Assembly: GCA_021819085.1 (NCBI GenBank)
Contig: JAKASJ010000014.1
Location: 1-64,000, forward strand
Direction: 5' to 3'
Origin: Pseudomonadota bacterium
GTDB lineage: Bacteria > Pseudomonadota > Gammaproteobacteria > Acidiferrobacterales > UBA6901
Length of the DNA: 64,000 nt
Shown: positions 1 through 64,000 of the stretch, piece after piece
How the letters are laid out: the number at the start of each line of letters is the position of its first letter
Position numbering within the stretch: the stretch's first letter is position 1
The notes under the pieces: model-generated
The model's database searches: none
What the model saw: the letters and a program-made list of their open reading frames with translations, nothing else
What the model was told of the DNA's origin: nothing
Translations under genes and position numbers: made by a program

Positions 1-30
1 CTCCTGAAGCTCAAGGCAGCGATGGGCTGA
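1..30 (+). CDS. Possible 3' end of an upstream CDS (...LLKLKAAMG*)
   Basis: Open frame from window start to TGA at 28-30; too short to identify. Confidence 0.25.
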   Translation, partial: LLKLKAAMG

Positions 31-534
31 CAGCCCGCCGCCGCGCCACCCGAATCCCCAGCGATGATTCCGGTGACAGCACGGCTGACGGTGGTGCCAG
101 GAATGGTTACTCGGACGGGCTCCTAGCCTGCCTCGTCCCGCTGGCTGACTGCGCCCGGGATACCGGACGCGACCCAGGCCCCGTTCTCCGTTGGCTGCGC
201 GGTTTGCGGATACCCGCCGTGCTGGCGGATAATGGAGCACACGCCGTCGGTGCACCGCGTTCCCGGCAGGTGATTGCGTTCCGCGAAGCGTCCCGGGCGC
301 ATGCGCCGTGGCGCACGTTGTTTTTGCCAACGCGGTCACGCGTCGCCGTTCTGCCGGTCACGCCGCCCCGGTGGCTGAGCCGTACGCTCCCAAGGAGCGC
401 GTTGTCGTCGCCAGGGTCGACTCTGGCCAGCCGGCAGCATCGCGGACCTGCGCCTTGACCGGAATTGAAGCCGACCCGGCCCGGCTTCCGGCCTATCCCT
501 GAAACAACTGCTGGAATCTAAAGGAGCTCAGCCT

Positions 535-1029
535 ATGGCGATCACTACCGGTGACCCACTCCCTAACGCGACACTGCATGAATTGACAGCCGATGGAACC
601 AGGGAGGTTCCCGTGGAAGGGCTGGTCCGCAAACGACGCGTCGTGCTGTTCGGGTTGCCGGGGGCATTCACCCCGACATGCTCTGCGCGTCACGTGCCCG
701 GCTATCTTGCCCTGGCGGACAAGATCAGGGCGCTCGGCGTTGATGAGATCGCATGCGTGTCGGTAAACGACGCGTTCGTCATGGGTGCCTGGGGACAGGA
801 CCAGCACACCGACGGAAAAATCCGCATGCTGGCGGACGGCAACGCGGATTTTACCCGTGCCATCGGCCTCGAGGAGAATCTGAGCGGCTACGGAATGGGG
901 CTGCGCTCGAAGCGCTATTCCATGCTGGTCGATGATGGTGTGGTCGTGACGCTCAACGTCGAGGAGCCGGGAAAATTCGAGGTGAGCGACGCCGAGACCA
1001 TGCTTTATCAACTAGGCAAGCTGCGGTAG
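535..1029 (+). CDS. Peroxiredoxin (Prx5/AhpC-TSA type)
   Basis: 164 aa with GLPGAFTPTCSARHVPGY peroxidatic Cys motif; AAGGAG RBS upstream. Confidence 0.9.
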   Translation: MAITTGDPLPNATLHELTADGTREVPVEGLVRKRRVVLFGLPGAFTPTCSARHVPGYLALADKIRALGVDEIACVSVNDAFVMGAWGQDQHTDGKIRMLADGNADFTRAIGLEENLSGYGMGLRSKRYSMLVDDGVVVTLNVEEPGKFEVSDAETMLYQLGKLR

Positions 1030-1152
1030 GCCGGCGGCGTCGGCAGCACCGGCTGTGGCGCATTGGGGGCAGGCACCGGCGAGTTGCTGTTTCGGTTCCG
1101 TCCATGGCCGACCTCTGCCAGACGGCGCATTGCGCCAATACGGAGAGATCGC

Positions 1153-3036
1153 ATGAACCGATCACGTGCATCGCAGAGCGGCGATCCAGTGCGGCGTCGC
1201 CACTGCATGCCGTTCGGAGCCGAGGTCCTTCCGGGCGGCGGCGTGCGCTTCCGGCTGTGGGCCCCGGCAGCGCGCGAGGTTACGCTCTGTCTGGAGCATG
1301 GCCGTGAATCCAAAATGCTGCCGATGGACGTATTGCAGGAAGGGTGGTTCGGGCTGACGACGGGGATTGCCGGTCCCGGTACGCGCTATCGCTTCCGGAT
1401 CGACGGCGGTGTCGAGGTGCCCGATCCGGCCTCGCGTCATCAACCGCAGGATGCACACGGCCCGAGCGAGGTGATCGACCCGCTCGCCTTCGAATGGTCC
1501 GACGGCGGATGGCGCGGACGTCCCTGGTCGCAGACCGTGTTCTACGAGCTGCATGTGGGCGCGTTTTCGCGCGAAGGCGGATTTGCCGGCGTACAGAGCC
1601 GTCTGGACCGGCTCGCCGGTCTCGGCGTCACAGCCATCGAGCTCATGCCGGTTGCCGACTTTCCCGGCGCGCGCAACTGGGGCTACGATGGCGTTTTGCC
1701 GTTCGCGCCGGATTCGAGTTACGGCCCGCCGCAGGCGCTCAAAGAGCTCGTGCAGGCGGCGCACGCGCGCGGCCTCATGGTCTTCCTGGACGTCGTTTAC
1801 AACCACTTCGGACCGGATGGCAACTATCTGCCGCGCTACGCGCCGGCCTTTCTGGATGCGCGGCAGCACACGCCGTGGGGTGCGGCGATCAACTTCGTCG
1901 GTGCAGATTCGTCCGTCGTGCGTCAGTATTTCATTCACAACGCCCTCTACTGGCTGGAGGAATTCCATTTCGATGGCCTGCGCATCGATGCGGCACACGC
2001 GATCCGGGATGTCTCGCATCCGGATTTTCTGGAAGAGCTCGCGCAGACGGTGGCAAAAGGCCCCGGCGCATCGCGCTGCGTCCATCTGGTGCTCGAAAAC
2101 GATCGCAATGAGGTGCGATACCTCGCGCGTAGTGCCGATTGCGGCCAAACCCGCTACGCTGCGCAGTGGAATGACGACATTCATCATGCCCTGCACGTGC
2201 TCGTCACCGGCGAACGCAGCGGGTACTACGGGGACTACGCGGATGCGCCCGTGCGCCATCTCGGCCGCTGCCTGACCGAGGGGTTTTCATACCAGGGTGA
2301 GCCGTCGCGCTACCGTGGCGGTGCGTTGCGGGGCGAGCCGTCGGCGGGATTGCCGCTCACGGCGTTCGTCTCGGCGCTTCAGACCCATGATCAGGTCGGC
2401 AACCGGGCCTACGGAGAGCGCATAACGCAGCTGGCGACCGAAGCCGCGGTGCGTGCGGCCACGGCGGTTCTGCTGCTTGCGCCGTCGCCGCCGCTGCTGT
2501 TCATGGGGCAGGAATGGGGGTCGGTGGCGCCGTTTCCTTTCTTCTGCGATTTCGGAGATGGCCTGGCAGAGGCGGTGACACGCGGGCGGCGCGAGGAGTT
2601 CGCCCGCTTTCCCGCGTTTCGCGACCCGCAGGCGCGCGCGCTCATTCCCGACCCGAACGATATACGAACCTTCGAAAGTGCAAAGCTCGACTGGCACGAA
2701 CCGGACACCAGCGCCGGCCGGCGTTGGTGGCAGTGGCACCGCGAGCTGCTCGCGACCCGGCAGCGCGAGATCGTTCCACGCATCACGCGGCTTCAGGGCG
2801 GTTGCGGACAATTCCGGCGGCACGGTGAGACGGCGCTGGACGTGCGCTGGACGCTCGCCGATCGCAGTGTGCTTGTGCTGGTCGCGAATCTCGGCGCCGG
2901 GCCCACGCCAGCCTGGGACTGGCCAGCGGGACGGATGATTTTTTCCACCGGCGGCGTGCAGGCCGGCACCCATATGCTGCCACCCTGGTCGGTCATATGG
3001 TTTCTCGATGCGGCGGGCACGGGGATTCGGGCATGA
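1153..3036 (+). CDS. treZ: Malto-oligosyltrehalose trehalohydrolase
   Basis: GH13 motifs GLRIDAAHAI, LVLENDRNE, QTHDQVGNRA; adjacent to treY; start chosen at ATG 1153 within ORF 1063-3036. Confidence 0.9.
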   Translation: MNRSRASQSGDPVRRRHCMPFGAEVLPGGGVRFRLWAPAAREVTLCLEHGRESKMLPMDVLQEGWFGLTTGIAGPGTRYRFRIDGGVEVPDPASRHQPQDAHGPSEVIDPLAFEWSDGGWRGRPWSQTVFYELHVGAFSREGGFAGVQSRLDRLAGLGVTAIELMPVADFPGARNWGYDGVLPFAPDSSYGPPQALKELVQAAHARGLMVFLDVVYNHFGPDGNYLPRYAPAFLDARQHTPWGAAINFVGADSSVVRQYFIHNALYWLEEFHFDGLRIDAAHAIRDVSHPDFLEELAQTVAKGPGASRCVHLVLENDRNEVRYLARSADCGQTRYAAQWNDDIHHALHVLVTGERSGYYGDYADAPVRHLGRCLTEGFSYQGEPSRYRGGALRGEPSAGLPLTAFVSALQTHDQVGNRAYGERITQLATEAAVRAATAVLLLAPSPPLLFMGQEWGSVAPFPFFCDFGDGLAEAVTRGRREEFARFPAFRDPQARALIPDPNDIRTFESAKLDWHEPDTSAGRRWWQWHRELLATRQREIVPRITRLQGGCGQFRRHGETALDVRWTLADRSVLVLVANLGAGPTPAWDWPAGRMIFSTGGVQAGTHMLPPWSVIWFLDAAGTGIRA

Positions 3037-5945
3037 ATGCGCCGCGCATACCGATCGCCACCTACAGGCTTCAGCTTCACCGGGATTTCACGTTCACCCA
3101 CGCCGCGCAGGTGGTTCCGTATCTGCGCGAACTCGGGATCAGCCACTGCTACCTATCGCCGATCCTGCGCGCGCGTGCCGGAAGCGGCCACGGCTACGAT
3201 GTGGTCGATCACAGCGAATTCAATCCGGAGATCGGGACGCGCGCGGATTTCGAGCGCTTCGTTGCGGTACTGCGGGAGCACGGCATGGGACTGGTGGTCG
3301 ACATTGTCCCGAACCACATGGGTGTCGGAGGCGCGGATAATCTGTGGTGGCTCGATGTTCTGGAAAACGGAGAGGCATCGGAGTTCGCAACGTATTTCGA
3401 CATCGACTGGCGCCCGGCCAAGAGCGAACTGCGTGGCAGGCTGCTGCTGCCTTTTCTCGAGGACCACTACGGCACGGTTCTCGAGAAAAGGCTGTTGAAA
3501 TTGAGTTTCGACGCCGCACAGGGCCAGCTCGGCATAACGTATCACGAGCATTACTTTCCGATCGATCCGAAAACCTACCCTTTCGTCCTGCGCAACGTAC
3601 TGGACGCGCTGCCGGAGGGATTCGCCGGGCGTGAAACCCTGCGCGAGCTCATCGGCGCGTTCGATGATCTGCCTGCGCGCCGGGAGACGGCGACGGCGCG
3701 CAGCCGCATCAGGTCGCAGGCAATCGCCGTACTCAAGCGCGCGCTGGCGGATCTGTGCCGTGAACAGTCGCAGATCAGCGAGCGGGTTGCCGCGGAGGTG
3801 GCCGCGGTCAACGGTGACCCGCCACAGCCTGAGAGCCTGGATGTGCTGCATCAGCTGCTCGAGCAGCAGGCGTACCGCCTCGCGTACTGGCTGGTCGCAT
3901 CGGACGAGATCAACTACCGGCGCTTTTTCGACATCAATGCGCTCGCGGGACTGCGCATGGAGCGTCCGGAGGTTTTCCACGCCACGCACCGGGTGCTCGT
4001 GGAACTCGCCAAAGCGGGCATGCTGCAGGGTTTTCGCGTGGATCATCCCGACGGGCTGTTCGATCCGCTGAATTATTTCCGGATGCTGCGGGATGCGGTT
4101 CTGACCGAGGAGCACGGCGAGGATCCGGCCATATATACCGTCGCGGAGAAGATCCTGGCGGCGGGCGAGCGGTTGCGCTCCGACTGGCCGGTGCATGGAA
4201 CCACCGGCTACGAGTTTTCCGCGCAGCTGAACGGTCTTTTCGTATACCCGGATGCCGGTCCGGTGCTGACGGAAATCTACCAGCGTTTCACGGGGCAGGC
4301 GGGCGATTTCACGGAGCTGCTGTGCGAGAGCAAAAAACTCGTCATGCGTACGCTCATGTCGGGAGAGCTGATGGTGCTGGCGAACCTCCTTGATCAGATT
4401 TCCGAAGACGACCGGCACACGCGCGACTATACGCTGCACGCCTTGCGCGATGCGCTCATGGAGGTGATCGCCTGCTTTCCGGTGTACCGCACCTATATCT
4501 CGGCAGCCGGGGTCTCGGAAGAGGACCGGCGCTGTATCGAACAGGCCATCGTCCAGGCAATGAAACGCAGCCCTGCGGCCGACGTCAGCATCTTCGGATT
4601 CCTGCGCCGGATCCTGCTGCTCGAGCAGGCAGGTCCGGATCGGGACGATAGGCAGCTGCGCTTTGTGATGAAATTCCAGCAGTATACGGCGCCGGTCATG
4701 GCCAAGGGCATGGAGGACACCAGCTTTTACGCCTACAGCCGCTTCATTGCGCTTAACGAGGTCGGGGATGATCCGCGCCGCTTCGGCTTTCCGATGGCAG
4801 CGTTTCATCTGGCCAACCGCGAGCGCCAGCTGCAGTGGCCGCATATGCTGCTGTCGACTTCAACCCACGACAGCAAGCGCAGCGAGGACGTGCGCGCCCG
4901 CATCGACGTGCTTTCCGAGCTGCCGGCGACGTGGCGCACGCATGTCAACCGGTGGAGCCGCCTCAACGCCGGCGCCCGGCGCATGCTCGACGATCGCTCC
5001 GTGCCGGCGCGCGAAGACGAATACCTGCTGTACCAGACGCTGGTTGGCGCATGGCCGGTCGAGGAGCCGGGTAGCCCGGGCCTTGCCGAATTCGGGGAAC
5101 GCATCGAGCGCTTCATGCTCAAGGCGGTGCGTGAGGCCAAGGTACACACCAGCTGGATCAACCCCCATGCGGCGTATGAAGAATCGGTGCTCACCTTTGT
5201 GCGTACGCTGCTCGACGCATCGCGCAGGAGTGCATTCCGCTCCGATATCGCGCGGTTCGCCAGGCATGTTGCCCTGTTCGGCATGCTGAACGGGCTGGCT
5301 CAGGCGCTCGTGCGGCTCACTGCGCCGGGTGTGCCCGACATCTATCAGGGCACGGAAATCTGGCAGCTGAGCCTGGTCGACCCGGACAACCGGCGTCCGA
5401 TCGATTTCGAGCGTCGCCGCCGGCTACTGGAACAGCTCAGGCCGCTTGTCGCGGGCAGCGGAACCGCGCTTGCGGCGCGTGTGCGGCTGCTGCTCAACAC
5501 CTGGGAGGACGGGCGCGTGAAATTGTACGTCGTGCGGCAGGCGCTCGAACTGCGTGGGCGGCATCCGGACGTATTTTGCAGCGGCGAATATCTGGCGCTC
5601 TTGCCGAGGGGCGCCCGGGCACAGCACATCTGCGCGTTCGCGCGCCGCAATGAGGCGACGACGATAGTCACGGTGGCGCCACGCTGGTTTGCGCGGCTCA
5701 CCGGTGAGCGCGAGCGCCTGCCGCTCGGTGCGGAAGTATGGGGTGATACGGACATCGAGGCGCCGGCGCCCGGCGATTACCTGAACGTCTTTACCGGAGA
5801 GACCCTTGCTGCCGAGTGGCGGCGCGGCGGATGGTGTTTGCGTGCGGCCCGGGTGCTCGCGCGCTTTCCCGTGGCGTTGCTGCTGCGAACGCCGGCGGCC
5901 GATGACACAGAGCGCGCGGCCGGTTTGATAGACGTTGCCGAGTAG
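3033..5945 (+). CDS. treY: Malto-oligosyltrehalose synthase
   Basis: IATYRLQLHRDFTF start, GFRVDHPDGLFDP, IYTVAEKIL, GVPDIYQGTE motifs; ATGA overlap with treZ stop. Confidence 0.93.
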   Translation: MNAPRIPIATYRLQLHRDFTFTHAAQVVPYLRELGISHCYLSPILRARAGSGHGYDVVDHSEFNPEIGTRADFERFVAVLREHGMGLVVDIVPNHMGVGGADNLWWLDVLENGEASEFATYFDIDWRPAKSELRGRLLLPFLEDHYGTVLEKRLLKLSFDAAQGQLGITYHEHYFPIDPKTYPFVLRNVLDALPEGFAGRETLRELIGAFDDLPARRETATARSRIRSQAIAVLKRALADLCREQSQISERVAAEVAAVNGDPPQPESLDVLHQLLEQQAYRLAYWLVASDEINYRRFFDINALAGLRMERPEVFHATHRVLVELAKAGMLQGFRVDHPDGLFDPLNYFRMLRDAVLTEEHGEDPAIYTVAEKILAAGERLRSDWPVHGTTGYEFSAQLNGLFVYPDAGPVLTEIYQRFTGQAGDFTELLCESKKLVMRTLMSGELMVLANLLDQISEDDRHTRDYTLHALRDALMEVIACFPVYRTYISAAGVSEEDRRCIEQAIVQAMKRSPAADVSIFGFLRRILLLEQAGPDRDDRQLRFVMKFQQYTAPVMAKGMEDTSFYAYSRFIALNEVGDDPRRFGFPMAAFHLANRERQLQWPHMLLSTSTHDSKRSEDVRARIDVLSELPATWRTHVNRWSRLNAGARRMLDDRSVPAREDEYLLYQTLVGAWPVEEPGSPGLAEFGERIERFMLKAVREAKVHTSWINPHAAYEESVLTFVRTLLDASRRSAFRSDIARFARHVALFGMLNGLAQALVRLTAPGVPDIYQGTEIWQLSLVDPDNRRPIDFERRRRLLEQLRPLVAGSGTALAARVRLLLNTWEDGRVKLYVVRQALELRGRHPDVFCSGEYLALLPRGARAQHICAFARRNEATTIVTVAPRWFARLTGERERLPLGAEVWGDTDIEAPAPGDYLNVFTGETLAAEWRRGGWCLRAARVLARFPVALLLRTPAADDTERAAGLIDVAE

Positions 5946-6191
5946 GTTAGATTGACGGCTGCGGCGATTGCCGGGGTGCTCCGCCGGGGCGCCGGCAGTC
6001 GGAAGTCACACGGCGCGGGCGGTTCTGCCGATTCGGCGTGTACGTCGCGTCACTGCATTAGAGGTGCGGATCGTTCCGCTGCCGGTGCGGGGCAGGACGA
6101 GACGGAATCCGGGCGCGAAGCCGGACCGCATCCGCGCATACGGCTGCGCCGGTCGGTGCAGGACCGGCAACGGCGTCGGCGGAGACTCGTC

Positions 6192-9100
6192 GTGGAACAG
6201 CAGCGCACAGCGCCTGAGACAGTATTGTCAGATGACCCGCTTTGGTACAAGGATGCGGTCATCTACGAGCTGCACGTCAAGGCGTTCTTCGACAGCAACG
6301 GCGACGGCATCGGCGATTTCCCAGGTCTCACGTCCAAGCTGGACTATCTCCACGACCTGGGTGTCAATACGCTGTGGCTGTTGCCGTTCTATCCGTCGCC
6401 GCTGCGCGATGATGGATACGATATATCCGACTATCACAACGTCCATCCGTCCTACGGCACGCGGCGGGATTTCCGCAACTTTGTGCGCGCGGCGCACGAT
6501 CGCGGACTTAGGATCATTACCGAGCTCGTGATCAACCACAGCTCGGATCAGCATCCCTGGTTCCAGGCCGCCCGCCGGTCGCCGCCGGGCTCGTCCAAGC
6601 GCAACTTCTATGTCTGGAGCGATACCGACACGAAGTTTGCCGGTACGCCCATCATCTTCAGCGACACGGAAAAATCCAACTGGGCATGGGATGAGGTGGC
6701 ACAGGCCTATTACTGGCACCGGTTTTTTTCCCACCAGCCGGATCTCAATCACAACAACCCGCACGTGGTGAAGGCAATGACGCGGGTAATGCGTTTCTGG
6801 CTCGACCATGAGGTGGACGGCCTGCGGCTAGACGCGGTGCCTTACCTGTGCGTGCGCGAGGGGACGAGCAATGAGAATCTCCCTGAAACGCACGCCGTGA
6901 TCCGGCAGATGCGCGCCGAGATCGACGCGCATTACCGCGACCGCATGCTGCTCGCCGAGGCCAATCAGTGGCCGGAGGATGTGCGTGATTATTTCGGCAA
7001 TGGTGACGAATGCCATATGGCCTATCACTTTCCGCTCATGCCGCGCATGTACATGGCCATTGCCCAGGAAGACCGCCATCCGATCGTCGAGATTCTGAAG
7101 CAGACCCCGGACATCCCGGAAAACTGCCAGTGGGCGGTGTTTCTGCGTAACCACGATGAGCTCACGCTCGCCACGGTGACGAGCCGGGAACGAGACTACA
7201 TGTACCAGATGTATGCGGCTGACCCGCAGGCACGCCTCAACCTGGGCATCCGTCGCCGGCTCGCGCCGCTCATGGACAACGACATTGACCGGATCAAGCT
7301 GATGAACAGCCTGCTGCTGTCGATGCCCGGTTCGCCGATCATCTATTACGGCGACGAGATCGGCATGGGCGACAACATCTATCTCGGCGACCGCAACGGT
7401 GTGCGTACCCCCATGCAGTGGAGTCCTGACCGCAACGCCGGATTTTCGCACGCCGACCCGCAGCGCCTGTATCTGCCGCCGATCATGGACCCGGTGTACG
7501 GTTACGAAGCAGTGAACGTGGAAGCGCAGTCGCGCGACCCTTCGTCACTGCTCAACTGGATGCGCCGCACGCTCGGCGTGCGCCGGAATTATCAGGCGTT
7601 CGGGCGCGGGCGGTTCCAGTTTCTGCGGCCCGGAAACCGCAAGATCCTCGCGTATCTGCGCGAGTACGGTGATGAGATCATCTTGTGCGTAGCAAATCTT
7701 GCGCGATCCGCCCAGCCGGTGGAACTCGATCTGGCACAGTATCGCGGACGCGTCCCGGTGGAGCTGATGGGCCGTACCGCATTTCCTCCGGTCGGCGGCC
7801 TGCCTTATCTGCTGACGCTTCCGGGGCACGGGTTTTATTGGTTCCGGCTGGTGAAGGATGCGCAGGTGCCGTTGTGGCACGATCAGCGCCTCGCGCCCGA
7901 GGAGCTTCCGGTGGTGGTGCTGTTCGACGGCCTGCGCAGTCTGCTGCGCGACCGGGTCGTACCATGGCGCATACGCATGGCCGAAAAACTGCGTGCCCAG
8001 CTCGAAACCGAGGTGTTCCCGAAGTTTGTAGCGATGCAGCGCTGGTCCGGGCTGAAGGAGCATGTGCCCGAGCACGTGCAGCTCGCCGACAGCGCCGAGT
8101 GGGGCGGTGACCCGGCCAAATGGCTGGTGGCGCTGCTGCGGATCGGGCCGCCTGCCGGTCCGCCTGAGACCTATTTTGCGCCGTTCGCACTGATCTGGGA
8201 CAGCGGCGACGACGCGCGCGACCGCAGTCTGTCCACCGCGACGCTGGCGCGTGTGCGTCAGCAGGCGAGCACCGGCGTGCTTGCTGACGCGTTTTCGGAC
8301 GAGAGCTTTTGTCGTGCCATGGTGGCGGCTGCCGGCCGGGGCGAGGAACTGCCGTGTGCCGCCGGCACCATCCGGTTCATTCCGGCGGCACGGTTCGAGG
8401 AGATCAAAGGGGCTGCACCGCTGGAGGAATTGCCGGTATCGGCGCAGGGTGCGAGGGGCGGACACACCGTCTTGCGCTTCGGAAGCCGCCTGTTGCTCAA
8501 GGCCTATCGGCGCCTGCGGGCCGGGCTTCATCCGGAGGTTGAGTTCAGCCGGTTTCTCGGGGAAGTGGCGCATTTCTCGCGCAGCGTGCCGCTAGCCGGT
8601 CACGTCGAGTATGTGGGTGGCGATGGGGTGACGGCGACGCTCGCCCTGATCCAGGGTTTTGTGGAAAATCAGGGCGACGGCTGGAGCTATACGCTTTCCT
8701 ATCTGGAGCGTTTTCTCGAGCAGGAACGCACGCGTGGCCTGTCGGGGGCCGGATCCGCGGAAACGCACGGCGCCTATCAGGCTCTCATGGGCGTGCTCGG
8801 GCGGCGCACCGGCGAGCTGCATCTGGCGCTGGCCGCTTACGCCAGCGACCCGGCATTTGCCGCCGAGCCGCTACGGCGCCGGGATCCGGCGGACTGGGTT
8901 GCCGATGCGCGCGCCGAGGCAGTTGCCGCGCTGGAAGCGCTGGAGCGGCAACGGACGGCGCTGGGCTCCGAGGCAAGCGCGGCGGCGCAGGCGATTTTGG
9001 ATCGGCGCGCCGAGCTGCTGCAGCGCATCGATTCCGCCGCAGACAGTCCGCCGAACGGTGTGAGGACGCGGATCCACGGCGACTTCGGTCTGTCCAAAGC

Positions 9101-9521
9101 GCTGCTGGCGCAGAATGATTTTTTCATAATCGGGTTCGAGGGCGGAGCGGGTCGGATGCGCGCAGAGTACCGCGCGAAGCATTCGCCGCTGCGCGACGTG
9201 GCCAGCATGCTGTGTTCCCTGTCGGAGGCGCGCCAGGAGGCGCTGCTAGCGGCGACCGCCGGGCATCCGGAGGACGTACGGCCGCTCGAACCGCTGCTGC
9301 GGGCCTGGGCGCTGGGTGCACGACGCGCATTCCTGCAGGCCTATACCGAGACGACCCGCGACACTGGATTGCTGGGAGATCAGCGCGGAATGCCGCAACT
9401 GCTGGACATGTTCGAACTGGAGCAGGTCCTGTACGGGTTGCGCGGAGCGCTGGACCAGCAATCGGAGCGGAGTTCTTTCGGACTGCACGGAATCCTGGAG
9501 CTTCTCGGTCCGCCGAAATAG
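6192..9521 (+). CDS. treS: Trehalose synthase (maltose alpha-D-glucosyltransferase) fused to a C-terminal maltokinase-like domain
   Basis: WYKDAVIYELHVKAFFDSNGDGIGDF, GLRLDAVPYL, LLAEANQWPEDV, FLRNHDELTL; C-terminal maltokinase-like region with SPLRDVASML; GTG start at 6192 proposed because the N-terminal 80 codons of ORF 5952-9521 look non-coding. Confidence 0.9.
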   Translation: MEQQRTAPETVLSDDPLWYKDAVIYELHVKAFFDSNGDGIGDFPGLTSKLDYLHDLGVNTLWLLPFYPSPLRDDGYDISDYHNVHPSYGTRRDFRNFVRAAHDRGLRIITELVINHSSDQHPWFQAARRSPPGSSKRNFYVWSDTDTKFAGTPIIFSDTEKSNWAWDEVAQAYYWHRFFSHQPDLNHNNPHVVKAMTRVMRFWLDHEVDGLRLDAVPYLCVREGTSNENLPETHAVIRQMRAEIDAHYRDRMLLAEANQWPEDVRDYFGNGDECHMAYHFPLMPRMYMAIAQEDRHPIVEILKQTPDIPENCQWAVFLRNHDELTLATVTSRERDYMYQMYAADPQARLNLGIRRRLAPLMDNDIDRIKLMNSLLLSMPGSPIIYYGDEIGMGDNIYLGDRNGVRTPMQWSPDRNAGFSHADPQRLYLPPIMDPVYGYEAVNVEAQSRDPSSLLNWMRRTLGVRRNYQAFGRGRFQFLRPGNRKILAYLREYGDEIILCVANLARSAQPVELDLAQYRGRVPVELMGRTAFPPVGGLPYLLTLPGHGFYWFRLVKDAQVPLWHDQRLAPEELPVVVLFDGLRSLLRDRVVPWRIRMAEKLRAQLETEVFPKFVAMQRWSGLKEHVPEHVQLADSAEWGGDPAKWLVALLRIGPPAGPPETYFAPFALIWDSGDDARDRSLSTATLARVRQQASTGVLADAFSDESFCRAMVAAAGRGEELPCAAGTIRFIPAARFEEIKGAAPLEELPVSAQGARGGHTVLRFGSRLLLKAYRRLRAGLHPEVEFSRFLGEVAHFSRSVPLAGHVEYVGGDGVTATLALIQGFVENQGDGWSYTLSYLERFLEQERTRGLSGAGSAETHGAYQALMGVLGRRTGELHLALAAYASDPAFAAEPLRRRDPADWVADARAEAVAALEALERQRTALGSEASAAAQAILDRRAELLQRIDSAADSPPNGVRTRIHGDFGLSKALLAQNDFFIIGFEGGAGRMRAEYRAKHSPLRDVASMLCSLSEARQEALLAATAGHPEDVRPLEPLLRAWALGARRAFLQAYTETTRDTGLLGDQRGMPQLLDMFELEQVLYGLRGALDQQSERSSFGLHGILELLGPPK

Positions 9522-9680
9522 CCCAGGCGCAAAGGCCGCCTCGCTGCGAACCCGGCGCGCCGCTTGACCGCGTGCGGCGCCTTGCAATGCGGCGCATCCC
9601 GGGCAGTGCGCCATCTGCCGGGCCGTGGCAATGCGCGGATCTCTTTGTGAACTACGACGCGGAAGCGACAGGAGGAAATC

Positions 9681-10370
9681 ATGGCAAACGTAGGCATTTC
9701 ATTGGAACCGGTGCGCGCATTTCTGGCCCAGGCCGGCGCGCTGCTGCCGAAGCTCGTACTCGCAATTGTCATTTTGCTGGTGGGGTGGCTGCTGGCGAAG
9801 CTGCTGCGTGTTGCGATGACCAAAGGTTTGCGGGCGGTCAACTTTCATATTCTGACTGAGCGCGCCGGCATCGATGGCTTCCTGAGGCAGGGTGGCATCG
9901 GAACCGACACCGGCGGAGTGGTCGTGCTGCTGCTGTACTGGCTGGTAATCCTGGCGGCCCTCATGATCGCATTCAACAGCCTCGGCCTCACCCATGTGAC
10001 GGAAATTGTGGGACGCGTTGCGCTGTTCATTCCGGACGTGATCCTGGCGGTGCTGATTCTCGCCTTTGGCGGCTATTTCGCCCGGTTCATGGAGCGCACC
10101 ATTACCGCCTACGGGAAGAATGTCGGGGTGGCAGACGCCGAATTGCTGGGGCAGCTCGCGCGCTATGCGATTCTGGTGTTCGTGGTGCTGATCGCGCTTG
10201 AACAGGTGCAGGTGGCGACGGAGCTGGTCCACCAGAGCTTCCTCATCCTGCTCGCCGGTGTGGTGCTCGCGGCAGCGCTGGCCTTCGGGCTGGGCGGGCA
10301 GCAGTGGGCTGCGAGAATGCTGGAACGATGGTTTCCGACGAAGGATCCGCAGGACCGGAAAGGCAGCTGA
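9681..10370 (+). CDS. Small membrane protein with conserved TM-helix repeats (mechanosensitive-channel-associated / CmpX-like)
   Basis: 229 aa with several hydrophobic helices (LVLAIVILLVGWLLAKLLR, ILAVLILAFGGYFARFMERT); AGGAGG-type RBS. Confidence 0.75.
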   Translation: MANVGISLEPVRAFLAQAGALLPKLVLAIVILLVGWLLAKLLRVAMTKGLRAVNFHILTERAGIDGFLRQGGIGTDTGGVVVLLLYWLVILAALMIAFNSLGLTHVTEIVGRVALFIPDVILAVLILAFGGYFARFMERTITAYGKNVGVADAELLGQLARYAILVFVVLIALEQVQVATELVHQSFLILLAGVVLAAALAFGLGGQQWAARMLERWFPTKDPQDRKGS

Positions 10371-10780
10371 ACGGAGCATGTTGTCCGTTGCCGCGGCGAC
10401 CAGGGATTTTATCTCCGTGACGGCCGATCGGTGGTAGTCACCCGGATCCGACCCCGGGGCCGGGTGGGGCGCCGCAGGCTTCCGAGCCCAGGACACAGGC
10501 ACGATGTCCGATTGCCGCGCTTCCCCTTCCAGCGCGTTGTGCGTGTCAGGTACAATGCGGCTCCGCAAAATTCCTGGCAGCCTGTGACCGACGGGTCAGG
10601 GGTGGCCGGTCAACCGCGGCGGGACTGCAGCAGTGCGCAGACGGGGATGCAATCAGCGGCGGTCGACACCGGGTCCGGCGCTTCCCGGGGGCGTTTCGCC
10701 AGACAACGGTCATAACGGCCTGCCGGATCCTTCAGCGCGGAAGCCGCGGACTGTCGGGCTGCGATCCATGTAGCATTGCG

Positions 10781-12526
10781 TTGTACCTCATCATGCAAGG
10801 GGGAAGTGTGCGTTTTGCTGTCCGTTTCACCCGCGCCATCGCGCTTCTTTGGGTCGTTGCCAGCCTTTCGGCATGCGGAACCGGAAACCAGCAGCCGGTC
10901 GCCACCGTCTCCACCAACAGTCTCAGCTTCAGTGCCCTCAGCCCGGATGAGCCAACACCGCCGTCCCAGACGATCAGCGCCAGTGTCAGCCCCGGCACCG
11001 TGTCGGTTGCGGTTCTGCACGGCGGAAACGCCATCGCCGATGTCACGTACACCCTGAGCGGCACCACGGCGCAGATCGTCGTCGATCCCGCGGCGCCCAG
11101 TGCCCTCGGCGCCGGGGTGTTCCACGGTACGATCACTGTAACAGGCTACAGTTGCGGCAATCCCGATTGCAGCCAGCTCGTTTCCGGAAACTCGCAGGTC
11201 ATTGCGGTCACTTACGATATCCCGCCCATCGTGCGGTACGTCGCGCCGTATATCGGAATCGCCTCCGGAACGCCTGCCACCGCGAGTGGTGCGGTGATCA
11301 TCCGTGGTCAGGGCTTCGAACAATTTCCGGTGCAGAACGTCACGTTCGGCGGCACTCCGGCGAGCACGTTCAGCGTAGTGAGCGACACCGAGATCCAGGC
11401 GACCTATTCCCTGATCCCGGCAGGCAGCACTTACCCGGTTTCCTATCCGGTGCAGATCGTGGCCCCGAACAGCCCCGGTGCTATCCAGTCCAAGGCCAAC
11501 CTCGTGGTTGTGCCGGTGCCAGTCTATACGGCCACGACGCTCGCCTATCCGCCCGGTGTGACCGTGACCGGGATAAACCAGCTGCTGTATGACGCGCAGC
11601 GGCAGGCGCTGTTGCTAGCCATAAACACGTCTTCGGGCACTGAACTGCTGCGCTATGCCTACAGCGGTGGAAGCTGGCCATCCACGCCGGCGACTGTGCC
11701 CATCGCGAACCTTTCGGACATCGCACTGTCCACGGAGGGCAGCGAGTTGCTGGCGTTGTCCCAGCAGCAGCTGACCCAGCTCGACCCGGGGTTGCTCACA
11801 CTATCGACCCGGTACACGCCCGGTCCCACCGCGGCGCCAGCGCTCGGAACCGGTGTCAATTTCAAGAACCTGGCGGTGGCCAATGATGGCAACGCCGTCA
11901 TCACGACCGGGAACGGGCTTTCCAGCAGTACCGGCACGCCGCTCTATCTGTATTCGGTGCGCAGTCCGGCGTTCACCCAGCCCGCGACGACGCCGAGCCT
12001 TGACAATGCCACTCCTGGTGCGTCGGCCGACGGATCTCTCGTCGCGTTGGAGCAGGGCGACCCGTCGCTCGCTTCCGCGCCGCCCGTTGCATACCAGTAC
12101 ACTGCCGCCACGGAAACCTTTGCATCCGCCCCCGGCGCGTCGGTCAACGCCTACAACTCCGCCATCAACAGCTCGATCGCTCCGGCCCTCGACCGTTCGG
12201 CCACCCATATCGTGCTCAATGGGACCAATGTCTACGGCAACAGTTTCAATTTTCTGGGTACTCTGCCCAGCACGACCCTCGCCGTGGTTGTCAGTCCGGA
12301 TGCGAGCTGCGCCTACACTTACGATTCATCCGGGCAGATTTTCGCCTTCAATCTGAACACAAGCGTGTCGGGCGGTGCATTTCCTCAGGCTGGGGCGACG
12401 CCCGTCAGCAGCCCAGGCACCGGCGGAGCGGTCAAGATGGCCATCAGCCCCGATGGCGGCACGTTGTTCCTGGCCGGCAGCAGCCAGATCGTGGTGGCAC
12501 CGGCGCCGACGTCCCAGTGTCAATGA
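10781..12526 (+). CDS. Secreted lipoprotein with IPT/TIG-like domain and repetitive beta-rich C-terminus
   Basis: Signal peptide plus lipobox (VASLSAC); TIG-like segment IIRGQGFEQFPVQNVTFGGTPAS. Confidence 0.65.
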   Translation: MYLIMQGGSVRFAVRFTRAIALLWVVASLSACGTGNQQPVATVSTNSLSFSALSPDEPTPPSQTISASVSPGTVSVAVLHGGNAIADVTYTLSGTTAQIVVDPAAPSALGAGVFHGTITVTGYSCGNPDCSQLVSGNSQVIAVTYDIPPIVRYVAPYIGIASGTPATASGAVIIRGQGFEQFPVQNVTFGGTPASTFSVVSDTEIQATYSLIPAGSTYPVSYPVQIVAPNSPGAIQSKANLVVVPVPVYTATTLAYPPGVTVTGINQLLYDAQRQALLLAINTSSGTELLRYAYSGGSWPSTPATVPIANLSDIALSTEGSELLALSQQQLTQLDPGLLTLSTRYTPGPTAAPALGTGVNFKNLAVANDGNAVITTGNGLSSSTGTPLYLYSVRSPAFTQPATTPSLDNATPGASADGSLVALEQGDPSLASAPPVAYQYTAATETFASAPGASVNAYNSAINSSIAPALDRSATHIVLNGTNVYGNSFNFLGTLPSTTLAVVVSPDASCAYTYDSSGQIFAFNLNTSVSGGAFPQAGATPVSSPGTGGAVKMAISPDGGTLFLAGSSQIVVAPAPTSQCQ

Positions 12527-13320
12527 CGAGACAATCCATGAAACGCCTCTTTCTTGCCGGTCTGCTCCTCGCGTACGGCGGCAGTGCGCTTGCCGATCCG
12601 ACCGCCGTGAAGTCGACCCACTACCAGATCGGGTACGAATCCGGGGACATCAATACGGTCGGCGGCAGCGACAGCCGTGTCAATGCCGTCGACGGCAGCA
12701 TCACCCTTCCGCTGGCCGGCTATCTGGGAGCGTCAGTCTCCGCCTTCTATGACCACTACAGCATGGCAGCGAACTTTGCTTCCCTGGGCAGCGGCCTTGC
12801 CCTGGCGAGTTCCCTGCCGCAGTGCACCGTGATCGACAAGGGGCTGAGCGCCGGCCTGTTCGTCCGCGATCCGTCCGTCGGCCGGATCAGTGCGGGCTAC
12901 GGGGCGGGGCAGGCCATGTCGCATTGCGAGTCGACCTTCCTCATCAGCGGTACCGCCAAGCTCGATACGAAGAACTATTCTGCCGGAGCCCAGTATTATC
13001 TTTCCCGGTTCACGATCGGGGTTTCCTGGAACCAGACACGCTTCAATGCCTTCGACCGGTTTAACAGCGACAGTCTGACCGGCAGCTGGTATCCCACCAA
13101 TATCCTGCGCGTGGATCTGGCCACCTACGGACAGGATCTGAAGAACACCTACAGCCTGGGGGTCGAGTTTCAACCGAAATTCTTCGGCAACTCCTCGGGT
13201 CTGTGGGCCAGCTACACGAGGCGGCACCAGACCGTCACGGACAATATCATCATGGTCGGAATCAGGTATTATTTCGGCAGACGTGTCGATCTGCTGACGC
13301 GCGACCGCGAATACCGCTAG
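12523..13320 (+). CDS. Hypothetical outer-membrane beta-barrel protein
   Basis: Signal peptide MKRLFLAGLLLAYGGSALA; alternating amphipathic strands; ATGA overlap with upstream lipoprotein stop. Confidence 0.6.
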   Translation: MTRQSMKRLFLAGLLLAYGGSALADPTAVKSTHYQIGYESGDINTVGGSDSRVNAVDGSITLPLAGYLGASVSAFYDHYSMAANFASLGSGLALASSLPQCTVIDKGLSAGLFVRDPSVGRISAGYGAGQAMSHCESTFLISGTAKLDTKNYSAGAQYYLSRFTIGVSWNQTRFNAFDRFNSDSLTGSWYPTNILRVDLATYGQDLKNTYSLGVEFQPKFFGNSSGLWASYTRRHQTVTDNIIMVGIRYYFGRRVDLLTRDREYR

Positions 13321-13389
13321 CCCCGGTGCCGCGGCGGTCGCCGGGGCAGGCCCGATGCGGTCGTTCACGCGATAATGCGCAGAGGGCCA

Positions 13390-13764
13390 ATGATGACAGA
13401 CAACGCACCGAAGGATGCCGGAGATGCCGGTGAATTGAAGCGCCTGATCAGACTGGCTACGGTCGTCTATGCATTGCAGGCGGTGAGTGTGGTGTTCCCG
13501 GTATTCCTGGTCGGTCTGGTCGTCGCGGTGATCATCGATTACGTCAAGCTGCCCGATACCGCCGGTACCTGGATCGAATCCCACTTCCGCTGGCAGATAC
13601 GTACATTCTGGGTCGCGATGGCGCTGCTGGTGCTGGGTATAGCGACCTTTGTTTTCATCGTCGGATATTTCGTGCTCTTCGGCACCTACGTGTGGGCGAT
13701 CTACCGTGTGGTCAAGGGCTGGCTCTATCTGAACGACCGCCGGGCGCTTGTGCGCAGGACGTGA
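13390..13764 (+). CDS. DUF4870-like small integral membrane protein
   Basis: Three TM helices and WAIYRVVKGWLYLNDRRAL C-terminus. Confidence 0.65.
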   Translation: MMTDNAPKDAGDAGELKRLIRLATVVYALQAVSVVFPVFLVGLVVAVIIDYVKLPDTAGTWIESHFRWQIRTFWVAMALLVLGIATFVFIVGYFVLFGTYVWAIYRVVKGWLYLNDRRALVRRT

Positions 13765-13828
13765 CAGCAGCGCTGTCCGCGGCAGGTGTGCGTGTTATCA
13801 TGGTCCGCACCATCGCGATCCGCCACCC

Positions 13829-14503
13829 TTGAAATTACTCGCTCTGGACACCTCCACGGCAGCCTGTTCCGTCGCCCTCTGGGATGACGGGCGTGTGCAT
13901 GAGCGTTTCGAGCTCGGCGAACAGCACTCGCATCGCATTCTGCCCATGATCGAGGCGCTGCTGGGCGACGCCGGCCTGCACCTTGCCGATCTCGATGCCT
14001 TGGCATTTGGGCGCGGCCCCGGATCCTTTACTGGCCTGCGCATCGGTGCTTCGGTCGTGCAGGGGCTGGGCTTCGCCGCCGACCTGCCGGTTGTTCCCGT
14101 GTCGTCGCTGGCGGCACTCGCCCAGGGCGAGCCGCAGGACCGGGTGCTGGCTGCAATGGACGCGCGCATGAACCAGGTGTACTGGGGCGTCTACGTACGC
14201 GACGCCCGGTCGTACCCGCGTCTGGTGGGTTCCGAGCTTGTCGCCGCACCTGCGGATCTGCCCGCGCCGCAGGGGGCCGGATGGTGGGGCGCGGGCAGTG
14301 GCTGGGACCTGTACGCCGAGCAGATTCCGGCGCGCTGGCCGGGTCAGGTGCGCGGCTGGACTGCGCGGTGTTTCCCGCATGCGCGCGACGTCGCCATTCT
14401 CGGTGCGGCCGGCTTTGCTGCCGGCGAGGCGCTGCCGGCCGAGCGCGCACTGCCGGTTTATGTGCGCGACGACGTGGCGAAGAAAAAAGCCGCTGACTGC
14501 TGA
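13829..14503 (+). CDS. tsaB: tRNA threonylcarbamoyladenosine biosynthesis protein TsaB
   Basis: LKLLALDTSTAACSVALWDDGRVHERFELGEQHSHRILPMI, GRGPGSFTGLRIG; TTG start at 13829. Confidence 0.93.
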   Translation: MKLLALDTSTAACSVALWDDGRVHERFELGEQHSHRILPMIEALLGDAGLHLADLDALAFGRGPGSFTGLRIGASVVQGLGFAADLPVVPVSSLAALAQGEPQDRVLAAMDARMNQVYWGVYVRDARSYPRLVGSELVAAPADLPAPQGAGWWGAGSGWDLYAEQIPARWPGQVRGWTARCFPHARDVAILGAAGFAAGEALPAERALPVYVRDDVAKKKAADC

Positions 14504-14556
14504 AGGCGCCGGCGGCGCGGGCCGCGCCCGCGTGGGCGCCGTGGGGGGATCGAACC

Positions 14557-16140
14557 ATGCAGAGCGACCTGAAGGCCCTTGAGTTCGAGGCGGTGCGGCG
14601 GATGCTCGAGAAGCTGACGTCCACTCCTTATGGCGCGGAAGCGGCGCGGCATATCGAGCCGGCTCCCGACCTGAACCTGGCGCGCGCCATGCTGGCGGCC
14701 GTCACGGCGGCACGCAGCGCGCTGGATGCGGGTGCAATGCCGGCGCTCAGAGAGGTGCCGGACATGCGCGCGGCGTTGCGGCAAGCTGCCAATCCGGGGG
14801 CGGCGCTGCCGGGAACGGCACTGCGCAACCTGCAGCAGGTGATCGCAGCGGTCGCTGCTTTGCGACCGGCCGTCGCTGCGCGTCCCGATCTGTATCCTGG
14901 CCCGCAGGAACATCTGGATCCGCCGCTGCTGCTGGTGCAGCGTCTGGATCGCACCATTCTCCCTTCTGGAAGGGTACGCGAGGACGCGAGCCCGCGGCTC
15001 GACGAGCTCGCCGGACAGATCCGGACACTGCGTCAGGAAGTCGTCGGTGCGCTCACGGCGCGCATTCAGCGTCCCGATATCCGGGGCGCGGTGTCTGCAG
15101 ACAGGATCGTCTGGCAGGGCGGACGCGCCGTGCTGGCGGTCGCACCGGGCCAGGTCGAGCGTATCCGTGGCGTGCGCCGCGGCACGGCCGGCGGCAGGGG
15201 CGACCAGCTGGTGGAGCCGATGGAAGTGATCGCCCGCAACAATCGCGTCGAGGCGCTCGTCGGGCAGCAGGAGGTCGAAACCCAGGTGCTGCTGCGCGAA
15301 CTGACCGGGTTGCTGCGGGATCATCTCGCCGCCCTCGGCCACATGCTCGATGCCTTGACCTGGATCGATCTGGCCGTGGCAGCGGGAAAGCTGAGCGCGC
15401 AGTTCAATGCCCATGCGCCGCAGCTTGTGGATATGCCACGGCTGCAGCTCGATCGCGCCTATCATCCGGCCCTGCTGCTGCAATTCACCGGCGACCAGGG
15501 GCCGCGCCCGGTGCCGCTGAGTCTGACGCTCGATGCGTACCAGCCCATGCTGATCGTTACCGGTCCGAATACCGGCGGCAAGACCGTGGTGCTCAAGACC
15601 GTCGGCCTGCTGGTGACCATGGCGCATTGCGGTTTGCACATCCCCGCGGAGGGTGACTGCATCATCGGGAATTTCAGCCGGGTAATCGTCGATATCGGCG
15701 ACCCGCAGAGCCTCTATCATCATCTTTCAACTTTTGCCGGACACGTGGAGGCCCTCAAGCGCATCCTGCGCGATGCCGGAAGCGGTACGCTGGTTCTGCT
15801 CGATGAGCTTGGAACCGGCACCGACCCGGAGGAGGGGGCGGCGCTGGCGATGGCGGTGCTGGATGAACTCGCCGCAAGGCAAGTCCAGGGCATCGTAACG
15901 ACCCATCTCGCGCCGCTCAAGGCGTTCGCTGCGCACCACCGCGGACTGACCAACGCATCCATGGCGTTTGACGAGGAGCGGTTGAAGCCCACTTATCAAT
16001 TGCAGATCGGCACAAGCGGACGATCCCTGGGGCTTGTCATTGCCCGCAACAGCGGGCTGCCGGAGGAAGTCGTTGAACGTGCACGCGCCTACCTGCACGG
16101 CATGGCAGCGTCGCGGGAGCGGACGCCGGATGATTGCTGA
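14557..16140 (+). CDS. MutS2-like DNA-binding ATPase lacking the C-terminal Smr domain
   Basis: Walker A TGPNTGGKTVVLKTVGL, Walker B VLLDELGTGTDPEEGAALA; ends shortly after the ATPase domain at 527 aa. Confidence 0.85.
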   Translation: MQSDLKALEFEAVRRMLEKLTSTPYGAEAARHIEPAPDLNLARAMLAAVTAARSALDAGAMPALREVPDMRAALRQAANPGAALPGTALRNLQQVIAAVAALRPAVAARPDLYPGPQEHLDPPLLLVQRLDRTILPSGRVREDASPRLDELAGQIRTLRQEVVGALTARIQRPDIRGAVSADRIVWQGGRAVLAVAPGQVERIRGVRRGTAGGRGDQLVEPMEVIARNNRVEALVGQQEVETQVLLRELTGLLRDHLAALGHMLDALTWIDLAVAAGKLSAQFNAHAPQLVDMPRLQLDRAYHPALLLQFTGDQGPRPVPLSLTLDAYQPMLIVTGPNTGGKTVVLKTVGLLVTMAHCGLHIPAEGDCIIGNFSRVIVDIGDPQSLYHHLSTFAGHVEALKRILRDAGSGTLVLLDELGTGTDPEEGAALAMAVLDELAARQVQGIVTTHLAPLKAFAAHHRGLTNASMAFDEERLKPTYQLQIGTSGRSLGLVIARNSGLPEEVVERARAYLHGMAASRERTPDDC

Positions 16141-16158
16141 CCGGCGCGGCCTCCATGT

Positions 16159-16725
16159 TCAGCGGGAGGCCGACGTGCGGCCAGCCTTGCGGGCGTCGAT
16201 GGCCTCGAGTATGCCGCGCATCAGATCGAGCGGCGTGGGCGGGCAGCCGGTAATGACCGCGTCCACCGGAACCACATTCGATACCGCGCCGGCGCTGGCA
16301 TAGTTCACTCCGAATTCCCCGCCGGTGGCGCCGCAGGTGCCGACGGCAATCACGAGCTTGGGGTCGGGGGTGGCGGCGTGTACGCGGCGCAGGGCTTCCT
16401 CCATGTGGCGCGACACCGGTCCGGTTACCAGCAGCAGATCAGCATGGCGCGGGCTGGCGACGAAATGCACGCCGAAGCGCTCGATGCCGTAGTACGGATT
16501 GTTGAGCGCCTGGATCTCGAGTTCGCAGCCATTACACGAGCCGGCATCCACTTGGCGGATCGCGAGACTCCCGCGGAAGCGCCCGCCTACCGCCGCCTTC
16601 AGCTGTTCTCCGATCTGGCTCAGAGCCGGTTCGTCCCACGGCGACAGGCTCTCGGTAATGATGCCGATGCGCTGCACTTTTCCGAGAATTCTCAGCATGG
16701 ATATGAAGCCTCGCAGTGCGCGCAA
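16159..16725 (-). CDS. hyfI: Hydrogenase-4 small-subunit / NuoB-like protein
   Basis: DAGSCNGCELEIQAL, VGTCGATGG, ITGCPPTPLDLMRGIL (4Fe-4S N2-type cysteines). Confidence 0.9.
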   Translation of the reverse strand: MRALRGFISMLRILGKVQRIGIITESLSPWDEPALSQIGEQLKAAVGGRFRGSLAIRQVDAGSCNGCELEIQALNNPYYGIERFGVHFVASPRHADLLLVTGPVSRHMEEALRRVHAATPDPKLVIAVGTCGATGGEFGVNYASAGAVSNVVPVDAVITGCPPTPLDLMRGILEAIDARKAGRTSASR

Positions 16726-16779
16726 ATGGCCGGTGCGGCCGCCGTCACGGCCGGCCGGTACACACCGCCGGCGCTTGCG

Positions 16780-18369
16780 CTACAGGTCATTGCCCGAATA
16801 CGATCCGTTCACCGATTTGTTGCATACCGGAAAATCCGGGACGATGTTCTCGTGGATAAGCAGTTCAAGCAGCGGCCAGTTAATCGTGCTCGGATCCCGC
16901 GGGTAATAGCGCGCGATGTGCCCATCGTTGCCGAAGCGCACGAAGGCGAGCGTCTCTCCGCGCCATCCTTCGACCACACCCAGTCCCGTGGCCTCGCCCG
17001 CAGGCGGCACCCAGGGCGCGTGCGTCGGTCCCGGAACGAGTTTGTCGAGCAGCGTTTCTATCAGCGCAAACGAATTGCTGATTTCTTCAGCCCGTACCAG
17101 AATGCGCGCTGCGACGTCGCCGCTGCGATGGACCGGGACAGGTACCGTTAAAGCATCGTATGGGGCATAGGGTGAGTCGCGGCGCACATCGAGGTCGATC
17201 CCGCTTGCCCGCCCGACGTAGCCGAGCGCGCCGAATTCGGCGGCCAGCTCGGGGTTTAGTTTGCCGGTCCCGATGAGGCGGTCTTCGACTGTAGGGCTGG
17301 TATTGAGGATGTCCATCAACCGGGCCAGCTGCGGTCGAAAGGTGCGGATCTGCTCGTGCTGGGCGACGATCGCCTCGGTCGCGAGGTCCGTAGCGACACC
17401 TCCGGGTACGATGCAGTCCATGAGCAGCCGGTGACCGAAGGCTGCCCGGTTGACGCGTTGCCAGAGCTCGCGCAGACGGCTGAACTGGTAGAAGGCAAAG
17501 CTGAAGCTCACGTCGCTGCAGATGGCGCCGATGTCACCGAGGTGATTGGCGATGCGCTCGCGCTCGGCCATGACCGCCCGCAGTGCGAGTGCGCGCGCGG
17601 GAACTTCGAGTCCCGCTGCCTTTTCCATCGCCATGCACGCGGCCCAGCTGTGCGCTACAGTGGAATCGCCCGAAACGCGTGCTGCAAGCCGCGCCAGTCC
17701 CGTGGCGTCACGCCCCTCGGCGAGCTTTTCGGTACCTTTGTGGACATAGCCGAGCCGCTGCTCGAGGTGGAGCACCGTCTCACCGATCGCCTGGAACCGG
17801 AAATGTCCCGGTTCGATGATCGATGCATGTACCGGCCCGACCGGGATCTCGCAGACTCCGCTGCCCTGGGCGAACAGGAATTTGTAATGGTTGTCTGCTG
17901 GGGTCTGCGGCTGAGGATGGCCCGCGAGCGGGAAATCCTTACGCAACGGGTATTCGCTGTCCTTCCAGGCCTGATGGCGGATCCAGCGACGTGCGTCGGG
18001 ATGGTCGCCGAAAGCCACGCCGAAAAGATCCTGGAGATGACGCTCGGCACGGTCGGCGGCCGCGAAATACGGCGCGTGAGAGGGCAGGATGGGCGTGAGG
18101 CGTCGCACTGCAGTGCGTGCCAGCAAATAGCCGCGGTCCTTTTCGAAGCAGGAATAAAGGTGAAAATGTTCCCCGACGTCATCGCCCCAGCAGCCAACCC
18201 AGCGGCAACCCCAGTGCCTGGCGGTCTGTCCAAGCTTTCCCCAGTCATCGGCATCGACCCCGATCACGCGGGCCGGAGCGAGACCGGTACCTGCCGGCAG
18301 CTCCCGCACCGCCACGTCCTCGGAGACGAGCCGCCCAAGGAACGGATCGAGCCAGTCGAAGCGCCTCAC
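16780..18369 (-). CDS. hyfG: Hydrogenase-4 large-subunit-like (NuoC-NuoD-like) protein lacking canonical NiFe ligands
   Basis: IEPGHFRFQAIGETVLHLEQRLGYVHKGTEKL; GTG start at 18369 overlaps hyfF stop; ORF-track start at 18603 is over-extended. Confidence 0.88.
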   Translation of the reverse strand: MRRFDWLDPFLGRLVSEDVAVRELPAGTGLAPARVIGVDADDWGKLGQTARHWGCRWVGCWGDDVGEHFHLYSCFEKDRGYLLARTAVRRLTPILPSHAPYFAAADRAERHLQDLFGVAFGDHPDARRWIRHQAWKDSEYPLRKDFPLAGHPQPQTPADNHYKFLFAQGSGVCEIPVGPVHASIIEPGHFRFQAIGETVLHLEQRLGYVHKGTEKLAEGRDATGLARLAARVSGDSTVAHSWAACMAMEKAAGLEVPARALALRAVMAERERIANHLGDIGAICSDVSFSFAFYQFSRLRELWQRVNRAAFGHRLLMDCIVPGGVATDLATEAIVAQHEQIRTFRPQLARLMDILNTSPTVEDRLIGTGKLNPELAAEFGALGYVGRASGIDLDVRRDSPYAPYDALTVPVPVHRSGDVAARILVRAEEISNSFALIETLLDKLVPGPTHAPWVPPAGEATGLGVVEGWRGETLAFVRFGNDGHIARYYPRDPSTINWPLLELLIHENIVPDFPVCNKSVNGSYSGNDL

Positions 18370-19835
18370 AGCGGCAGACTCCCGGAGATAAGACTTGTTG
18401 CCTGCTCGAACCAGTGTGACAGGAACAGCGGAATCGACAGGCCGAGCCACAATACCAGGGCGAGATGGATCGCCACCGGCAGCATGTTGGCCTTGACGCG
18501 GGTCTGCCCCGGCGGCGGGGTACCGTAAACCATGGGTTGCAGGTGACGGAACAGGCCGGCGAACGCGATCGCCAGACCCAGCAGCAGCGGCAGGGTCAGC
18601 CACGGCCAGGATTTCATGGTCGCGTTAAGCACCAGAAACTCGCTCATGAACACGCCGAAGGGCGGAAAGCCGGCGATTGCGAGCGTGCCGATCAGCAGAC
18701 CCCATCCGACCTGGGGCTGGGTGCGGATCAACCCGCGTATGTGCTCGATGCGCTGGGTGCCGGCGAGCTGCGAGGCGTGGCCAACGGTAACGAAGATAGA
18801 GGATTTTGTGAGTGAGTGTACGGTCATGTGCAGCAGGGCGGCAAAGGTGGCGAGTGCGCCGCCGATTCCGAAGGCGAAAGTCATGAGACCCATGTGTTCG
18901 ATCGAGGAATAGCTGTACATGCGCTTTATGTCATGCTGGCGGTGCAGGAACAGACTCGCTACCAGAAAAGACAGCAGGCCGAATCCCATCATCAGGTGCC
19001 CGGCAAGTGCCGTATGCAGCGAGCCGTCCACCAGCATCTTCACGCGCACGAGCGCATAGAGCGCGACGTTGAGCAGCAGGCCTGACAGCACCGCCGACAT
19101 CGGCGTGGGACCCTCGGAATGCGCATCCGGCAGCCAGTTGTGCAGCGGCACCAGTCCGACCTTGGTTCCATAGCCGACCAGCAGGAACACGAAGGCGATT
19201 GCCAGCACGGCCGGATCGAGCTGGGTAGCGTGGTTGTGCAGGACGCTCCACAGAAGCGTGTCGTTGCGCTGGGCGCCGAGGCGGCGCTCTGCCGCGAAGT
19301 ACAAAAGTACCGTTCCGAACAGCGCCTGGGCGATGCCGACACCGCACAGGATGAAGTATTTCCAGGCCGCTTCCACCGATTCCGGGGTGCGATACAGGCT
19401 TACCAGCAGCACCGTCGTGAGGGTAGCGGCTTCCATTGCCACCCACAGCACACCCATGTTGTTGGTCGTGAGGGCAAGCAGCATTGCGAACAGGAAGCCC
19501 TGGTACATCGAGTGATACAGCCGCATACGCGGGGGACCGACCCGTCCGCGTTCGACCTCGTGCTGCATGTAGGGCCGCGAGAAGATCGCCGTAGTCAATC
19601 CGACGAAAGCGGTCAACGCCACGAGGTAGACGTTGAAGGCGTCGATGTAGAACAGCTTGCCCGGCGACAGCTCCGGGCCGGTGCCCAGCACATTCCAGGC
19701 GAGCCATACCGAGGAGCCGAAGGTCGCGGCTGCAATTGTCACGTTGATATAGCCTGCGATGCGGTAGTTCGGCACCAGCGCGAGCAGCAGGCCGCCGGCG
19801 AGTGGCAGCCACAGTACCAGGTAGAGTGGACTCAT
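18366..19835 (-). CDS. hyfF: Hydrogenase-4 subunit F-like (NuoL/M/N antiporter family)
   Basis: GTKVGLVPLHNWLPDAHSEGPTPMSAVLSGLLLN, YSYSSIEHMGLMTF. Confidence 0.92.
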   Translation of the reverse strand: MSPLYLVLWLPLAGGLLLALVPNYRIAGYINVTIAAATFGSSVWLAWNVLGTGPELSPGKLFYIDAFNVYLVALTAFVGLTTAIFSRPYMQHEVERGRVGPPRMRLYHSMYQGFLFAMLLALTTNNMGVLWVAMEAATLTTVLLVSLYRTPESVEAAWKYFILCGVGIAQALFGTVLLYFAAERRLGAQRNDTLLWSVLHNHATQLDPAVLAIAFVFLLVGYGTKVGLVPLHNWLPDAHSEGPTPMSAVLSGLLLNVALYALVRVKMLVDGSLHTALAGHLMMGFGLLSFLVASLFLHRQHDIKRMYSYSSIEHMGLMTFAFGIGGALATFAALLHMTVHSLTKSSIFVTVGHASQLAGTQRIEHIRGLIRTQPQVGWGLLIGTLAIAGFPPFGVFMSEFLVLNATMKSWPWLTLPLLLGLAIAFAGLFRHLQPMVYGTPPPGQTRVKANMLPVAIHLALVLWLGLSIPLFLSHWFEQATSLISGSLPL

Positions 19836-20509
19836 TCGCCTCGCTCCGACAGACGGTTCAGACGATCGACATCGAGCGAGTCGATGCTGGTGCGGATCTG
19901 GAAGAAAAACACGCCGAAAAGCACGGCCGCCACCAGGACGTCGAAGGCGACACCCAGTTCGACGATCATCGGCATGCCGTAGGTCGAGGCCACGGCCGCG
20001 AAGAACAGGCCGTTCTCGATGGACATGAATCCGATCACCTGTGCCACTGCGGTCCGGCGGCTGATCATGAGCAGCATGCCGAGCAATACGGTTGCCATGC
20101 TCACAGCGATCGTATTGCGGGTCACGAGCGTCGAAAGCTGGGCAATCGGCAGCGCTACGTAGTAGCAGAACACCACCAGCACAGCGCCGCCCAGGAGCGT
20201 GAGCGAGGGGTGGGCGACGATTTCAACGTCGTACTGGATATGGAGTCGCCGCGTCAGGCGATAAAGCATCCACGGGATCAGCAGCGCCTTGAGTCCGAAG
20301 GTGAGCAGCGCCGATATATAAAGGTGTGTATGTCCCGATACCAGCGCCACCAGCGCGGTGGTGATCGACAGCAGTGCGCCCTGCCAGGCGAAAGCGTATA
20401 TGAGCGGCTGGATGCGTGCCTGGGCGAGCATCACGAACGAGGTGAACAGCACCAGTGCGGCCGAAACCAGGATGCCCTGGCTGAAGAGGCTGAGCTCACT
20501 CAGATGCAT
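19832..20509 (-). CDS. hyfE: Hydrogenase-4 subunit E-like membrane protein
   Basis: NuoK-like hydrophobic protein; MSIENGLFFAA; position in hyf cluster; overlaps hyfF start. Confidence 0.88.
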   Translation of the reverse strand: MHLSELSLFSQGILVSAALVLFTSFVMLAQARIQPLIYAFAWQGALLSITTALVALVSGHTHLYISALLTFGLKALLIPWMLYRLTRRLHIQYDVEIVAHPSLTLLGGAVLVVFCYYVALPIAQLSTLVTRNTIAVSMATVLLGMLLMISRRTAVAQVIGFMSIENGLFFAAVASTYGMPMIVELGVAFDVLVAAVLFGVFFFQIRTSIDSLDVDRLNRLSERGE

Positions 20510-20561
20510 GGCATCGTGGCTCCCGGAATCATGGGCAGGCAGTTCCCTGGGGTGATGGTAT

Positions 20562-21521
20562 TCACAATGCGCTCTCGAGGATGACGTGCGTCAGGATCCC
20601 CAGCAGGCTCAGCACAAATGCAAACCCCAGAAACTGTGGGACCCTGAACAGGCGCATCTTGGCGAGCACGGTTTCCCACAGCGCCAGGAGCACCGCCAGG
20701 AGCGCGAGCTTCGCGGTTACCGCCACGGTGCCAAGCGCCAGACCGGGAAGCGTGAGGTGCCGGGCGATTCCCCAGGGCAGAAAGATGTTGCTGATCAGGA
20801 CTGCATAGATCATGAGTTTGATCATGCCGGCCCAGTCTATCAGCGCCAGATGGCGGGCGCCGTATTCCAGGACTGTCGCCTCGTGAAGCATGGTGAGCTC
20901 GAGATGGGTCGCCGGGTTGTCGATCGGGATGCGACCGGTCTCGGCGACGGCCACCATGGCCAGGCTGAGCAGTGCGAAAAGAAAAGACGGACGCAGCACC
21001 AGGCCGGCGTTCAGAATGTACTGGATCGCCACCGAGAGGTTGGTCGTGGAAGCGGTCATGGTGAGCGTGAATATCGCCATCAGCATGGCGGGCTCGGCGA
21101 GCGACGCGACGGTCATTTCGCGCGAGGCACCCATGCCGCCGAAGGCGGTGCCTATGTCCATGCCCGCCAGTGCCTGGAAAAAGCGCGCCAGCGCGAAAAA
21201 TCCGACCAGCACGATGACATCGGCAATGGCAGCGGTCGGCAGCGGTATCGCCACCAGCGGCACTACTGCTGCCGCCAGCAGCATGGCGCCGAACACCACG
21301 TACGGCGTCACCCGGAAGATCCAGGATGCGTCATGCGCAAGCACCAGATCCTTGGCGAAAAGCTTGGCGAGATCGCGGTACGGCTGGAGGAGCGAGGGAG
21401 CAGCCCGGTTCTGCAGATGGCATTTCAGGCGCTTGATCCAGCCAGCCAGCAGCGGCGCACCGCCGATGAACAGCAGTGTCTGAAGCGCGGCCCACAGCCA
21501 GCCGTTCAGGTTATCAGCCAT
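20562..21521 (-). CDS. hyfC: Hydrogenase-4 subunit C-like (NuoH family)
   Basis: LLQPYRDLAKLFAKDLV, IPIDNPATHLELTMLHEATVLEY; start revised to 21521. Confidence 0.9.
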   Translation of the reverse strand: MADNLNGWLWAALQTLLFIGGAPLLAGWIKRLKCHLQNRAAPSLLQPYRDLAKLFAKDLVLAHDASWIFRVTPYVVFGAMLLAAAVVPLVAIPLPTAAIADVIVLVGFFALARFFQALAGMDIGTAFGGMGASREMTVASLAEPAMLMAIFTLTMTASTTNLSVAIQYILNAGLVLRPSFLFALLSLAMVAVAETGRIPIDNPATHLELTMLHEATVLEYGARHLALIDWAGMIKLMIYAVLISNIFLPWGIARHLTLPGLALGTVAVTAKLALLAVLLALWETVLAKMRLFRVPQFLGFAFVLSLLGILTHVILESAL

Positions 21522-23566
21522 AGCAGCAGCAGCAGGGTGAAGAAAGAATAGGCGAGGTAGATGCGTATGCTGCCAGTCTGTATGCGGCCGACGCGCCGCG
21601 CTGCCGCGAGCACCAGACGGCCGATGGGCAGGTAGACGGCGGACCATGACCAGTCCGCGACATGCAGGTGATGGCGCATGCTGGTGTAACGGGCCGCAGA
21701 GGTCTGGACCTTGTCGACGTGCTCGTCGATCTGCCATACCGGCGCGAACACCCGGCGAATCGGTTGTGCGAACGCAGTTGAAGTGTATTGCATGCGCGCG
21801 TTCAGTCCGCCGAAGCCGCAGTCCCAGGGGTCGCTGCGCCGCGCGCTGCGGGCGCGGCGATGCAGAAGCAGGTAGCCGGCGAGGAAAGTGAACGCCATGG
21901 CGGCGACAACGAGCGGTGCGGAATACGAGGCCACGTGCGGCGAGACCGGCGTCAGCCACAGCCAGCCGCGCACCGTGGCCCCCGCCGGGCTGAGGTGCAG
22001 CAGACCCTGCGTGATCGGGCTGATCAGGCGGATTACCAGCGTGGGCACTACGCCCAGCACCACGCACAGCAGCGCCAGCAGCCCCATTCCGGCGCGCATT
22101 CCCAGACCGACTTCGCGGGCGTGCGCCACGTGGCGCGTGCGCGGCTGGCCGAGGAACGCCACCCCGTAGACCTTGACGAACGTGGCGGCCGCCAGCGCCG
22201 TGGTCAGCGCCAGCAGCGCTGCAGCGATCGGAATGATGGAGCGCAGCACGCCGCTCGAGAGCGCCGGTACCTGCAGCGCGGCCTGCAGCGTCAGCCATTC
22301 CGAGACGAAGCCGTTGAAGGGGGGCAGGGCGGCGATGCTGAAACAGCCGATGAGCATGAAGAACGCAGTGACCGGCATGCGCCGGATCAGGCCGCCGAGG
22401 CGGTCGAGATCGCGCTCGTGGGTGCGGTAGAGCACCGCCCCGGCGCCGAGGAACAGCAGGGTCTTGAATACGGCGTGATTCAGGCTGTGATACAGGGCGG
22501 CGAGCAGTGCTACGGCGCCGAGGACAGGATGACCGGTGCCGATGAAGATCATGCCCAGGCCAAGGCCCATGAGGATGATTCCGATGTTCTCGACGGAGGA
22601 ATAGGCGAGCAGCCGCTTGAGGTCATTCTGCATGAGTGCATACAGGACGCCGAGCACAGCGGTGGCGGTGCCGATCGCCAGGGTCGTCAGGCCCCAGGAC
22701 CACTGGGGGTGGCCGAGCAGATCGAATACGAAGCGGATGAGTCCGTAGATCGCTACCTTGAGCATTACTCCGCTCATCAGCGCAGAGATATGGGACGGAG
22801 CTGCCGGATGTGCCTCGGGCAGCCATACGTGCAGCGGCACCATGCCGGCCTTCATGCCGAATCCGAACAGCGCCAGCACGAACGCAAGCGATGCCCAGGC
22901 CGGTGACAGGTGCGCCGCGCGCATTGCATCGAAGGTGAAATTGCCGCCGAATCCCGCGAGCACGCCAAAGGCAAGCAGGATCACGAGTGCGCCGATTTCG
23001 GCGAGCAGCAGGTAAAGGAAGGCGGCGTGACGGTTGGCCGGATTGTCATGCTGATAGGCGACCAGCAGGTAGCTTGACACCGACATCAGTTCCCACGCGA
23101 TCATGAACACAAAGGCGTCGTCGGCCAGCAGTACCGCTAGCATGCCGGCGACGAATATGCCAGTGAACAGCCCGAGTGCAGCCAGTGAATTGCGTGCCTG
23201 CGGTTCGCTGGCGTCCGGCGTCGCTTGGTGCGCATGCCTGTCCCGCTCGTACTCGCGCACGTAGCCGGGTCCGTAGAGGCTGACTGCAATCACGGCGATG
23301 CCGACTATCGCCATGAAAAATCCGGAGAGCGGATCCAGGCGCAGGTGCCAGTTGAGCCAGGGCAATCCGAAGGGAAGCTGCGCGGTGGTGCGGGTGCCCG
23401 TCAGCAGTGCCCAGCCGCCGGCAGCCACTGCGGTCACGCCGGCAATACCGAGGATGCTGAACGAGCCTGCACGCAGCGCAGCGGGAAACCGGTCTGCGGC
23501 CAGGGCCACTACGCCCGACAGCAGCGCACCTGCCACCGCTACGTACGCGAGTATGAGAGGCGACAA
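21506..23566 (-). CDS. hyfB: Hydrogenase-4 subunit B-like (NuoL antiporter family)
   Basis: GMKAGMVPLHVWLPEAHPAAPSHISALMSGVMLK, LLAYSSVENIGIILMG. Confidence 0.92.
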   Translation of the reverse strand: MSPLILAYVAVAGALLSGVVALAADRFPAALRAGSFSILGIAGVTAVAAGGWALLTGTRTTAQLPFGLPWLNWHLRLDPLSGFFMAIVGIAVIAVSLYGPGYVREYERDRHAHQATPDASEPQARNSLAALGLFTGIFVAGMLAVLLADDAFVFMIAWELMSVSSYLLVAYQHDNPANRHAAFLYLLLAEIGALVILLAFGVLAGFGGNFTFDAMRAAHLSPAWASLAFVLALFGFGMKAGMVPLHVWLPEAHPAAPSHISALMSGVMLKVAIYGLIRFVFDLLGHPQWSWGLTTLAIGTATAVLGVLYALMQNDLKRLLAYSSVENIGIILMGLGLGMIFIGTGHPVLGAVALLAALYHSLNHAVFKTLLFLGAGAVLYRTHERDLDRLGGLIRRMPVTAFFMLIGCFSIAALPPFNGFVSEWLTLQAALQVPALSSGVLRSIIPIAAALLALTTALAAATFVKVYGVAFLGQPRTRHVAHAREVGLGMRAGMGLLALLCVVLGVVPTLVIRLISPITQGLLHLSPAGATVRGWLWLTPVSPHVASYSAPLVVAAMAFTFLAGYLLLHRRARSARRSDPWDCGFGGLNARMQYTSTAFAQPIRRVFAPVWQIDEHVDKVQTSAARYTSMRHHLHVADWSWSAVYLPIGRLVLAAARRVGRIQTGSIRIYLAYSFFTLLLLLWLIT

Positions 23567-23850
23567 CTCAGCCCGTCCTCAACGCCGACCGGGCAGTGCA
23601 CACATGGTGACAGGGATGAACCGTAGCTGCCTCGTTCTTTTTTCGTGATGTGGATTCCGCCGCCTGGCCACACGTCGGCCAGCATGTCCTGTCAGGCAGA
23701 CTCCTGCCAGCGGAACGGATGCTAAGGCGCTGGCGTCGAAAATTCAAGAGTGATCTGCGACCGCCGCGCATTGCGCCAGGGGCAGCGTGGATCGGAGAGG
23801 TGCGGCAACCGCGTGCATGCCGGGCGCCGCAGGACGAAGCGCGGCCCGGT

Positions 23851-25140
23851 TCAAGCACCGGCGCCGGTGTCGGCAGCGACCTTTGGTGCCTTCGGACGTA
23901 TACGCGCCAGCTGCACGGCAGTGCCGCGCGTACGCACGATCTCTACCTGGTAGCCCTCCAGGGCCAGACTGGTGCCCGGCTGGGGGATGTCCTCGAGGTA
24001 CTCGGTGATGAGTCCGTTGAGGGTTTTGGGGCCGGTGATAGGCAAATCCCATTCGAGCCGCCGGTTGAGGTCGCGCAGGGTAATGCTGCCGCTGACCATA
24101 TAGCTGCCGTCGTCCTGGGGCTGAATCTCATCGATGACACCCGGTGCCGGGGTCGCGAACTCGCCGACGATCTCTTCCAGGATTTCGTGCAGCGATACGA
24201 GCCCCACGAGATCCCCGTACTCGTCGACCACCAGGGCGATGCGCCGCTGTGCTTCGCGGAAGTTGAGCAGCTGTCTTCCGAGCGAGGTTCCTTCCGGCAC
24301 GAAATAGGGTGCCTCCAGGATCTTCTCCAGGTTTTCACGCCCGAACGCCCCCGAGCGCATTAGGAGCAGCACCTTGCGCACATGCACGATGCCCACGATG
24401 TTGTCGAGGCTGCCACGGCAGACCGGCAGGCGCGAATAGTGGCTGGTGGCGATGCTTGTCAAAATGCGTTCCCAGTCGGAATCGAGATCGATCATTTCGA
24501 TCTCGCCGCGCGGCACCATCACATCCTCCACGGTCATATTCTCCAGATCGAGGACAGCGAGCAGCATCTGCTGATGGCTTTGCGGCATGAACGTACCGGC
24601 TTCCCGAACCACCGTGCGCAGCTCCTCGGTGCTGATCTGGTCGGCGGTCCTGCCGTGGATTGCGACGCCAAGAATCCGCAGCAGTCCGTTGGCCATGACA
24701 TTCACCAGCCACACCAGCGGCGACAGCAGTTTCAGCAGAAAGCCGAGCACGTAGGCAACCGGAAACGCGACGCGCTCGGGATAGAGCGCCGCAACGGTCT
24801 TGGGGGCCACCTCGGCAAAGACCAGCACTACCAGGGTCAGCAGGCCGGTGGCGATGCCGATGGCCGGCGTGCCGTACAGGTTCAGGGCCAGAAGCGTCGC
24901 CACGGAAGAAGCGGCGATATTGGCGAAATTGTTCCCGAGCAGTATCACGCCCAGCAGGCGGTCCGGGCGCTCGAGCAGTCGCGACGCGATACGTGCCGCA
25001 CGGTGGCCAGAGCTGGCGAGGTGGCGCAGTCGGTAGCGGTTCAGGGTCATCATCCCGATCTCCGCGGCGGAAAAAAACGCCGAGAGGAGGATCAGGAACA
25101 CCAGAACCGCAAGCAATACGCCAGTATGGGGATCGTCCAA
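23851..25140 (-). CDS. CNNM/CorC (HlyC) family transporter with CBS and CorC_HlyC domains
   Basis: LLSAFFSAAEIGMMTLNRYRLRHL, VEDVMVPRGEIEMIDL, RIALVVDEYGDLVGLVSLHEILEEIVGEF; TTG start at 25140 proposed. Confidence 0.92.
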   Translation of the reverse strand: MDDPHTGVLLAVLVFLILLSAFFSAAEIGMMTLNRYRLRHLASSGHRAARIASRLLERPDRLLGVILLGNNFANIAASSVATLLALNLYGTPAIGIATGLLTLVVLVFAEVAPKTVAALYPERVAFPVAYVLGFLLKLLSPLVWLVNVMANGLLRILGVAIHGRTADQISTEELRTVVREAGTFMPQSHQQMLLAVLDLENMTVEDVMVPRGEIEMIDLDSDWERILTSIATSHYSRLPVCRGSLDNIVGIVHVRKVLLLMRSGAFGRENLEKILEAPYFVPEGTSLGRQLLNFREAQRRIALVVDEYGDLVGLVSLHEILEEIVGEFATPAPGVIDEIQPQDDGSYMVSGSITLRDLNRRLEWDLPITGPKTLNGLITEYLEDIPQPGTSLALEGYQVEIVRTRGTAVQLARIRPKAPKVAADTGAGA

Positions 25141-25236
25141 TTGGTCATCTCGGATTTTCTGCGGCCCGGCGGCTTCAATACGCCCGCCGACGGGCCAGAA
25201 CACAACGCCAGCTCATGGTGCAGCTGCGATGCCTGC

Positions 25237-26040
25237 TCAGCGGCGCAGGAGGATTTCCAGCGCGAATTTGCTGCCGAAATACGCGAAGGCAAGAAGCGTG
25301 AACCCGCCCAGCGTCCAGCGGATCGCGGTGCGGCCACGCCAGCCGAAGCGCCAGCGTCCGGCGAGCAGCACGGCAAACACTACCCAGGCAATTATCGACA
25401 ATACTATATGATCAGTGAATTCCAGTGGCTTGTTGAACAGCTGCTCCGAGAAGAATACGCCGCTGATCACGGTCAGTGTGAGCAGTACGAAGCCGAGCGT
25501 GATCATCTGGAACATGAGATTTTCCATGGTCTCGAGTGGCGGCAGCGCGCGCAGGAACCGGCTCGGCTGGCGGCGATGACGAAGATGGCTCTCGACACAG
25601 GCAAGCATCAGGCTCTGGACCACGGCGATGCTGAGAAGACTGTAGGCGAGCAACGAAATCACGATGTGCACCGACTGCATGGGCGTGACCGTGACGATGA
25701 GAAGGTGGCCGCGCGGCGTCAGCCAGTCGACCAAGACGGTCGCGGCCGCTACCGGCATGATAAGGATGCCGAGGCTTTCGATGGGGCGGGTGATGCTGGC
25801 GATCAGAAACAGCACTGCGATTGCCCAGGCGATCAGCGAGATGGCGTTGACCAGGCCGACATTCAGGCCTCCCTCGTGCAGCATGCCGGTGTACAGGACC
25901 GCGGCATGCGCCGCGACCGCGCCCACTGCCAGTGCGTAGATGCCGAGGCGGGCCGGGCCGCGGGCCGCCTCAGGACGGCCCAGGCCGAGCCACAGCAGAG
26001 CGCCGACGCACAGATACAGCACAGCCGCTAGCAAATTCAT
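25237..26040 (-). CDS. CcsA-like cytochrome c assembly / YpjD-type inner membrane protein
   Basis: Polytopic 267 aa protein; HIVLSIIAWVVFAVLLAGRWRFGWRGRTAIRWTLGGFTLLAFAYFGSKF; sits next to CorC and ffh as in many gammaproteobacteria. Confidence 0.88.
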   Translation of the reverse strand: MNLLAAVLYLCVGALLWLGLGRPEAARGPARLGIYALAVGAVAAHAAVLYTGMLHEGGLNVGLVNAISLIAWAIAVLFLIASITRPIESLGILIMPVAAATVLVDWLTPRGHLLIVTVTPMQSVHIVISLLAYSLLSIAVVQSLMLACVESHLRHRRQPSRFLRALPPLETMENLMFQMITLGFVLLTLTVISGVFFSEQLFNKPLEFTDHIVLSIIAWVVFAVLLAGRWRFGWRGRTAIRWTLGGFTLLAFAYFGSKFALEILLRR

Positions 26041-26334
26041 TGTTTAATTGGTCATAATGTAATTATTTAGGCCGAATGATGGCACAGCTTACGCCGCCAA
26101 TGAAGAGGACGGCAGCAAACACTGGCGGATTGCGTGTTGCCGCGGACGGAGAAACGCCGCTGCCGGGCGGGCGCCCGGAACCGCGTCGTGCATCGTGGCA
26201 TCCGTGCGCGCCGGGCGCTTTGCTGGCATTATTCGTGCGTATTTCGCAGCCAAGACCGTCGCAGACGCCATGCCGGCCAAGGCAAATCCGGGCGGCGGCT
26301 ACGGCACAATCGATCGACAAACAGGTAGCAGACC

Positions 26335-27690
26335 ATGTTCGATAATCTGAGCGGGCGGCTGCAGCAGGTTCTGAAGAAACTGCGCGGCGAGGGGCGGCTG
26401 ACCGAGGAGAACATCAGCGAGGCCCTGCGCGAAGTGCGCATGGCATTGCTCGAGGCAGACGTGGCTCTGCCGGTGGTAAAGTCCTTTATCGAGGACGTGC
26501 GTTCACGTGCCGTCGGCAAGGAGGTGCTCACCAGCCTGACTCCCGGCCAGGCCGTGATCAAGGTCGTGTACGACGCGCTGGTGGCGCTCATGGGGGAGGC
26601 GAACGACCGTCTCCATCTGGCAACACGGCCGCCGGCGGTGATCCTGATTGCGGGACTGCAGGGCTCCGGAAAAACCACCACGGTCGCGAAGCTCGCGCGT
26701 TTCCTGCGCGAGCGCGAGCACAAGTCAGTGATGGTTGCGAGCGCCGACGTCTACCGGCCGGCAGCCATCGAGCAGCTCAAGGTGCTCGCAGGCACGGTCG
26801 GCGCCGCGTTCTTTCCAAGCACGGCACAGCAGAAGCCGGTTGACATCGCGCGTGCGGCCGTGGAGCAGGCACGCAGATCGGGTTCGGATGTGGTCATCAT
26901 CGACAGTGCCGGACGCCTGCATGTCGACCGCGAGATGATGGACGAGATCCGTGCGATCCACGCCGCGGTCGATCCGATAGAAACGCTGTTCATCGTCGAC
27001 AGCATGACCGGACAGGATGCCGTCAACACCGCCCAGAGCTTCAACGAGGCGCTGCCCCTGACCGGCGTGATCCTGACCAAGGCCGATGGCGATGCGCGTG
27101 GCGGCGCAGCGCTGTCCGTGCGGCGTGTCACCGGCAAGCCTATCAAGTTCCTCGGGGTCGGCGAGAAGACCGAGGCGCTCGAGCCGTTCTATCCGGATCG
27201 CATGGCTTCGCGCATTTTGGGTATGGGCGATGTGCTGAGTCTCGTCGAGCAGGCCCAGCAGTCGGTGGACCAGGAACAGGCGCGCAAGCTCGCACAGAAG
27301 ATCAGCAAGGGCAAGGGTTTCGACCTGGAGGATTTTCGCGACCAGCTCCAGCAGATGGAAAAAATGGGCGGTATTGCAAGTCTCATGGACAAGCTTCCGG
27401 GAACGGCCGGCATCCCCGAGGCCGCCAAGGCGCAAATGGACGACAGGCAGACACGGCGTCTTATTGCGATTATAAATTCCATGACGCCTCAGGAGCGGCG
27501 GTTTCCGGACATCATCCGCGGTTCGCGCAAGCGCCGGATTTCCGCCGGTTCGGGCACGCAGGTGCAGGAGATCAACCGGCTGCTGAAGCAGTTCGGCGAG
27601 ATGCAGAAGATGATGAAGCGTCTTGGCAAAGGGGGGCTTGGCAAGATGATGCGGGACATGAGAGGAAAGCTGCCGGGGCTTCCGTTCTGA
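26335..27690 (+). CDS. ffh: Signal recognition particle protein Ffh
   Basis: MFDNLSGRLQQVLKKLRGEGRLTEENISEALREVRMALLEADV; GLQGSGKTTTVAKLA; methionine-rich M domain. Confidence 0.98.
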   Translation: MFDNLSGRLQQVLKKLRGEGRLTEENISEALREVRMALLEADVALPVVKSFIEDVRSRAVGKEVLTSLTPGQAVIKVVYDALVALMGEANDRLHLATRPPAVILIAGLQGSGKTTTVAKLARFLREREHKSVMVASADVYRPAAIEQLKVLAGTVGAAFFPSTAQQKPVDIARAAVEQARRSGSDVVIIDSAGRLHVDREMMDEIRAIHAAVDPIETLFIVDSMTGQDAVNTAQSFNEALPLTGVILTKADGDARGGAALSVRRVTGKPIKFLGVGEKTEALEPFYPDRMASRILGMGDVLSLVEQAQQSVDQEQARKLAQKISKGKGFDLEDFRDQLQQMEKMGGIASLMDKLPGTAGIPEAAKAQMDDRQTRRLIAIINSMTPQERRFPDIIRGSRKRRISAGSGTQVQEINRLLKQFGEMQKMMKRLGKGGLGKMMRDMRGKLPGLPF

Positions 27691-28043
27691 ACGACCCAAG
27701 GCCGGTTCGCGGATTTAAGCCGCCGCGATCCGCAAGAGTGTGGTGCCGGACTCCGGATCCCGATGTCTCTGCCGCGGTTTCCGTTGACCGGGCGTCATGA
27801 CCGCACCATTGCAGGCCACGACGCGCGGCGCCATACCCGCTCTGCCGGCCGCAGATCACCGGATCTGCCCTGGGGGAAGTCACCCGCCTGCGATGCGTCG
27901 ACGCTGGCGGGGGTTTCCGGTTGAATTGATCGAAGGGACCTGATATATACGATTTATCAGGGGACAAGAATCGTTGCAGAACGACGCACGACCGCTTTTT
28001 CGACAGGAATTGCGGATAACGGAATATAAGGGGAGGCGAGCGC

Positions 28044-28511
28044 ATGATCACGGTGAACGAGACGACCTCGCAGGAAAAGTCGGCCGCGCGCCGCGCACGC
28101 AGCCATGAGCTGACGCAGAAACTCGTCGCTGAAAGAACCGAGATGCTGGTGCTGTTCTGCCGCCTGGCAGGCATCGAATCCTATGCCCCGGAGATTCGGC
28201 CGGTGAAGAAATTGCTCGAGGAGTTCTGCCAGATTCTGGTCGACTATATTTCCGCCGGCCATTTCGCCCTGTACGAGCGCATCATTGATGGCACCGAGCG
28301 GCGGCGCGATGTCGCCAGCCTGGCCGAACAGCTCTACCCGGCTATCGCCGAGACTACGGACGCTGCGCTCGATTTCAACGACCGGTACGATCGCGACAAT
28401 CACCGTCCGATGCTCGAGAACCTGCCGCAGGAGCTGTCCCAGCTGGGTGAGCAGATCGCCGTGCGCATCGAGCTCGAAGACCGGCTGATCGCGGCCTTAG
28501 CCCGCCCCTAG
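28044..28511 (+). CDS. rsd: Rsd/AlgQ anti-sigma-70 regulator
   Basis: LTQKLVAERTEMLVLFCRLAG, KKLLEEFCQILVDYISAGHFALYERI, LDFNDRYD. Confidence 0.9.
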   Translation: MITVNETTSQEKSAARRARSHELTQKLVAERTEMLVLFCRLAGIESYAPEIRPVKKLLEEFCQILVDYISAGHFALYERIIDGTERRRDVASLAEQLYPAIAETTDAALDFNDRYDRDNHRPMLENLPQELSQLGEQIAVRIELEDRLIAALARP

Positions 28512-28531
28512 CTGCGCCGGCCGGTGGAGCG

Positions 28532-29518
28532 TCAGCCGCCCGTTGCCGACATGAAACGCACGATCTTCTCCGGCTGAGTGGTGAACTCGTGCCGTTCCGG
28601 CTTGAGCAGGACGGCCCGGCAGATCGCTTTCTTCAGTTCCTCGTCGGATACCCCCGACCGCAGCAGCGGGCGCAACTCCAGCTTGTGCTCCTGGCCGAGA
28701 CATGTGTAGATCGTCCCGTCCACCGCCAGTCGCACGCGGTTGCAGGTGGCGCAGAAATGCTGGGAAATGGGTGTGATGAAGCCGATCCTGAGATTTGTTC
28801 CGCCCACGCGCACATAGCGTGCCGGTCCGCCGCCTGCCATCATCGTGGGAATCAGCTCGTATCGGGACTGCAGGGCGCGCTTCACCTCCTGCAGGTTCAG
28901 GTAACGTTCCGTGGCGTCGCGACCGGTGGCGCCCATGGGCATCGTTTCGATAAGCCGCAGAGTGAAATCATGGCGGATGCAGAAATCGACCATGTCGCCG
29001 ATCTCGCCGTCGTTCACGCCCTTCATCGCCACCATGTTGATTTTGACCGGTTCAAATCCCGCCTCCTTGGCAGCCATCAGTCCGTCCAGGACCTGATCAA
29101 GCCGGCCACCGCCGGTAATCTCGGCGAAGCGTTCGGGATTCAGCGAATCGAGGCTGACGTTGAGGCGGGCGACACCGGCACGCCGCAACGGTAGGGCGAG
29201 TCTGCGCAGGCGCGTGCCATTGGTGCTGATCGACAGATCGTGCAGCCCCGCAAGATGTACCAGGCGGGCCGCCAGGTCCGGCAGTTTGCCGCGCGACAGC
29301 GGTTCGCCACCGGTCAGGCGCACGCGCCGGACTCCGAGCTGCGTGAAGGCGCGCACCACGCGCTCTATTTCGTCAAAGGTAAGCCAGTGTCCGGGCTCCT
29401 CGAATCCGGTGAAGCCCTTGGGGATGCAGTATGAGCAGCGCAGCTCGCAGCGGTCGGTTACCGAGACCCGCAGGTACTCGATGCGGCGGCTGAACGAATC
29501 GATCAATGCGGTCTCCAT
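28532..29518 (-). CDS. moaA: GTP 3',8-cyclase MoaA
   Basis: LRVSVTDRCELRCSYCIPKG radical SAM motif, VRLTGGEPL; start revised to 29518. Confidence 0.96.
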   Translation of the reverse strand: METALIDSFSRRIEYLRVSVTDRCELRCSYCIPKGFTGFEEPGHWLTFDEIERVVRAFTQLGVRRVRLTGGEPLSRGKLPDLAARLVHLAGLHDLSISTNGTRLRRLALPLRRAGVARLNVSLDSLNPERFAEITGGGRLDQVLDGLMAAKEAGFEPVKINMVAMKGVNDGEIGDMVDFCIRHDFTLRLIETMPMGATGRDATERYLNLQEVKRALQSRYELIPTMMAGGGPARYVRVGGTNLRIGFITPISQHFCATCNRVRLAVDGTIYTCLGQEHKLELRPLLRSGVSDEELKKAICRAVLLKPERHEFTTQPEKIVRFMSATGG

Positions 29519-29734
29519 GACCGGGAAATGTTTGCACATCTGCCCGGCCGGGTCCATATGGCCAAGGTGGGGTGCTGGCCATCCCGGGGAACCGCTACTT
29601 TTTGCGGTGGATTCGGATGTGCCACGAACCTGACTGGCCGGCACGTCGGTGCGCGCATGGGTCGATGCATTCTGCATTGCGCGTGGCGGCGCGAGCGGCT
29701 ACCTTGTGATGAGTCAAGAAAAAGCGGGGGAGCA

Positions 29735-30577
29735 ATGAACAAGGCAGGTTTGCGGACCTTGGGTTTCGCAGTGGCCATCGCCGCCGCCGGCCAGGGCGCG
29801 CAGGCGCGCGAACCCTGGAATTACGGTCCGCGGCAGACTTACGTGCAGGTCGGGTTGGAGCAGTACGATTGGAAGGAATTCTCCAGCACGGACAGTATTC
29901 TGGACAAGGAATCCGGGCCCCTGCTCACGTTCGGTGCCGGCGTCAGCAATTTCCGGCGCATCGACAGCGGACCTCTCTATCAGGCGGGTGGCCACGTGTA
30001 TCTCGGAACCCTGGACTATGATGGCGAGACCCAGAGCGGCATTCCGCTGACGACGAAGTCGGATTACTCCGGACTGCAGTTGGAGGGACTGGGCGGCTAT
30101 CGCTTTGTCCGGTGGCCACACGGGATCGATCTGTTCGGTGGGGGTGGCTGGGAGTACTGGAGCCGGTCCATTCAGGACGCATTGGCCGCCAACGGTTCGC
30201 CGGCCTACGGCTACCTCGAGCAGTACTATGTCCTGTATGCAAAATTGGGTGCCGGGTTCTTTCAGGAGTTCGGATCGTGGTCGTATCGCATCAAGGCCGG
30301 CGGGAAATATCCCTTGTACACCTATGAACACGCGAATCTCGGCGATGGCCTCAGTCTGTCACCGGGAAGGGAATTGTCCGGATTCGCCCAGATCACCGTG
30401 GAATTCGGACCCGTCACGCAGGATCATCTTGGCCTGATGCTGAGCTACGACAGCTTTCGGTTCAGCCAGTCCACCGCCCAGCTGCTGACCGTTGCCGGGG
30501 CGCCAGCGGGTCTTTTCGTGCAGCCGCGTAGCCACCGCAATGTCTACGCGATCCGCGGCGTGTACTATTTCCGCTGA
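29735..30577 (+). CDS. Hypothetical outer-membrane beta-barrel protein
   Basis: Signal peptide MNKAGLRTLGFAVAIAAAGQGAQA; repeated amphipathic strands; GTGAGxA-like C-terminal YAIRGVYYFR. Confidence 0.6.
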   Translation: MNKAGLRTLGFAVAIAAAGQGAQAREPWNYGPRQTYVQVGLEQYDWKEFSSTDSILDKESGPLLTFGAGVSNFRRIDSGPLYQAGGHVYLGTLDYDGETQSGIPLTTKSDYSGLQLEGLGGYRFVRWPHGIDLFGGGGWEYWSRSIQDALAANGSPAYGYLEQYYVLYAKLGAGFFQEFGSWSYRIKAGGKYPLYTYEHANLGDGLSLSPGRELSGFAQITVEFGPVTQDHLGLMLSYDSFRFSQSTAQLLTVAGAPAGLFVQPRSHRNVYAIRGVYYFR

Positions 30578-30589
30578 CGGCTGCCAGCG

Positions 30590-31351
30590 TCAGCGGGCGT
30601 TGAAAGCCCGGCCGGTAGTGCCGCGGCTGTCCGGGCCCATCAGATAAAGATAGGGCGCCATGACCTCCTCGGGGCGCGGATGCTGGTCCGGAACCTCGCC
30701 CGGGTAGGCGCGGGCGCGCAGCCCGGTCGCTACTGCGCCCGGGTTCAGGCTGTTGAACCGGATGTGGGTGTTGTTTTCGAGTTCATCCGCCCAGGTCTCC
30801 ATGAGGCGCTCGAGCGCACCACCCGCGGCTGCGTAGGCGCCCCAGTAGGCGCGAGCGTGGCGCGCCACGTCGGAAGAGCTGAATATCACCGATGCATCGC
30901 TCGAGCGTTTGAGCAGGTCGATGCACAGGCGGGTGATGACGTATGCTGCATTGAAATTGACCTGCATCACCCGCGTCCACAGTTCCGGCTCGTAGAGCTC
31001 GAGCGGCGTCAGGGTGCCGAGCTCAGCCGCGCTGTGCAGGATGCCGTCGAGCTTGCCGAACTCCTTGTCAATCGCGGCTCCGAGGCCGTCGTATTCCTTG
31101 GACGTCGCCCGTGCCAGATCCAAGGGCGTGATTGCCGGCTGCGGTCCGCCGTCGGCGAGGATCTCGTCGTAGACGCTTTCCAGCTTGGAAACCGTGCGTC
31201 CCAGAAGAATGACGCTGGCACCGTGCTTTGCGTAGGCGCGGGCGGCCGCCCGGCCGAGGCCATCGCCTGCTCCCGTGACAAGTACAACGCGGCCAGCGAG
31301 CAGATCGGAAGCGGGTTGATAAGGATTCGGTGCGGTCATTGATTGCGGCAT
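30590..31351 (-). CDS. YciK-type short-chain dehydrogenase/reductase
   Basis: VVLVTGAGDGLGRAAARAYAKHGA; FNAAYVITRL; PYLYLMGPDSRG; start 31351 (or 31339). Confidence 0.9.
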   Translation of the reverse strand: MPQSMTAPNPYQPASDLLAGRVVLVTGAGDGLGRAAARAYAKHGASVILLGRTVSKLESVYDEILADGGPQPAITPLDLARATSKEYDGLGAAIDKEFGKLDGILHSAAELGTLTPLELYEPELWTRVMQVNFNAAYVITRLCIDLLKRSSDASVIFSSSDVARHARAYWGAYAAAGGALERLMETWADELENNTHIRFNSLNPGAVATGLRARAYPGEVPDQHPRPEEVMAPYLYLMGPDSRGTTGRAFNAR

Positions 31352-31741
31352 GGATTGCAGACGGGAGTCAGGTTGAAACCATGCATTGTACCGCACTCCG
31401 CATGGAAGCTTCGAGCACTGTCGCATCGCACTGTCTTCACGAAAAAGGCGCGATTGATTTCCGCCCCGGGAATCGAGGATGGCGCGCAGCGCCGGGTCAC
31501 AGTGTCTTGATCCGTTCCAGATTGCGTATGCAGGTGTCTCGCAAGCGCGACCCAGGGAGGGTCGCAAGCCGTCGCGATGGCAGGTTTTTGTGCGGAGTGC
31601 GGCACGGCCAGCTGGACAGTCGGTGCGAGTTTCCGGCCAGGATGAGAAGCACGGCGGGCGTGATCCGCAGATCGACCGTCGCAAGGCGACAGGCCGTTGG
31701 CCTGTCGGTGCCGGACGCGGCTGGCTACCGCACAATTATGT

Positions 31742-32731
31742 TCAGGCGAAACGCGACTTCCCTTCGTCGTTGACGCAAATGCGGTTGCGGCCCTGATTCT
31801 TGGCGAGATAAAGGCGGCGGTCGGAGACGGCGAGCAGCTCATCGAAGGTATCGACAGATTCGGCACTGAAGGAGGCCATCCCGATGCTGATGGTGACCCG
31901 GATGCGGGCATCGGCGGTGACGATTTCCGCCTTCTCGACGCGTATGCGAATGCGCTCGGCCAGCACTGCGGCACCGAGGCGGTTGGTTTCCGGAAGCAGC
32001 ACCGCGAATTCCTCGCCGCCGATGCGTGCGACGACGTCGCCATTGCGCACGATGCCGCCGAGCAGGGATGCGACTTTGACCAGGACCTCGTCGCCTGCCT
32101 GGTGACCGAATTTGTCGTTGACCTGCTTGAAGTGGTCAATGTCGATCAGCAGTACCGACAGTTCTCCCATGTAACGCTTTACGGCCGCGACCTGCTGTGT
32201 GCCCTGTTCGTAAAAGCTGCGCCGGTTGCGCAGCCGTGTCAGCGGATCGGTGCTGGCCTGCTCGACGAGTGCGCGGCGGCTTTCCTCGAGTTCGCGAATT
32301 GTCCTGCTGAGCTTGTAGTGGACGTTGACCCGCGCCTGGAGCTCCATGACGTCGACCGGTTTGGTAAGAAAGTCATTGGCACCGTTCAGGAACGCCAGGT
32401 TCTTGTCGACGCTGTCGTTGGCCGCGGTCATTACGATCACCGGTATGCTTGCGATACGGGCGATCGGACTCTTGCGGATTTTGACCAGAAGCTGCTGTCC
32501 GGTCATGCGTGGCATGTTGACGTCGGTGATGACCACGTCGATATGCTCGTCAGCCGCCAGGATCTGCCATGCTTCTTCGCCATCTTTGGCTTCGATAAGC
32601 TGGTAGCTTTCCGAGAGATTCTTGGACAGCATTGCCTTCGAGGTCTGGGAATCCTCGGCAAGCAGGATGCGGGGCCGGGAGTCTGCACCCGTTGGATCGC
32701 TGTGCACCATGAGCAGTTGCGGACGCGTCAC
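31742..32731 (-). CDS. REC-GGDEF response regulator diguanylate cyclase
   Basis: REC: ILLAEDSQTSKAML, VVITDVNMPRMTG; GGDEF: RNGDVVARIGGEEFAVLLPET with intact RxxD I-site. Confidence 0.93.
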   Translation of the reverse strand: MTRPQLLMVHSDPTGADSRPRILLAEDSQTSKAMLSKNLSESYQLIEAKDGEEAWQILAADEHIDVVITDVNMPRMTGQQLLVKIRKSPIARIASIPVIVMTAANDSVDKNLAFLNGANDFLTKPVDVMELQARVNVHYKLSRTIRELEESRRALVEQASTDPLTRLRNRRSFYEQGTQQVAAVKRYMGELSVLLIDIDHFKQVNDKFGHQAGDEVLVKVASLLGGIVRNGDVVARIGGEEFAVLLPETNRLGAAVLAERIRIRVEKAEIVTADARIRVTISIGMASFSAESVDTFDELLAVSDRRLYLAKNQGRNRICVNDEGKSRFA

Positions 32732-32825
32732 ACCTTGTCAGAATTGCCGGAAGCCGGAAAGATACCGCAACTATAGCATCATGCGGAAGCCCGTGTGGGG
32801 CAGGATAGCGCCAGCGCGCGGGCTG

Positions 32826-34070
32826 TCAGGCCCGGTCGTCGCCTTCCGGTCGCGATATCTCGCGTACGCCTTTCTCGATTTGCGCCAGGGGCTCGATGTT
32901 TTTTCTGGCGGTGACTCCCATTTCGGTGAACTTGCGCGCACCCGGAAGCAGCTTGCTGTCGAACGAGCCGATGGCACGGTTGTAATGACCAATGCTGCTG
33001 TCGAGGCTCGTTCCGAGGCGCGCGAGATGCTCCGAGAACGTAGCCAGGCGCGCGTACAGTTCCTCTCCGGCGTCGCGGATTTGCGCAGCATTGGCCGCCA
33101 GCGCCTCTTGGCGCCAGCCATAAGCCACGGCACGCAGCAGCGCGACGAAGCTCGTAGGCGTGGCCAGGATCACCTTCTGGCGCAGCGCGTCTTCCAGAAG
33201 ATTGCGGTCGATGTCGAGCGCCGCGCTGAGGAACTGCTCGCCGGGGATAAACAGGACAACGAAGTCGGGAGTATTCTTGAATTGGCTCCAGTAGGCCTTT
33301 CGCGATAGCTCGGCCACACGCTCGCGGACCTTGCGTGCATGATGTTCGAGGTGGCGTGCGCGTTCGGAATCGTCGGTTGCCTCCATGGCGTTGAGGTAGG
33401 CGTCGAGCGGGGTTTTGACGTCTACGACGATCTCGCGGCCATCCGGCATGCGCACGACCATGTCCGGACGGAGCACGCCGTCGTCGGTGCTCACCGATTC
33501 TTGCTGGGTGAAGTCGCAGTGCTCGACCATGCCAGCCAGTTCGGTCAGGCGCTTGAGCGTGAGCTCGCCCCATTTGCCGCGGACTTCGGGCCGGCGCAGG
33601 GACTTAACCAGATTCTGGGTTTCGGTCCTCAGCTGATCCTGGGTCTGTGCCATGGTCTCCAGATGTCTGGTTAACGCGCCATAGGCTTCCTTGCGCGTGT
33701 TTTCCATCAGCTGAATCTGCTGTTCGGTCTTGAGCAGGGCTTCGCGGATTGGTGTCACCAGGTTTTCCACCGCTTTTTCCTTCTGTTCCAGGTCCGCTGC
33801 CGCCTGGACCTGAAAGCGCTTGAGGGTCTCCTGGGCGAGCTGCAGGAATGCCTGGTTGTTGCGCTGCAGCGCCTCGTGCGACAGGGCATTGAAGGTGCGC
33901 TCCAGTCCCTGCATCTGCTCGACCGCTTTGCGCCGCTCCAGGTCGAGGGTGGCGGAAAGCTCGGCGATACGCCTCAGGCTGCGGGCGCTCGCGAGCAGCC
34001 AGCCGAGCGCACCGGCCACCGCGGCGACCGTCGCCAGCAATGCCAGAGTCGAAAGATCAGCGGCGGGCAT
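32826..34070 (-). CDS. rmuC: DNA recombination protein RmuC
   Basis: GKWGELTLKRLTELAGMVEHCDF, RPDMVVRMPDGREIVVDVKTPLDAY, VLFIPGEQFLSAAL. Confidence 0.94.
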   Translation of the reverse strand: MPAADLSTLALLATVAAVAGALGWLLASARSLRRIAELSATLDLERRKAVEQMQGLERTFNALSHEALQRNNQAFLQLAQETLKRFQVQAAADLEQKEKAVENLVTPIREALLKTEQQIQLMENTRKEAYGALTRHLETMAQTQDQLRTETQNLVKSLRRPEVRGKWGELTLKRLTELAGMVEHCDFTQQESVSTDDGVLRPDMVVRMPDGREIVVDVKTPLDAYLNAMEATDDSERARHLEHHARKVRERVAELSRKAYWSQFKNTPDFVVLFIPGEQFLSAALDIDRNLLEDALRQKVILATPTSFVALLRAVAYGWRQEALAANAAQIRDAGEELYARLATFSEHLARLGTSLDSSIGHYNRAIGSFDSKLLPGARKFTEMGVTARKNIEPLAQIEKGVREISRPEGDDRA

Positions 34071-34722
34071 CGATCCATTCCAGGACATTGCCGGGCGAGT
34101 ACACCAGGGCATCGGCGCCCCAGCTCGGCGGATCGTCGGCTTCACCGATGTAACCGAACATCGCCACGAGCGTGTGCATGCCGGCGCTGCGTCCGGCCTC
34201 GATGTCGCGTGCGGCATCTCCGACGAACAGGCAGCTGGCGGGCGCGCTACCGCACTGTGCGCAGGCATACAGCAGCGGAGCGGGGTGCGGTTTGGAATTG
34301 GCCGTGGTGTCGCCGCTCACGACGCAGGCCGCCGTGTCGGCCAGCCCGAGCGCGCGCACCAGAGGTTCGGTCAGGAAAGCCGGCTTGTTGGTGACAATGC
34401 CCCAGTTGAGTCTGCGCCCGGGCAGCGCCGACAGCAGTTCGCTGACACCCGGGAACAGCCGCGTTTCCCTGCACAAGTTCGCGGCGTACAGGTCGAGGAA
34501 ACGGCGGCGCAGCACGTCGTAGCCCGTGTCGTGCGGGGCGATTCCGAAGCCGAGCCGCAGGAGCGCGCGCGCGCCGTACGAGGCTACGGGCCGGATCCGG
34601 TCATAGGGCAGGGGCGGCCGGTTGTGCTCACGCAGCAGTTCGTTGAGAGCGAAACCCAGATCGGGGGCAGTGTCCGCCAGAGTCCCGTCGAGGTCGAACA
34701 GGACAGTGTGGATGTCAATCAT
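34057..34722 (-). CDS. HAD phosphatase, Gph family; synteny suggests MupP (MurNAc-6-phosphate phosphatase)
   Basis: [45 protein letters not shown]; immediately downstream of ubiG. Confidence 0.88.
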
Positions 34723-35434
34723 CCGTGCGTTGGCACCAGGCTAGGTAATTGACGTCGACTCCCGGCCCAAGCGTGTACTGGGCGGTCACGGGATTATAGT
34801 GCATGCCGGTGAATCCGAGCATCTCGAGGCCGGCATGACGGCACATGTCCTGGAGTTCGGACGGCTTGATGAATTTCATGTAATCGTGTGTGCCGCGTGG
34901 CAGCAGGCGCAGCACATACTCCGCGCCCACGATCGCGAACAGCCAGGCTTTGGGATTGCGGTTTATCGTGGAGAAGAACACCTGTCCGCCTGGCTTGACC
35001 AGATGTGCGCAGGCGGTCACCGCCGATGCCGGGTCGGGGACATGTTCCAGCATCTCCAGGCAGGTGACCACGTCGAACGACTGCGGCTGCTGCTGTGCCA
35101 GGTCCTCGACGGAAATGCGGCGGTAGTCGACCACACGCCCGGTTTCCTTCAGATGCAGGCGCGCGACGGCCAGCGGCGCCTCCCCCAGATCTATTCCGGT
35201 CACCTGCGCATCCAGGGCTGCCATGCTCTCGGAGAGGATGCCGCCGCCGCAACCGACGTCGAGCACGGCCTTGCCGCGCAGGGCGGCACGCTCCTCGATG
35301 TACCGCAGCCGCAGCGGATTGATATCGTGCAACGGCTTGAACTCGCTCGTCGGATCCCACCAGCGCTCGGCCAGCTTCTCGAATTTGGCGATCTCGGCTT
35401 CGTCGACGTTGTGGGTGGTCGTTGTCATAGGCAT
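34715..35434 (-). CDS. ubiG: Ubiquinone 3-O-methyltransferase UbiG
   Basis: [45 protein letters not shown]. Confidence 0.96.
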
Positions 35435-35525
35435 GTTGACCCGCTGCCGGGAATGAAGTGTGGCGGTTGCAGTGTACCTCCGGACATGTGCCAGGGCGGC
35501 TGTACGCCCGCTCCGCGACATGGCG

Positions 35526-36848
35526 TCAAGGGTTCGGCTGCGGGTGTATTCTAGCACTCCAGCTTTGCGCGCGTTGCAGAATTTCGGACTCGTCCAGGGT
35601 TGTCAGGCGGCCGCTGTCGAGCAGCTGACGGCCGGCCACCCAGACATCGGTGACCTGGTCGCGGGCGGCGGTGTAGACGACCTGCGAAAGCGGATCGTAG
35701 ACCGGCTGGCTGGGGATGCGCGCGAGATCGATTGCTGCGAGATCCGCGTACTTGCCGACGCTGATCGAGCCCGTGACGGAGTCGAGTCCGAGCGCGCGCG
35801 CACCATTGAGTGTGGCCATGCGCAGCGCCGCACGCGCGGGCAGGGCGGTGGCGTCTCCGCTCACGGCCTTGGCCAGCAGTGCTGCGGTGCGCATCTCGTC
35901 GAGCATGTCGAGATCGTTGTTGCTTGCAGCGCCGTCGGTGCCGAGGGCGACATTGACGCCGGCGCGCAGCAGCTCGTGTACCGGACAGAAGCCGCTGGCG
36001 AGCTTGAGGTTCGACTCAGGGCAATGGACGACGCTTACCCCGGTGCGCGCCAGCAGCGCGATTTCCTCGGGCAGCAGCTGTGTCATGTGCACCGCGACGA
36101 GATTCGGGGTGAGCAGATCCAGTTCGTGCAGCCGCTCCAGCGGCCGCCGTCCGGTCCTGGCGAGCGCCTCCTGCACCTCGTGGGCGGTCTCGTGGACGTG
36201 CATGTGGACCGGAAGATCCAGTTCGTTGTTGAGGGTGCGGATGCGGATAAGCGGCTCGTCAGATACGGAATAGGGCGCGTGCGGCGCAAACGCCGCCGTG
36301 GTCAGCTCGCTGCCGCGCAGTTCATCGTGCAGTCTGAGGCCCTTGTCGAGATAGGCGGCGGGCGAGTCGGCATAGGGTGTGGGGAAATCGATTACGATCA
36401 TTCCAATGCAGGCGCGGATGCCGGCCTTGCGCACCACCCGCGCGCAGTCTTCGGGAAAGAAGTACATGTCGCTGAAACAGGTGGTGCCGCCTTTCAGCAT
36501 CTCGGCGACCGCCAGCTGCGCTCCGTCGCGCACGAACTGCGGCGATACCCAGCGGACTTCCGCCGGCCAGATGTGGTTGTGCAGCCAGTCCATGAGCGGC
36601 AGGTCATCCGCCAGGCCCCGAAACAGCCCCATGGCCGCATGGGTGTGGGCGTTGACCAGGCCCGGGATCAGCGCGTGGGTCGCGAGATCGATCGTCCGGC
36701 GCGCCCGGTAGCGTGCGAGCGCCACAGGGGTCGGCAAGACCTCCAGGATGCGCCCCTGGTCGATGGCGACACTGTGGTGATCGAGATGGCCTTCCGGATC
36801 CACCGGAATCACCCAGCGCGCATTGATCAGCAGTTCGATTTCAGTCAC
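35526..36848 (-). CDS. mtaD: TRZ/ATZ amidohydrolase (5'-methylthioadenosine/SAH deaminase, MtaD type)
   Basis: [71 protein letters not shown]. Confidence 0.9.
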
Positions 36849-37195
36849 GGAGCGACAAGACCACTTTAACGATGCCCACGAAATTTTGTGCAGTATATTG
36901 CATCAAAGCCCAATGTCACGTGACTTTACGTATGCCGCAGCGCTGGCTTCAGGGAGCCATCCGACCCATCACCGCCTGGCCGACTGCGCCCTGGCTCGCG
37001 ACTTCCCGGTTTCCTCATTGATCGATGCCAAGGGTGGTGGCTCAGCACGACTCGTGTGGTTCTCGCAGCGGCCACGTTGCCGCAGTCCGTTGCCGGCGCC
37101 CATGGCGGCGCGATCGCGAATGCACCACGGAAACGGTCCCGGCATGGCCCCCGATTGCCGCCGAAGCCGTGCAGCTGATGGAAAGACCTGCTATT

Positions 37196-38236
37196 TCAAT
37201 TTATTCGTCGCAGTTTCGGCAGCAGGCGCACAAGCTCCACGATCGCCTTCTGATTGTGCGCCAGTCGCCGCAGTGCCGCCATCTCGTGCAGCACTTGCTT
37301 GCGGTCGGCCGCGGGAAACCCCATTACCTCGCTTCCGTCCCCGATGTCCTTGGTCACGCCGGCGTGCGCCAGCACGACGGCCTGCGAACCGATGGTGACA
37401 TGGTCCACTACGCCGCATTGCGCGGCCAGCGTTACGTAGTCCTTGATCACCGTTGAACCGCCGATGCCGACCTGGCCACATAACAGCGAGCGCGCGCCGA
37501 TCTGCACGTTGTGCGCGATATGTACCTGGTTATCGATCTTCGTACCCTCGCCCACACGCGTCTCCCACAGGGCGGCCCGGTCGATGCAGGTGTTGGCGCC
37601 GATCTCCACGTTCGATTCGATCACCGCGGTGCCCACCTGGGGGAATTTCACGTGTTCGCCATTGCGGAACTTGTAACCGAAGCCGTCCGAACCGATGACG
37701 ACCCCGGAGTGAAGCACGACGTTGTTCCCGAGCTGCACTCCGTCGTAAAGCACCACGTTTGGGTGAAGTACGCAGTTATCGCCCAGCGTGACGCCATTGC
37801 CGATATGGCATCCGGCCTTTATCCAGCAGTTGCTGCCGAGGGTCGTGTGAGTGCCGATGGACGCGAACGCTTCCACGCATGTGCCTTTGCCGATGATCGC
37901 CGACGGATCGATGTGTGCCTTGGCGCTCAGCGTGCCGCAGCTTGTCTTTTGCGGATAAAGCCGGTGCAGGCAGGAGATGAATGCCAGCTCCGGATCGTCC
38001 ACAGCCAGCAGACAGGTGTCGACATTCGAGGCATTGTCCGGTGTCCCCTTCTGCACGAGTATGGCGCTTGCTGTCGTGGTCTTGAGTTTGCATGCGTATT
38101 TCGGATTGCTGAGAAAGGTGAGCTGGTTTGCGCCGGCCTCATCGATGTGGGCGGCAGAATCAATGGTCTGATGGGGGTTCCTTCCAAAGATGTCGGCACC
38201 GCACACCTCGGCAAGTTCGCTGATCGTGATGGTCAT
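37196..38236 (-). CDS. lpxD: UDP-3-O-acylglucosamine N-acyltransferase LpxD
   Basis: Hexapeptide-repeat LbH: VVLHSGVVIGSDGFGYKFRNGEHVKFPQVGTAVIESNVEIGANTCIDRA, TKIDNQVHIAHNVQIG. Confidence 0.93.
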   Translation of the reverse strand: MTITISELAEVCGADIFGRNPHQTIDSAAHIDEAGANQLTFLSNPKYACKLKTTTASAILVQKGTPDNASNVDTCLLAVDDPELAFISCLHRLYPQKTSCGTLSAKAHIDPSAIIGKGTCVEAFASIGTHTTLGSNCWIKAGCHIGNGVTLGDNCVLHPNVVLYDGVQLGNNVVLHSGVVIGSDGFGYKFRNGEHVKFPQVGTAVIESNVEIGANTCIDRAALWETRVGEGTKIDNQVHIAHNVQIGARSLLCGQVGIGGSTVIKDYVTLAAQCGVVDHVTIGSQAVVLAHAGVTKDIGDGSEVMGFPAADRKQVLHEMAALRRLAHNQKAIVELVRLLPKLRRIN

Positions 38237-39471
38237 GGGGCGTCCCAAACTGCGTTCTTTAATACAGATGGTGATGTTTGAATCTTAGTTGAAGGTTACT
38301 CAGAAGCCAGAAATCGGGGCAGGCACCCGGGTACCTGCGGACCGGCGAGCGACGATTGCCGGTTGAGGCAGTCCGTGCGCCGGTGTGCGGCTCGAACTTC
38401 TCGCCGTTCTGCAGCGGCCGGCGTACAGTGCGCTTGGATGTCAGCATCGCACGTGTTCATCCGGTTCACGATCCGTGTGGGTAGTCCGGAAGCAAAGTGC
38501 AACGTCAGGCACTCCGGGAGGGGGACGCCGTGGGACCCTTCACCGGATTTCGTGCATCCGCGTCGATTCATGCTCAGTCTGAGCCATGAGGCCGGCAAAA
38601 AGTTCACATGATGTCACGATTCACGGTACCGGCCGGTCTGCGCCATTGGCCTCGAGAATGGCCACCGGCTCGACGGATTTCGACAGCGCCGCAGGCCGTG
38701 GATCGGTGTGCGCTGATGCCGGGAGGCAATGCCGGCCGACCGTCCTGTGTTGGGGCGCAAGGTCATGCGGGCCTTTGCACGACGCGGTTGGCGGTTCGGT
38801 GCAGGCCAGTCTGTCGCAGTCTGGCGGTATACGGTGCTGCCTGCGGGAAGGTCATCGCGTGTGCGTCACGAGCGCCGGCCGTTCCCGGTGGGGTGTCCGA
38901 TGGATTCGGCCACGGCATCCGGCAGCCGTCTTGAGCGGGACGGCGCGCGGCATTGGCAGATCCTGCGGTTAATGAGACAGACCGGTGATTTTATTATTTA
39001 GTTATAACAATGTGTTACAGGATACATCTATACCGGGATCTCAGATTTCATGCCTGGGGACTTCCGCAACAGAGAGGCCTCAGACGGGGGCGGGACGCAT
39101 TCCCGCTTGCCGTTGCACCGGATCATCTTTGGGCGCGCGGAGCGGCGCCGGATCCCCGTGCAAGACCTTCGGCCACAACGCTGCGGCTGCAGGCGGCCGG
39201 TTTTTCAGAATGCTCCGGGACGCCCACCGGCGGAAGCGCCCGGGCCTGTGGCGGACACCCTGTCGTGTGCCCGTGCGTCATCGGGTCCGCTGCCGGGTGG
39301 TGGAACCGTCTGGTATGATCCGCCGCGGTGCCGGGCGCCGCTGTCGGTGCACGGCGCGGGGGGTGCGCTGGTTCTTTGGCTCGTGGACCGGTGCGCGGAA
39401 GTCAGAGATGCTGCCCGCAAGGCGAGCGTTTGTGCCGAAAGCAGGCTGTGCCGCAAGGTGATGGGTGTCCG

Positions 39472-40539
39472 ATGAAGAATCCGCAGATTTCTGAAAACAT
39501 TCCGTACGATCGAGTGCGGGCGGTGCAGTGGGAAAACGACCGGCTCAGTCTGATCGACCAGCGCCGCTTACCGGGCCGCACCGAAATGGTGGCACTCGGG
39601 CATCTGCCGGAATGCATCGACGCGATCCGGGACATGGTTGTGCGTGGCGCGCCTGCGATCGGTATCACCGCCGCCTATGCCGTGGTCCTGGCGGCACGAG
39701 ACCGGTATCGCACCGATCCTGCAGGCTGGCGCAGCGCGCTTTTTTCCGATCTCGAGCTGCTGGCGGCGGCGCGCCCGACGGCGGTGAATCTGCGCTGGGC
39801 GGTGGAGCGCATGCGCTGCGTTGTCGAATCGGCAATCGGCGCCGACCCCGTGGCCCTTCTGCTGGCCGAGGCGCGCCGCATCCACGCAGAGGACATCGCC
39901 GCCAACCATCGCATGGGGACACTGGGCATGGCGTTGATCGAGCCCGGCAGCGGCGTGCTGACACACTGCAACACCGGTGCGCTCGCGACGGGCGGGTATG
40001 GCACGGCGCTTGGAGTGGTGCGCGCCGGATTTGCCGCCGGGCGCATCGGGCCGGTCTATGCCGACGAGACCCGCCCATGGCTGCAGGGTGCGCGGCTGAC
40101 TGCCTGGGAACTGGTGCAGGAGAACATCCCGGTAACGCTGATTGTCGAGGGGGCAGCGGCACAGCTCATGAAGGAGGGGCGCATACGCTGGGTGATCGTG
40201 GGTGCCGACCGCATCGCGGCCAACGGCGACACGGCCAACAAGATCGGTACCTACGGGCTGGCGGTGAGCGCGCGCTACCACGGCGTGAAATTCATGGTTG
40301 TCGCTCCGACCAGCAGCGTCGATATGACCATCACCGATGGTGGCGGGATCCCCATCGAAAGCCGTGACCCGGCTGAGGTGCTCAACTGTTCAGGAACGCG
40401 CACAGCTGCCGAGGGCGCCCAGGCATGGAACCCGGCATTCGATGTTACCCCCGCGACGCTCATCGATGCCATTGTCACGGAAAAAGGCGTGGTCGAGGCG
40501 CCGTCGGCTGCGAAGATGCGGGCGCTTGCGGATTCCTGA
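39472..40539 (+). CDS. mtnA: S-methyl-5-thioribose-1-phosphate isomerase MtnA
   Basis: [57 protein letters not shown]-track start at 39328 is over-extended. Confidence 0.95.
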
Positions 40540-41125
40540 GCCACCTGTGCTGACTCCGTGCAGGAGGCAGGCGGATCGCATCTGACTGCGCGGCTGCGCT
40601 GGCTGCGGGCGGGCTGCCCATGGATGTCAGGGGCAGGTCAACGACTGCCTGGCCGCGCAAACGGTTGCGCAAGCGTGGCGATGGTTGCGTGGCGGTGCAA
40701 GCCGGCCAGCCCCCGTTCGCAGATGGCCGATCACACGGGTGTGTACCATAACGCATATTACGAGGACGGACCCGGATGGCGGCAGGGGCGCCTTCTCGTC
40801 AGCGCGAGCCCAAGGAAGATGTACGCACGGCCGTACCTCTGCGCCTGATGCAGATCAACAAAATGCGCAGACCGGACCCCGGTATACGGGCGTGGGCTGG
40901 ATAGTACAGAATAATCGGCTATACGTTTTCAACGTAACCATCGAAAAACGGATGTTGTAGCAATTCATGGCGGTCGGCTTGGTCATCACCATCCGGCAGG
41001 GACGCTCTGGAGCGGTTAAAGATGACGACGTACAAATTCGATTTCCTGCCGTGGTTCTCTGGTCCCAACCACGCCTGCCGTAGTTCCGCGCCGCCTCCGC
41101 GCCCGGGAAAGGATGAACGGCGGGC

Positions 41126-43801
41126 ATGAGGACGGTCCACGCAATCAGAGATGATTCGCATATTTTCCAGTTCTTGGGGCTGACTGACGCCGATTTCTCG
41201 CTTCTGGAAAAATATCGCGGTGCGATCGTTCAGGATGCCGAGATCCTGGCACGGGATTTCCATGATTATCTCCTGCGCCTTCCGGCGATGGCCACGGCGC
41301 CGGGTCACTGCCCTGCGGAGCACCTGGAGCGACTTTCCCGCAGGCAGGCCGCACACGTCCGGGTACTGCTGACCAGCCGTCTGGGTGTCGCCTGGACGGC
41401 AAGCGTGCGGGACGTGGTCCGGCTTCACCACGTTCTGGGCATCGAGCCTCATTGGGTGTCGGGAGCCTATATGCTGTGCTGGCGTCACTGGGCACATGCT
41501 GTGGAAGCGGACGTTCCCCAAGGCCACCGCATGCCCCTACGCGAGGCGCTCCTGCGGCTGCTCGTCGGCGATCTCATGGCGCAGCTGGACGGGTATGCCC
41601 GCGCCGCCCAGGAGCCCTGCGACGAGCGACTGCTGGTGTTCGACGTCCTGCTGCGGACGCTCTCCATGCCCGAGGTCGCGGACGATCCCGACAGCAACCG
41701 GCTGTTGAACGAGCTGTGCGGCGGACTCGTCAGCCATGGCGCGGCTGACTGGGCAGGTTATGCCGTGCAGGACGAGGACAATCTGTTGATATTTCGTTGT
41801 GCGACCGGCGAGTTGCTGACCGATTTGCATATCCCGCGCACGCCGCTCGATCCGTCCTGGACGGCTCTCGAGAGCGGCGAGGCCGTGACGGTGTCGGTGA
41901 ACGATCTGCGGGCACCGCCATGGATGGCGCAGCTGCGCGGGCACCTCACGGAGATCGCCTGCCTGCCGTTCGGACACGGCACGCTGCGCGCCGTAGGAAT
42001 GATCGGCTCTCGCGAGCCAGGATACTTCGCGCGTGTGGGTCCTGGCTATTTTCTTGCCTTCGTCCGTCTGGGGGATCTGGTGCTGCGGATGCGGGCGCAA
42101 TCGCAGGAGGATCCCTTGACCGGTCTGCCCAACCGGCGATTCTTTTTCGAGCGCCTGCAGCAAGCCTGCCTTCAGAACGACAAGCGCTCACTGCTGCTGG
42201 GTGTGGGAATGCTTGATCTCGACGGCTTCAAGCAGGTCAACGACCGGCTCGGGCATGCGGCCGGGGACGTGCTGCTGTGCCAGGTGGTTGCGCGCCTGAA
42301 GCTTGCGCTGCGGGCCGGCGACACCCTGGCGCGCATGGGGGGTGATGAGTTCGGGCTGCTGCTTCCCGATCTGGAACGGATGGACGATCTCGACGCCATC
42401 TGTGAGCGGGTCTCGGAAGGTCTGCGCCGGCCCTTCAGCATCCACGGCGAACCGGTCACCATTTCCGGCAGTCTCGGGTTCACCGTACATCCGGTCGACG
42501 AGGGTGATGCCGAAGGCCTTGTGCGGCATGCCGACCTCGCGCTGTACGCTGCCAAGGAGCAGGGGCGCGACCAGTACCAGCTGCACACGCTCAGCCTGGA
42601 TGCGCGCATCAGCAATGAGGCATCGGTGCGCGAAAAGGTGGACCTCGCTCTGCGCGAGGGGCGGCTGCTGCTTCATTACCAGCCCGTCGTCGCCATGGGT
42701 GGCACTGGCGCAGGATCGAGCGTAGTGGGGTTCGAGGCTCTGCTCAGGCTGAATGATGGGCACGGGACGCTGTTGACGCCGGCTGATTTCGGCGGCGCCC
42801 TGGATCATGTCCGTCTCGGCCGCTCCATCGGGCGTTTTGTTCTCTCCTCGGCGCTTGCCGAGGCCGAAGTCTGGCACCGCCAGGGACTGGCGCTGCGCAT
42901 CTGCATCAATATCAGCGCTTTGCATCTGCTGGATCCACGATTCCACGCGGACCTCCAAGAGGCGCTCGCCCGTCATGCGGATCTGGCCGCCCGCTATGTC
43001 GAGATCGAAATAACCGAAAGCGCCCCGCTGCGGGACTTCGAAGCAGCGCAGCGCGTGCTCGAGGACTGCATGCGCCTGGGTGTGCGCATTTCGCTGGATG
43101 ACTTCGGAACCGGCAATGCCTCACTCGTTTACCTGCAGAAGATACCGGCCCACACCCTGAAGATCGACCGCAGTTTCGTGCGCGACATCCTCGATGATCC
43201 GCGCGACCTGGCCATCGTATCCGGGCTCATCATGACGGCCCGCATGCTTGGTCTGGATGTGGTTGCCGAGGGGGTAGAGACTTCCCGCCAGGCGGCGCTG
43301 CTGACCGACATCCAGTGCCGCCTGCTGCAGGGCTATTTTGTTGCGCGCCCCATGCTCGCAGAGGCGGTGCCGGCGTGGTTGCAGCAGTATCGGTCCGGTC
43401 CCGGCAGTATCATGCAGGAAGCGGGATTCCCGCCCCCGGCCCCGATCGGTTATGCGGCCGACAGCATCTTCCGGGCACATACCCATCGGGTGCACCAGTT
43501 CGTGGCGGCTCTGGAAGGAAAGGAACCGTTTCCGGCCCTCGTGCTGGAGGTCTATACCGAGACGCAGTGCCATCTCGGGCGGTGGCTGGAGCACGAAGGA
43601 TTTGCGCGCTTCGGCCTGAATCCGGTCTACCCCGCCCTGCGGGAGCGCCATGCCCGGACCCACCGGCTGGCCCGTGAGGCCCGGTTGTATCTGGATGCCA
43701 ATAAGGAGGCCGATGCCTTGCTCACCGGCCGGCTTCTGCAGATCGAAAACGATGCCCTGATGGCAGAGTTGAGGGTGTTGCTGGAGAACGGTGGCGCCTG
43801 A
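41126..43801 (+). CDS. Globin-coupled sensor with GAF-like, GGDEF, EAL and C-terminal CZB-like domains
   Basis: Globin: VVRLHHVLGIEPHWVSGAYMLCWRHW; GGDEF: RAGDTLARMGGDEFGLLLPDL; EAL: EALLRL, NISA, EITES, DDFGTG, EGVET, LLQGYFVARPM; CZB-like: HTHRVHQFV...TQCHLGRWLEHEGF...RERHARTH. Confidence 0.88.
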   Translation: MRTVHAIRDDSHIFQFLGLTDADFSLLEKYRGAIVQDAEILARDFHDYLLRLPAMATAPGHCPAEHLERLSRRQAAHVRVLLTSRLGVAWTASVRDVVRLHHVLGIEPHWVSGAYMLCWRHWAHAVEADVPQGHRMPLREALLRLLVGDLMAQLDGYARAAQEPCDERLLVFDVLLRTLSMPEVADDPDSNRLLNELCGGLVSHGAADWAGYAVQDEDNLLIFRCATGELLTDLHIPRTPLDPSWTALESGEAVTVSVNDLRAPPWMAQLRGHLTEIACLPFGHGTLRAVGMIGSREPGYFARVGPGYFLAFVRLGDLVLRMRAQSQEDPLTGLPNRRFFFERLQQACLQNDKRSLLLGVGMLDLDGFKQVNDRLGHAAGDVLLCQVVARLKLALRAGDTLARMGGDEFGLLLPDLERMDDLDAICERVSEGLRRPFSIHGEPVTISGSLGFTVHPVDEGDAEGLVRHADLALYAAKEQGRDQYQLHTLSLDARISNEASVREKVDLALREGRLLLHYQPVVAMGGTGAGSSVVGFEALLRLNDGHGTLLTPADFGGALDHVRLGRSIGRFVLSSALAEAEVWHRQGLALRICINISALHLLDPRFHADLQEALARHADLAARYVEIEITESAPLRDFEAAQRVLEDCMRLGVRISLDDFGTGNASLVYLQKIPAHTLKIDRSFVRDILDDPRDLAIVSGLIMTARMLGLDVVAEGVETSRQAALLTDIQCRLLQGYFVARPMLAEAVPAWLQQYRSGPGSIMQEAGFPPPAPIGYAADSIFRAHTHRVHQFVAALEGKEPFPALVLEVYTETQCHLGRWLEHEGFARFGLNPVYPALRERHARTHRLAREARLYLDANKEADALLTGRLLQIENDALMAELRVLLENGGA

Positions 43802-44299
43802 CATGGCGCCGCGGCCTGAGCCGGACCGGTCGCGGGACGAATGTGGGTCGCATAGGGTGGGCCGGATCTCCCGTCGGGTGCGGTTGCCGTGATCCGGCGC
43901 AGCAAAAGCGGGTGGGGTCGACGGCCGATTGACCCGTCAAGATGAAATGGGCGGCCTCCCGCGCGCGCACGGCCGCTTCCGGACCAGGCATCCGTCACCT
44001 TGGCGCTGTTCGCGCCGAACCAACCCCTTCCCGGAATCACGGGCGCCCGACTGCGCGCAATCCGGACGGCGACGCCGGAGATCGACCGATCCTTCCGGGC
44101 TGCCGGCGGGCGCTGGCGCTGCGCTGCGCGTACAGCAGGTCGCGAGTGCAGCGGGAATGGCTTCCGTGCTAAAATTCGTTTTTTCCGGAGTGCCGATCCG
44201 AGCCTCGCAGGACTGAGCTGATGTGCAAGAACAGCGACAAAAAAGCGCTCTGTCCTCGGGTTCTGGCTGAGCTAACGTCCCCATAGCGGCATCGAAAAA

Positions 44300-46876
44300 A
44301 TGGAACAATTCGCCAAAGAGACGATTCCTGTCAATCTAGAACAGGAGATGCGCCAGTCGTATCTCGATTACGCGATGAGCGTGATCGTCGGCCGCGCGCT
44401 CCCCGATGTCCGCGATGGTCTCAAACCGGTGCACCGCCGCATTCTCTACGCCCAGCACCAGGCCAACAATGTCTGGAACCGGGCGTACGTCAAGTGCGCG
44501 CGCATCGTCGGTGACGTGCTCGGCAAATTCCACCCGCACGGAGATACGGCCACCTACGATGCGCTGGTACGCATGGCGCAGGACTTTTCGATGCGCTACC
44601 TGCTGACCGACGGACAGGGAAACTTCGGGTCGATCGACGGCGATCCGCCGGCTGCCTATCGCTATACCGAATGCCGCATGACCAGGCTCGCCTCGGAAAT
44701 GCTGGCGGACATCGAGATGGAGACCGTTGACTTCGCGCCGAACTACGACGGCAAGGAGTTCGAGCCGGTCGTGCTGCCGACACGGCTGCCCAACCTGCTT
44801 GTGAACGGGTCCTCCGGCATCGCCGTGGGCATGGCCACCAATATACCTCCGCACAATCTCACCGAGATCGTCAATGCCTGCATGGCCCTGATAGACGATG
44901 AAAGCATAACGGTGGACGGATTGATGGAGCACGTGCCGGGGCCGGATTTTCCGACGGCCGCGGTCATCAACGGCAGCGCCGGAATCCGCGAGGCCTATCG
45001 CACCGGACGTGGCAAGATCTACGTACGTGCACGCGTGTCGATCGAGACCGACGAGAAGCGTGGCCGCCAGTCGATCATCGTGACCGAGCTTCCCTACCAG
45101 GTAAACAAGGCCCGGCTCCTGGAAAAGATCGCCGAGCTCGTCAAGGAGGGCAAGCTGGAAGGCATTTCGGAGCTGCGCGACGAGTCGGACAAGTCCGGAA
45201 TGCGCATGGTGATCGAACTCAAGCGCGGCGAGGTGGCCGATGTCGTGCTGAACAATCTCTACCAGCACACGGCGCTGCAGAGCGTATTCGGCATCAACAT
45301 GGTGGCGCTCGACGGCGGCCAGCCGCGCGTGCTCAACCTGAAGGAGATCATCGAGGCGTTCGTACGCCACCGCCGCGAAGTGGTCACGCGCCGCACGCTC
45401 TTCGATCTGCGCAAGTCGCGCGAGCGCGCCCATATCCTGGAGGGCCTGGCGGTTGCGCTGGAGAACATCGACGCCGTGATCACCCTGATCAGGGCCGCGG
45501 GCGATCCGGCCACGGCCAAGCTCGGGCTCATGCAGCGGACGTGGCCGGCGAAGATCGTCGGCAGCATGCTGGAGCGCGCGGACAGCTCCCTGTCGCGGCC
45601 TGCGGGGCTCGAAGCCGCATACGGGCTAAGTCCGGACGGCTACCGTCTGACGGAAATCCAGGCGCAGGCGATCCTCGATCTGCGTCTGCACCGGCTGACC
45701 GGGCTAGAGCGCGAAAAGATTCGCGGCGAGTACGAGGAGATCCTGGAAAAGATCCGGGATCTGCTGGATATCCTGCAGAGCCACGAGCGGCTTATGCGTG
45801 TTATCCGCGAGGAACTCAGCGTGCTGCGCGCGGAGTATGGGGACAAGCGGCGCACCGAGATCCAGGAGAGCCAGGTGGCGCTCAGTCTCGAGGACCTGAT
45901 CGCCGAAGAGGATGTCGTGGTCACGCTGTCGCATGCCGGGTACGTGAAAGCCCAGCCGCTCGACGATTACCGCGCCCAGCGCCGTGGCGGACGCGGCAAG
46001 TCCGCAACTTCGATGAAAGAAGAGGATTTTGTCGACAAGCTTTTCATAGCCAACACCCACGACACGATCCTGTGCTTCTCCAACCGCGGAAAGGTCTACT
46101 GGCTCAAGGTCTACGAGATTCCGCAGGCCGGGCGCGGGGCGCGAGGCAGGCCCATTGTCAATCTGCTGCCGCTGGAAGACGGCGAACGCATCAATGCCAT
46201 CCTCCCGGTGCGCACGTTCGAGGAGGGCAAGACCGTTTTCATGGCCACCTCCGACGGAACCGTGAAGAAGACGGCGCTCAGCGAATTCTCCCGGCCGCGC
46301 GCGAGCGGCATCATCGCGGTCGAGCTGGTCGATGGCAACTGCCTGATCGGGGTCGGTCTGACCGACGGGAGCTGCGACATCCTGCTGTTCAGTACCGCCG
46401 GCAAGGTCATACGCTTCGGCGAGGCGGATGTGCGCACCATGGGGCGCGCGGCGCGCGGCGTGCGCGGCATTGCGCTGCCGGAAGGGCAGGCGGTCGTGTC
46501 GCTGATCATCGCGGGTGCGGCCGAGGCCGAGGCCACGGTCCTGACGGCGACGGTCCGGGGTTACGGCAAACGCACGCCGCTGTCCGAGTATCCCAGGCAT
46601 GGTCGCGGCGGCCAGGGCGTGATTTCCATCCAGGTGAGCGAGCGCAATGGCCCGGTAGTGGGTGCGACCCTGGTGCGCGCCGACGACGAGGTGATGCTCA
46701 TTACCGATGGCGGCACGTTGATCCGCACGCGCGTCAGCGAGATTTCGGTGGTTGGCCGCAATACGCTCGGCGTGCGCCTGATCGAGCTGGGCGAGGGCGA
46801 GAAGCTGGTCGGAGTAGAAAAGGTGGCCGAGTCCGAAGGCGACGAAGGCGCGAAAGATCTGCAGCAAAATTCCTGA
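44300..46876 (+). CDS. gyrA: DNA gyrase subunit A
   Basis: [59 protein letters not shown]-terminal GyrA repeats. Confidence 0.99.
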
Positions 46877-46889
46877 AGGTGAAACCCTG

Positions 46890-47975
46890 ATGACGAGATT
46901 GTTCAATTTCGGTGCGGGGCCGGCGGTATTGCCGCTGGCGGTGCTCGAGCGTGCGCGCGAGGAACTCGTAGACTGGCATGGCTCGGGCATGTCGGTGATG
47001 GAGATGAGCCATCGCGGCAAGGAATTCATGGGAATCGCCGAGAAGGCCGAGCGCGATCTGCGCGATCTGCTGGCGATTCCGGCCGAATACAAGGTGCTGT
47101 TCCTGCAGGGCGGGGCGAGCGCGCAGTTCGCCATGGTTCCCATGAACCTGCTGCGCGGAAAGAGCACGGCCGACTACATCAACACCGGCGAATGGTCGAA
47201 GAAGGCGATCAAGGAAGCGGGCAAGTTCTGCCGGGTGAACGTGGCAGCCAGCTCCGAGGCGTCGAAATTCACTACGGTGCCGGTGCGTGGCGAGTGGCGC
47301 CTCAATCCCGACGCCGCATATGTCCACTACACGCCCAACGAGACCATCGGCGGCGTCGAATTCCACGATGTTCCGGACGTCGGACAGGCCGTGCTGGTCG
47401 CCGACATGTCCTCGACCATTCTTTCGCGGCCCATCGACGTGCGTCGCTTCGGGCTCATCTATGCCGGCGCGCAGAAGAACATCGGTCCGGCAGGGCTCAC
47501 GATCGTGATCGTGCGCGAGGATCTGCTCGGACAGACGCTGGCGGGTACGCCGACCATGTTCGACTACAAGATCCAGGCCGACAACGGGTCGATGTACAAC
47601 ACGCCGCCGGTCTACGCCTGGTACGTCGCCGGGCTGGTATTCGAATGGCTGAAGGACCTCGGCGGGCTGCGCGCCATCGCTGAAATCAACTTGCGCAAGG
47701 CCGAGAAGCTCTATGCCTGCATCGACAGCAGCGATGGGTTCTACCGCAACCCGGTCGAGCGCAAGTGCCGTTCGTGGATGAACGTGCCGTTTACGCTGCT
47801 CGACCCGGCGCTCGACGATGCCTTCCTCAAGGGCGCCAAGGCTGCCGGCCTCCTGCAGCTCAAGGGGCACCGCTCCGTCGGCGGGATGCGCGCGAGCATC
47901 TACAATGCCATGCCCGAGGAGGGTATCGATGCGCTCATCCACTACATGCGAGAGTTCCGTAATAAACAAGGTTAA
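46890..47975 (+). CDS. serC: Phosphoserine aminotransferase
   Basis: [39 protein letters not shown]. Confidence 0.98.
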
Positions 47976-47980
47976 CAGAA

Positions 47981-49144
47981 ATGTTCAAGATATTGATATT
48001 AAACAATATTTCTGTGTCCGGCCTTGAGCGGCTTCCCCCGGCGCGCTATCAGATCGGCGACGACATCGCCGAGCCCGATGCGATTCTGCTGCGCTCGTAC
48101 AAGATGCACGATATGCCGATCGCGCCCGGTCTGAAGGCGGTGGGACGGGCAGGCACTGGCGTCAACAACATTCCCGTCGACAAGCTCAGCCGTTTGGGCA
48201 TTCCGGTGTTCAACGCCCCCGGGGCCAATGCCAACGCGGTGAAGGAGCTCGTTGTAGCGGGGCTGATCCTCGCCTACCGCCACGTGTGCGAGGCCTGGGA
48301 TTTCGCGCGCGCTCTGCACGGGACGGATGCCGAGATCAACAAGGCGGTCGAGGCAGGCAAGAAGAAATTCGCCGGATTCGAGCTGCCTGGGCGCACATTC
48401 GGGGTAATCGGCCTTGGCGCGATCGGGCGCGCCGTGGCCAATGCCGGTATTGCCCTTGGCATGAAAGTCGTCGGCTACGATCCGGGGCTGACCGTGGAGG
48501 GCGCCTGGCAGCTTTCAGCCGATGTGAAGAAAGCCGCAAGCGTCGAAGAGCTGCTGCGCGTGGCCGATTTCGTCAGCTTTCATGTGCCCCTGGTCGAGAC
48601 AACCCGCCACATGATCAACGCCGCGCGCCTCAAGCTTATGAAGGACGGGGTGGTGATCCTCAATTTCGCGCGCGAAGGCATCATCGACGATGCCGCGGTG
48701 AGCGCGGCGATAAAGGCTGGCAAGGTCTATGCCTACATCTGCGACTTTCCGTCCAATCTGCTTAAGAACCATGAGCGGGTAATCACGCTTCCGCACCTCG
48801 GCGCCTCGACCGCCGAGGCCGAGGACAACTGCGCGGTGATGGTCGCCGATCAAGTGCGTGATTTCCTGGAGAACGGAAACATCGTAAACGCCGTGAACTT
48901 TCCGGACGTCGTCGTTGCACGCGAGTCCGAGCACCGGCTGGTCGTCGCCAATGCAAATGTGCCGAACATGCTCGGACAGATCTCCACGGTAATGGCCGAT
49001 GCCCACCTCAATATCCGCGATATGGTCAATCGCTCGCGCGGTGACTTTGCCTACACCGTCGTGGACCTGGACAGCCCGGTGCCGGAATCGGTGTGCAGCC
49101 AGATCGCCGCCATACAGGGCGTGATGATGGCGCGAATCGTCTGA
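47981..49144 (+). CDS. serA: Phosphoglycerate dehydrogenase with short ACT-like C-terminus
   Basis: AVGRAGTGVNNIPVDKLSRLGIPVFNAPGANANAVKELV; GVIGLGAIGRAVANA. Confidence 0.94.
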   Translation: MFKILILNNISVSGLERLPPARYQIGDDIAEPDAILLRSYKMHDMPIAPGLKAVGRAGTGVNNIPVDKLSRLGIPVFNAPGANANAVKELVVAGLILAYRHVCEAWDFARALHGTDAEINKAVEAGKKKFAGFELPGRTFGVIGLGAIGRAVANAGIALGMKVVGYDPGLTVEGAWQLSADVKKAASVEELLRVADFVSFHVPLVETTRHMINAARLKLMKDGVVILNFAREGIIDDAAVSAAIKAGKVYAYICDFPSNLLKNHERVITLPHLGASTAEAEDNCAVMVADQVRDFLENGNIVNAVNFPDVVVARESEHRLVVANANVPNMLGQISTVMADAHLNIRDMVNRSRGDFAYTVVDLDSPVPESVCSQIAAIQGVMMARIV

Positions 49145-49159
49145 ATGCGGGCTTGACCC

Positions 49160-50245
49160 ATGAGCGACGACCAACAGCGCCTGCAGGATCTGCGCAAACG
49201 GATAGACGGCCTGGACGAGCGGATTCAGGAGCTGATCACGCAGCGCGCGCGCTGCGCCCAGGAGATCGCTGCGATAAAGCACCAGGCGGGGTCAGCGAAT
49301 TTCTACCGGCCGGAGCGCGAGGCCCATGTACTGCGCCAGGTGATCGAGCGCAACCATGGCCCGCTGACCGGGGAGGAAATGGCGCGTCTGTTCCGCGAGA
49401 TCATGTCGGCCTGTCTCGCCCTCGAATCGCCGATGACAGTCGTTTTCCTGGGTCCCGAGGGAACCTTCACCCAGACGGCGGCACTCAAGCATTTCGGACA
49501 TTCTGTGCGTACGCTGCCGCTCAACGCGATCGACGAGATATTTCGCGAAGTCGAGTCCGGGTCTGCGGAATTCGGAGTGGTACCGATCGAGAATTCGACC
49601 GAGGGTGTGGTGAACCATACGCTCGACATGTTCATGAGCTCCGACCTGAAGATCTGCGGGGAAGTGGAGCTGCGCATCCATCATCACCTGCTCGGTCTGG
49701 GAGAGGGTCTGGAAGGCAGGAAAAGGATCGTTTCCCATCAGCAGTCGCTCGCCCAATGCCGCGAATGGCTCGATGCAAATCTGCCCGGGCTCGACCGTGT
49801 GAGCGTGGCGAGCAATGCCGAGGCGGCGCGCCTCGCCGCCGCGGACCGGACCCTGGTGGCGATCGCAGGCGGATCGGCCTCGGAAATTTACGGCCTGCAG
49901 AAGCTCGTTTCGAACATCGAGGACGAGCCGGACAATACCACTCGCTTCCTGGTTGTCGGCAAGATCGACACGCAGCCGAGCGGCGACGACAAGACCAGTC
50001 TGCTGCTGTCAGGGCAGAACCGGTCGGGTGCGCTGGTGGGCCTGCTGGAGCCGCTCGCGCGCCATGGAATCAACATGACACGCATCGAATCGCGACCTTC
50101 GCGCAAAGGGCTGTGGGAATACGTGTTTTTCATCGACATCGTCGGCCATATATGCGATGAAAACGTGCGCGAGGCGATCGGGGAACTCGAGCGCGAAGCT
50201 GCCTTTGTAAAACTCCTGGGGTCTTATCCAAGGGCCGTGTTATGA
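49160..50245 (+). CDS. pheA: Bifunctional chorismate mutase/prephenate dehydratase
   Basis: N-terminal AroQ domain; VVFLGPEGTFTQTAAL; GVVPIENSTEGVVNHTLD; ESRPSRKGLWEYVFFIDI. Confidence 0.98.
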   Translation: MSDDQQRLQDLRKRIDGLDERIQELITQRARCAQEIAAIKHQAGSANFYRPEREAHVLRQVIERNHGPLTGEEMARLFREIMSACLALESPMTVVFLGPEGTFTQTAALKHFGHSVRTLPLNAIDEIFREVESGSAEFGVVPIENSTEGVVNHTLDMFMSSDLKICGEVELRIHHHLLGLGEGLEGRKRIVSHQQSLAQCREWLDANLPGLDRVSVASNAEAARLAAADRTLVAIAGGSASEIYGLQKLVSNIEDEPDNTTRFLVVGKIDTQPSGDDKTSLLLSGQNRSGALVGLLEPLARHGINMTRIESRPSRKGLWEYVFFIDIVGHICDENVREAIGELEREAAFVKLLGSYPRAVL

Positions 50246-51357
50246 GCACAACACGGCGCATGATCGATCTGGCGGTGCCCGGTGTCCGGGGTCTCGAGCC
50301 TTATCAGCCGGGCAAGCCGATCGAGGAGCTGGAGCGCGAGTACGGAGTGCAGGGCGCCATCAAACTCGCATCCAACGAGAATCCCCTGGGTCCGAGCCCG
50401 CTCGCGCTGGAGGCGCTGGAGCGTGCGGCGAAGGGGGTCGCGCGCTATCCGGACGGCGGCGGCTTCGCACTCAAGAGCGCTATCGCCCGCTACCACGGCG
50501 TCGGCCCGCAATGCATCACGCTGGGCAACGGCTCCAACGACATTCTGGAACTGGCGGCGCGCAGTTTTGCGGGTGCCGGCGACGAAGTGGTGTTTTCGCA
50601 GCATGCCTTCGCGGTCTATCCGATTGTCACCCAGGCGGTAGGGGCGCGCGCGGTCTCCGTGCCGGCGCTCAACTGGGGTCACGATCTCGATGCCATGCTG
50701 CGCGCGGTGACGGATCGCACCAAGCTCGTTTTCATTGCCAATCCGAACAATCCGACAGGCACCTGGCTTGAGCGGACGGCGCTCGCACGGTTCCTGGCGG
50801 AACTCCCGGACCGGGTGGTCGTGGTGCTGGACGAGGCCTATTTCGAGTACGTCGAGGCACCGGACTTTCCCAATGGTATCGAGTGGATCGGCAGGCACCC
50901 GAACCTGCTGGTGGCGCGCACGTTCTCCAAAGCCTATGGGCTCGCCGGCCTGCGCGTCGGATTCGGGGTGTCGGATGCAGCGCTGGCGGATCTGCTGAAC
51001 CGGGTGCGGCAACCATTCAACGTCAACAGTCTTGCGCAAGCCGCCGCTCTGGCCGCGCTCGCGGACAGCGATCACCTGGAGCGCTCGCGCCGGATCAACC
51101 GCGAAGGCATGCGCCAGCTCACCGAGGGCTTCCGCAGGCTCGGACTCGGCTTCATCGAGTCAGCCGGTAATTTCGTCAGCGTGGAGCTACCGATCCCGGG
51201 GCGCGAAGTGTATGAGCGGCTCTTGCGTCGGGGCGTGATCGTGCGGCCGGTGGACAACTACGGCATGCCGCGCCACCTGCGGATCACGGTCGGGTTGCCT
51301 CACGAGAACCAGCGCTTCCTCGAGGCGCTCGCCCAGGCGATAGGCGCCAACGCATAA
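50242..51357 (+). CDS. hisC: Histidinol-phosphate aminotransferase
   Basis: KLASNENPLGPSPLALEAL; FIANPNNPTGTWL; TFSKAYGLAGLRVGFG; ATGA overlap with pheA. Confidence 0.96.
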   Translation: MSTTRRMIDLAVPGVRGLEPYQPGKPIEELEREYGVQGAIKLASNENPLGPSPLALEALERAAKGVARYPDGGGFALKSAIARYHGVGPQCITLGNGSNDILELAARSFAGAGDEVVFSQHAFAVYPIVTQAVGARAVSVPALNWGHDLDAMLRAVTDRTKLVFIANPNNPTGTWLERTALARFLAELPDRVVVVLDEAYFEYVEAPDFPNGIEWIGRHPNLLVARTFSKAYGLAGLRVGFGVSDAALADLLNRVRQPFNVNSLAQAAALAALADSDHLERSRRINREGMRQLTEGFRRLGLGFIESAGNFVSVELPIPGREVYERLLRRGVIVRPVDNYGMPRHLRITVGLPHENQRFLEALAQAIGANA

Positions 51358-51894
51358 CCGCAAGACAATCGGGACGCGCGCGGCTGAAATCGCGGCGCCG
51401 ACCGGGCAGGGCGGGTCATCGTCTCCCCCGAACCGAAGACAGACCATACCTCGGCGAGGGCCGGATCGCCCTGAAGTTTACACCACGCGCGGTGAACGGC
51501 ATTACAGATGTGCGGGCTATTCGGATGGCAGCTGGAATCAACCAGACTCCTTATCACTGGGAGCTTCGGCAGGTCCTGTTCGAACTTCACCAAGTTGGCC
51601 GGCAACCTCGTTGGCGTTGATCTGCCGCGACTGGTGCGGGATGTGTGCGCGCCCTTCTTTCGCTGAGGCGTGATGGTGCAACTGGCCTGTTGACGGTCCA
51701 CGATGTCCTTAGGTCTTTGGAATGCTGTTCGGCTTTAATTCTCTCCGGGGATTGGAATATCGGCAGATACCAGAGAAAGTGAAATCTGATGTGATCGGAT
51801 TTCCACGGGTCAGACAATCGTCGCGCTGCCTCGCCCGTTGCTATAATTTGAATCGAGTAAATTCCCATAGCCAATAATTAAAAGGGAAGCGATT

Positions 51895-52458
51895 ATGAAA
51901 ATGGTGAAGATACAGGTGACCATGGCAATTTTCTGCACGCTTGCTGTGGCTGGCCAGGCGCTGGCGGAATCGCCCGGTCTGGTTACGCTGGAGAGGCGGG
52001 CGGAGGCTGGAAACGCGCCTGCAGCAGATCTGCTTGGCCTCTCTTATCTGCAGGGTCGTGGTGTCGAACAGGACTATGCCAAAGCCAGGTACTGGTTCGA
52101 AAAGGCTGCGGCGCATCATGGTCCGGCAGCCATGATGAATCTCGGTTTGATGTATTTGCACGGGGTCGGCGTACCCCAAGATGACGACAAGGCTGCCGCC
52201 TGGTTCAAGAAATCCTCTGACCTCGGCTGGGCGCCTGGACAATACTGGATGGGCTACATGTACCAGCATGGCTTCGGCGTAAAGAAAGACATCGAGCATG
52301 CCATGCTTTTATACGGCCTGGCAGCCAATTCCGGCTTCAAGCCCGCCCTGCGGATGCTTATCCAGATCAGGGCGGAACAGGATTTCGAAAAGATGCACAA
52401 GGATGATGGTCGGGCCAGGAATTCCGGTACATCGAATACCACGAATAATCGGATCTAA
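51895..52458 (+). CDS. Secreted Sel1-like tetratricopeptide-repeat protein
   Basis: Signal peptide; repeats AADLLGLSYLQGRGVEQDYAKARYWFEKAA and AMMNLGLMYLHGVGVPQDDDKAAAWFKKSS. Confidence 0.88.
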   Translation: MKMVKIQVTMAIFCTLAVAGQALAESPGLVTLERRAEAGNAPAADLLGLSYLQGRGVEQDYAKARYWFEKAAAHHGPAAMMNLGLMYLHGVGVPQDDDKAAAWFKKSSDLGWAPGQYWMGYMYQHGFGVKKDIEHAMLLYGLAANSGFKPALRMLIQIRAEQDFEKMHKDDGRARNSGTSNTTNNRI

Positions 52459-53198
52459 TTCCCGGCCGGCGCCCAGGACGCAAAAGACGACCGGCATTCC
52501 AGGGAACAGCGCACCGGCGTCGATGCGCAGATCTTCGCGGCTGTCCGTGCCGAGCTTTCCGCAATGCTCCCCCCGCATATCATGTACAGACGGTGAAGTT
52601 AGTCCGGGGTCATGCCCGAGATGTCTGCGCACCGCCAGGACTGGCCAAGCTGTCCCGATCTCAGGGTCGGAGACGGTGCCATAGTCAGGTCCGATAGGCA
52701 GGAAGCCGGAAATGGGAAGAACCCCCGCTGCCGCAGGAATGCCGTTCCCCCTGGGGTCCTGAGGGCGCAGCGGTGGCCGTCCGGGATGGGCGCCACGCGC
52801 AACAGCGCCCTGGCGTGTTCCGAATGCCAACCATTCGAGAAAATGCCCTCGCCGCGCCGGCATATCGAACACCCCGGGGTCCATTCCAAATTCCATCGCG
52901 TTGAACACCCCAACGCGCGCACCGGCCGGTGGGCGGATGTGTGATATGCTTCCGGAGCCGGCAGGCGGGGTTCAAGTGTGCGGCTTCATCAACGGCACCG
53001 GCTGTCCGTCGGACCCGCGGACCAGGCGCAACGGCCGGTTCCAGGCAACGTGCGCCAGGAAGCGCCCAAAGTGCCAGCCGGGTTTCCGCGTCCTGGCAGG
53101 GAACTGCAGCCGGCGCGATTTCGAATTCATGGAGCGGGTGTTCTTAACGCAGACCATCGTCGCCACCTCCTGATGGTGGCTGACGTGGCGGAGATATT

Positions 53199-54215
53199 AT
53201 GATCATTGTCATGCGCTCGGATGCCACCGAGGAGCAGGTCAAGGCGGTAGACGACAGGTTGCGCGTGCTTGAGCTCGCGGCCAACATTTCGCGTGGACAT
53301 GAGCGCACCGTTATCGGGGCGATCGGCGACGACCGCAAGGTTCAGACCGAGACCCTCGAGGCCTTGCCGGGCGTCGAGCGCGTCATACGTGTCCTCAAGC
53401 CCTACAAGATCGTGGCGCGCGAGTGGCACCGGGATGACAGCGTCATTCAGATAGGCGGCGTACCGCTGGGAGGCCGCACCGTACAGGTGATCGCCGGCCC
53501 GTGCTCGGTTGAGACCCCGGAACAGATGGATGTCTCGGCCGCCGCCGTGCGTGCCGCCGGCTGCCGGCTGATGCGCGGCGGCGCGTTCAAGCCCCGCACC
53601 AGCCCGTACACATTCCAGGGTCTCGGCGAGAAGGGGTTGGAATACCTCGTGAATGCCGCGCGCCAGCATGGACTGCCGGTTGTTACCGAGCTCATGGATG
53701 TGCGCCAGCTCGACACGTTTCTGCGCTACGGCGTGGACGTCATTCAGATCGGCACGCGCAACATGCAGAATTTCGACCTGCTGAAAGAGGTCGGTCGCGT
53801 GGACCGGCCGGTGATCCTCAAGCGCGGTATGGCGGCGACGATCAGCGAGTGGCTCATGTCGGCCGAGTACATCGCTGCGGGCGGCAACCACAAGATCATC
53901 TTCTGCGAGCGCGGGGTGCGCAGTTTCGAAACCGCTTACCGCAACATGCTGGATGTAACCGCGGTTGCGGTGCTCAAGCGCGAGACCCATCTGCCGGTGA
54001 TCATCGATCCGTCGCATGCCGGCGGCAAGGCCTGGATGGTTCCTTCCCTGGCCCGCGCTGCGGTTGCGGCCGGCGCCGACGGGCTGCTGGTGGAGATGCA
54101 CCCCTGCCCGAACGAGGCCTGGTGTGACGCCGACCAGGCGCTCACGCCGCAGGAGCTCAACACCCTGATGGGGGAATTGCGCGGGATTGCGGCGGTGCTG
54201 GGGAGGGATCTGTGA
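53199..54215 (+). CDS. aroF: 3-deoxy-7-phosphoheptulonate synthase with N-terminal ferredoxin-like domain
   Basis: VQVIAGPCSVETPEQM, RGGAFKPRTSPYTFQGLGEKGL, VIIDPSHAGGKAWMV. Confidence 0.96.
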   Translation: MIIVMRSDATEEQVKAVDDRLRVLELAANISRGHERTVIGAIGDDRKVQTETLEALPGVERVIRVLKPYKIVAREWHRDDSVIQIGGVPLGGRTVQVIAGPCSVETPEQMDVSAAAVRAAGCRLMRGGAFKPRTSPYTFQGLGEKGLEYLVNAARQHGLPVVTELMDVRQLDTFLRYGVDVIQIGTRNMQNFDLLKEVGRVDRPVILKRGMAATISEWLMSAEYIAAGGNHKIIFCERGVRSFETAYRNMLDVTAVAVLKRETHLPVIIDPSHAGGKAWMVPSLARAAVAAGADGLLVEMHPCPNEAWCDADQALTPQELNTLMGELRGIAAVLGRDL

Positions 54216-54312
54216 TACCGGATACAGCGGGACAGACACACCGGCACGGCCGTGGTCAGTGTGCCGGTGTCCTGGGCGGTGCCGTGCTGCAACCGGCGGA
54301 GCGCGTCGGTCC

Positions 54313-55179
54313 GTGATCGGGCGGCTGGCCGTCCTCGGCGTCGGCCTCATCGGCGGGTCGCTGGCGCGCGCCCTGCGCGCGGCGGGGGCGGTCGAGGAGG
54401 TCGTCGGTTACGGCCGCGGCCAGGCCAATCTCCGGAAGGCGATGGAACTTGGCGTGATCGACCGTGCGGAGTGCTCGGCTGCGCGTGCGGTGAGTGCGGC
54501 CGACATGATTGTGCTTGCGCTTCCGGTCGGATCGATGGCCGCCACGCTGAGCGAGATCGCCCCGCAGATCGGTGCCCAGACTGTGGTGACCGACGTCGGC
54601 AGCGTGAAGGGCAGCGTCGTGAGTGCGGCACGCGCGGCACTCGGTGAGCACTTCCGCCGGTTCGTGCCGGGACATCCGATCGCCGGAACCGAGCAGTCCG
54701 GCGTCGCAGCGTCCTTCGCCGAGCTGTTCCGGGACCGGCGTGTGGTGCTCACCCCGGTGGCCGAGACCGATCCCGATGCACTCGAGCGCGTGCGTTCGAT
54801 GTGGCAGGCGACCGGGGCGCAGACCGTATCGATGGAGGTCAGCCATCACGACGAGATCCTGGCCGCAACGAGCCATCTGCCGCATCTTCTGGCCTATTGC
54901 CTGGTCGATACCCTGGCGTGCATGGATGACAGCCGCGTGATTTTCGATTTTGCCGCTGGCGGGTTCCGCGATTTCACCCGCATCGCAGGGAGCGATCCGG
55001 TGATGTGGCGCGACATCTGTCTGGCAAATCGCGCTGCGATCCTGGCCGCGCTCGGGCAATACCGCAGCGACCTGGATGCACTGATGTCCGCCATAGGGCG
55101 GGACGACGGTGACTGGCTGCTGGAACTTTTTACGCGCGCCAAACGCGAGCGCGATGCGCTCAACGGCGGCCGCAGGTAG
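54313..55179 (+). CDS. tyrA: Prephenate dehydrogenase
   Basis: LAVLGVGLIGGSLARALR; VTDVGSVKG; FVPGHPIAGTEQSG; GTG start at 54313. Confidence 0.94.
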   Translation: MIGRLAVLGVGLIGGSLARALRAAGAVEEVVGYGRGQANLRKAMELGVIDRAECSAARAVSAADMIVLALPVGSMAATLSEIAPQIGAQTVVTDVGSVKGSVVSAARAALGEHFRRFVPGHPIAGTEQSGVAASFAELFRDRRVVLTPVAETDPDALERVRSMWQATGAQTVSMEVSHHDEILAATSHLPHLLAYCLVDTLACMDDSRVIFDFAAGGFRDFTRIAGSDPVMWRDICLANRAAILAALGQYRSDLDALMSAIGRDDGDWLLELFTRAKRERDALNGGRR

Positions 55180-55251
55180 GAAGCTGCGCCATGCCGTCCG
55201 GCCACAAACCCCTGCCGCCCGCGCGCCGATTCATATACTTCGAGAACCGCG

Positions 55252-56604
55252 ATGACTGCCAGACCAGAAACAGCGCAATCCCCGTTTGACTACCTGATAG
55301 AACCCGGAGGGAGGCTGAGCGGCCGCCTGCGCGTGCCCGGCGACAAGTCCATCTCCCACCGCTGCGTCATGCTTGGGGCGCTCGCCCGCGGGCAGACGCG
55401 GGTGAGCGGACTGCTGGAGGGCGAGGATGTGCTCGCCACGCTTGCCGCGTTCCGTGCCATGGGCGTGGAAGCCGCCGGTCCACGCGACGGCTCTCTGCTG
55501 ATCCGTGGTGCGGGTCTGCACGGCCTGCGTCCGCCGCCGGCGGCGCTCGACATGGGCAACTCTGGCACCGCGATGCGCCTGATGGCCGGGATTCTTTCGG
55601 GACAGGCATTTGATTCGGTACTCACGGGGGATGAATCGCTGAGCAATCGTCCGATGGGCCGGGTCGCCGAACCGCTGGCGGCGATGGGCGCTCGCATCGA
55701 GACCGCCGCCGGCGGCAAGCCACCGCTGCGGATCCACGGCGGGCAGCGGCTGTGCGGCATCGACTACCGCCTGCCGGTGCCGAGCGCCCAGGTCAAATCG
55801 GCACTGCTGCTCGCCGGCCTGTACGCCGGGGGCGTGACGTGCGTGCGTGAACCCGCGCCCACCCGGGACCACACCGAGCGCATGCTGCGGGGTTTCGGAT
55901 ACCCGGTCCAGACCGAGGGAAGCATCATCAGCCTGCGCGGCGGCGGCGCCCTGACCGCCTGCGCCATCGATGTGCCTGCGGACATTTCCTCGGCCGCGTT
56001 TTTTCTGGTAGGTGCGGCCATGACCCCCGGCTCTGATCTGGTCCTGGAGCATGTCGGTGTCAACCCAACGCGCATTGGTGTGCTGAACATTCTGCGTGCC
56101 ATGGGAGCGGCGATCGAGGTGGTCAACGAACGCATGATCGGCGGCGAGCCGGTAGCTGACCTGCGTGTGACGGGAAGCCGACTGCACGGCATCGATGTCC
56201 CGCAGGACCAGGTGCCGCTGGCGATTGATGAATTTCCGGCGCTGTTCATTGCGGCCGCCAGCGCCGAAGGCCGGACGCGGCTCGCCGGAGCGGGGGAGTT
56301 GCGGGTAAAGGAAAGCGACCGCATTTCGGTCATGGCTAAAGGACTCATGCGCCTGGGCGTGGACACGCACGAGACGCCGGATGGGATCATTATCCAGGGC
56401 GGGAAACTGGGATTTAGCCGGGAGCGGATGGAGGTCGACAGCGGCGGGGACCATCGCGTGGCCATGGCGTTTGCCATGGCTGCACTGCGCGCCGGGGGAC
56501 CGATCCGCGTGCGAGACTGCCGCAATGTTGCCACCTCGTTTCCCGGTTTCGCAGCACTGGCGAGCCGCGCCGGGCTGGCCATTCGCGCGATCGGGCCGGA
56601 CTGA
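55252..56604 (+). CDS. aroA: 3-phosphoshikimate 1-carboxyvinyltransferase
   Basis: GRLRVPGDKSISHRCVMLGALA; LDMGNSGTAMRLMAGIL. Confidence 0.98.
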   Translation: MTARPETAQSPFDYLIEPGGRLSGRLRVPGDKSISHRCVMLGALARGQTRVSGLLEGEDVLATLAAFRAMGVEAAGPRDGSLLIRGAGLHGLRPPPAALDMGNSGTAMRLMAGILSGQAFDSVLTGDESLSNRPMGRVAEPLAAMGARIETAAGGKPPLRIHGGQRLCGIDYRLPVPSAQVKSALLLAGLYAGGVTCVREPAPTRDHTERMLRGFGYPVQTEGSIISLRGGGALTACAIDVPADISSAAFFLVGAAMTPGSDLVLEHVGVNPTRIGVLNILRAMGAAIEVVNERMIGGEPVADLRVTGSRLHGIDVPQDQVPLAIDEFPALFIAAASAEGRTRLAGAGELRVKESDRISVMAKGLMRLGVDTHETPDGIIIQGGKLGFSRERMEVDSGGDHRVAMAFAMAALRAGGPIRVRDCRNVATSFPGFAALASRAGLAIRAIGPD

Positions 56605-56607
56605 GAC

Positions 56608-57300
56608 ATGAACGCGAACGCAACTGCAACCGTACCGGTCGTCGCTATCGATGGCCCTGGCGGATCCGGCAAGGGGACGGTGAGTCAGCTGTTGGCGGCG
56701 CGTCTGGCCTGGCATTACCTGGACAGCGGCGCGCTGTACCGCGCGGTCGGGCTGGCGGCGCAGGAAAAGGGGGTCAGGTTCGATGACGCCGCGGCTCTGG
56801 CCCATTTGGCGCGCGTGGCGGACATCCGCTTCGAGCCGCAGGCCAGCGGGCAGCCGCCCCGGGTCTGGCTCGACGGACGGGATGTGAGCGACGTGTTGCG
56901 CACCGAGGAGACGGGGTGCCTTGCCTCGCGGGTCGCCCAGTTTCCCGCCGTGCGCGAGGCACTGCTCGACAAGCAGCGGGATTTTCGCCGTCAGCCGGGC
57001 CTGGTTGCGGACGGGCGCGATATGGGCACGACCGTGTTTCCGGAGGCGATTCTTAAGGTGTTTCTGACCGCCAGTCCGGAGGTGCGTGCCGAAAGGCGCT
57101 ATAAACAGTTGAAGGAAAAGGGGTTAGATGTTATCCTTTCAAGGCTATTGGGGGAGATTCGTGAGCGCGATGCGCGCGATGCCGCGCGCCAGGCCTCACC
57201 GTTAAGACCCGCCGCAGATGCCGAGATACTCGACACTTCCAGCCTGAGCATTGCGCAGGCGGTGGAGTTGATCTTTCAGCGTCTTCAGCAGCGGTTGTGA
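56608..57300 (+). CDS. cmk: Cytidylate kinase
   Basis: VVAIDGPGGSGKGTVSQLLAARL; VADGRDMGTTVFPEA. Confidence 0.98.
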   Translation: MNANATATVPVVAIDGPGGSGKGTVSQLLAARLAWHYLDSGALYRAVGLAAQEKGVRFDDAAALAHLARVADIRFEPQASGQPPRVWLDGRDVSDVLRTEETGCLASRVAQFPAVREALLDKQRDFRRQPGLVADGRDMGTTVFPEAILKVFLTASPEVRAERRYKQLKEKGLDVILSRLLGEIRERDARDAARQASPLRPAADAEILDTSSLSIAQAVELIFQRLQQRL

Positions 57301-57472
57301 CGGCAGGTCCGGCGGACGGCTGCCACGAAACTCCAGAACGTTAACGTCTATCCCATGGTGCCACGCGGCCTTCCGTATCCAGATGGTGCGCCGTGATTCC
57401 ATGGACAGCGCATTGGGAGGTCACGGTTTGTGCTGCGGCCGCCCCAATTTTCAAACAGGTTAACCAACAATC

Positions 57473-59149
57473 ATGAGTGAAAGTTTCGCCGAGCTGTTCG
57501 AACAGAGTCTGACCAAGGTCCCCGTCCGTTCCGGCGGGTTGGTTACAGGCGAGGTCATGCATGTCGATAACGAGATTGTCGTCGTGGATGCCGGCCTTAA
57601 GTCCGAAGGCATGATCCCGGCCGAGCAGTTCCGCGATAGCCACGGCGAACTGAATGTGAAAGTCGGCGACATGGTCGAAGTCGTCGTCGAGAATATCGAG
57701 GACGGGTTTGGCGAAACCCGCCTTTCGCGCGAGAAGGCCTGCCGCGTCAAGGCCTGGGACATCCTGGAGAAGGCGTTCGAAGCGCAGTCGGTGGTCACCG
57801 GCGTCATCACCGACAAGGTGAAGGGCGGATTCACGGTTGCGATCGACACCATCCGGGCCTTCCTGCCCGGGTCGCTGGTGGACGTGCGCCCGGTGCGCGA
57901 CCCGAGCTATCTCGAAGGCAAGGACCTGGAGTTCAAGGTCATCAAGCTGGACCGCAAGCGCAACAACGTCGTTGTGTCGCGCCGGGCAGTGGTGGAATCG
58001 GAGATGTCGGTGGAGCGCGATGCGCTGCTGTCGAACCTCGAAGAAGGCCAGATCGTGAAGGGAGTGGTCAAGAACCTCACGGATTACGGCGCCTTTGTGG
58101 ACCTCGGCGGCATCGACGGCCTGCTGCATATCACCGATCTCGCCTGGAAACGCGTGAAGCATCCCTCGGAAGTGCTCAAGATCGGCGATGAAATCGAGGC
58201 GAAAGTGCTGCGCTTCGACCGCGAACGCAATCGCGTTTCGCTCGGACTCAAACAGCTTGGCGACGACCCCTGGGTCGATCTCTCGCGGCGCTATCCGGAA
58301 GGTACGCGCCTGTTCGGGAAAGTCACCAACATCACCGACTACGGCGCCTTTGTCGAGATCGAGGAGGGCGTGGAAGGTCTGGTGCATGTTTCGGAGATGG
58401 ACTGGACCAACAAGAACATCCATCCCACCAAGGTCGTTCAGCTGGGCGACGAGGTGGAAGTCATGGTGCTCGACATAGATTCCGAGCGCCGGCGCATCTC
58501 GCTCGGCATCAAGCAGTGTCAGCCGAATCCGTGGGAGGAATTCGCCGCCAGCCATAACAAGGGCGACAAGGTGCACGGCCAGATCAAGTCGATCACCGAC
58601 TTTGGCGTGTTCGTCGGACTTGAGGGTGGCATCGACGGTCTGATTCACCTGAGCGATCTGTCGTGGGGCCGTGCCGGAGAAGAGGCGGTTCGCGACTACA
58701 AGAAGGGCGATGATCTGGAGGCCGTGGTGCTGGCCATCGATCCGGAACGGGAGCGCATTTCGCTCGGTATCAAGCAGATGGAGGGCGATCCGTTTACGAG
58801 TTTCGTGGCCGAGCACGGCAAGGGAAGCGTCGTCAAGGGCACCGTCGGCGCAGTTGACGCCAAGGGAGCAGTGGTTAAACTTTCTGATGAGGTCGAGGGA
58901 TATCTACGGGCGTCCGAGCTTTCGCGCGACCGGATCGAGGATGCGCGCACGGTACTCAATGAAGGTGATGCCATAGAGGCCAAGATCACCACGATTGACC
59001 GCAAGAACCGCAAGATCTCGCTGTCTGTGAAGGCCAAGGATCTTGAGGAGGAGAATGAAGCGGTTCAGGAGTACACGCGCAAGTCCGGAACCGGGGGGTC
59101 GAGCCTCGCGGACAAGCTGAAAGAGAAGCTGGTCAACAAGGACAGCTAG
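57473..59149 (+). CDS. rpsA: 30S ribosomal protein S1
   Basis: Multiple S1 repeats ([51 protein letters not shown]). Confidence 0.99.
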
Positions 59150-59210
59150 GCGTCGTGTGATGTGCGGCTGTTGCTAGCCGGCTTTATGCACAGTCCTGAG
59201 GGTGCCAGAG

Positions 59211-59489
59211 ATGACCAAGTCGGAGTTGATCGCTGTGCTTGCGGCCAAGCAGCCGCAGCTCGAATACCGGGATGTGGAGCTTGCCGTGAAGGAGCTGCTT
59301 GAGCAGATGTCTGCGGCGCTGGCGGCGGGGGAGCGCATCGAAGTACGGGGTTTCGGGAGTTTCTCGCTGCATTACCGTCCGCCGCGGCTGGGACGCAACC
59401 CCAAGACCGGAGACTCGGTCAGGGTTCCTGACAAGCACGTGCCGCACTTCAAGCCCGGCAAGGAGTTGCGGGAGCGCGTCGATCTTTAG
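59211..59489 (+). CDS. ihfB: Integration host factor subunit beta
   Basis: [76 protein letters not shown]. Confidence 0.98.
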
Positions 59490-59528
59490 AGGCGGTCATC
59501 GGTCCAGTCCGGTCCGGCTTCAGGACAG

Positions 59529-59566
59529 AAAGCGGCATTGGGGTTTTCCAATGCCGCTTTTGTTTT
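59529..59566 (+). terminator. Rho-independent terminator downstream of ihfB
   Basis: Perfect 13-bp stem AAAGCGGCATTGG / CCAATGCCGCTTT, 6-nt loop GGTTTT, then T-rich tail TGTTTT. Confidence 0.92.
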
Positions 59567-59653
59567 CGGTGGCCCGCAACGGCGGTTAATCCTTTCCGGT
59601 TTTTCTTGTATTGTGTCTGCCGGATCCTTAATAGCGAGTGTGTGGAGGCAGTT

Positions 59654-59950
59654 ATGAAACGGCTGCTGTATTTCCTGCTGGGAGTCGTGACGGTTTTCAT
59701 CGGTCTGAGTTTTGCCTACAAGAATTCCGATGTGGTTGCGCTGAACTACTATTTCGGCCTGCACTGGGAAAGCCCGCTGTCCCTGATGCTCCTTGCGACT
59801 CTGGCGATCGGCATCGTCCTGGGGTTCGTAGCGAGCCTCGGCATGGTCGTGCGCATGCAGCGCCAGCTGGTGCGCGCCCGCCGCGAGATACGCGAGATCG
59901 AACAGGAAGTCATGAACCTGCGCGCGTTGCCGATCAAGGACGTGCTGTAG
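59654..59950 (+). CDS. lapA: Lipopolysaccharide assembly protein A domain protein (LapA)
   Basis: MKRLLYFLLGVVTVFIGLSFAYKNSDVVALNYYFG; upstream of lapB. Confidence 0.9.
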   Translation: MKRLLYFLLGVVTVFIGLSFAYKNSDVVALNYYFGLHWESPLSLMLLATLAIGIVLGFVASLGMVVRMQRQLVRARREIREIEQEVMNLRALPIKDVL

Positions 59951-59952
59951 GC

Positions 59953-61164
59953 ATGCAACTCGCCGCGATCGATCTGCTGTGGCTGCTGTTGCCCGTGGCG
60001 GCGGCGTCCGGCTGGTTCGTGGCGCGCCTGGATCAGAAGCATCGGTCAGGGCGTACCGCCCGGGGCCTGCCTTCGGCCTACTTCAAGGGGCTCAATTTCC
60101 TGCTCAATGAGCAGCCCGACAAGGCGATCGAGGTGTTCATCCAGATGCTCGAGGTCGACTCGGATACGGTCGAAACGCATCTCGCCCTGGGCAATCTTTT
60201 CCGGCGTCGTGGCGAGGTGGAGCGTGCCATCCGCATTCATCAGAATCTCATAGCCCGCCCCACGCTCGACAAGAACCAGCGTTCCCTGGCGCTGCTGGAA
60301 CTCGGCCAGGATTACCTCAAGGCGGGCCTGTTCGATCGAGCCGAGAACCTGTTCCTGGAGCTCGCGGAAATACGGCAGCACACCGAGCAGGCACTGCGCT
60401 TCCTGGTGCATATCTTCCAGCAGGAAAAGGAGTGGGATCAGGCGATCTCGGTAAGTCGCCGGCTCGCGCGGGCGTCGGGCCGCAGTCAGGACGAAGTGAT
60501 TGCGCAGTTTTACTGTGAACTTGCCGAGCAGGCCTTTGCCGAGGGCAACGCCGTCTCGGCGCGGCGTCTGGTGAACGATGCGTTCGGCGCCGACCGCAAT
60601 TGCGTGCGCGCAAGCATACTTCTGGGCCGTCTCGAAGTGGCGGCAGGCCGGCACCGGGAGGCGCTCAAGGCATGGAAAAGGATCGAGGAGCAGGACCCGG
60701 TTTATCTGGGCGAGGTGGCAGGCCTGATCGCTGCAAGCTATCAGGCGCTCAATGACGAAGCGGGGCTGTATGAATATTTCGACGCGGTGCGGCGCCGGCA
60801 TGGCGGCGTTGCGCTGATGCTGGCGCTTGCCGATGTGATCAGGAGCCGGGACGGCGTACAGGCTGCCGAAGAGTTCGTTACTGCCTGGCTGCGTCAGCAA
60901 CCTTCGGTTCAGGGACTGCATCGCCTTCTGGCGCTGAATCTGGTCGGGGCGGACACCACGAACCAGGCCGATCTCAATCTGCTGCAGGGCGTGATCGGCG
61001 AGTTGCTCGAGCAGCAGCAGGGTTACCTGTGCCAGGAATGCGGTTTCCGGGGCAAGACGCTGCACTGGCAGTGTCCGGGCTGCCACCGGTGGAATACGGT
61101 AAAACCGATTCCCGGACAGCCCGAGGAGCGGACGCAGGAGAGGCGGCGTGGCCAGCATATCTGA
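59953..61164 (+). CDS. lapB: LPS assembly protein LapB (YciM)
   Basis: TPR protein: [58 protein letters not shown]-terminal rubredoxin-like CQECGF...CPGCHRW. Confidence 0.95.
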
Positions 61165-61888
61165 CGGCATCGCCGGCCCGCTGCGCAAGGATCCGCGCAT
61201 CATAGTGGCGCTGGATTTTCCGTCCCGGGCTGATGCGCTTGCGTTCGCCGGCCGGGTCACGCCCGCACTGTGCCGACTCAAGGTGGGGCTTGAGCTGTTT
61301 GCCGCCGCGGGCCCGGGGGTTGTCGAGGAGCTTGCAGCGCGCGGATTCGATGTCTTCCTCGATCTGAAGTTTCACGACATCCCTACTACTGTGGCACGGG
61401 CGTGTGCGGCCGCCGCCCGTCTGGGTGCGTGGATGCTCAACGTACATGCGCTGGGCGGTGTCCAGATGCTTGAAGCGGCGCGCACGGCGCTGGAGGCAGG
61501 CGTGACACGCCGCCCGCTCCTGATCGGCGTGACCGTCCTCACGAGCCATGGAGCCGAAACGCTCGGGGAGATCGGGTTGCCGCCGGATCCGGCGGCCCAG
61601 GTGCTGCGACTCGCGAGGCTGGTGAAGACGGCTGGACTGGACGGGATAGTCTGTTCCGCTCGCGAGGCCGGGATCCTGCGTGTACGGTTTGGAACCGACT
61701 TCGTGCTGGTCACTCCGGGCATCCGCCCGAGCGGTGTCGCGCCCGATGACCAGCAGCGAACCATGACTCCGCTTGCGGCGCTGCGTCAGGGGGCAGATTT
61801 TCTCGTGATTGGCCGGCCCATTACCCAGGCTCCTGATCCGGTCGCGGCGCTTGAGGAAATCAATAATCAGCTGCGGGCCCCGCTTTGA
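61148..61888 (+). CDS. pyrF: Orotidine-5'-phosphate decarboxylase
   Basis: [44 protein letters not shown]. Confidence 0.97.
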
Positions 61889-62060
61889 GGATTGCCTGCA
61901 TGTATTGCGACCGGATCCGGTACAGATCTGCGCCGAACCATTGGCGTCGAGGCTGCTTTGTCCGGGAGAGATTGCAGATTAACGCGGCGGATCCGGTTTC
62001 CACCGCCTGTGCGGACAGAACACCAGTCTGGGTCATCGAAAGCAGCGTGGTGGCGGTGTC

Positions 62061-62576
62061 ATGAGCGGTTCCGATACTGAGTGCTGGTTTCTCGTTTACT
62101 CCAAGCCGCGCCAGGAAGAGACGGCGAAACAGAATCTGGAGCGTCAGGGGTACACCGTATATTTGCCGCGCGGGGTCCAAAGCCGGCGGCGTGCCGGAAA
62201 GCGCGTCACGGTAGTGGATCCGCTGTTTCCGCGTTACCTCTTCGTCCGACTGAACAGACAGTCGGACAACTGGGCGCCGATCCGATCTACGATCGGGGTC
62301 GCCGCACTGGTGCGCTTCGGATTGGAGCCGGCGCGCGTGCCCGATACGCTGGTTGCCTTGCTGCGTTCGCACGAAACCGCATCCGGAGTGCACGAGTGGA
62401 CGCTTGCTCCGCTGCGCACTGGTCAGACGGTGCGGGTCGCAGAGGGCGCATTCGCGGGGTACCACGGGATCTTTCTTGCCCGCACGAGCCGCGAGCGGGT
62501 GACCGTGCTGCTCGACATCCTGGGGCGCCCGGTACGTGCGCAGCTAACGGCAGATCAGGTGGATCCGGCGGATTAG
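62061..62576 (+). CDS. rfaH: RfaH-type transcription antiterminator (NusG paralogue)
   Basis: CWFLVYSKPRQEETAKQNLERQGYTVYLP; VVDPLFPRYLFVRL; KOW-like C-terminus FAGYHGIFLARTSRERVTVLLDILG. Confidence 0.9.
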   Translation: MSGSDTECWFLVYSKPRQEETAKQNLERQGYTVYLPRGVQSRRRAGKRVTVVDPLFPRYLFVRLNRQSDNWAPIRSTIGVAALVRFGLEPARVPDTLVALLRSHETASGVHEWTLAPLRTGQTVRVAEGAFAGYHGIFLARTSRERVTVLLDILGRPVRAQLTADQVDPAD

Positions 62577-63286
62577 CCGGCACAGGAACGATCAGCCTCT
62601 GCCAGATCGGTCGGACTGCCATCTATGCGGCGGTGCCCGGCCACCAGGGACCCCTGATCGCTTCCGGCAGCACGATCACGCCGGCGGGGCAGGTCTGACT
62701 GCAGTGACCCAAGACAGAAACGTCCATTACTGCGCCCGGGCGAACCCAGCGGGCGGCGACCTGGGCCAGTTCACTTAGGGCAATGTGACCCTCATGAACT
62801 CGCGCACCCGCGCCCAAATGGAGGCGAGATTTAATTGATAGGTAGTTCCTCCGCTGTTTTTAGCAGGCGCCCGGTTATATCGACACGGTAGATCAGGCCG
62901 CAGCCCTTGACGATAGCTGACTAGGTATTCGACACTGTATAGTAAGATGGCGCCCGTGGCGCAGCAAGGGGCGTGCATACCTGCCAGAATGCAGGTTCTA
63001 CGTGTTGCTTCCGCGCTTTCATTCTGTTCCAGCGCACCTGCGACCCACGGTGAGCCGCTTGCTGATGAATGGTACGGCGACCAAGCCTCGATCGCGAAAC
63101 TTGAGCGACGCGCGAATGGGCGTCTCGTGTTTCTGTATTGATGTCCATGTGAAGGTTGCGCGAAACGGTGGTGCGTTTTCCGCAGAGTGCCGTGTGCATC
63201 AGGCAGTTTGAAGAAATGAGGAGCGCCGGAGCCACGCGGACTGAGCGTTTCGGAAGTCTACCGGGGGGTTCGGCGGACAAGCCATC

Positions 63287-64000
63287 ATGATGAAGACGGT
63301 TCGGACTGCGGTGGTCATGCGCACGCTGCGCGAACAGCCGCTCTGGCGAATGCTTGCCGCCACCAAGGCGCCTGCCATCATTGCATTGCTTCAACAGCTG
63401 CTGCTTGACAGCGACCGTAGTCTGCCGGGATCGATTCTGCATGAGCGTCTGGCACGCGAGCTGAGCCAGCTGAGAGCCGCGGGCGAGGACCTGCCGGAAA
63501 CTGCGCGGCAGTATGTGGCCCAATGGCTGGCTCAGGGCTGGCTGACCCGGAGGCTTCCGCCAGGAGCGAACGAAGAGGAGTATGAGCTTTCTGTGGAGGC
63601 TGTAAGCGCGATTCGCTTCGTCAACGGCATACTCAGACCACGCACGACGGCCACGGAGAGCCGTCTATCGCTGGTCATCCAGCAGCTGGCGCAACTCGCG
63701 GAAGAAACCAACCCCAACCCCACGGCACGCATCCAGGCGCTCAGGGACGAGCGCGAGCATATCGACCAGGCAATCTCCGAAGCCGAACGTAACGGTGTCC
63801 AGGTACTTTCGTCAGATCGTGCGCTGGAACGGGCGCATGAAATCATCGGACTTGCCGAAGAACTGACCAGTGATTTTCGCAGCGTGCGCGATCAGTTCGA
63901 TCGCCTCAACCGGAGTCTTAGGCACAGCCTAATGGAGAACGATGGCAGTCGCGCCGAGGTGCTCGAGCAGCTTTTTGCGGGCGTAGACCTTGTAGCCGAA
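63287..64000 (+). CDS. jetA: DUF3375 protein, likely JetA of a Wadjet system; 3'-truncated by window edge
   Basis: Open ATG frame to window end, absent from ORF track: LPGSILHERLARELSQLRAAGEDLPETARQYVAQWLAQGWLTRRLPPGANEEEYELS...RPRTTATESRLSLVIQQL...LMENDGSRAEVLEQLFAGVDLVAE. Confidence 0.85.
   Translation, partial: MMKTVRTAVVMRTLREQPLWRMLAATKAPAIIALLQQLLLDSDRSLPGSILHERLARELSQLRAAGEDLPETARQYVAQWLAQGWLTRRLPPGANEEEYELSVEAVSAIRFVNGILRPRTTATESRLSLVIQQLAQLAEETNPNPTARIQALRDEREHIDQAISEAERNGVQVLSSDRALERAHEIIGLAEELTSDFRSVRDQFDRLNRSLRHSLMENDGSRAEVLEQLFAGVDLVAE

Follow-up and report, generated by a model that had tools for sequence, protein, structure and literature searches.

Type I Wadjet systems employ JetABC as a dimer of SMC motors that extrude DNA loops, and they leave uncut any DNA that is linear or that forms a circle larger than about 100 kb (PMC10586767). 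Changing the metal-binding residues E236 and D279 of MksG, the C. glutamicum equivalent of the JetD nuclease, severely reduced its cleavage activity (PMC10123090).

The window, by which we mean the whole 64000-base stretch of DNA that was analysed, corresponds to bases 1-64000 of contig C40 in an assembly of 3.42 Mb and 78 contigs. Contig coordinates therefore continue window coordinates over the 18 kb by which C40 extends beyond the window, to 82441. From the ATG at 63287, an open frame of 238 codons runs to base 64000 with no stop, and contains the segments that the original prediction had quoted as resembling DUF3375 proteins. The likeness was borne out by Pfam, the frame matching PF11855 with E=1.3e-74 and aligning to positions 1-229 of the 474 in the profile, and the PADLOC JetA1 profile was matched with E=2e-92; because of these two matches, a chance ORF at 63287-64000 was ruled out. 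The gene had been taken to be cut by the window edge, and jetA does run on past 64000 to a stop at contig 64753. Extension past the window, combined with a check against Pfam and PADLOC profiles, then gave the four genes in order, with the anticipated jetB, jetC and jetD each recognized by the Pfam family and the PADLOC type I profile that would be expected of it. No second DUF3375 gene was found in the same genome. The genes of the locus are as follows:

63287-64000, + strand: in-window part of jetA (DUF3375, kleisin; PF11855, PADLOC JetA1)
contig 63287-64753, + strand: complete jetA, 488 aa
contig 64737-65462, + strand: jetB (DUF4194), 241 aa
contig 65459-68818, + strand: jetC (SMC ATPase), 1119 aa
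contig 68784-69986, + strand: jetD (DUF3322 and JetD_C Toprim), 400 aa

Together, jetABCD spans contig 63287-69986, with all genes on the + strand in the order A-B-C-D and successive gene ends overlapping by 17 (A/B), 4 (B/C) and 35 (C/D) bases. The frames contain no disrupting stops and all four are full length, which rules out a broken or partial operon. Full-length JetA matched PF11855 with E=2.6e-147 and PADLOC JetA1 with E=1.7e-192, whilst JetB matched PF13835 (E=3.1e-42) and JetB1 (E=2.1e-92), JetC scored 1362.6 bits against JetC1, and JetD matched PF11795 and PF09983 in Pfam as well as JetD1 (E=3.6e-130). For all four proteins, the best PADLOC match was the type I subunit, over nearly the full length. 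JetC carries a Walker A motif (GPSGSGKST), a signature motif (SGGQRQK) and a Walker B motif (VMLDEAFDK). In JetD, E257 aligned to the position of residue 248 in E. coli JetD, which entry 8q72 carries as E248A. The residues E257, D300, D302, E374 and E376 were invariant in all 24 JetD sequences compared. With the catalytic motifs in place, all four genes in order and each protein matching a type I profile, we have very little doubt that jetABCD is a complete, apparently intact type I Wadjet operon, of predicted function, within a chromosomal insert.

SMC, kleisin and KITE subunits are common to Wadjet and MksBEF, and JetB showed a weak match to MksE (E=2.9e-6), as might be seen if the operon encoded an MksBEF-type condensin that organizes the chromosome rather than a defence system. 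We consider this highly improbable: MksBEF is characterized by having no nuclease subunit, whereas here the operon includes an intact jetD nuclease gene, and the fit to the type I Wadjet profiles is far stronger than that to MksE. Close relatives, moreover, either are without the operon or have a different one, unlike what is expected of a housekeeping condensin.

The chromosomal site of the operon is bounded by the following features:

62061-62576, + strand: RfaH/NusG-like transcription factor gene (PF02357 NusG, E=6.5e-22), the conserved left neighbour
62621-62695, - strand: TraB-like (carbon-nitrogen-hydrolase-like) gene relic of 75 bp; contig C22 of the same genome has a stretch with 81% identity to it
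about contig 70034-70210, + strand: tyrosine-recombinase relic (gene end), just past jetD (E=3.9e-5, below Pfam's cut-off)
contig 70388-71014, + strand: winged-helix gene, the right neighbour of the insert

The RfaH-like gene is present in all five genomes of the genus and the winged-helix gene in four of the five; beyond the latter lie genes for mannose-1-phosphate guanylyltransferase, adenylylsulphate kinase and ABC-2 export. The gap between the two neighbours measures about 7.8 kb here, with the Wadjet operon. It is 1.2 kb, with other content, in relative G002; in G003 it is 2.4 kb long and contains a gene that by eye resembles an ammonium transporter, and in G004 it extends over 20.5 kb and is filled by other genes. 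None of these three relatives with a readable site holds this operon, and their content differs; in G001 the site could not be read because the RfaH-like gene sits at a contig end. Similarity to the relatives breaks off just past the RfaH-like gene and returns at about contig 70347-70372. The operon thus occupies a site whose content varies between relatives. By eye, a putative MazEF-like toxin-antitoxin pair seems to follow the RfaH-like gene on the - strand in the G002 gap (L063, G002:C129).

The operon is flanked by the TraB-like and tyrosine-recombinase relics, which suggest that it may have arrived with a mobile element. The name TraB-like rests on reading of the sequence, since Pfam gives the C22 copy a weak CN_hydrolase match (E=0.0034), below its cut-off. 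No tRNA gene that could serve as an integration site was found within the 24 kb examined, and a search for flanking repeats marking the insert ends returned only short, chance-like matches. The original prediction had also raised the possibility of further defence genes nearby, but PADLOC identified none among the adjacent genes scanned, where the only hits were cross-matches of an ABC-transporter ATPase, a polysaccharide export gene. A serine-recombinase gene with Resolvase and Recombinase domains lies among the downstream polysaccharide genes (contig 76770-77942; L003:18771-19943); it has an odd C-terminal end and may be frameshifted.

Of 60 related genomes, 16 have DUF3375. Within the order, the JetA of most Wadjets, that of G003 from the same genus among them, belongs to another subgroup, with 26-29% identity to the JetA described here; the JetA proteins of G029 and G019 are 56-57% identical. 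The nearest relative is that of 'Candidatus Muproteobacteria' isolate clean426 (DAIDLH010000029.1, L018), whose operon is made up of the same genes, likewise arranged A-B-C-D (identities of 78% for JetA, 72% for JetB, 80% for JetC and 68% for JetD), but lies in a different neighbourhood. An Abi-like gene (Abi_2, with a PADLOC PD-T4-5 match) lies immediately upstream of the clean426 operon, at L018:6945-7787. The same operon also occurs in the type I Wadjets of betaproteobacteria (Burkholderia, Acidovorax, Rubrivivax and others; L019-L041), with JetC 56-66% identical. In JetA and JetC trees, in which some forks are weakly supported, our copy grouped with the Muproteobacteria MAG, beside a mainly betaproteobacterial group and separate from the majority of Wadjets in its own order. 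As the trees are consistent with horizontal transfer, linking the copy to the Muproteobacteria MAG and then to mainly betaproteobacteria, the operon was probably gained horizontally.

The locus also departs from most of its relatives in a regulatory gene. BrxR-type WYL repressors co-localize with defence systems, Wadjet included (PMC9122601), and a divergent WYL-domain regulator gene (Pfam WYL) adjoins jetA in 16 of 20 related loci (L019, L020, L022, L024, L026, L027, L030-L032, L034, L037-L041 and L058), about 100-200 bases upstream. We read these regulators as putative members of the BrxR family. A TAGAC-containing motif, a possible operator, is common to several of the jetA/WYL intergenic regions (L019, L024 and L041). 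Whereas most of the betaproteobacterial Wadjets (L019-L041) have the divergent regulator beside jetA, neither a WYL regulator nor a relic of one was found upstream of jetA here, and the clean426 operon is likewise without it. Expression of the operon may consequently differ.

The missing regulator, together with the mobile-element relics on both sides (the TraB-like gene and the tyrosine recombinase), led us to consider whether the operon is intact in sequence yet silent or beginning to decay. Relative G004 retains only an N-terminal fragment of jetA in the same gap (G004:C9:127519-127698; L060:8520-8699, - strand), which at first sight fits such a course. However, this fragment comes from another type I JetA subgroup and so provides no evidence for decay of the operon studied here, whose four full-length frames and conserved motifs, maintained over 6.7 kb, suggest continued selection. 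Silence or incipient decay is in our judgement unlikely, and we favour an operon that is apparently intact. We speculate, tentatively and with the balance of probability somewhat against it, that the gap is a lineage-specific hot spot into which type I Wadjets were gained at least two times, once here and once in G004 (the other subgroup, now a fragment), with the WYL regulator dispensed with here and in the nearest relative.

By analogy with the published mechanism, the operon is predicted to cleave smaller circular plasmids. JetA (kleisin), JetB (KITE) and JetC (SMC) would assemble into a dimer of loop-extruding motors; on small circular DNA, extrusion would run to completion and the motors would meet. 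Their meeting would release the autoinhibited Toprim nuclease JetD, and the plasmid would be cut irrespective of its sequence, with larger or linear DNA being spared. A practical prediction is that small circular plasmids may enter this organism poorly unless jetD is removed.

An IFDR motif at the JetB N-terminus is a reported JetD contact (PMC10586767). The motif has no literal occurrence in the JetB described here, although type I systems are not known to share it universally. A phmmer comparison of JetB with solved structures gave no match at E<=0.001. The locus adds a complete type I Wadjet, predicted from its sequence to be functional, for a little-studied lineage; as an ordinary member of the family, it teaches nothing new about the Wadjet mechanism. 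The structurally studied Wadjets (8q72/8as8, 8dk1-8dk3 and 7til) and C. glutamicum MksBEFG (MksG, 8b7f) are distant in sequence from the operon, yet their JetA, JetC and JetD counterparts are homologous over most of their length, and the catalytic residues of the solved JetD and MksG chains are conserved in its JetD.
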